IMG/VR virus record: IMGVR_UViG_3300027736_000208 | Location: 1-27,345 of that record | Direction: 5' to 3' (one strand) | Source: a virus | DNA length: 27,345 nucleotides | In this document: piece by piece, positions 1-27,345 of the stretch | How positions within the stretch are numbered: the stretch's first letter is position 1 | How the letters are laid out: every line of letters starts with the position of its first letter | The notes under the pieces: generated by a model | Told to the model about the DNA's origin: nothing | Database searches by the model: none | Seen by the model: only the letters and a program-made list of their open reading frames with translations | Program-made: the position numbers and the translations under genes

Positions 1-80
1 CGCCCGACATTCTTCATGACCTTGGACGCTGCGTCTTTGGCAATGATTGCGAATACTGCCTGACCTGATGCTGAGACCAT
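1..80 (-). CDS. Tape measure protein, N-terminal fragment (left repeat copy)
   Basis: These 80 bases encode the first ~26 residues of the tape measure protein (beginning MVSASGQAVFAIIAKD) and run off the contig edge. The full gene is at 25453..26607. The start abuts the stop of the gp10-like gene, as in the right-hand copy. There are two base differences from the other copy (near positions 3 and 39). This is an assembly-edge fragment, not a broken gene. Confidence 0.85.
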   Translation of the reverse strand, partial: MVSASGQAVFAIIAKDAASKVMKNVG

Positions 81-653
81 CTAGCGACCCCTTCTCTTGA
101 ACTTCAAGATGCGACCTCTGAAGACATCATCGTTGAGGAACTTCTCAATCGTGGCGTAGTAGGCATCCAATGCCCGCTGTTGGATTCCAGGCTGACGAGC
201 AGTCTCGGTGACGAATGGCTTGCCTGCAACCCTGCCGCCTGATGCTGACACCGGCGAGACCTTGCCCGCACCAATGTCTGCCCAACTGATCCCCATGATA
301 TTACGCCCGCTCTTCGGTCCTCGGACCTTGTGTCCACTTGTGACCATCCAGCGGTACCATGCGCCGTCGGTATCACCTCGGCTCTTGCCTGGACGCGGAC
401 CGACTGTTGCTGATGGTTGCTGATAGCGGCCGCCCTTTGCGCTGACAGATCGGGAGAGCCGTCCTGTTCGGTTTGGTGCAGCAGCTTGCATTGGCTTGAC
501 CATCGTGCGTGCAGCGTTCATTGAGGCAAAGGTCATCAGGCGCTTATAGGCGCGAGGGTTGCCGCCCTGGAGGAAGCCTAGTTGCAGATTGTCGTATGAT
601 TTCTCAAACTTGACCTGCAACTGTATCTGCGATTGCGCGTTTGGCTTTCCCAC
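81..653 (-). CDS. HK97 gp10-like tail protein (left repeat copy)
   Basis: A 190-aa basic protein. Residues 44-75 contain the pattern of the HK97 gp10 family: a helix rich in Ala/Met, then AAPNRTGRLSRSV, then a small beta-rich core. A KPFVTETA segment lies near residue 147, where the family usually has a conserved Pro-Phe. Family members act at the head-tail joint or in tail completion. The GTG start overlaps the stop of the second tail-chaperone frame (TAGTG), and the stop abuts the tape-measure ATG. The position between chaperone and tape measure is unusual, since this family normally lies upstream of the major tail protein. It differs from the copy at 26608..27180 only at residues 10 (Ile/Thr) and 44 (Met/Val). 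Confidence 0.75.
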   Translation of the reverse strand: MGKPNAQSQIQLQVKFEKSYDNLQLGFLQGGNPRAYKRLMTFASMNAARTMVKPMQAAAPNRTGRLSRSVSAKGGRYQQPSATVGPRPGKSRGDTDGAWYRWMVTSGHKVRGPKSGRNIMGISWADIGAGKVSPVSASGGRVAGKPFVTETARQPGIQQRALDAYYATIEKFLNDDVFRGRILKFKRRGR

Positions 654-862
654 TATTTATCCTTTGGCTGCATCTCCGCAAACAGTTGCCATGCTTTGGC
701 TACTTGTTCAACCGGTAGGCTCGCAACTTCTTCTGGCCACATTCCGAACTCTTTGCCTAGAAGATGAAAGATGATCTCAGCGGGTGGAGCGATTGACTGA
801 CCAATCGCCAGCCGCCTGGCTGCGAGCCTTACTTGGGGTCCAGGGTGTTCGCCTCTGACCAC
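653..862 (-). CDS. Tail assembly chaperone, frameshifted second part (gpT-like)
   Basis: An open frame of up to 69 aa that overlaps the end of the gpG-like gene and ends with TAG overlapping the gp10-like GTG. Only a GTG at 862 could start it alone, with no convincing ribosome site, because this stretch is inside the upstream gene. A -1 slip at the CCCC just before the upstream stop would continue into this frame at CAA (835..833). That would give a fusion of 86 + 60 = 146 residues. This is the standard G/GT arrangement of siphoviruses, where the extended protein helps load tail subunits on the tape measure. The C-terminal part (FGMWPEEVASLPVEQVAKAW) is like the short helical T domains that follow slippery sites. 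Expression as a fusion is inferred. Confidence 0.68.
   Translation of the reverse strand: MVRGEHPGPQVRLAARRLAIGQSIAPPAEIIFHLLGKEFGMWPEEVASLPVEQVAKAWQLFAEMQPKDK
829..838 (-). other. Putative -1 ribosomal frameshift site
   Basis: In the gpG frame the minus strand reads GAC CCC AAG TAA. The proline codon can slip back one base on the run of four C and resume at CAA GTA AGG, which is the gpT-like frame. A rare-type slip run placed directly before a stop is a known frameshift arrangement. It is not a perfect XXXYYYZ heptamer, so the exact slip position is an inference from the frame relation and the gene order. Confidence 0.55.
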
Positions 863-1092
863 TTGGTCAAGACTGCGGTGAGTGCTTCAATCGGAGCATC
901 AAGGATGTCGGTTGCGGTCTCACCATCTAGACCCTTGAAGTTGTGGCTCACAACCATCTTGCTGAACGCTGTCAATGCACGAGTCGCATCACCAGAGTTC
1001 AACTCGATCAAGATGTTTGCCGATACGCCAGCGCGAAGTTCTGCCTTCCACCCTGCGTACTCGCCATCAAGTTGAATGACCTTTGTTGCCAT
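829..1092 (-). CDS. Tail assembly chaperone (gpG-like)
   Basis: An 87-aa acidic, helical protein between the major tail protein and the tape measure, the conserved position of tail assembly chaperones. Features seen are GEYAGWKAELRAGV near the N-terminus, a short loop with SGDATRALT, then HNFKGLDGE and a DAPIEALTAVL helix. This layout is typical of the YAGW-type chaperones of phages of Gram-positive hosts. An ATG two codons upstream (1098) touches the AGGAGG, so the second ATG at 1092, six bases after AGGAGG, is the better start. The chaperone is expected to bind the tape measure during tail assembly and be absent from the virion. Confidence 0.72.
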   Translation of the reverse strand: MATKVIQLDGEYAGWKAELRAGVSANILIELNSGDATRALTAFSKMVVSHNFKGLDGETATDILDAPIEALTAVLTKWSEANTLDPK

Positions 1093-1125
1093 GTTCATCC
1101 TCCTGCGGCATCTAGCCGCCTGCTA

Positions 1126-2136
1126 CTACGGCGCTGTTGACAGCGGCGAATCCACGATGATTCGGAGCGACTTGCCCGAAGTCGTGTCATACGCGAGACG
1201 GAGCGTGACCTCGTTTACCACAAGACCACCATCGTTCTCGGCGCTCAACGGCACGACATTCTCAACAACCCACGAGCCAAGAATCCACACTCCGTAGGAG
1301 TTGGAGTCTACGCCGGTGAGTCGCAGGAACTTCTGCGTGCCGATTGAGGTGATCGGGAAGGTGGTCGTTGCGCTGGAGTTGCTCGCCACCGTGATCGTCA
1401 TGGTCGCGTCAATGCTTCCGAGGAAGCCTGCCGTTGCGGCCGTGAGGCTCGCATCGAGCGCGTTCACCATCGACATCCCTGTTGAGATGCTCAGGTTGAA
1501 CGCAAGCACATCGTCATAGTCGGTCGCGGTTGGCGATACTGCTGCCTTGCTTGGGAATGTTGCCGCCGTGCTGAGTTTCAGCAAGCGCCCTGGCAGCACC
1601 GGCTGCGTAGGAAGCGCGGTCGCGTAGGCGAGAGCCGAGGAGGCAATCGTGGATGCTGCGAAGGTCGCACCAGCCATCAGTACGCCAGAAGCGTCTGCGC
1701 TCATCGTGATCTCGGTAGGGATCGCATCCGTCACGAGATACTTCTGCACGCCGTCTCCAACGAGGAGCGAGTAGAAGATTGGGGTATCAACATCGGTCTG
1801 GGTTGGTGACCAATCCCAAGTGTATGGTCCTGCGCCAGTCGTTGAAGCGCCAATGGCATCAAAGATGAGTGGCAGGGTTCGCATCGAGGCAGCGGACTCG
1901 CTGAATGAGATGACTGGATTCTTGCCGGTGATTACGACGCGGCCAGCCTGGATTGCTGTACGCACGCCTACCGAGGTGGTTTCGCCAAGGTCAACGGTGA
2001 CTCCAAGGTCCATGATGCCAAGAGCATCGGTGAACATGTTCTCACCAACTGAAGCGGTCATCGAGGCAGCGGTACCGAAGCCGCTCTGCGAGGCTGCGAC
2101 TACTCGCGTGAGAGCCTTTGATCCGAGTGTTGCCAT
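1126..2136 (-). CDS. Major tail protein
   Basis: A 336-aa Thr/Ser/Ala-rich protein with little Cys. It starts MATLGSKALTRVVAASQ and contains alternating hydrophobic beta segments typical of tail-tube proteins. It lies between the tail terminator (upstream) and the tail chaperones (downstream), the syntenic slot of the major tail tube protein. Weak features consistent with a tube subunit are the VRTAIQAGRVVITGK loop and the central WDWSPTQTDVD segment. The length fits phage tube proteins with a surface domain; the last ~100 residues may form an added Ig-like beta domain, but this is not certain. The 16-base gap to the upstream gene contains a purine-rich AAGGAGATAGGAC leader. Confidence 0.72.
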   Translation of the reverse strand: MATLGSKALTRVVAASQSGFGTAASMTASVGENMFTDALGIMDLGVTVDLGETTSVGVRTAIQAGRVVITGKNPVISFSESAASMRTLPLIFDAIGASTTGAGPYTWDWSPTQTDVDTPIFYSLLVGDGVQKYLVTDAIPTEITMSADASGVLMAGATFAASTIASSALAYATALPTQPVLPGRLLKLSTAATFPSKAAVSPTATDYDDVLAFNLSISTGMSMVNALDASLTAATAGFLGSIDATMTITVASNSSATTTFPITSIGTQKFLRLTGVDSNSYGVWILGSWVVENVVPLSAENDGGLVVNEVTLRLAYDTTSGKSLRIIVDSPLSTAP

Positions 2137-2152
2137 GTCCTATCTCCTTGCT

Positions 2153-2584
2153 CTACGCGGTGTAGGCAACGGCTTCATAAACCGCTACCTCAGCCGTTGC
2201 TGTCACCGTCAGATAATCCTGATCGGCGTAGGTGTCCTGTCCGAGTGTAGTGCCAGATACTGTGACCTGTGCCGCGTTTCCACTAATGGTCACCGCGCCA
2301 TTGAATGAGTCTCGTAGCCACGAGCGCCAGGTGTAAAGGTCTCGGTACTTCTCATCCATGCGTGGTACTGGGAGCAGGTAAAGTACGACGCTCACATTGA
2401 GTGTGACGATACGATTGCCGGAGCCGATGCTCACGCTATCCTCGCCTGGCATTAGTACGATGGCAGGAACGACTGGAAGCGCCTCTGGTGGCGTTGCGTA
2501 AACATTCCTGAGCGTGTAGCCGGTCGGTGGAGTTAGCGCCGCGAGGCGAGTCTTCATCGCGTCAAGAATAGTGAGATCGGTCAT
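2153..2584 (-). CDS. Tail terminator / tail completion protein
   Basis: A 143-aa protein that overlaps the connector gene by ATGA. The N-terminal helix (ILDAMKTRLAAL) is followed by a segment with PVVPAIVLMPGEDSVSIG. Further on come the strand LNVSVVLYLLP and the helix DLYTWRSWLRDSFNGAV. This order (helix, PAIV/PG loop, beta strand ending in V-L-Y-L, helix with a W..WLRDSF core, C-terminal beta sandwich) is the usual one in siphovirus tail terminators, which cap the tail tube and join it to the head. The slot between head-tail connector and major tail protein supports this. A minor tail or neck role is the alternative. Confidence 0.65.
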   Translation of the reverse strand: MTDLTILDAMKTRLAALTPPTGYTLRNVYATPPEALPVVPAIVLMPGEDSVSIGSGNRIVTLNVSVVLYLLPVPRMDEKYRDLYTWRSWLRDSFNGAVTISGNAAQVTVSGTTLGQDTYADQDYLTVTATAEVAVYEAVAYTA

Positions 2585-3180
2585 GAAGCAAGGCCAGCCC
2601 TGCGACGATACGGCTCAAGGATGAGTGCGGCTTCAGGATGAAGCGCACGAGTCATGCGGAGGATGCCGCCAAGGTCTTGGCTGCCGACCACGGCGAATGG
2701 TGCCGTACGGCTTGACCAGACTGCATTCGCCTGGATGATTGCGGCTTGCGTGACGGCTGCCGGTACGGCTGGGAAGCCGAACACGCCGACCACCTTCAGA
2801 CCGAGGTAGACATTTTTAGGGAATGACTTTGGAACGGTGACCGATGTCTCGATGCGGTCATACGGCCAGCCGTCTAGCGCGTAGTTGATCGGTGCCAACT
2901 TGTAGTCGGTGGCAGAAGACCAGGTGGTCTCATAAACGCCGTCTGCATTGTCATCAGATGTGAGCGTCGTGACGCTGACGAGATCATCCACGATGACATA
3001 GTTGTAGGCTTCAGGCGTGTAGTAGCGCGTCTCAGACGCGGTGCCGAAGCCGGTCTTGCGGTCGCAATGAAGGTCAATGAGGGTATCAGTCGCATCGAGG
3101 ACATTCTGAAGCGCGGTGTCATCGGTTGAGTCCGTGATCCCGACCGCTGCCTTGAACTGCGCAAGTGTTGCGTATGACAT
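2581..3180 (-). CDS. Head-tail connector protein (HK97 gp6-like)
   Basis: A 199-aa protein. The first ~45 residues form the helical start typical of gp6-type adaptors (MSYATLAQFKAAVGI, then a DDTALQNVLDATDTLID helix). A beta-rich part carries a YYTPEA motif, which resembles the R-Y-Y/F strand seen in these adaptors. A C-terminal helical region (AIIQANAVWSSR..., LEPYRRRAG) follows. Connectors of this family form a 12-13-mer ring under the portal. The ATG directly follows the stop of the upstream gene, and the downstream gene overlaps by ATGA. At ~200 aa it is longer than HK97 gp6 itself but normal for its actinophage-type relatives. Confidence 0.72.
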   Translation of the reverse strand: MSYATLAQFKAAVGITDSTDDTALQNVLDATDTLIDLHCDRKTGFGTASETRYYTPEAYNYVIVDDLVSVTTLTSDDNADGVYETTWSSATDYKLAPINYALDGWPYDRIETSVTVPKSFPKNVYLGLKVVGVFGFPAVPAAVTQAAIIQANAVWSSRTAPFAVVGSQDLGGILRMTRALHPEAALILEPYRRRAGLAS

Positions 3181-3447
3181 TTACCGACCCCCACTCTTGA
3201 ATAGCATTAGTGGTTGCGTTGACGAAGCAACGATCCCATAGAGTTTATCAGTTTCAGCAAGCCAGATTGTGTTGAGGGAGCCTTTCGGCAGTTCCATACC
3301 ATCCGACGATGTAACCGTTGCATCACCGATATAGACCGTGTTGCCTCCCGATGGAGCGTGCAGGGTCACCCACGATGCACCGACGGTGCCAGTCGTGATG
3401 AGCGTTGGACTGGTTCCAATGGTCACGCGGCTATGCACAATACTCAT
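3181..3447 (-). CDS. Small beta-rich head protein, possible decoration protein
   Basis: An 88-aa protein made of predicted beta strands: HSRVTIGTSPTLI, then WVTLHAPSGGNTVYIGD, then a DGMELPKGS turn, then DKLYGIVASSTQPLMLF. The pattern of a short jelly-roll-like fold with VYIGD and a LYGIVAS strand recurs in small virion proteins encoded beside capsid genes. In some phages these are capsid decorations or fibre heads. It starts in a TAATG overlap with the upstream gene and abuts the connector. Function is not proven by the sequence; a structural role is inferred from position and fold. Confidence 0.5.
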   Translation of the reverse strand: MSIVHSRVTIGTSPTLITTGTVGASWVTLHAPSGGNTVYIGDATVTSSDGMELPKGSLNTIWLAETDKLYGIVASSTQPLMLFKSGGR

Positions 3448-3689
3448 TACTCAGCATCCTCAGATTGGCTGATTTGCGCCACGCTGACGGCCTCTTGGTC
3501 AACGGTAGCAGTCCTACCCTGCTTTGCCACCTTGGCGCGCTCTACGGCCTTCCTAGGTGCCTCTGCGTCCACATCAGCGACGGCTTCAGCCAAGCCGAAT
3601 CCGATCAACGCTGTTGCCTCATCCTCAGGCATATCAACGATTGCACCAGATGGATATTCACCGCGTCGCTTGCAGAGTCGAACGATCAT
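3447..3689 (-). CDS. Small conserved head-region protein
   Basis: An 80-aa protein encoded directly after the major capsid gene. The first 35 residues form a compact fold (MIVRLCKRRGEYPSGAIVDM, then a helix DEATALIGFGLAEAV). The rest is a charged, Ala-rich tail without clear structure. Short proteins of the form hydrophobic strand, G.YP.G.IVD turn, A..LI..G.A helix are common next to phage capsid genes, but their role is not established. An AAGGAG lies seven bases before the ATG. A strong hairpin (3708..3733) separates it from the capsid gene and may set its expression lower. Confidence 0.6.
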   Translation of the reverse strand: MIVRLCKRRGEYPSGAIVDMPEDEATALIGFGLAEAVADVDAEAPRKAVERAKVAKQGRTATVDQEAVSVAQISQSEDAE

Positions 3690-3707
3690 CTTTCTCCTTG
3701 CGTGATT

Positions 3708-3733
3708 GTGGGAGCCGCCGAAGCGACTCCCAC
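3708..3733 (-). promoter_or_regulatory. 11-bp mRNA hairpin with UUCG tetraloop after capsid gene
   Basis: On the minus-strand transcript the 26 bases fold as GTGGGAGTCGC, loop TTCG, GCGGCTCCCAC: eleven pairs including one G-U, closed as C(UUCG)G, an exceptionally stable tetraloop. It lies between the capsid stop (3761) and the next Shine-Dalgarno. No U-run follows, so it is unlikely to be a full terminator. A role as 3' end stabiliser of capsid mRNA, RNase processing site or partial attenuator fits better. Confidence 0.75.
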
Positions 3734-3760
3734 TCTCACAAACTAACCGTCGCTAGACGA

Positions 3761-4906
3761 TTAGGCGTTCTTCAAGAACTTGACTGCCGAGGACTGAGCA
3801 AGCCCAGTCGCTCCGCGCAGTTGAACCTTGTACGAGACAAGGCCGAGGTTCCACGCGAACTCGCGGGAAGCCTCAACAGATACGCCGCCGACTACGACGG
3901 TCTTGATCTGTCCAAGGTCACCGAACAGGACGCTCTTCGCACCGGTTGCTGGGACAGCGATCCCACCAGCGGTGTAGACAGGCTTGCCGAGGAGGCGATC
4001 AGCCCCACCCTGCCCACCTGGCTGGAAGATTGGAAGGCTCGAGGAACTCGTTCCAAGAATCTGTCCAAGCGCCTGGTCGCTCATCAACCAACCAGCCTTT
4101 GCGGCTGATCGGTACTGCTGCTTCACAGCGTACTGAAGAGCAACAAGTTCTGCGTAGGTGAAGGCAACAGTTCCTGCTGCGGTTGCGCCAGTACCAGCGG
4201 CGCTCACGACGGCGGAGCCAGCGGCTGCACCGTGCGCGATTGCCATTTCCTGACCTGCGGCTTCGCTGATCATCGCGGCAACATCAAATGCTGCATCGTT
4301 GATCAACTCGTCCGAGACCTGGACCAGGACCGCGTACTTCACAGGTGTCAACGACAGAGCCGTTGCCGTGAAGTCATCTTCCGTGATCGTGCCTGCCTCA
4401 GCAACTGACCCTGCGGTCGTGCCGAGTGCGGATACGACTGGGAACTTGATGTTGTTGCCCGAAGACACCTGCATCAAGTCAACCACATCTGGGTTGATGA
4501 ACGGGTTGATCTGACCAGCAACAACATTGACGCGATTGTAGATGGCAACTGGGTTGCCAAGTCCTGCATCGGTCTTGATGTCGCGGTACTCGAAGGTCTC
4601 AACGCCACCGGCCATGCCGATTGCGCGAAGACGATCGTTGTCCGTCTTAGCAGCCGGAGCCGCCGAAGGAGCAACGATTGAAGCGTACTCAGCGCGAACC
4701 TCATCAGCGGCCTTGCGAGCCTCTGAAGCGGCCTTCTCTGCGCGGAGTGCCTCTGCGATTGTGCCTGCTTCTGCCATCAAGGCCTCGAAGCGATTCTTGT
4801 CTTCGCCTTCAAGCGCGGCACCCTTGTCGTTGGCAGCAACCGCTAGGTCGCGTGCCTCCGTGAGCAAGTGCGCTCGCTTGTCTGCGAGTTTTCCGAAGTC
4901 TGCCAT
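3761..4906 (-). CDS. Major capsid protein, HK97 fold
   Basis: A 381-aa protein. Residues 1-70 are a charged helical delta-like domain (KLADKRAHLLTEARDL, EALMAEAGTIAEALRAEK), expected to act as scaffold and be cut by the prohead protease. The rest is the HK97-fold shell: NPFINPDVVDLMQV, KFPVVSALG, a long SDELINDAAFDVAAMISEAAGQEMA helix region, and a C-terminal LGLVSYKVQLRGATG strand. The ATG at 4906 is chosen because AAGGAAG lies six bases before it; an in-frame ATG at 4948 is possible but has no such site. It follows the protease after a 125-base leader (4907..5031), the largest gap in the structural block. That leader has a weak GGGG/CCCC hairpin and no promoter I can defend. Confidence 0.88.
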   Translation of the reverse strand: MADFGKLADKRAHLLTEARDLAVAANDKGAALEGEDKNRFEALMAEAGTIAEALRAEKAASEARKAADEVRAEYASIVAPSAAPAAKTDNDRLRAIGMAGGVETFEYRDIKTDAGLGNPVAIYNRVNVVAGQINPFINPDVVDLMQVSSGNNIKFPVVSALGTTAGSVAEAGTITEDDFTATALSLTPVKYAVLVQVSDELINDAAFDVAAMISEAAGQEMAIAHGAAAGSAVVSAAGTGATAAGTVAFTYAELVALQYAVKQQYRSAAKAGWLMSDQALGQILGTSSSSLPIFQPGGQGGADRLLGKPVYTAGGIAVPATGAKSVLFGDLGQIKTVVVGGVSVEASREFAWNLGLVSYKVQLRGATGLAQSSAVKFLKNA

Positions 4907-5031
4907 TGCAGTCTTCCTTTCTGCGGACATAGCCGCATATGGGGTCATAGCCCCGATTGTTTTTGCACTCTTGAGCGGGATGTCTCTGGGTGGACTCGCG
5001 GACTTAGCGCGGTGGGACCCCGACTCGTGAC

Positions 5032-6552
5032 TTAGAGTGATTCACCTGCTGCACGCTCAACCTCTGCCAAAGCGAGAGCGACTGATGGGTCAATCGTTCC
5101 CTTCTTTGGTGACAGTTTGGAGCGAACAGCATCAAGTACCTCGATCTCTTCGGCGGACAGTTCGCGCCCAGCCTTGACCGATTCTAGGGTGGCCATCAAC
5201 GCATCGGCATCCACACCAATCTTTGGTGCGGTGACCTGGCGGATCGCCGTGAGTCCGAGGGTTGCAGGGTAGGCAGGAGTCTGACCACCGGCGGCAAGGA
5301 TGCTCACCTCAAAGAGGTTGGCTTCCTTGATCGTGCGGTTGTTGCCGTTCCACTCGTCGGAGACCTTCTGGAATCCGAACGACATCCCTGCTGCGGCGCT
5401 CTCGTGCGTCAGCATTGAGATCACCTTGGCAGCGTCAGGATCGGCTGGATCAAGTTTTGCGTCAACGCGCAAACCGCGCTCGTCTTCGGTGAGTTGCAAG
5501 CGGCCGCTTGCCGTGGTGGCAAGGGCGCGCTGCTCATCATGACCAAAGAGGAAGGCGATGATCTTCTGCCCTGCGGTTGCACGAGCGAGTGAACGCTTGA
5601 ACGCGCCTGGCGCGATGCGCTCCTCGAATGGCAAGCCTTCGCTTGGCGATGAGAAGATTGCGGCGTAGCCGGAGAAGTTGCGCTGACCAAGTGCGTCAGC
5701 CTCACCAATGCGGAACTCGCCCATCGGGACGGAGCGAACTTCTTTCTCTTTCATGTCAACAATCTCCCTATCTTCTGCGGCGATAAGAGCATCTGCCCAA
5801 GAGAGTACGCGATCAGCAGCGCCGTCTTGCGCCGTTTCCACACCCCAGAGATAGCCCGCGACGGCACCTGGTCCAGGGAAGTCTTCATTGCTTGAATCGC
5901 TGTTCTGCGGTACGCCTTCCCAATCCCCACGGTGACGGCGAATCCACGCAGCCATGCGGATCAGTTTGTCGGAGTCTGCTCGTCCTGCGTCCAGTTGGCG
6001 CGCCTCTGCAACGGTCTCTGGCTGCAAGCCATCACCGGCAAGACCTTCGTGATGCCAAACAAGACCCTTGCTCGCTGCGTCCTGAATATATTGAGGAACA
6101 TCGTAGACGGCGCGTGCCTCGACTGAAGCCAGTTCCTCTTCGCCTTGCTCAATCTCCCCAGCCTCCTTGGCGAGCAACTGCTCGGCCGTGAGCGCCATGA
6201 TGCCCATGCCCTCTGCGTTGCTGCGAGCCTCTGCTGAATCGTCAACAACATAGTCAATCTCTTCAAGCCCAAACTCGTCAACGATCTTGGCGTACTTGTA
6301 TGCCTTGAATGCCTCAATCACATTGGGTCCTGGGGTCTCGCTGAAGTCGTTGAGATAGATGCGCTCGTAGGGAACGCCGTTCTCCTTGAGCCACGCCTCG
6401 GTCTCGTCCAGTCGGCTGATGACGCGGCCGCTGACGATGAAGATGCGGACACCGTGATCCTGCACATCACTCTTGATATAGTCAATCAACGGCTGGCGTG
6501 GAGTATCTCCGCTCGTCGTGAGCGTATTGTCAATGTCGTAGATTTCAATCAC
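5032..6552 (-). CDS. HAD-domain / prohead protease fusion
   Basis: A 506-aa three-part protein. Residues 1-120 are a HAD-type phosphatase domain with motif I YDIDNTLT (Asp6, Asp8), motif II IVSGR (Ser41) and a terminal DDS near residue 104. Residues ~150-262 are a helical domain found with phage capsid-maturation proteins (VPQYIQDAASKGL, GGDGL-like AGDGLQ, then M..WIRRHRGDW and a GYLWGVE segment). Residues ~270-440 are an S78/HK97-type prohead protease: GYAAIFSSPSEG, His338 in LFGHDE, Ser391 in GMSFGF and Glu415 in LFEVS. The GTG start overlaps the portal stop (GTGA). An in-frame ATG at 5754 with AGGGAG nine bases upstream could also produce the protease alone. The usual protease is only ~200 aa. 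The role of the HAD part in heads is unknown. Confidence 0.83.
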   Translation of the reverse strand: MIEIYDIDNTLTTSGDTPRQPLIDYIKSDVQDHGVRIFIVSGRVISRLDETEAWLKENGVPYERIYLNDFSETPGPNVIEAFKAYKYAKIVDEFGLEEIDYVVDDSAEARSNAEGMGIMALTAEQLLAKEAGEIEQGEEELASVEARAVYDVPQYIQDAASKGLVWHHEGLAGDGLQPETVAEARQLDAGRADSDKLIRMAAWIRRHRGDWEGVPQNSDSSNEDFPGPGAVAGYLWGVETAQDGAADRVLSWADALIAAEDREIVDMKEKEVRSVPMGEFRIGEADALGQRNFSGYAAIFSSPSEGLPFEERIAPGAFKRSLARATAGQKIIAFLFGHDEQRALATTASGRLQLTEDERGLRVDAKLDPADPDAAKVISMLTHESAAAGMSFGFQKVSDEWNGNNRTIKEANLFEVSILAAGGQTPAYPATLGLTAIRQVTAPKIGVDADALMATLESVKAGRELSAEEIEVLDAVRSKLSPKKGTIDPSVALALAEVERAAGESL

Positions 6553-7730
6553 TTGATCGGTTCCTGACCTACTACGCCAATGTTGAGCGGCTTCCAGAAG
6601 TCTTCACCGCCGACCACATCAGGTCGGTCTTCAAGTCGGCGCACCTCGTTGACTGAGAGGATGCCGTTCTGGAGCGCGACTGCATATGCGTCGTATCGCT
6701 CCTTGGTCGTTGGTCGGAGCAAGCCGTCAAGCGTGAACTTGAGGAAGGTCTGCTGCGCGCCTGGAACGAGGCGCTGGAGTCCTGCCTCAATGCGAGCGAT
6801 GAGTGGACCAAGGCCGAGGCGCAGCCACTCGATGCTGATGACCTCGATGCTGCTATAGGACGAGTTGCCGCCTGGGTACTGAAGCAGGTGCAGCGGCACG
6901 CCGTAGATGCGAGCGATGGACTCCACGCCCCAATGCATCGTCTCAACCAACTGCATGTCTGCAATCTTCATTGACATCTGCTGGAAGTCTGCGCCGCCGG
7001 TAAGCACCGCAATCTTGTGCATGCGATCCACGCCTTCGTGACGGCGACTGAATGCCTGACGCAGCGAGTCAGCCTGATCCTGCGTGAGTTCGCCTGGAAT
7101 CTTGATGACGGCGCTTGGCGATGCGCCTTGCTCGTAGAACTTGGCTGAGTAGAGTTGCGTTGCGGATGCGAGTCCGAGCGTCACGCGGTGATGCTCGACT
7201 GGTGACATGCCGCGCATATTGTCGCCTGTGGCGAAGAGCGGAATGTGAACCATTGCCTCTGGTCCGACCTCCATTGACTCCTTGCCGTTGCTGACCACAT
7301 AGACTGGGTTGCCGTCAACTCCAACCTTGATGGTGACCTTCTGCGGATCAAGCACTCGTGTCTCAACGATGTCGCCGTTGCGGCCAGTCAGGAAGAGGAT
7401 GAATGCGTTGCCGTCAAGCAACAGGCTGCTGACGATGCGATGGCGCATCTCAAAGCCGGTGTAGTTCGGATTGCCAGGGAGCGGCTGATCGAGCCACGAT
7501 GGACGCGGACGATATGGTCGGCGCGTGCCGTCAATGCGGATATAGGTATCAACCGGCAGGCTTGCAACCGTGTCGGCGTAGAGTTTCACAGCGGCGTAGA
7601 CGGCACCGATTGAGGTGGCGTTCTGCTCGTTGATTTGCACGCCTGCGGTGCTTGCTGATGGTTGATCGGTCAGCCATTGGTTCCCACCGATGGCACGAGT
7701 CTCTCCGAGGATGCGGCGAATAATGCTCAC
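6549..7730 (-). CDS. Portal protein, HK97 family
   Basis: A 393-aa HK97-type portal. Recognisable parts are ALYAAVKLYADTVASLP-like SIGAVYAAVKLYADTV near the N-terminus, then DQPLPGNPNYTGFEM, LLLDGNAFIL, and VLDPQKVTI. After these come GMSPVEHHR and the stem and crown region with YGVPLHLLQYPGGNSSYSSIE. The C-terminus has NEVRRLEDRPDVVGG, the NE.R...G..P..GGD-like end of this family. The portal forms the ring through which DNA is packaged and to which the connector binds. The GTG start overlaps the membrane microprotein stop (GTGA) and the stop overlaps the next start. The length is typical. Confidence 0.9.
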   Translation of the reverse strand: MSIIRRILGETRAIGGNQWLTDQPSASTAGVQINEQNATSIGAVYAAVKLYADTVASLPVDTYIRIDGTRRPYRPRPSWLDQPLPGNPNYTGFEMRHRIVSSLLLDGNAFILFLTGRNGDIVETRVLDPQKVTIKVGVDGNPVYVVSNGKESMEVGPEAMVHIPLFATGDNMRGMSPVEHHRVTLGLASATQLYSAKFYEQGASPSAVIKIPGELTQDQADSLRQAFSRRHEGVDRMHKIAVLTGGADFQQMSMKIADMQLVETMHWGVESIARIYGVPLHLLQYPGGNSSYSSIEVISIEWLRLGLGPLIARIEAGLQRLVPGAQQTFLKFTLDGLLRPTTKERYDAYAVALQNGILSVNEVRRLEDRPDVVGGEDFWKPLNIGVVGQEPIK

Positions 7731-7864
7731 TTACGATCTCCCATGGCATAGCCCACCGCAGCAATGGCGGCTCCGCTGATGATAATCGCAGCGGCGGGTG
7801 CAACTGTTGCCACTCCCACGATAATCACGATTACGCCGAGTGCCTCCAGGATGTTTGACTTCAT
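7727..7864 (-). CDS. Membrane microprotein between terminase and portal
   Basis: A 45-aa protein starting at ATG 7864 in an ATGA overlap with the large terminase stop and ending in a GTGA overlap with the portal start. Apart from a short polar start (MKSNILEALG) and end (MGDRK) it is wholly hydrophobic: two adjacent helices, VIVIIVGVATVA and AAIIISGAAIAAVGYA. The perfect overlaps on both sides and the absence of polar residues make chance unlikely. Small membrane genes in this slot are seen in some phages, but no function is established that I can name. Confidence 0.72.
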   Translation of the reverse strand: MKSNILEALGVIVIIVGVATVAPAAAIIISGAAIAAVGYAMGDRK

Positions 7865-9483
7865 AGGTTCACCCACTCTACTTTCGGCTTTGGCTTTGGT
7901 GTAGCGGCTGTGCCAAGTGTACCTGCTCTGCTGTGCGCCATGATGGCTGCCACAAACAAGTCAATGCGCTTCATGCTCTGCTTGGTCTCCTTCCTCACCA
8001 TGAGACCGTTGCGGCTGTAGTACGGCGCGGCCGCTGATGCGTGGCGCGCCAGGCGTGGGTCTCCGTCGTGCTTCAGATTCTTGTTGACCACCGCATCATA
8101 CATTGCCGCCGTAGCGGGAACCATGCGCGCGGGAGTCTGCGGGAACTCTACGACAGGCAAGCCCATCTGCGCCCACGCCTCCATCGAACGCTGCCAACGG
8201 AATGGGTCGCAGACAATCTCGCGCACCTTGTGTGTCTTGGCGATCTCCATCACTCGTGCCTCCACCTCTTCTACTGGCACGCGCCAGGAGAGGTCACCAT
8301 CAAGCGGCCGCTCCCAATGCCCTAGGACGAAGAGCGCCTTGTCAGCAACGCGGCAGGCAACGATGGCGGTAGAGTCGTTGGCGAACGAGCCGTCAAAGCC
8401 CACGACGATCTCATCCTCTGGGTTGAGGATCAGCGTGTCATCCTTGCACGCATCCCATGTGCCAGTTGGTAGGAAGGCGGTCGCGCTGCTCACCCATTGG
8501 TTGAGGCGCTTCGTCCTGAACTCCGATTCTGGCGTGCGCTTCTTGGCTGATACGAGGTCCTCAATGCTGAGGATCGGAGGCTCGGAGAGCAGCCCTGGGT
8601 TGGCTTCGCCCCAGCGCGCATCGTCAGCGTAGGCATCATCGGCAGCCTCCCACCACGCCATGCCGAGTGTGGGGTCATCGTTCTCTCCCGCGATGCGACG
8701 GCGAGCCAACTGATAGAGCGTATAGGCGATGGAGTCCACGCCGGTTGAGTCGAGGCGAGTGCCTGCCGTTGTGATTGCCACGAAGAGCGGCGAACGGCGC
8801 GCGCCCATTGAGAGGCTCAACACATCGAACAACTCGCGTGACGGCCATGCTGCCAACTCGTCAGCGATGACGAGCGAGGCGCTGAGACCCTCCTTGGTGA
8901 AGGCTTCAGAGGAGAGAGCCTTGTAGATGGTGCCTGTCTGCTTGAACTCCATGGCGTCGCGGTAGACCTTGATCTGGTCGGCAAGTTCTGGGGACATCTC
9001 AACGGCTCGCCTGGCATGGCTCATGACCAACTTCGCCTGATCGCGGTCGGCAGCCGCCGAGTAGATCTCGCCGCCACGATCTCCATAGAGTCCGAAGAAG
9101 AGCGGCAGGGTAGAGGCGAGTGCGGTCTTGCCATTCTTGCGAGCGATGCCTGTCAGGAAGAAGCGATGGGTGAAGGTGTCATCCTCGCGGCGAGCGAGCA
9201 TACGAGTCAGCAACTCGCGCTGCCATGGTCGGAAGAGGAGCGCCTCGCCGGAGGCTCCTGCGATGGAGTCTTTGGCGATGGGTACCAGCGCCTCGGCAAA
9301 GTCAGCGACGATAGGTCCGAGGCTGCGCCCTAGGTCGGCAGCGTCAACAGGGGTCAGCCAGCGCGGTGGCCAGCCTTCTTTGCCAGACGCTCGCGGAACT
9401 GCTCGATCTTGCTTTGGCTTTCCACCATGGCGATTCCGAGTTTCGCTCGGTCGGCTGGGGTCAGTCCTAGGTGATTCATCCAT
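7861..9483 (-). CDS. Terminase large subunit
   Basis: A 540-aa packaging motor. The ATPase part has a Walker A variant IARKNGKTALAS (residues 113-124), Walker B LVIADELAAW (204-213) and the coupling motif TTAGT (238-242). The C-terminal RNase-H-type nuclease has VVGFDGSFANDSTA (Asp364) and a final acidic position in RIDLFVAAIMAHS. An RPWQRELL segment near residue 85 is the usual Q-motif region of Terminase_1 proteins. The ATG at 9483 gives a 130-base overlap with the small terminase. It is kept because the GWPPRWLTPV segment inside the overlap looks like the conserved start of this family, and no ATG or GTG lies between. The stop overlaps the downstream microprotein. Confidence 0.9.
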   Translation of the reverse strand: MDESPRTDPSRPSETRNRHGGKPKQDRAVPRASGKEGWPPRWLTPVDAADLGRSLGPIVADFAEALVPIAKDSIAGASGEALLFRPWQRELLTRMLARREDDTFTHRFFLTGIARKNGKTALASTLPLFFGLYGDRGGEIYSAAADRDQAKLVMSHARRAVEMSPELADQIKVYRDAMEFKQTGTIYKALSSEAFTKEGLSASLVIADELAAWPSRELFDVLSLSMGARRSPLFVAITTAGTRLDSTGVDSIAYTLYQLARRRIAGENDDPTLGMAWWEAADDAYADDARWGEANPGLLSEPPILSIEDLVSAKKRTPESEFRTKRLNQWVSSATAFLPTGTWDACKDDTLILNPEDEIVVGFDGSFANDSTAIVACRVADKALFVLGHWERPLDGDLSWRVPVEEVEARVMEIAKTHKVREIVCDPFRWQRSMEAWAQMGLPVVEFPQTPARMVPATAAMYDAVVNKNLKHDGDPRLARHASAAAPYYSRNGLMVRKETKQSMKRIDLFVAAIMAHSRAGTLGTAATPKPKPKVEWVNL

Positions 9484-9842
9484 TTGCGGATTGAGTCCTC
9501 CGTTGATGAGCGCATGCCGACGGCAGGGTGCGCGTAAGCATACCCCTTGTCGGTGTAGAGGATAGCGCCATCGGTGGCGATCCTACTCTCAAGGTTGGCA
9601 AGGAACTCCAAGTCACGACACAGCATGGCGAGCGACTCGCGGTCGCTGATAGCAATCCAAGACCCTGCATGCTCAACGATCTGAAGCCACGCCTGGGTGG
9701 CGATAGGACCAAGGCCGTCCGGTACGCCAGCCTCTGCGACCCTTGGCAGGCTCGCTGTGAGTTGCACAACAGGCGCGCGATCAGGACGCAGCGTGCCACG
9801 CTTGCGCTTGATCTCGTTCGGTATTCGTGCTGGTCCGCTCAA
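9354..9842 (-). CDS. Terminase small subunit, P27 family
   Basis: A 162-aa DNA-recognition subunit. It shows the P27-family layout: basic N-terminus (EIKRKRGTLRPDR), a P-x-G-L region (VPDGLGPIATQAWLQIV), and a helical core (ISDRESLAMLCRDLEFLANLE). The C-terminus has YAHPAVGMRSS and WMNHLGLTPADRAKLG, the signature HP..G.R..., lGLtPa.Rarlg end. It works with the large subunit to choose and cut DNA. The start is TTG (9842), preceded by a G-rich GTGGGGG site; no ATG is available in the frame. The last 130 bases also encode the N-terminus of the large subunit in another frame. Confidence 0.85.
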   Translation of the reverse strand: MSGPARIPNEIKRKRGTLRPDRAPVVQLTASLPRVAEAGVPDGLGPIATQAWLQIVEHAGSWIAISDRESLAMLCRDLEFLANLESRIATDGAILYTDKGYAYAHPAVGMRSSTEDSIRKWMNHLGLTPADRAKLGIAMVESQSKIEQFRERLAKKAGHRAG

Positions 9843-9888
9843 TAAACCCCCACTATGCCAACCTGGCTGTGCGTGTATGCGACTCGGC

Positions 9889-9902
9889 GCTGGATAACCA
9901 GC
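9889..9902 (-). other. Short hairpin in the glycosyltransferase to terminase gap
   Basis: The 92-base gap 9843..9934 is one of only a few gaps above 90 bases. On the minus strand it holds GCTGG, loop TTAT, CCAGC, followed by several G-runs. I see no convincing -35/-10 pair and no U-tract. The gap separates the early-type genes from the packaging genes, so it is a natural place for a late regulatory signal, but none can be supported from sequence alone. Confidence 0.35.
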
Positions 9903-9934
9903 CCCCCACGCTCAGTAGAATATTACCCGCCCCC

Positions 9935-11149
9935 CTATCGCTTGCCCCTGCGAGCAGCGCGGTTGACTGGTACTGGCTCTGCTGCCGGTGCGCCGAGTTT
10001 GATCTTGCCAGACTCGATGCTTCTGAATAGTGGTTCCCACTTTTCGGCGTACACCTTGTCTGCATCGTACTCATCCATTGTCGCAGCCAAGGCAGCACGG
10101 TCAACAACATTGTCGCGCTTGGCGCACCAAGACATCTCAAGCCTATCGTCAATGTCCCTGATCCACGGAATCTTGTAGTACGCAACTTGGAAGTCATCGT
10201 AGTCAAGTTGACCCTCAACGATGTGGCCATACTTGCGGACGAGTTCAGGCTGCGCCGTGTGGTTGGTGACGATGACTGGCGTGCCTACCGCTTGAGCCTC
10301 GATGACAGGTAGCCCGAAGCCCTCGCCTCGGCTCGTTGCCAATAAGACATCGGCAGAGCGCATGAGTGCGGCCACGGTCTCAGGGGCGATGCCGCCGCGC
10401 ATATGTGCTGTGTTTACCCATCGGATGCGTTCAGCCGGTGCATCCATGATCTTGAGCAGCGGGATCAGGTTGATGCCGTCTAGGTGACCGAAGCGGTCGG
10501 TGTGAATGTATAGGTATGCGTCTTCGTGTCGCTTGGCGAACTGCGTCCAGCCGCGCAGCATCTCTGGGTACGACTTGCGCTTACCCTTGTTCATGGCGGT
10601 AATCATTGTCAGGTGCGCGTCTTGCGGAACTCGCAGTTCGGTGCGAAGCGTCGGACCTTCAGCCTTGAAGACTGATCGGTCAATGGCGTGAGGGATGTAG
10701 GTGAGGCGCTCACGCGGTACGCCGCATGCGAGGAGCGCCTGCTCTCCGTGCTTGCTCATTGCCACGATGTGCTTGTTGTTGCCCTTCAGGCACCAGGCAG
10801 CGACGAGCGGCGGTACTGGATCGTGGTCAACAGGTACCCACGCCACGATGGGAAGGACATGCCACATCTCGTTGACTCCGACCCATGTATCGAACAGGGT
10901 CAGCCCGAAGCCGCCAGATTGTGCAGCGAGTGCGATGTTCTCTGGTGCAGCGTCGTTGGAATACTTGACCAGACCCTCGGCGTGAATCTTGATGCCTTCC
11001 CATTCCATGTTGACCGGAGCGCCGTGATTGGCGCTGATGCTGATGTCATGCCCTGCTGCCTTAGCACGCAGCGCGAGTTGCGCGGTCTGCTGGCTGTAGC
11101 CGGTCGGCGTGCCTGTTGGTGCATTACTCACCATGACGATCTTTGCCAT
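9935..11149 (-). CDS. GT4-type glycosyltransferase
   Basis: A 404-aa GT-B-fold enzyme. The N-terminal Rossmann domain begins KIVMVSNAPTGTPTGYSQQT, with the glycine loop that binds the acceptor/donor interface. The C-terminal donor domain contains the helix start NKGKRKSYPEML and the retaining GT4 motif E-x7-E in GEGFGLPVIEA (Glu276, Glu284), followed by GTPVIVTN. The length is normal for the family. It has no signal peptide or membrane helix, so it acts in the cytoplasm with a nucleotide sugar. Position between an HNH gene and the small terminase is odd. Possible targets are a virion protein or a host surface precursor; DNA is possible but there is no base-modification partner here. AGGAGGATCAG precedes the ATG. 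Confidence 0.85.
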   Translation of the reverse strand: MAKIVMVSNAPTGTPTGYSQQTAQLALRAKAAGHDISISANHGAPVNMEWEGIKIHAEGLVKYSNDAAPENIALAAQSGGFGLTLFDTWVGVNEMWHVLPIVAWVPVDHDPVPPLVAAWCLKGNNKHIVAMSKHGEQALLACGVPRERLTYIPHAIDRSVFKAEGPTLRTELRVPQDAHLTMITAMNKGKRKSYPEMLRGWTQFAKRHEDAYLYIHTDRFGHLDGINLIPLLKIMDAPAERIRWVNTAHMRGGIAPETVAALMRSADVLLATSRGEGFGLPVIEAQAVGTPVIVTNHTAQPELVRKYGHIVEGQLDYDDFQVAYYKIPWIRDIDDRLEMSWCAKRDNVVDRAALAATMDEYDADKVYAEKWEPLFRSIESGKIKLGAPAAEPVPVNRAARRGKR

Positions 11150-11158
11150 CTGATCCTC

Positions 11159-11485
11159 CTACTTGTGTTTGGTGATCTTACCGTGACACATACGGCAGAG
11201 CGTCCGCAGCATATAGGTTGGCACGATGAGTGCGCCACCCTGGCTGAGCGGATGCATATGGTCGGCGGTGAGCGGGTTGCCATGTGAGCCGCGATGGCCA
11301 CAGAGTTCGCACCATGGCTGCTCCTTGCGCTTCTGCGCCGAGAGTTTGCGCCATTGCGGATCGGCGTAGGGTGAAGGTCCTCTTGCTCGCGCCCACTCGG
11401 ATCGCTTGCGTGGACCGCACACCGAGCATCTGTCTCCCTCCGAGGTCAAGGTGTTGCAGTCCAAGCATGGTCGGTTGAAGGTCAC
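11159..11485 (-). CDS. HNH endonuclease
   Basis: A 108-aa protein with two zinc parts. The N-terminal CLDCNTLTSEGDRCSVCG is a small four-Cys zinc ribbon. The HNH core reads PWCELCG, LTADHMHPLSQGG, then LRTLCRMCHGKIT, with the two CxxC pairs and the D-H-x-H motif. HNH proteins beside terminase genes often assist terminase cleavage or packaging. Here the glycosyltransferase separates it from the terminase pair. The start is GTG at 11485 in a GTGA overlap with the metallopeptidase gene. The length matches phage HNH proteins of about 100 aa. Confidence 0.85.
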   Translation of the reverse strand: MTFNRPCLDCNTLTSEGDRCSVCGPRKRSEWARARGPSPYADPQWRKLSAQKRKEQPWCELCGHRGSHGNPLTADHMHPLSQGGALIVPTYMLRTLCRMCHGKITKHK

Positions 11486-12369
11486 TTGATCGGCGGCATA
11501 TGCGGCGCGAGTAGGCGAGCGAGGTGATCCACCGTGCGCTCCGTCGCATCGTCGTACTGCGGCTCAAAGACTGCCCAGGCGAGTTTGCCGAGCGGCTCCT
11601 GTAGGTTCTCGATGATCTGATCCTGCCGACTGACGGCAAGGTGCAGCAGTTCGTGAGTCAGAATCTCGCGCTTTTCGTCGGCGGTCTTCCTCCAGAAGTC
11701 GGACGAGAGCCGGAGCGAGGCGGTCTGTGCCTGATGGTGCGCCTCGATGTCAGCCCAAGCGTCAATGTCCGAGGTCTCGCTGCTGACGGTGACGCGCCAG
11801 TTCTGAAGGTTGAGCAGGATGAGGGTCTCGTTGATCCACTTGGTGATGGCTTCTACGCGATCCTGCTTGCCCATGAGGCCTCCAAGTTTGGTGGAGCGGG
11901 AGGGGTGCTGCCCCCCTCGTTTGCGATCTGCCTGGCTGAGCCGTGTTGGCGAGTTCGCCGTCTTCGCCGCCCCGCGAGATGATAGCCGCCTCTTGTTGGC
12001 GTCTAGTCGTAGCGGTAGTGGAGAGACAGGTCGGAGCGGACAGGTTCGATCCCAGCAGGTTGCCTTGGCTGGCTCATCTCCACCGTCGCAGTAGAGGCAG
12101 AAGGCAAGCACCGACTTCTCCATTGCTCGCAACTTCATGATCGTACTGATCTTCTCCTTGTCGCCGCCGTTCATTGACAGCGTGCGTACCCAGTCCACAT
12201 CGGACGGATCAACGGTTGCCCTGCCGTAGTACCGCTCGCGCATCCAATGCGTCGTGCGGCCGTACTTGGGAGCAGTATCAAACAACTTGTTGCGGCTGAT
12301 GTTCAATAGACCAGCGAGCGCGTTGACAGCGATCTTGAACTGATCGTGTGCAGTCTGCTGCTCGGTCAA
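11482..12369 (-). CDS. CxxC-domain / metallopeptidase-like fusion protein
   Basis: A 295-aa frame made of two parts usually seen separately. Residues 1-120 hold a helical start and a CLYCDGG...CWDRTCPLRP motif (Cys91, 94, 105, 110), a phage zinc domain of unknown role. Residues 166-295 are a small zinc-metallopeptidase-like domain with HELLH (His239, Glu240, His243) in EILTHELLHLA and preceding strands WRVTVSS and ADIEAHHQA. Residues 121-165 are a basic low-complexity linker. In it a G6 run, a GAGGGG/CCCCTC hairpin and a GGAGG four bases before an in-frame ATG (11874) suggest that a separate 130-aa peptidase may be translated, or that the two genes became joined. The TTG start overlaps the upstream stop (TTGA). 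Confidence 0.68.
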   Translation of the reverse strand: MTEQQTAHDQFKIAVNALAGLLNISRNKLFDTAPKYGRTTHWMRERYYGRATVDPSDVDWVRTLSMNGGDKEKISTIMKLRAMEKSVLAFCLYCDGGDEPAKATCWDRTCPLRPVSPLPLRLDANKRRLSSRGAAKTANSPTRLSQADRKRGGQHPSRSTKLGGLMGKQDRVEAITKWINETLILLNLQNWRVTVSSETSDIDAWADIEAHHQAQTASLRLSSDFWRKTADEKREILTHELLHLAVSRQDQIIENLQEPLGKLAWAVFEPQYDDATERTVDHLARLLAPHMPPIK

Positions 12370-12953
12370 GGTAATACCTCCGCTGTGATCCTCCGGTTGC
12401 CTGCTGCTCTGGCTGGATAGAAGGCTGCAAAGAGCGCACGGCTCATGTCCACCACCCGATTGTCGTTCGGGTCTGTATGCCTTCCCTCACAGATGCAGCG
12501 GTCAACGACGAACGCGATCCTACTGATGATCGTGCCGTTTGGCAACTCAGCCGAGAAGCGAACGCGCAGGAACGGCTCCTTGTGCCAGATGCTCGGGAAC
12601 TTTCCGCCATAGGCGCTCTTGATTGCCTTGATCAGGAGCGGTCCAGCAGCAGCGTAGTATTCAAGATTGGCGGCATATGGCCGCACCAACTTCTTCCAGC
12701 CGCCCATCTCGCGCTTGTAGCAGTTCCACTCAGGGTGCGCCTTGCAACGCTTCGGTGAGGCGCTGACCCATTGCGAGGATCGTGCGGCGGTAGTAGTCCA
12801 CCAAGAGCCGTGCGTCGTGCGTTCGCAGGTCTTGCCGATGCAATGCATCTTGCTCGCGTCGTATGGCGTATACAGACCCTTGACCGTGGTCTCGTTCACC
12901 CAGACCGGTGGGAGTGCCGAGAGTGCCGCTGCCAACAGCAGCGAGAAGATCAC
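12366..12953 (-). CDS. Secreted RlpA-like (double-psi beta-barrel) protein
   Basis: A 195-aa protein with a hydrophobic N-terminus (MIFSLLLAAALSALPP) and four to six Cys. Residues ~28-45 (YTPYDASKMHC) resemble the Y-x-A-S start of RlpA-type barrels. The end (IISRIAFVVDRCICEG, then RVVDMSRALFAAF) matches their D-R-C/G ... (V/I)D(L/M)S..A motif, with Asp and the DxS region in place. RlpA-like proteins act on the cell wall and some are lytic transglycosylases. GTG at 12953 is chosen because it overlaps the upstream stop (GTGA) with AGAGGG ahead. A GTG at 12974 would add the basic MVRKRGR, making a more classic signal peptide. It lies in the early block, not with the lysis genes. Confidence 0.55.
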   Translation of the reverse strand: MIFSLLLAAALSALPPVWVNETTVKGLYTPYDASKMHCIGKTCERTTHGSWWTTTAARSSQWVSASPKRCKAHPEWNCYKREMGGWKKLVRPYAANLEYYAAAGPLLIKAIKSAYGGKFPSIWHKEPFLRVRFSAELPNGTIISRIAFVVDRCICEGRHTDPNDNRVVDMSRALFAAFYPARAAGNRRITAEVLP

Positions 12954-13312
12954 TCGCCCTCTTTTCCGTACCACGCAATGAAGTCATCGAGGTCAAGGAT
13001 GATGAGCGAGCGGCGCTTGACTCCTGCGCCTGGCGAGTCGCCAACGACGAGTGCTGCGATCTGATCTGCCTTCACCGGCACCTCGCGGAGCCACTTGTCG
13101 AGGCGCTCAGGGTATGACTTGCCGACCTTGCATTGGACTGCGATCCACTCGTTGGCAACATCTTGCTTGCCGCCGAACTGACCGACGCGGGTGCCGTTCA
13201 GGCGCTTGGCGATCTCTCGCTCAAAAGCGTTGCCGCGAGCGCGTGCTGTGCGACCTCGGCGGCTCCGTGCTGCATTCTCATCGGTGATAGCGATGTCCTT
13301 GAAGTGACCCAT
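12950..13312 (-). CDS. Holliday-junction-resolvase-like PD-(D/E)XK nuclease
   Basis: A 120-aa protein. After a basic start (SRRGRTARARG) it has GNAFEREIAKRLNG, then VGQFGGKQDVANEWIAVQCKVGKSY, then a helix with LDKWLREVPVKA. This is the order of archaeal/phage Hjc-type resolvases: Glu in the first helix, Asp in G.K.DV, and a Q-C-K replacing E-x-K. The C-terminus (AALVVGDS, SLIILDLDDFIAWYG) completes the alpha-beta-alpha core. It likely cuts recombination or replication branches before packaging. The ATG shares bases with the upstream TGA (TGATG). Confidence 0.7.
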   Translation of the reverse strand: MGHFKDIAITDENAARSRRGRTARARGNAFEREIAKRLNGTRVGQFGGKQDVANEWIAVQCKVGKSYPERLDKWLREVPVKADQIAALVVGDSPGAGVKRRSLIILDLDDFIAWYGKEGE

Positions 13313-13602
13313 CAGCGCAGCACTCTGGCGATGCGCGCAGGGAAGCCGTCGGAGAGGTAGCGCGGGAACTTGTCAACCTCCAGGAGGTTCTCCTTCATGC
13401 AGTCAGCGATGGTCTTGCGGTTGCCGATGTTCTCGTTGAGCCAGAACCATCCTGTCGGAGCAATGTCATCAACATACTCAATGCTCAAGACTGCCCACGG
13501 CCGAGCGAGGAACTTGGGGTCTTCTATGTAGCAGTAGCCACCCTGTTGCACAAGGCTCACGCCCTCATCAAGGAATGGTGCGGCTCGTTCGATGCGGCTC
13601 AC
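13312..13602 (-). CDS. Hypothetical early protein
   Basis: A 96-aa protein that I do not recognise. It has an aromatic N-terminal half (GGYCYIEDPKFLARPWAVLSIEYVDD, with GWFWLNENIGNR later) and a helical C-terminus ending FPARIARVLR. There is no signal peptide or membrane helix. The GTG at 13602 is preferred over an in-frame start eight codons further up because it makes a GTGA overlap with the upstream stop, the pattern of the operon. It lies among nucleic-acid genes, so a small accessory role in DNA metabolism or host takeover is possible but not shown. Confidence 0.6.
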   Translation of the reverse strand: MSRIERAAPFLDEGVSLVQQGGYCYIEDPKFLARPWAVLSIEYVDDIAPTGWFWLNENIGNRKTIADCMKENLLEVDKFPRYLSDGFPARIARVLR

Positions 13603-13805
13603 TTGACGCATGCCTTGTGACGCCACTCGTAGCGACTGTTGGCTTTTGTGCCGGTGTAGGCGATGACCATCACGCGCTGTGCAGGGTAGACCTTCTTCTT
13701 GGGGTCAATATGCTCCTCGATCATCAGGTCGCATGCGCCGCAGGACTGCGGGTGCCAGATAGGACCGACGGAAGGTCCACCGCGCCGCGTCTTGACTCCT
13801 GCCAT
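13599..13805 (-). CDS. Small zinc-binding-type protein
   Basis: A 68-aa protein with CGACDLMIEE (a CxxC knuckle) at residues 22-31 and a closing RHKACVK (His, Cys) at the C-terminus, which together give four possible zinc ligands. The N-terminus is basic (KTRRGG). The start at 13805 shares bases with the upstream TGA (TGATG) and the stop overlaps the next GTG. Similar small proteins in phages often carry this C-x2-C...H-x3-C ring-like layout, but no function can be assigned. Confidence 0.65.
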   Translation of the reverse strand: MAGVKTRRGGPSVGPIWHPQSCGACDLMIEEHIDPKKKVYPAQRVMVIAYTGTKANSRYEWRHKACVK

Positions 13806-13978
13806 CAGGAGATTCCCTTCATGATCCAGATGGCGGTTGCCATCGTCAGGATGATGCCGATGAAGCATGCGCGCCATGCGCCACCTGTTGCGAGTTTAGG
13901 CAGCGCGGCGACGATGAGGAAGCACGCGATGATCTGCCCACACATGAGGACGGCTCCGAGAATCAGGTAGGCGTTCAC
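13805..13978 (-). CDS. Two-helix membrane microprotein
   Basis: A 57-aa protein starting at GTG 13978 (GTGA overlap) and ending in a TGATG overlap. It has two clear membrane helices, AYLILGAVLMCGQIIACFLIVAAL and ACFIGIILTMATAIWIM, joined by a short PKLATGGAWR loop. Size and topology fit a small inner-membrane protein; a holin-like function is possible but its place among early DNA genes argues against a lysis role. It may alter the host membrane or be a superinfection factor. No family is recognised. Confidence 0.7.
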   Translation of the reverse strand: MNAYLILGAVLMCGQIIACFLIVAALPKLATGGAWRACFIGIILTMATAIWIMKGIS

Positions 13979-14310
13979 TCGTCAATCCGATAACAGAACG
14001 CGACGCAGAATCCTGCATGGAATGCAGGTTGGTCTGGAACTGGATGGATTGCGCCACTCAGCACAAGAGCATCAGCCAGTTCCTCGTTCTCTGACCAATC
14101 CTTGAGGTAGAACTCGCCAGGTCGGAGTTCCGTGTGATCACCAACATTGACCGAGAGGCGGCCATATGGCTCGCGTGTCCGCGCCTCAACGGCGCAGATA
14201 GCAAGGCTGCCGTCAGCGTAGGAGTCCGTGTGGACCTCTAGCGTGACCGGCGTTGGATCAAACGCGGAAGAGTATTCCAGCGTTGCGATGACCTTCTTCG
14301 TGTCAATCAT
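13975..14310 (-). CDS. DUF4313-like protein
   Basis: A 111-aa acidic protein. It follows the pattern of the DUF4313 family found on phages and integrative elements: an L.V..Y.DG.LAI start (LEVHTDSYADGSLAICAV), then EPYGRLSVNVGD, then an FYLKDWSENEELADALVLSGAI region where the family has D-x-N and an I-E/G segment, and a final aromatic GFCVAFCYRID strand. The function of the family is unknown to me. The ATGA overlap with the dNMP kinase gene and GTGA overlap with the next gene put it firmly in the early operon. Confidence 0.6.
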   Translation of the reverse strand: MIDTKKVIATLEYSSAFDPTPVTLEVHTDSYADGSLAICAVEARTREPYGRLSVNVGDHTELRPGEFYLKDWSENEELADALVLSGAIHPVPDQPAFHAGFCVAFCYRIDE

Positions 14311-14864
14311 ATTCCCTCCAGGTATGCTACCAGTTCCTGATACGCATCCTCAGCCTTCATCTCGGTCGTGTCAATAGCGAAGTCAGGATCAACCGAGTTC
14401 CAGCCTATCTCGGTGATGTCCCCCGCCGCCTTGAGCCTGCCGAACGACCGCTGCTCACGCACGAGCGGCGAGGCGGTGACCCTGACGATCAGGATCGTGG
14501 GGTCAATGTGCCGGAGGTATGCCGCCTCACGCTCCAGGCGCACATCGTCCACGACCATTGAGTTGCCGAGGCTGATGCCGTTGGCGTACTTACGGCTGAA
14601 GCACCTGAGCCAGAAGTCGCGGTCAACCTCACGGAGTGCGCCGCCGATCTCTTGCAGCAACTCACGGCCGCTGATCGGCTGCTCACCGCCAAAGGTGCGA
14701 ATCGTGAACATGTCATCCTTATCGAAGGCAGGGAATGCCTTGGATGCCAGGTGCTTGATCTCGTCAGCGATGCCGACTCGCTCATACCCTTGCTTCTCCA
14801 TGAGCATCATTGCGAGCGTTGACTTGCCTGACTTCTGTGGTCCGATGAATGCGATGTTCCTCAT
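14307..14864 (-). CDS. Deoxynucleoside monophosphate kinase
   Basis: A 185-aa P-loop kinase. The Walker A is FIGPQKSGKST (Gly8, Lys14, Ser15). RVGIADEIKHLASKAF is the typical F/A-D-x-(I/L)-K stretch that follows in phage dNMP kinases. GRELLQEIGGALREVDRDFWLRCF is the R-x-x-L-Q-x-x-G-(T/A)-x-x-R segment, and MVVDDVRLEREAAYL is the conserved D-V-R-x-x-x-E strand. RVTASPLVREQR completes the base/lid region. The enzyme makes dNDPs from dNMPs released from host DNA. It is close to the usual ~200-240 aa size. Its neighbours are a DUF4313-like gene and a possible nuclease. Confidence 0.85.
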   Translation of the reverse strand: MRNIAFIGPQKSGKSTLAMMLMEKQGYERVGIADEIKHLASKAFPAFDKDDMFTIRTFGGEQPISGRELLQEIGGALREVDRDFWLRCFSRKYANGISLGNSMVVDDVRLEREAAYLRHIDPTILIVRVTASPLVREQRSFGRLKAAGDITEIGWNSVDPDFAIDTTEMKAEDAYQELVAYLEGI

Positions 14865-15373
14865 GCTTCCTCCACCATGCTATTTAGCAGCGACTGAGGC
14901 ACATCCTTAGTCTGCGGCCATGAGTCGGTTCCGATGCGCCACGCCTCGTCGGCATCCATCCACCCGATGACATCAACGAAGCGATAGCCAGTCTCCGGCA
15001 GCGGGTATGCCAGGACGATAAACTTGTTCTTGCCGATGTCCTTCTGGCGAACTGCCAGAGGTCGGTGTGGGAAGCGCAGTCGGCGTACCTCGATATGGCT
15101 GCCGACATCAGGCTCGTCCTTGTGCTGCCAATGCTCGGACGCTGGCCAGACCTTGGCGTGCCACTCTTGGTTGAGCGCACGAGCAACTGCACACTCGGCT
15201 GCTGCCGCGGCGAACGATGCAATCTCGTCAGGCTCCATCCTGCTCCGGTCGTAGTAAGGCTTGTCTTGGCTGCGAACATTAGCGGCATTGCGACCGTCGC
15301 CAACCTCTTTGGCTTTTGCAAGATCGGTATCACTCAACTCGATGAGGATGCCTTTGACTTTGTAATCGCTCAT
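14861..15373 (-). CDS. Possible PD-(D/E)XK-type phage protein
   Basis: A 170-aa protein. A helix with AAAAAECAVARALNQEW contributes a conserved Glu, PDVGSHIEVRRLR carries Asp followed by E-x-R where nucleases have E-x-K, and FIVLAYPLPETGYRFVDVIGW is the core strand pair. Proteins with this layout are common in actinophage-type genomes as conserved unknowns and look like degenerate restriction-endonuclease folds. Because Lys is replaced by Arg, catalytic activity is doubtful. ATGA overlaps exist on both sides. It sits between endonuclease VII and dNMP kinase, fitting a DNA-processing role. Confidence 0.55.
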   Translation of the reverse strand: MSDYKVKGILIELSDTDLAKAKEVGDGRNAANVRSQDKPYYDRSRMEPDEIASFAAAAAECAVARALNQEWHAKVWPASEHWQHKDEPDVGSHIEVRRLRFPHRPLAVRQKDIGKNKFIVLAYPLPETGYRFVDVIGWMDADEAWRIGTDSWPQTKDVPQSLLNSMVEEA

Positions 15374-15789
15374 GACCAGACCACCCTCTCTGCTGCCCTG
15401 ATGTACGCCATCCAGGAATGGACGCGGCCGCTATACCGCTCCATCAGTCCGATTGCTCGGTTGCATGGGTGGCAGAGTAGACCGCGTACACAGTTGCCGC
15501 AAGTCTTGATTGCACCGTTGACAGACTTCTCCTCGTAAGAGCAGCACTTGGTGTCGTGGTCAATGTGGACGGCGAACCGCTCTCCGAGGTGAAGCGGATC
15601 GTTGCATGCCTTACAGCGTTCCTTCTGCATCACGAGCAGTTGCTCAAACTGCTCCAGGTTGATGCCATGACGCTTGCAGTTCACCATCCGGAGCCGTCGC
15701 TCTCGTGCCTCGGCCGTCTCCCGATTGTCTCGATAGTCTCGTGACCTCAATGCACCGGCGCTTGGATTTTCTCCTCGCTCTCGGGTCAT
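15370..15789 (-). CDS. Endonuclease VII, intact copy
   Basis: A 139-aa junction-cleaving nuclease. The core is C-K-A-C (first zinc pair), then VHIDHDTKC, a C-rich insertion ending CGNCVRGLLC, then CHPCNRAIGLME. It therefore has the D-H-D motif, VRGLLC and the CN..IG end of the family and a complete set of zinc ligands. The N-terminus is a basic helix (EARERRLRMVNCKRHGI). It should resolve branched DNA before packaging. I choose the ATG at 15789 because it makes an ATGA overlap with the winged-helix gene; the frame stays open for 21 more codons upstream. A second, more divergent copy lies two genes upstream. Confidence 0.85.
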   Translation of the reverse strand: MTRERGENPSAGALRSRDYRDNRETAEARERRLRMVNCKRHGINLEQFEQLLVMQKERCKACNDPLHLGERFAVHIDHDTKCCSYEEKSVNGAIKTCGNCVRGLLCHPCNRAIGLMERYSGRVHSWMAYIRAAERVVWS

Positions 15790-16250
15790 GCCTTCCTCCG
15801 AAGGATGATGTCGCTCACCATCGTAGGTGATCCAGTCCTCGTTGAATCCCAAGTCTTGGTAAGGGGATATAGGGGATTCTCCTTCTCCTTCTTCTCTCCT
15901 TCTCCTTCTAGAGCGTCCGTTTCCGTTATCCCCCCCCTATTTCTCGCACGCCAACTTTGTTGACGCTTGCCCGACAGAGGGTCGACTTGATACCGAGAGT
16001 AGTTCGAGACCTCAACGACACCGCCCTCACAGACCTTCAACAGCCCGACTTTTAGCAAGTTATCCACAGCCCTTCCGAGGCGTGGTCCGAGGCAATGCTT
16101 CAGGTGCGTGACGCTCTTGAAGACCCCACCGTTCCGTAGTTGCTTTGCCTCAGCGATGGTGTAGATGAAGGCGCGGAACTGCGTGTCTGTCAGTTCAGCC
16201 ACGACGGCATCCTTGGCCGTGTTTACATCGAGTTTGATCCATAGGCTCAT
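15786..16250 (-). CDS. Winged-helix protein, putative replication initiator
   Basis: A 154-aa protein. The N-terminal ~100 residues (MSLWIKLDVN, then LTDTQFRAFIYTIAEAKQL, KSVTHLKHCLGPRLGRAVDNLLKVGLL, VVEVSNYSRYQ) have the pattern of winged-helix domains of phage replisome organisers: W-I-K-L start, a helix, a recognition helix and a wing. The C-terminus is an acidic and basic low-complexity region (EGEGEKKEKENP) and a final amphipathic end. The position, among recombination genes and with a polypurine tract inside the gene, supports a replication role. A transcription factor is the alternative. The ATG at 16250 overlaps the upstream stop and has AGGAGGATCAA before it. Confidence 0.62.
   Translation of the reverse strand: MSLWIKLDVNTAKDAVVAELTDTQFRAFIYTIAEAKQLRNGGVFKSVTHLKHCLGPRLGRAVDNLLKVGLLKVCEGGVVEVSNYSRYQVDPLSGKRQQSWRARNRGGITETDALEGEGEKKEKENPLYPLTKTWDSTRTGSPTMVSDIILRRKA
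15862..15937. repeat. Polypurine tract, short repeats and C8 run (candidate origin)
   Basis: The segment contains two copies of AGGGGAT separated by two bases (15862..15877). Next comes a 33-base all-pyrimidine run on the plus strand (15877..15909) built from TTCTCC-type hexamers, and then a run of eight C (15930..15937). All lie inside the winged-helix gene near its end. Replication initiator genes that contain their own origin, as in lambda O, show repeats and asymmetric tracts of this kind. Nothing here proves origin function. Confidence 0.4.
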
Positions 16251-16534
16251 TTGATCCTCCTGTATTCGATAATCCATTCCATGTGCGGCATTGCCTTCTC
16301 AAACATTCCGATCAGCCGATTGTGATTGCCACACAGGATTCCCCTGACACATCTTCCGCACGATTTGTCCTTGCCGCAGCAACCGTGATTGTGGTCAATG
16401 TGCAAACTGTCAGCGTGATCGTCGCCTGGATAGATGCAACCTCCGTCAAGCATTGTGCGAAGCAACTCGACCGGCAGAGAGTATCTGTGCGCCCTGTCTC
16501 GCAGCCGACGCTCTTCATCGTCAGTCCAAACCAT
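16247..16534 (-). CDS. Endonuclease VII, divergent copy
   Basis: A 95-aa protein with the same family core as its neighbour: LHIDHNHGC, CGRCVRGILC and NHNRLIGMFE. The usual first C-x2-C is represented only by GGCIYPGDD, and the last C-x2-C by C-G-N-H, so the outer zinc site is altered. It lacks the long N-terminal region of the 139-aa copy. The D-H-N-H motif remains, so it may still cut or bind junctions, or act as a partner or decoy of the intact copy. The ATG at 16534 has AGGAGGATCAA before it and follows a 12-bp hairpin. The stop overlaps the winged-helix start (ATGA). Confidence 0.8.
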   Translation of the reverse strand: MVWTDDEERRLRDRAHRYSLPVELLRTMLDGGCIYPGDDHADSLHIDHNHGCCGKDKSCGRCVRGILCGNHNRLIGMFEKAMPHMEWIIEYRRIK

Positions 16535-16556
16535 TTGATCCTCCTCCTCTGCTTAG

Positions 16557-16588
16557 CGGGGAGCGGCATAACCCGCTGCCGCTCCCCG
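16557..16588 (-). promoter_or_regulatory. 12-bp perfect hairpin after the Rad52-type gene
   Basis: On the minus strand CGGGGAGCGGCA, loop GCGGGTTA, TGCCGCTCCCCG form twelve perfect pairs, mostly G-C. It lies between the annealing-protein stop and the ribosome site of the endonuclease VII gene. No U-run follows (CTAAGCAGAGG), so it is not a normal intrinsic terminator. A mid-operon attenuator, an RNA stabiliser or a processing site are possible. Confidence 0.72.
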
Positions 16589-16593
16589 AAGTC

Positions 16594-17334
16594 CTAGAAC
16601 GGCAACGACTCCAAGTCATCCTCTGGCTTGACCGGAGCAGGCGCTGCGACTGGCGCAGCCTGCTGGTTGATCCACGCAATGGCTGGCTTCTTCTTGCAGA
16701 ACTGGCCGTCAGTCCGACCTGTGCAAGACCAGAAGGCGTTGTACGGCTTGCCTGTTGCCTTGCTCACGCCTGCTGGCTTGAGTTCCCATGCCTGGTCGTG
16801 ATCTGGACAGAGACCCTGACCGAACATCATGGCTGCTGCCAGAGCGACCTGTGCCTGCTCGTCACCGATAGGTGCCGATGGGATGCTCCGAGGCAGTACC
16901 AACTCGTCTGCCACAGGCACGCTAGAACGCGCTGGGAGGCGTGTAGGAGCCACGGAGAGCGCCGTTTGCGTCGGATTGGTATACAGAGACCTCCCCACGC
17001 CAAACTGCGCTGCACAGCGGCGTAGCGCGTCTGTCGCGCCTTCCTTCAGCGGCTCCATGGCCTCGGCACCATTCGGGTAGCCGAAGTCTTCGCGCTGCAC
17101 GCTCTTGCCGCCGATGACGGCGGTGAGCGTTCCCTTCACGACATGCTTGGCGAGGTCAGCGACCTGCACCTCGAACTGCCAGCCGTCAATGCCGAGAACA
17201 TCGTCAAGGCGCTGTGCGACTGAACGAGCATCAACATAAGTGAAGGTGTTGCCACCTCGCCCTGGTCGGCTCTTCAACTCCTCTGGCTTGAACGGTGCAG
17301 CCAACGCGGCTGCGATTGTCTTCTGGTCAGTCAT
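16594..17334 (-). CDS. Rad52-type single-strand annealing protein with zinc ribbon
   Basis: A 246-aa recombinase. Residues 1-125 carry the Rad52/22 domain: AALAAPFKPEELKSRPG, NTFTYVDARSVAQRLDDVLG, WQFEV, GTLTAVIGGKSVQREDFGYP and the helix ALRRCAAQFGVGRSLY. Residues ~175-225 hold a zinc-ribbon (CPDHDQAW, AGVSKATGKPY, FWSCTGRTDG, FCKKKP), found on several phage annealing proteins and primases. The C-terminus is Ala/Pro-rich and ends EDDLESLPF, an acidic-aromatic tail like those of ssDNA-binding proteins. With the YqaJ-like exonuclease upstream it forms a two-component recombination system. The ATG at 17334 overlaps the exonuclease end by eight bases; the frame extends further upstream within that gene. 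Confidence 0.88.
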   Translation of the reverse strand: MTDQKTIAAALAAPFKPEELKSRPGRGGNTFTYVDARSVAQRLDDVLGIDGWQFEVQVADLAKHVVKGTLTAVIGGKSVQREDFGYPNGAEAMEPLKEGATDALRRCAAQFGVGRSLYTNPTQTALSVAPTRLPARSSVPVADELVLPRSIPSAPIGDEQAQVALAAAMMFGQGLCPDHDQAWELKPAGVSKATGKPYNAFWSCTGRTDGQFCKKKPAIAWINQQAAPVAAPAPVKPEDDLESLPF

Positions 17335-18277
17335 TCGTGACCTCCTTCTGCTTGAACCTAAACACCCGCGCACCTGGAGTCTCCAAGGTGTACGCATTCA
17401 CGGTGTCCGGTGCGATCTTCTCCTCTACCGCGAGGCGCTGCCAATCCACCTTGCGGCTTGGCTTGTTCTGCTTCCACGACGCGCTCCAGCCGTCTCCGAT
17501 GATCCCCTCCTTCTCTGCGATGCACTCCTTGATTGCGATGGCGTGTGTCGCCAACTCTTCCTCCAGGAGTTTGATCTCATACGCGCAGTCTGCGTATCGC
17601 TGACCGATGCGGTTGAGGTCACCCTCAGCGACGGCCATGTCGGACAGCCGCTGCGGAGTCATCTCCTCGAAGGTAGCCGAGTCGGCTGCCATCATGCTCG
17701 GCATCTCGCCCTTGGCAAGTGCCTCACGGAATGCGACAGCGCGCTGGAAGAGTTGCGTGTGGTAGATCGGATCAGCCTCAACCCGCACGATGCGGAAGAC
17801 CAGATTGCCGAGCAGCGCCACAACATCACACCATTGCGCGCCGGTGACGAAGAGTTGCCATTGCACCTGTGCCGTCACGAGCGGCGGGATTGGCTGAAGG
17901 TCCCACGCCCTGCTCGTTGAGGTCTTGATCTCAACGATGCCATCAGGCTCACCAACGATGGTGCGGTCCAAGGATGCCATTGCCCAGGGATGCGCCTTGA
18001 GGCGCACGATGCCATTGCTCTGGCGCAGTTTGACCTTGCGCTCCTGCTCGTAATACTTCGCCACGGCATCTTCTAGCAGCCGACCTCGATCAGCGGCCAC
18101 ACCGGCTGCCTGCTCCATGACCTTGCCGCTCTTCTCTGCGAAGAGTCGGAATGGGGTCTTGTACGGTGACAGACCAGAGATGACTGCGATGTCGGTCGCG
18201 GTGATCGCATCCTTGCGGAGTGCGAACCATTCAGGACTGCGCTGCGGGGCCTTGATAAACTCGTATCGCTTGCTCAC
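17327..18277 (-). CDS. YqaJ-like exonuclease (phage recombinase)
   Basis: A 316-aa PD-(D/E)XK nuclease. It opens with APQRSPEWFALRKDAITATDIAVISGLSPY-type family signature (residues 8-37), has RGRLLEDAVAKYYE (Glu) and the catalytic GEPDGIVEIKTST (Asp, Glu-Ile-Lys). GTAQVQWQLFV-like VTAQVQWQLFVTG follows. The C-terminal third is a coiled-coil-like helix region (DLNRIGQRYADCAYEIKLLEEELATH) ending in a basic tail. It should digest one strand to expose ssDNA for the downstream annealing protein. GTG at 18277 is chosen because it overlaps the upstream stop (GTGA). Length is normal for the family. Confidence 0.88.
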   Translation of the reverse strand: MSKRYEFIKAPQRSPEWFALRKDAITATDIAVISGLSPYKTPFRLFAEKSGKVMEQAAGVAADRGRLLEDAVAKYYEQERKVKLRQSNGIVRLKAHPWAMASLDRTIVGEPDGIVEIKTSTSRAWDLQPIPPLVTAQVQWQLFVTGAQWCDVVALLGNLVFRIVRVEADPIYHTQLFQRAVAFREALAKGEMPSMMAADSATFEEMTPQRLSDMAVAEGDLNRIGQRYADCAYEIKLLEEELATHAIAIKECIAEKEGIIGDGWSASWKQNKPSRKVDWQRLAVEEKIAPDTVNAYTLETPGARVFRFKQKEVTND

Positions 18278-18480
18278 TTGCTCACCTCCACTTTCTTCAT
18301 CGCTTCGGCAAGCCGTTGCTTTGCCTCGACATACTTCTTCTTGTTGCCTGCATCGGCATAGATGCCGACGACCTTCTTCCAATGACTAGCCTCACACTTC
18401 GGACAGAGGCGCTCCATGATGCTCACGCCCACAGGTGCCTCCATCTTCCAACAGACCACGCACTTCGCGCCCTTACTCAT
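18274..18480 (-). CDS. Zinc-knuckle microprotein (array member 4)
   Basis: A 68-aa protein starting at ATG 18480, eight bases inside the previous gene, and ending in a GTGA overlap with the exonuclease. CVVCWKMEAP (CxxC) and RLCPKCEASH (CxxC) make a four-Cys ribbon in the first 32 residues. The remainder is a long basic helix (NKKKYVEAKQRLAEAMKKVEV). This is consistent with a nucleic-acid or protein-binding accessory factor. It belongs to a run of four adjacent Cys-rich microgenes. Confidence 0.65.
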   Translation of the reverse strand: MSKGAKCVVCWKMEAPVGVSIMERLCPKCEASHWKKVVGIYADAGNKKKYVEAKQRLAEAMKKVEVSK

Positions 18481-18637
18481 TGACTCCATCCTCCTCATAA
18501 CTGCACTCCTCACACTCCTCTGGGATACCGAGTGCCTTGTCGCACATGCCACAGATTGCGGTGTGTTCGCAGACTGGCTCCTCTTTCTTTTCGCCTGGCT
18601 GTCCGCAGATCGGACAATCTTGCACCTGTTCTGGCAT
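18473..18637 (-). CDS. Zinc-knuckle microprotein (array member 3)
   Basis: A 54-aa acidic protein with four CxxC pairs or near-pairs: DCPICGQPG, VCEHTAICGMCDKALG and PEECEECSYEE, which gives nine Cys/His in 54 residues, enough for two zinc sites. It starts at ATG 18637 in a TGATG overlap and its TAA lies inside the next gene's start (ATGAGTAA). Almost nothing else is in the protein. The density of ligands and the two-sided overlaps make it a real gene; its partner is unknown. Confidence 0.65.
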   Translation of the reverse strand: MPEQVQDCPICGQPGEKKEEPVCEHTAICGMCDKALGIPEECEECSYEEDGVNE

Positions 18638-18858
18638 CAGTTGCTCCTCGATGCGGGTCGCTTCTTGGCGCGCTTGATTGCCTTCTTGACTGCGGCCTTC
18701 GCATAGAACCGAGCAAGCGAGCGGTCAATGACAGACTGGCAATCAACGCAGATGCGCTGATATGGATTGCTGACGATGCGACCAAGACCTTCGCGGCAGC
18801 GGTTGCAGCGGCTCGTGATGTCTGAATCGTCGTGGATCATTCCGTTGAACTGGCTCAC
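18637..18858 (-). CDS. Zinc-knuckle microprotein with basic tail (array member 2)
   Basis: A 73-aa protein with SRCNRCREGLGRI and RICVDCQSVID (two CxxC pairs) followed by a strongly basic helix (AKAAVKKAIKRAKKRPASRSN). The GTG at 18858 overlaps the FmdB-like stop (GTGA); a longer frame is open upstream, but it would overlap the neighbouring gene. The basic tail suggests nucleic-acid binding. A transcription or RNA-related factor is a reasonable guess, not shown. Confidence 0.65.
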   Translation of the reverse strand: MSQFNGMIHDDSDITSRCNRCREGLGRIVSNPYQRICVDCQSVIDRSLARFYAKAAVKKAIKRAKKRPASRSN

Positions 18859-19040
18859 TTCTTCTTCCTCCGATCTTTCTTTGCCCAACCGGCACCCTTC
18901 AGTACGACGGCTGGAGTGTTGATGCTCAACTGCATCCATACGCCACACTTGTCACAGCGTGGAACGACTGGCTCATAGCCAACCTGGAGGCGCTCCTCGA
19001 TCTGCTTGCAGGTGCCGCAGACAAACTGGTAGAGCGGCAT
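18855..19040 (-). CDS. FmdB-like zinc-ribbon protein (array member 1)
   Basis: A 61-aa protein that begins MPLYQFVCGTCKQIEE and has VPRCDKCGVWMQL: this matches the FmdB/zinc-ribbon family, whose members read M-P-L-Y-E-(F/Y)-x-C-x-x-C at the start and a second C-x-x-C about 20 residues later. It ends in KKDRRKKK. FmdB-type proteins are thought to be regulators, though their action is not well established. It starts in a TGATG overlap and is the first member of the Cys-rich run. Confidence 0.75.
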   Translation of the reverse strand: MPLYQFVCGTCKQIEERLQVGYEPVVPRCDKCGVWMQLSINTPAVVLKGAGWAKKDRRKKK

Positions 19041-19204
19041 CAGCGAGTGATTGACCAGACGAACATCACGACGAGCCAGATGGCCATCAGGACTGCGGTG
19101 AAGAGCATGCGCTCCTGCTGATGCTGCTTGCGCTCCAGTCGCGCAAAGTCATTGAAGCGTGAACGCACGACCATCTTTGGCGTGGACTTGCGGTTGACTT
19201 TCAT
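19040..19204 (-). CDS. Basic/membrane microprotein 2
   Basis: A 54-aa protein (ATG 19204, stop TGA at 19040). The first 30 residues are basic and polar (MKVNRKSTPKMVVRSR and DFARLERKQHQQER), followed by one membrane helix MLFTAVLMAIWLVVMFVWSI. It has the same plan as the protein just upstream (basic head, R-K/Q-rich linker, C-terminal helix), so the two may be paralogues. It overlaps that gene by ATGA and the FmdB-like gene by TGATG. Role unknown; the plan fits a tail-anchored membrane protein. Confidence 0.7.
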   Translation of the reverse strand: MKVNRKSTPKMVVRSRFNDFARLERKQHQQERMLFTAVLMAIWLVVMFVWSITR

Positions 19205-19443
19205 CACTCTCCTCCAATCAAGATCGGCAATACGAACATGCCGAATGCCAATACCATCAACGCGAGCAACATCAAGAGACGCTGCTGCTGATCGTATTCA
19301 TCGCGGGTCTTCTGCTCTTTCCAAGTAAGCAGTCCGACAAACTCGGACGCAGCGCGCTTGCGATTGTCCGGTGTCGTTGGATCGTAGTAGCGAAGAGTGC
19401 GGCCACTCTTGCTCACGCTGAATGTCTGAACTTTCCTCTTCAC
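19204..19443 (-). CDS. Basic/membrane microprotein 1, first gene of the operon
   Basis: A 79-aa protein with a basic N-terminal half (MKRKVQTFSVSKSGRTLRYY, DNRKRAAS), a KEQKTRDEYDQQQR linker and a C-terminal membrane helix LLMLLALMVLAFGMFVLPILI. It is the first gene after the promoter, so it should be among the earliest phage products. The GTG start lies four bases after a perfect AGGAGG, at the foot of a leader hairpin. Host takeover or membrane exclusion are possible roles. The neighbouring 54-aa gene has the same architecture. Confidence 0.72.
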   Translation of the reverse strand: MKRKVQTFSVSKSGRTLRYYDPTTPDNRKRAASEFVGLLTWKEQKTRDEYDQQQRLLMLLALMVLAFGMFVLPILIGGE

Positions 19444-19447
19444 GGTT

Positions 19448-19488
19448 CCTCCTGGTCAGCAGAGCCGTTTGGCTCTTTCTCCCTGACC
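19448..19488 (-). promoter_or_regulatory. 5' leader hairpin and Shine-Dalgarno of the operon
   Basis: The leader folds as GGTCAG...CTGACC (19454..19488) enclosing AGAGCC, loop AAAC, GGCTCT. The helix starts close to the predicted transcription start (~19487) and its 3' foot touches AGGAGG (19448..19453), which is followed by AACC and the GTG. A 5'-end hairpin of this kind can protect an mRNA from decay or gate the ribosome site. Confidence 0.6.
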
Positions 19489-19493
19489 GCTGA

Positions 19494-19523
19494 ATCATAC
19501 GCCTAACGGATTCTGCGCGTCAA
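19494..19523 (-). promoter_or_regulatory. Sigma70-type promoter
   Basis: On the minus strand TTGACG (19518..19523) and TATGAT (19494..19499) are separated by 18 bases. Each box matches its consensus at five of six positions. Transcription would start near 19487, just ahead of the leader hairpin of the first early gene. It is the only promoter of this quality I found, and it lies in the 142-base gap (19444..19585), the largest non-coding gap. Confidence 0.78.
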
Positions 19524-19544
19524 GCCCTGTTGCAGAATGGTAGC

Positions 19545-19574
19545 CCCCTGCTGGGGGAGGATGCCCAGCAGGGG
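19545..19574 (-). terminator. 11-bp hairpin at the end of the lysis block
   Basis: Plus-strand bases 19545..19555 (CCCCTGCTGGG) pair perfectly with 19564..19574 (CCCAGCAGGGG), with an 8-base loop. It lies 11 bases after the last gene's stop and 22 bases before the -35 box of the operon promoter. There is no U-run on either strand, so termination may need a factor. On the circular map it separates the end of the transcription unit from its start. Confidence 0.65.
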
Positions 19575-19585
19575 AGGGAGCCGCC

Positions 19586-19780
19586 TTACGACGGCTTAGA
19601 CGAGTCCTCCAGCGCCTCTAGCACTAGAAGATCGAGGCAAGTCTGGCATAGGGTGGCACCCTCTACGATCTCGAATCCATTGACCTTTGCAATCACGCGC
19701 TCGCTGAAGTGCCAGACCCTACCAGGCAGTTCGCAGACTGAGCAGTACCCACGACTCTTGCGTGACCGCTCCTCTGCCAC
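19586..19780 (-). CDS. Zinc-knuckle protein at the end of the operon
   Basis: A 64-aa protein with GYCSVCELPGRVWHF (CxxC) and GATLCQTCLDLLVLEAL (CxxC), the arrangement of a small four-Cys ribbon, preceded by a basic start (SRKSR). It begins at GTG 19780, seven bases after the lysin stop, with only a weak AGGTGA ahead. It is the fifth small Cys-ribbon gene near the promoter, but it is on the other side of the promoter/terminator pair and so would be read last. Confidence 0.65.
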   Translation of the reverse strand: MAEERSRKSRGYCSVCELPGRVWHFSERVIAKVNGFEIVEGATLCQTCLDLLVLEALEDSSKPS

Positions 19781-19787
19781 GGATCAC

Positions 19788-20036
19788 CTACTTGCGGCTG
19801 AAGCCGTACTCGCTCTGGTTCGGATCAAGCGCCTTGACCAAGACCGAGAGCGCCGATGCCAACCCTGCGGAGAGGATCGTTCGGAAGTCGCCACCGGAGA
19901 TGTCGAGGAGTGGGATGCCGAGACCGAGTGCGACCGAGATGCTGACCGTCAGGAAGGTGCGAAGTGCGTCGAGGAGCATCTCGTCAATCTTCGTATTCGC
20001 AGCCACATACTTCAACCATGCGCCAATCTTGCCCAT
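19788..20036 (-). CDS. Possible stand-alone holin from an internal start
   Basis: An in-frame ATG (20036) inside the endolysin gene is preceded by AAGGAG at nine bases and encodes 82 residues (MGKIGAWLKYVAANTKIDEM, then two membrane helices, then DPNQSEYGFSRK). The product would have the size, two-helix topology and charged tail of r1t-type holins. The AAGGAG is also coding sequence (Lys-Glu), so it could be coincidence. It is listed apart because the site strength and domain boundary coincide. Confidence 0.5.
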   Translation of the reverse strand: MGKIGAWLKYVAANTKIDEMLLDALRTFLTVSISVALGLGIPLLDISGGDFRTILSAGLASALSVLVKALDPNQSEYGFSRK

Positions 20037-20906
20037 TGTCGTTGTCTCCTTACTCGCGGCCGTAGCCGCATCTTGCGCCACATTGAGCGCCTCTGCGCCC
20101 ACTTGCTGCCAGTTTACCTTCTTCAGCGCGTCCAGTTGTGTCTGAACCGCAGGGTCAACCGAAGAGGCTGATTTGCTGACCGCTAAGGATTGTGGCTTGG
20201 CAGGTGCTGTCTTGGTACCAGATAGCGGTTTGCTCGCCTCCTGAGGCTTCTGAGGTGCCTCTACGGCGATTGTAGGAGGTAGGACTGCGCTACCCTTTGC
20301 AGGAGTAAAGATCAGCACGCGCTTGTGTGGCGCGTCGCCATGCGACGATGCGATCATCTTGAACTCGTCAATCGTCAACGGCTGTGCGAGTGCTTCAACG
20401 CCCTTGCCGCTGCGAGTAGGACATGCCCACTGCACGCCGAACGGTTGATGGTACCCAGCGGCGGCGGTCAGGTGTCCGTAGCCATTCTTGAATCCTTTAG
20501 GATCAGTCTTTTTTGCCCATGGTGTCCAGATATTCTTGTGCCACTTGCTGATCGGCATAACCGCCTCTGGGTAGCCAATCGGCTGCTGCACGCTTACTGC
20601 AAGCGCACACGATGGATCGGCAAGAGCAGCAACAACCTCATCCCATGACTTGGGGTAGCGACCCTTCAGACCGATAAGTTCTCCGCCCTTTTTCATTTGA
20701 GCAAGGCTGCTGCCATCACCCTTGCCATCTCGGTCGTGTCGGCCGACCTTTTCGCCAATGGCAATACCGTCACCGCAGTCAAGGCTGCTGCCAGTCACAT
20801 GGTTAGCGATTCCAGCAAGTGATGCCCACGCGCAGTCATCCATCATGCCGCCAGCCTCAACATGGTCGGTTTGCGTCACTATCTTGAACGGTCGGAAGTC
20901 GCTCAC
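19788..20906 (-). CDS. Endolysin (cysteine peptidase) fused to a holin domain
   Basis: A 372-aa protein. Residues 1-202 look like a C39/papain-type cysteine peptidase: Cys25 in MDDCAWASLAG, and His145 in NGYGHLTAAAGYH with CALAVSV and KW..NIWTPWA between. Residues 203-265 are a Pro/Lys/Ala linker. Residues 291-372 have two membrane helices, LLDALRTFLTVSISVALGLG and TILSAGLASALSVLVKAL, with the charged/amphipathic flanks of r1t-like phage holins. Holin and endolysin are normally separate genes. AAGGAG lies nine bases before an in-frame ATG at 20036, so an 82-aa holin could be made alone. The GTG start overlaps the upstream gene (GTGA). Peptidase class is by motif only and could be a different amidase fold. 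Confidence 0.78.
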   Translation of the reverse strand: MSDFRPFKIVTQTDHVEAGGMMDDCAWASLAGIANHVTGSSLDCGDGIAIGEKVGRHDRDGKGDGSSLAQMKKGGELIGLKGRYPKSWDEVVAALADPSCALAVSVQQPIGYPEAVMPISKWHKNIWTPWAKKTDPKGFKNGYGHLTAAAGYHQPFGVQWACPTRSGKGVEALAQPLTIDEFKMIASSHGDAPHKRVLIFTPAKGSAVLPPTIAVEAPQKPQEASKPLSGTKTAPAKPQSLAVSKSASSVDPAVQTQLDALKKVNWQQVGAEALNVAQDAATAASKETTTMGKIGAWLKYVAANTKIDEMLLDALRTFLTVSISVALGLGIPLLDISGGDFRTILSAGLASALSVLVKALDPNQSEYGFSRK

Positions 20907-21106
20907 TTGTCGTCTCGCTTCTTGAACTTGTCGCGGTAATGCTGCTCGATGCGCGACTTGATCTCGTCAGCGATGACCCATACGAAGATGATCACTCCGA
21001 CGAGCGCGAAGCCGTAGACGATTGCCTCCACGATGTCTGCGTTCATGACCCAGACGGCAAGCCCGAAGAGGAGCGCCGAGGTGTAGACGATGACGAACTC
21101 TCTCAT
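20903..21106 (-). CDS. Two-helix membrane protein, lysis block
   Basis: A 67-aa protein with two membrane helices, EFVIVYTSALLFGLAVWVM and IVYGFALVGVIIFVWVIAD, and a strongly charged C-terminus (KSRIEQHYRDKFKKRDDK). Topology and tail are those of small holins or holin partners, and the gene directly precedes the endolysin (GTGA overlap). The ATG at 21106 overlaps the upstream stop (ATGA). Holin, antiholin and pinholin-type roles cannot be told apart from sequence. Confidence 0.65.
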   Translation of the reverse strand: MREFVIVYTSALLFGLAVWVMNADIVEAIVYGFALVGVIIFVWVIADEIKSRIEQHYRDKFKKRDDK

Positions 21107-21276
21107 TCATCCCTCCATCGAAGCGGACCTGTCACAACCCAGATCAGCGTGAGGCCGCCGAAGAGCATTGCCATCGTCTGCTGCGTCTCACCGGCAGGCA
21201 AGACTACGACGGCGAACAGGAGTCCAAGGATCGTCCAGGCTCCACCCACTAGATCAACGATGATGCGTTGGATCAT
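21103..21276 (-). CDS. Two-helix membrane microprotein, lysis block
   Basis: A 57-aa protein starting at ATG 21276 (ATGA overlap with the PA14 gene) and ending at TGA 21103. Two membrane helices (AWTILGLLFAVVVLPAG and MLFGGLTLIWVVTG) are joined by a short ETQQTMA loop. It has few charges and ends PLRWRDE. Together with its downstream neighbour it gives two successive small two-helix proteins ahead of the endolysin, a common holin/antiholin layout, but no member can be named. Confidence 0.65.
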   Translation of the reverse strand: MIQRIIVDLVGGAWTILGLLFAVVVLPAGETQQTMAMLFGGLTLIWVVTGPLRWRDE

Positions 21277-22355
21277 TTCTTCGCCTTTCCCATTGCTGCG
21301 GTCGCTGCTGCTGTTGCAGCGGATGCGACCTGACTGATGATGAGCGCAACCGCCACCGGCTGCGCTTGCTTCTTCTGCTCTGGCTTCAGGTCTTGACCGA
21401 GCCGAGCCACCCTGCCGATTGTAGCGTCAGCAACCTCCGCTGCGGCTTCGGCAACATTACTCGCCACATCTCCGACGAATGCGACGGCTGCCTCTGCAAC
21501 GGCAGCAACGGCCTCCTCTGGCGTGTCAATCGGTGACGATGGTTCAGGTGTCGGTTCTACCGAAGGTGGAATAGAAGGTAGAGGAGTGGGATCAGGAGAG
21601 GCGCTAGGAGATGGAGTTGGTGTTGGTCTTGGTGTTGGCTTCGGTGACGGCGTTGGCTCTGGAGTTGGTGATGGCGTTGGTGTCGGCTCAATAGAAGGCT
21701 CCTGACTTGGTGACGGCTCCTCGGTCGGAGTCGGCGTAGGTTCGATGGTTGGTTCAACAGAAGGCTCAATGGTCGGTGGGATGATTGAAGGTTCAGGCGT
21801 TGGCTCTGGTAGCGGCTCGGTGGTCAGCCACTCGGTCGGCACGACGCCATAGTTGCTCGGTGAACCGTAGTAGAGGATGGCGCACGCGCCTCCACCCCAC
21901 TCATACATCCAGGCATCAAGTGGGTAGGAGATACCGGCAGTCAACTCGATGAAGCCCTCGTTCGGTCCACTCCACCAGCCGCCGCAGCCCTTCGGCACCC
22001 AGTTATCGTTGATGAGTTGGTCGTTGATCGTCATGTGCCAGCCATCGTCAACCAAGGCGAGGAACTCGTAGGCTCCTGACTCTGGCACGGTCAGCCAGCC
22101 GCTGAAGTGAACGAGGAAGAAGTCAGCGTCGCAGCCTTCAACGGCTGGACCGCCGCCCCAGTCAGACTCGATATTCGGCACGATACCGGTGAAGCACGGC
22201 CCCTGCCCTGGCGCAGCAATCCACGGCTGCGAGTTCATATCGCTGAAGCCGTTGTAGACGGTCATCGTCACGCCATGCACGGCATCATCGGCGCGGACTG
22301 GTAGGACGCTGAAGGTGAGGAGTGCGGCCATCAGCGGGAAGATGGCGCGGCGCAT
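21273..22355 (-). CDS. Secreted PA14-domain protein with Pro/Thr stalk
   Basis: A 360-aa protein. Residues 1-23 are a signal peptide (MRRAIFPLMAALLTFSVLPV, then an RADD cleavage region). Residues ~30-178 resemble a PA14 domain: HFSGWLTVPESGAYEFLALVDDGW, NDQLINDNW, IELTAGISYPLDAWMYE, with four Cys (54, 75, 124, 158) that could form disulfides outside the cell. Residues ~181-279 are PTPEP/SPTP-type repeats. Residues 280-360 are Ala-rich and amphipathic, ending in a hydrophobic segment and GKAKK. PA14 domains usually bind glycans. A Sec-type signal on a phage product beside the lysis genes is uncommon. The ATG at 22355 shares bases with the upstream TAA (TAATG). Confidence 0.72.
   Translation of the reverse strand: MRRAIFPLMAALLTFSVLPVRADDAVHGVTMTVYNGFSDMNSQPWIAAPGQGPCFTGIVPNIESDWGGGPAVEGCDADFFLVHFSGWLTVPESGAYEFLALVDDGWHMTINDQLINDNWVPKGCGGWWSGPNEGFIELTAGISYPLDAWMYEWGGGACAILYYGSPSNYGVVPTEWLTTEPLPEPTPEPSIIPPTIEPSVEPTIEPTPTPTEEPSPSQEPSIEPTPTPSPTPEPTPSPKPTPRPTPTPSPSASPDPTPLPSIPPSVEPTPEPSSPIDTPEEAVAAVAEAAVAFVGDVASNVAEAAAEVADATIGRVARLGQDLKPEQKKQAQPVAVALIISQVASAATAAATAAMGKAKK
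21519..21815 (-). repeat. Pro/Thr/Ser/Glu codon repeat (stalk of PA14 protein)
   Basis: About 99 codons in which CCA/ACA/GAG/TCA-type triplets recur as P-T-P, E-P-T and S-P units. The repeat is imperfect and remains in frame. Such tracts are prone to length change by slippage, and this one encodes the linker that would place the PA14 domain away from a surface. Confidence 0.75.
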
Positions 22356-22540
22356 TACTTCCCCTGTGACATGAGCCAAGAGAGCAGCGCGCCTATGCCG
22401 CCCACTCCTAGCAATCCTCCGAGTGCCTTGAGGACAGCCAAGCCGCCCTTCATCTTGTCAATCTCTTCCTTCAGTTCGTCAATCTTTTTTGACTGCGCGT
22501 CAAGTCGGTCAATGATCGCGTCAACCTGACTGCGTGTCAT
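22355..22540 (-). CDS. XhlA-like coiled-coil/membrane protein
   Basis: A 61-aa protein. Residues 1-31 form a heptad-like charged helix (IIDRLDAQSKKIDELKEEIDKM), followed by one membrane helix with a Gly-rich core (LAVLKALGGLLGVGGIGALLSWLM). This is the plan of haemolysin XhlA-type proteins, which take part in host lysis with small holins. It lies between the tail fibre and the PA14 gene with ATGA and TAATG overlaps. A role as lysis helper is inferred from architecture and position. Confidence 0.62.
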   Translation of the reverse strand: MTRSQVDAIIDRLDAQSKKIDELKEEIDKMKGGLAVLKALGGLLGVGGIGALLSWLMSQGK

Positions 22541-24030
22541 TCGGCTTCAAGCGCAGCGAGTCGCTCCTCCAAGTCGTTGATGCGAACGAGCAGCGCGGTC
22601 GTGAGTGCGTTCCAGTCAATCGCCAACGGCAGACCATCCTCGCCAAGTTCAACGGCACAGCCGAGTCCAGCCTCGTCTACTTCTTCAGCAATGAGTCCGA
22701 GTAGGCGCTTGTCGTTATCTCCATCGTGAAGGCTGACGAAGTGTCGTGGTCGCAACTTCTTGGCTGCCTCTAGAACTGCTGCATCTGTATCTTCAATGTC
22801 AGTCTTCCAACGGCGTGACGAAGTTGAGTACCTGATTTCACCAGTTGTAGTTCCGTTGAAACGCGCGTTCGCCGCCGATGCTGTTGAACGAGGAATGAGC
22901 GCATAGATTCTATCGGCAACGAGATCGCCGCCCACTTGTATTTCTCCAGCAACGGAACGAGTAAGGGTCACATCAACTGCGCCGCTACCCGGACCCCAAG
23001 AGATCTTGCCGTTCTGTTCTAACTTGAAGCGGTTGTTTGTGTCGGTAGTGACATAGGTAGTCAACACATTTGATCCTGTGGTTGTACCTGTTGAAACGAT
23101 GCCACCACCTGTGATGACCGTCTTGTCGTTAGCGGACACCGTGTCGCTCAACGCGCCAGTCACATCCAGCGTGCCGCTGACGGTCTGGTTGCCGCTGACT
23201 GCGAATGCACCTGTGCCGCCGAGGTTTGGCGAGAGCGTCAGCGTGCCGTTCGCCTGACGGAAGCGGCTTGGACCGTAGGTGCCTGGAGTCGTGTTCTCTG
23301 CGACATACACATCGGACTGACCAGAGGCAACGCGCACTTCGGCAAGGTCAAGAGTCTTGGCACCTGCTGAGACCGTGCCTGTCGTAGCGACCGTGATGGT
23401 GATGAGCATGAAGGCAGCGTCAGACGGCGCAGCAAGGTTGACTGCAGGACTGATTCCTGCGGTGATGGTGGTCGGACCTGCACCGATGACCGTGAAGGTG
23501 TTGGCGGTGCTTGAGGTGTTGCCTGTGCCTGTCGTGGTCACTCCGTCTGACTTGTACCAGGTGAAGCCGATGGTGGAGTTGATGACGGTGGAGGCCGTAG
23601 CAGCGAGGAGCGTCATTTCAGGAATGAAGACAAACTCGCGGTTGCGCGATCCCGGCACCGAGATATAGCGCGTGAGCGTTGCGCTCTTGCCTGTGGTCGT
23701 TGCACCAGCCACGCTCCAGCGAAGCACATTGCCGCTCGCATTGCTGCTATCCGCAACGATGGCGCAGGTGATCGCACCCGCACTTGAGACATCCGTGAAG
23801 GTCCAGTACGGCAGCGGGTTGGTGCTAGTGATTGTCAATGACGCATCATCTGGAGTGATGGCAAAGTCACCGTTGGCAACTCCCGCCTGAATCTCACGGA
23901 TCAGCGGCGCACCCATGAGCAGCGAGGTAGCGCCGTCCGAGTTGGTGCTGAGGAGCGGTGCGCCCTTGTCGGCATTGACTCCACCCTCGAACGCACCGAA
24001 GCCTTCGCGGTTCGTGCCGTACTTACCCAT
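22537..24030 (-). CDS. Tail fibre/spike with S74 intramolecular chaperone
   Basis: A 497-aa protein. Residues ~1-55 form a mostly beta attachment region with FGAFEGGVNADKGAPLL. The middle is Thr/Ser/Gly-rich beta structure (TLDVTGALSDTVSANDKTVITG). The C-terminal ~95 residues are a peptidase S74-type domain, YSTSSRRWKTDIEDTDAAV with the catalytic Ser/Lys pair, then HDGDNDKRLLGLIAEEVDEAG and a final coiled coil LVRINDLEERLAALEAE. S74 domains trimerise fibres and cut themselves off. It is the likely receptor-binding protein, placed after the hub-type protein. The stop overlaps the downstream start (ATGA). Confidence 0.78.
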   Translation of the reverse strand: MGKYGTNREGFGAFEGGVNADKGAPLLSTNSDGATSLLMGAPLIREIQAGVANGDFAITPDDASLTITSTNPLPYWTFTDVSSAGAITCAIVADSSNASGNVLRWSVAGATTTGKSATLTRYISVPGSRNREFVFIPEMTLLAATASTVINSTIGFTWYKSDGVTTTGTGNTSSTANTFTVIGAGPTTITAGISPAVNLAAPSDAAFMLITITVATTGTVSAGAKTLDLAEVRVASGQSDVYVAENTTPGTYGPSRFRQANGTLTLSPNLGGTGAFAVSGNQTVSGTLDVTGALSDTVSANDKTVITGGGIVSTGTTTGSNVLTTYVTTDTNNRFKLEQNGKISWGPGSGAVDVTLTRSVAGEIQVGGDLVADRIYALIPRSTASAANARFNGTTTGEIRYSTSSRRWKTDIEDTDAAVLEAAKKLRPRHFVSLHDGDNDKRLLGLIAEEVDEAGLGCAVELGEDGLPLAIDWNALTTALLVRINDLEERLAALEAE

Positions 24031-25452
24031 TTACTCACCCCCTGTGATGCCGAGGTTGCCGAGGCGTTGCCTGCGGAAGTCTGCCTCGATGTCGTAGCGC
24101 ACTTGGAATGTGTCGCCAGTCTCAAAGCGCATGCTGACCGAAGCGATACGCATGATGGTAGCCGATAGGTTGAGCGGACTGGCCGTGACCTTGACATACT
24201 GATCTGGCAGCCATGCCTTGATGAGCGTGTAGGTTGCGAGCGCAGTCAGCGCGTAGCCTTGGCTGTAGCCATACGACCAGTCAGGCGATGAGGTCTGCGC
24301 GAGGTTTGCACCGGCAACGGAGAAGGTGACTGTTCGCACAGGCTGACCGAGTGAGGTCATCGTTGCGCGAGCGAGCCGACCGATCTTGACTCCTCGGTCA
24401 CCTGCACCCTTGATCTTTGGTGCGCTGTAGACCTCGTGTGGCAACGCGCCGGTACGCGCTGCAAGCCCAGCACCGTTGCGCGAGTAGGTGCCATCGTAGG
24501 TGCGGAAGTATGGGTCATTGGTTGGCGCGGTCGGCCATGTCTGGTTGTTGTCGTAGCGCGCATAGGCGGTGTCTGCCTGGACGAAGATGCCCTTGACGAT
24601 CCTGTCGTGGTCGAGCGTCACGGCAAGATCACGCGCCAGAATCTTGGTGGTGACTGAGGCTGACCCTGTTGCGGTCGTAGAAGGATCAACAACGATCTCG
24701 GCAGGAGCGTTGGCGTAGGTCGGCGCTGCCGTCACAGGTCCATAGTTGAGGCGGCCGTCTCCGTTGATCCAGTAGCGATAACGCGCTCCGAATACGCCAG
24801 CAGCCTCCTCGGTCACCTGATCCAAGGCGCTTTGGAGCGTCGCTGCCTTGAAGGTCTGCTTGCCGATGGTCTGTGCTGTGCCGCTGAATACGGCTCGATT
24901 AGCGCCGCTGATGATCGTCGTGAGCAGCAGTTGCTGCGTCGTAGCGTCGGTGACCAAGGCGTTCACCTTCTTGAGCAAGCCGTTGATGATGTCTTGGTCG
25001 GTGCTGGTATCGTCACCAATGGAGAATGCATCAACCATCGAGGTTGCGAGGATGCTGCCGGTGCCGCGTCGCACGATGGTCTTGCCAAGCCAGCCCTCTG
25101 CCGACGAGACGCTCACCGAGGCGCGTGTGCCGAGACCATTGGCGAGCATGACTGCGCTGATGCCTGTGACATAGCCGAGGAAGAGCGGCGTACTTGCGCT
25201 GTAGCGTGAGTCAAAGAACTGCACACGCGCATTGTCATTGACACCGCCAGAGCGCCACCAAGGCAGTCCGCTTGGGGTCTTGAGTTGGATCACATCAAAC
25301 GACATGCTGCCGCCGTTGCCGTCACCTGAGAGCGTCAGGTTGAAGGAGGCAAGGTCAACATATGGCGTAGTGGTGGCGCTGACGGCAGGCCGCGCAAGGA
25401 TGTCGGCGTTGCTGTTGACTCCAGCAACGATCAGGCTGAATGGGTTCGCCAT
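24031..25452 (-). CDS. Tail hub / baseplate protein (minor tail protein)
   Basis: A 473-aa beta-rich protein next to the tape measure. The N-terminus (PFSLIVAGVNSNADIL) and the NVQFFDSRYS-like ARVQFFDSRYSASTPLFLGYVTGI strand pattern resemble the first domain of tail hub proteins of the gp27/Tal class. Mid-region GWLGKTIVRRG and LQSALDQVTEEAAGVFGARYRYWINGDGRLNYG fit the second barrel and the common Y-x-W-x-x-D-G-R strand. It should close the tail tip and carry the fibre. Adjacent stop/start on both sides (TAA, ATG) indicates the same operon. I cannot split Dit from Tal domains with certainty. Confidence 0.66.
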   Translation of the reverse strand: MANPFSLIVAGVNSNADILARPAVSATTTPYVDLASFNLTLSGDGNGGSMSFDVIQLKTPSGLPWWRSGGVNDNARVQFFDSRYSASTPLFLGYVTGISAVMLANGLGTRASVSVSSAEGWLGKTIVRRGTGSILATSMVDAFSIGDDTSTDQDIINGLLKKVNALVTDATTQQLLLTTIISGANRAVFSGTAQTIGKQTFKAATLQSALDQVTEEAAGVFGARYRYWINGDGRLNYGPVTAAPTYANAPAEIVVDPSTTATGSASVTTKILARDLAVTLDHDRIVKGIFVQADTAYARYDNNQTWPTAPTNDPYFRTYDGTYSRNGAGLAARTGALPHEVYSAPKIKGAGDRGVKIGRLARATMTSLGQPVRTVTFSVAGANLAQTSSPDWSYGYSQGYALTALATYTLIKAWLPDQYVKVTASPLNLSATIMRIASVSMRFETGDTFQVRYDIEADFRRQRLGNLGITGGE

Positions 25453-26607
25453 TTACGGATTCCGCGATGTGTTTCGTAGCCGGTCAATGCTGCTGCTTAC
25501 CATCTCATCTTGCTTCTGCGTGCCGATGTTGAACTGGACGCTCGTGTTGATCACCCCGCCGTTGACTCCTGGCACCATGCCTGGCACGGATACGCCGCTG
25601 CCAAAGCCGATGCGTGCGCCTGCTGCGCCACCTATTGCATCTCCGAGTTGCCCGAGAAGTTCCAGCACTCGCTCAATGATCTTGATGAGATCGGTAAGAA
25701 TCTGAACAAAGATCCCAACGCCAGCCGAAGCAATCTCAAATGCTGCACCGATCAACTTGGTCACAACAACAAGCGGGGAACCTTCCCCATCCCCAAGTCG
25801 ATCCATTAGTTTCTTTACCGCGTCAATCAACGGCTGAAACATCTTTGCTGCGTCATCTAGCGCAGTGCTGAAGATGTCAATGGCTGCGCTGATGAATGGC
25901 ATGACTCGCTTGCTGAAGAATGTGAGCAGTTCGTTGACCACCGGCAGGAACCTGTAGCCGAGTTTCTCAAACGCTTCATTGAGTTGGATCTGCGCCGTGG
26001 CGAACCGCCCAGCCGTGGTCTTGCTGTATGCCTCTGCCGCACCACGAGTCTTGTTGGTGATGGCGTTCAGTACCTCCTGCCCCTTGATGCCTTTCTTCGT
26101 GATACCGAGTGAGACAAGAAGGCGTGATCCTGTTCCCTTGTACGCCTTGCCAACATTGAGTGTCGCTGTGGCAAGGTCTTGCCCAGTCGTGCGCGATACC
26201 TGCTGTGCGATCTGCGCGATCTTCTGCGCCTTGGCAAAGTCTTTTGTGAAGCGTGTCGCGTTCTCAAGACTGGCGCGAACCTCATCATCGGTGAAGCCGA
26301 GGTTCTGACCTGCTGCGATGGATTTGTTGATCTCCTCTGTCAGGTTCTTCTGCGCGAATCCGCGAGCCTTGAGAGCAGAGAGGAGGCGTGTGGTTGATGC
26401 CTCATCTTCTATGGCAGCGTTGACCGAGGCAATGCCCATGGCAACGAGTGCAGCGGCGGCTGCTACGGCCGCAACCTTGATTGCAGCGAATGCCTGCTCG
26501 CCAGCACTCTTCATGCCGCCGAAACTGCGTCCGACATTCTTCATGACCTTGGACGCTGCGTCTTTAGCAATGATTGCGAATACTGCCTGACCTGATGCTG
26601 AGACCAT
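25453..26607 (-). CDS. Tape measure protein (short)
   Basis: A 384-aa helical protein. Residues ~1-35 are the conserved start (MVSASGQAVFAIIAKD, then SKVMKNVGRSFGGM). A hydrophobic helix follows at ~42-62 (AAVAAAAALVAMGIASVNAAI), then GFAQKNLTEEINKSIAAGQN and VSRTTGQDLATATLNVGKAY, a pattern found in many tape measures. A second hydrophobic helical stretch covers ~285-325 (EIASAGVGIFVQILTDLIK). No lytic domain is seen. At ~0.15 nm per residue a tail of roughly 55-60 nm would be expected, which is short for a siphovirus. The end of the protein (VQFNIGTQKQDEMV) is probably the tip-binding part. An 80-base piece of its 5' end is repeated at 1..80. Confidence 0.8.
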   Translation of the reverse strand: MVSASGQAVFAIIAKDAASKVMKNVGRSFGGMKSAGEQAFAAIKVAAVAAAAALVAMGIASVNAAIEDEASTTRLLSALKARGFAQKNLTEEINKSIAAGQNLGFTDDEVRASLENATRFTKDFAKAQKIAQIAQQVSRTTGQDLATATLNVGKAYKGTGSRLLVSLGITKKGIKGQEVLNAITNKTRGAAEAYSKTTAGRFATAQIQLNEAFEKLGYRFLPVVNELLTFFSKRVMPFISAAIDIFSTALDDAAKMFQPLIDAVKKLMDRLGDGEGSPLVVVTKLIGAAFEIASAGVGIFVQILTDLIKIIERVLELLGQLGDAIGGAAGARIGFGSGVSVPGMVPGVNGGVINTSVQFNIGTQKQDEMVSSSIDRLRNTSRNP

Positions 26608-27180
26608 CTAGCGACCCCTTCTCTTGAACTTCAAGATGCGACCTCTGAAGACATCATCATTGAGGAACTTCTCAATCGTGGCGTAGTAGGCATCCAATGC
26701 TCGCTGTTGGATTCCAGGTTGACGAGCAGTCTCGGTGACGAATGGCTTGCCTGCAACCCTGCCGCCCGATGCTGACACCGGCGAGACCTTGCCCGCTCCA
26801 ATGTCTGCCCAACTGATCCCCATGATATTACGCCCGCTCTTAGGTCCTCGCACCTTGTGTCCACTTGTGACCATCCAGCGGTACCACGCGCCGTCGGTAT
26901 CACCTCGGCTCTTGCCTGGTCGCGGACCGACTGTTGCTGATGGTTGCTGGTAGCGGCCGCCCTTTGCGCTGACAGATCGAGAGAGCCGTCCTGTACGGTT
27001 TGGTGCAGCAGCCTGCATTGGCTTGACCATCGTGCGTGCAGCGTTCACTGAGGCAAAAGTCATCAGGCGCTTATAGGCGCGAGGGTTGCCGCCCTGGAGG
27101 AAGCCCAGTTGCAGATTGTCGTATGACTTCTCAAACTTGACCTGCAACTGCGTCTGCGATTGAGCGTTTGGCTTTCCCAC
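26608..27180 (-). CDS. HK97 gp10-like tail protein (right repeat copy)
   Basis: Same gene as 81..653, 190 aa, with Thr at residue 10 and Val at residue 44. Twenty base differences separate the copies inside the gene, and all but those in these two codons are synonymous. The GTG overlaps the TAG of the second tail-chaperone frame; the tape measure follows directly. Because the contig is circular this is one gene seen in two strains, not a duplicated gene. Confidence 0.75.
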   Translation of the reverse strand: MGKPNAQSQTQLQVKFEKSYDNLQLGFLQGGNPRAYKRLMTFASVNAARTMVKPMQAAAPNRTGRLSRSVSAKGGRYQQPSATVGPRPGKSRGDTDGAWYRWMVTSGHKVRGPKSGRNIMGISWADIGAGKVSPVSASGGRVAGKPFVTETARQPGIQQRALDAYYATIEKFLNDDVFRGRILKFKRRGR

Positions 27181-27345
27181 TATTTATCCTTTGGCTGCAT
27201 CTCTGCAAACAGTTGCCATGCTTTGGCCACTTGTTCAACCGGTAGGCTCGCAACTTCTTCTGGCCACATTCCGAACTCTTTGCCTAGAAGATGAAAGATG
27301 ATCTCAGCGGGTGGAGCGATTGACTGACCAATCGCCAGCCGCCTG
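27180..27345 (-). CDS. Tail assembly chaperone second part, partial (right repeat copy)
   Basis: The distal part of the gpT-like frame, truncated by the contig edge. It corresponds to 653..818. Two silent differences are seen from the left copy. The slippery site is not included in this copy. Confidence 0.65.
   Translation of the reverse strand, partial: RRLAIGQSIAPPAEIIFHLLGKEFGMWPEEVASLPVEQVAKAWQLFAEMQPKDK

Follow-up and report, generated by a model that had tools for sequence, protein, structure and literature searches.

Cysteine-rich microprotein genes in the early region of an uncultured phage: a constant FmdB-type member and a possible exchangeable counter-defence slot before the recombination genes

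The DNA analysed here, referred to as the window, is the whole of IMG/VR record IMGVR_UViG_3300027736_000208 (27,345 bases). Its two ends carry an imperfect repeat (1..818 versus 26528..27345, 97% over 818 bases); the molecule is either almost circular or terminally redundant, the overlap varying between strains. On account of this repeat, the record can be considered a nearly complete genome, about 26.5 kb in length. Every credible gene of the window is carried by the minus strand. The terminase is nearest to that of Pontimonas phage phiPsal1 (44%) and also to those of Streptomyces phages, and one phage contig with an FmdB-type gene (L130) sits in a genome from the phylum of a Chloroflexota MAG. 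The features of the early region are collected in Table 1.

Table 1. Genes and signals of the early region, with positions in the window.
Feature	Position	Strand	Description
P1	18855..19040	-	61 aa, 2 CxxC; FmdB/Ruc-type zinc ribbon; constant member of the array
P2	18637..18858	-	73 aa, 2 CxxC; CxxC-x15-CxxC finger, basic helical C-terminus
P3	18473..18637	-	54 aa, acidic, 7 Cys, 3 CxxC
P4	18274..18480	-	68 aa, CxxC + RLCxxCxxxH knuckle, then helical hairpin
YqaJ-type recombination exonuclease	17327..18277	-	316 aa; start overlaps P4 stop
Rad52/Erf-like single-strand annealing protein	16594..17334	-	downstream of exonuclease
Small membrane protein	19040..19204	-	54 aa, coupled to P1, conserved upstream partner
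First gene of early unit	19204..19443	-	79 aa, without Cys
Early promoter TTGACG-18-TATGAT	19494..19523	-	sigma-70-type; position conserved in relatives
Hairpin between P5 and promoter	19545..19574	-	11 bp, terminator-like, without T run
P5	19586..19780	-	64 aa, 2 CxxC, conserved family
P6	13599..13805	-	68 aa, CxxC...HxxC; core protein conserved in relatives, located farther along the early region

A sequence-only reading of the window had described four adjacent, overlapping genes at 18274..19040, each encoding two or more CxxC pairs, and this description is confirmed. P1 to P4 are consecutive and successive genes overlap by 1-8 nt. Their placement directly upstream of recombination genes is likewise correct, as P4 overlaps the start of the YqaJ exonuclease by 4 nt and the Rad52-like annealer follows. 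Early expression had also been proposed: the array indeed lies behind a sigma-70-type promoter, the P1 start codon being 454 nt downstream of it, but the proposal is not supported for P5. In many relatives, a perfect palindrome, CGTGACGTCACG, is located inside the spacer of the early promoter (for instance L063:4034 and L083:3885), a further half-site following the -10; it is a likely operator. The first gene of the unit looks chimeric: the N-terminal half of its product resembles L163-type genes, and the membrane half corresponds to a distinct gene of 35 aa in L002.

The two additional small cysteine proteins noticed by the same reading, P5 and P6, both exist and are conserved. Four cysteines are invariant in 29 aligned members of the P5 family. 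A hairpin and the promoter stand between P5 and the array; a terminator scan based on a T-run rule found none in the window, but the hairpin is present nonetheless and recurs in several relatives. The order of a P5-like gene, often a hairpin and then the promoter is also found again in relatives, which suggests that P5 is the last gene of the preceding unit and is probably outside the early one. P6 displays one CxxC and one HxxC that are retained across about 40 relatives. Its gene is a constant component of the early region and, alone of the two, lies downstream of the early promoter. P4, P5 and P6 gave no match above cut-off in Pfam (all three), PHROGs or NCBIfam.

Relatives were collected by an exonuclease-alignment scan, in which 425 were found and 80 of them fetched. 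All four genes of the array are called on codon usage alone, and the cysteine content of the array reaches 7.4%, compared to 0.29% in late genes. The raw number of short ORFs with at least two CxxC only modestly exceeds that of random sequence (6 in the window; random-sequence mean 2.6, maximum 9). P1 to P4 are therefore considered as coding because they are conserved and not because of this count. The dN/dS values obtained with L002, the one relative compared, are 0.15 for P1, 0.23 for P2, 0.09 for P3 and 0.24 for P4, indicating purifying selection on all four genes. Together with the invariant cysteines, this selection rules out chance ORFs. The relatives were checked for the stops and lost cysteines against which the original proposal had been staked; the frames contain no stops and the cysteines are conserved. 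The strong sequence difference noted among the members is also real, since profile comparisons gave no convincing homology. The weak P2-P4 result (probability 19, pairwise E 0.0012) is not claimed as homology. An origin of the array as internal duplicates of one ancestor was considered and rejected, the P1-P4 and P4-P5 profile comparisons having given nothing.

P1 carries a CxxC-x17-CxxC arrangement near its N-terminus and a short basic GxGWAKKDRR tail. Its description as FmdB-like is supported by matches, just under the curated cut-offs, to TIGR02605 (E 1.7e-7, 31.2 bits for a cut-off of 31.3) and to PF09723 or Zn_ribbon_8 (E 3e-7, 30.8 bits for a cut-off of 34.4). It is present in 70 of the 75 relatives whose contigs hold enough sequence. 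Homologues down to 33% identity keep the first cysteine pair and mostly the second. FmdB-type proteins are already known in phages (PHROG 1076), and a search of isolated phages gave no match for the P1 homologues. P1 stands immediately before the exonuclease in many contigs, and is also found far from it, beside a glycosyltransferase (L018, L130). In L130 (G148), the glycosyltransferase, a three-CxxC protein and the FmdB-like protein are side by side, which places P1 together with its upstream partner at a different position of the genome.

The characterised FmdB relative Ruc (Rv0991c) is a chaperone (PMC7448276), and P1 could by analogy be a redox-regulated chaperone protecting early phage or host proteins, a role which appears very unlikely. 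The cysteines of P1 (C8, C11, C29 and C32) occupy the very residue numbers of those of Ruc, the N-terminal parts are similar (PMC7448276), and FmdB-type proteins are widespread among bacteria, with matches in 150 of the 151 genomes sampled from the phylum of a Chloroflexota MAG. However, the Ruc residues after 49, which form a disordered C-terminal region, are required for chaperone activity (PMC7448276), whereas about 12 residues follow the zinc domain in P1, which lacks such a long tail. Moreover, the L038 homologue has kept the GWAKKDRR tail but lost the second cysteine pair. Since tails of as few as about 7 residues have been reported in Ruc homologues, the short tail of P1 lowers the odds of a Ruc-like role without excluding it. 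P1 also departs from the FmdB/Ruc family by scores just below the curated cut-offs and by its location in a phage early operon. As it is devoid of the C-terminal region needed by Ruc, it is taken as an FmdB relative with another role.

The evidence is thinner for P2 and P3 and comes from two contigs, the window and L002, the latter being the only one in which the scans found relatives of these proteins. For P2 to P5, no known family was matched above threshold in the profile libraries searched. The comparison of P3 with the Lar restriction alleviation profile gave an E of 0.21 and 12.3 bits, below the cut-off of 28.6. P2 approaches the DksA/TraR C4 zinc finger (PF01258; E 0.009, 16.4 bits, below the cut-off of 24.9), with which it shares two CxxC pairs and a predicted helix after the second pair. 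It differs from this family by the 15 residues between its pairs and by having 17 residues before the first cysteine, without the TraR-type N-terminal long helix or coiled coil. The AlphaFold model of P2 is of low confidence (55.8) and its fold was not used.

The sequence-only reading had suggested host RNA polymerase as a target. The only hint of it is the sub-threshold match of P2, and for P4 the evidence points elsewhere, namely to its location beside the exonuclease and its exchange for DNA methylases. The broader proposition, of microproteins that redirect transcription by binding host RNA polymerase or sigma factors, is quite unlikely, an RNA polymerase target being possible most of all for P2. 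The early position and the P2 match are consistent with such binding, as is the filing of the P1 family under transcription regulation in PHROGs, but the FmdB 'regulator' is an annotation label and the relative Ruc is a chaperone (PMC7448276). Three of the 29 P5 members weakly match the Gin anti-sigma factor profile (best E 0.01), to which the P5 of the window gave no match; all the P2 and P5 matches are below the curated cut-offs, P5 is probably not early and P2 lacks the TraR helix.

The four cysteines of P4, as well as an Arg-Leu-Cys and a His, are invariant in 29 aligned sequences (the window and 28 homologues), giving an RLCxxCxxxH core. The predicted structure consists of a cysteine knuckle and a helical hairpin (pLDDT 79.9). 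The model matched nothing in the PDB below E 2.4 and, among viral models, only the uncultured-phage homologue A0A6J7X133 (34% identity, E 0.01). The family was found in uncultured phages, and isolated phages gave no match for the P4 homologues. Copies were collected by a P4-only search in which the exonuclease was not used as a criterion, yielding 52 distinct proteins, and in 51 of these P4 directly precedes the exonuclease. The sole exception is L153 (same contig as L003), where a 71-aa gene is inserted between the two.

Such a position, in which P4 overlaps the exonuclease start, is what would be expected if P4, and perhaps P1, were accessory subunits or regulators of the YqaJ exonuclease and annealing pair, for example an exonuclease loader or a Gam-like blocker of a host end-processing nuclease. 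The invariant core followed by a helical hairpin and the presence of P1 directly before the exonuclease in many other contigs agree with this possibility. It is nevertheless considered somewhat unlikely: many phages with a near-identical exonuclease have no P4, which is thus not obligatory, and P1 is distant from the exonuclease in the two contigs where it neighbours a glycosyltransferase.

The interval between P1 and the exonuclease behaves as an exchangeable slot, which contains nothing, P4, a C5 DNA methylase (PF00145, E about 1e-55) or combinations of these; these labels were assigned by simple pattern matching on contigs from metagenomes, in which misassembly can occur. The slot holds P2-P3-P4 in the window and P2-methylase-P3-P4 in L002, a 98% relative. 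The suggested recruitment, with the number and order of genes varying between relatives, is supported. On the exonuclease tree, P4 appears or disappears at least 25 times, compared to 29.7 for shuffled labels, and pairs of exonucleases at least 95% identical have the same slot state in only 45% of cases, a proportion not exceeding that of distant pairs. Exonucleases at least 98.7% identical are even preceded by nothing in L063, by a 519-aa C5 methylase in L071 and by P4 in L083. The P4 site is thus constant, and near-identical exonucleases often differ in slot state, so that the slot is refilled at a higher rate than the exonuclease itself diverges. P4 occurs in 1 of 14 methylase loci (Fisher p 0.014, or 0.033 when dereplicated), an avoidance that is statistically weak and partly forced by the use of one shared site; L002 has both. 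The slot methylases (L057, L062, L065, L071, L090, L095 and L002) have a constant N-terminal half and a length of between 319 and 519 aa, a pattern suggesting an exchange of target-recognition parts.

A shared plan is recognised in dozens of contigs, running from P5 through the hairpin, the promoter, small genes, a membrane protein, P1, the slot and the exonuclease to the annealer. The small genes following the promoter are variable and the membrane protein of the relatives measures 53-56 aa. In 24 dereplicated contigs, the 1.3 kb upstream of the exonuclease contain 47 genes whose products have no more than 130 aa and at least two CxxC (1.5/kb), versus 1 in 80 kb downstream of it (0.012/kb). 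The gene caller favoured CxxC genes slightly everywhere, which does not account for this contrast of about 120-fold. Most of the upstream genes belong to three families (P1, P4 and P5). Over a dozen other families have one or a few members, among which are a CWxC protein of 38 aa and a protein of 65-69 aa with three CxxC, found before P1 in L017, L185, L193 and L203.

A 15-bp sequence, GGCGGTGCGCTGATG, is located at junctions between unrelated small early genes, where stop and start overlap, in L037, L058, L074, L094 and others, 500-2200 bases before the exonuclease. In 600 kb, 41 copies lie on the coding strand versus 3 on the other, and the sequence gives unrelated proteins an identical C-terminal AVR. 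It is possibly a start-associated or cassette-joining sequence. Like the start-associated sequences of cluster K mycobacteriophages (PMC3203893), it is short, conserved and asymmetric and precedes the starts of unrelated non-structural genes; unlike them, it spans overlapping stop and start codons, and it has a different sequence and is absent from the window. In L058, a 25-residue frame, MKRRLGYCWSCTRPETVCICRKAVR, is enclosed between two copies of the junction sequence, from about 2175 to 2098 bases before the exonuclease, and may be a minimal cysteine microprotein.

The fast turnover of the slot and the 15-bp junctions between unrelated small genes could also mean that most of these genes are neutral cargo, or leaders for translation coupling, gathered at a recombination-prone junction. 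This is most improbable in view of dN/dS values of 0.09-0.30, of cysteines that remain invariant in divergent homologues and of the enrichment of CxxC genes at this site, which is not expected of random cargo.

The reading that we favour, with a probability of roughly 40%, is that the array forms the front of an early operon, in which a constant FmdB-type P1 is followed by an exchangeable counter-defence slot placed before the recombination genes and filled here by P2, P3 and P4. Each microprotein would fold around one zinc, perhaps two for P3, and all would be produced at once after phage entry. As methylases occupy the same site, the exchanged content is suggested to protect the incoming DNA or to disarm a host function. 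The slot proteins would accordingly be small binders blunting a host function that threatens this DNA, such as restriction or a host nuclease, or would help the phage exonuclease outcompete it. The constant place of P4 before the exonuclease would be compatible with DNA ends or a host nuclease as its target, although this fixed site fits an exonuclease accessory equally well. P1 would be a tail-less FmdB/Ruc derivative acting by protein or nucleic-acid binding and not as a redox chaperone. A stronger proposition, in which P4 and its slot-mates constitute a new class of zinc-microprotein counter-defence, functionally interchangeable with phage DNA methylases and cassette-swapped at a fixed site between the FmdB-type gene and the exonuclease, is unlikely.

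Most phage microproteins are unannotated. The present locus offers dozens of natural swaps in which near-identical phages carry a tiny putative zinc protein, a DNA methylase or nothing, making the function of such microproteins directly testable. P4, P5 and P6 are proposed as families for which the profile libraries searched gave no confident match. The closest precedent is provided by the HF1-group haloviruses (Serpecor1 and Hardycor2), for which the sections of the publication drawn on here describe numerous CxxC proteins of less than 100 aa outside the structural module, with no function assigned, and a methyltransferase in the genome (PMC7230728). These are archaeal myoviruses, and the same sections mention neither a fixed slot of early genes ahead of the recombination genes, nor a constant member of FmdB type, nor any exchange with methylases. 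In comparison with the open-access literature, the fixed and fast-exchanging slot of bacterial siphoviruses and the P4, P5 and P6 families appear to be new.
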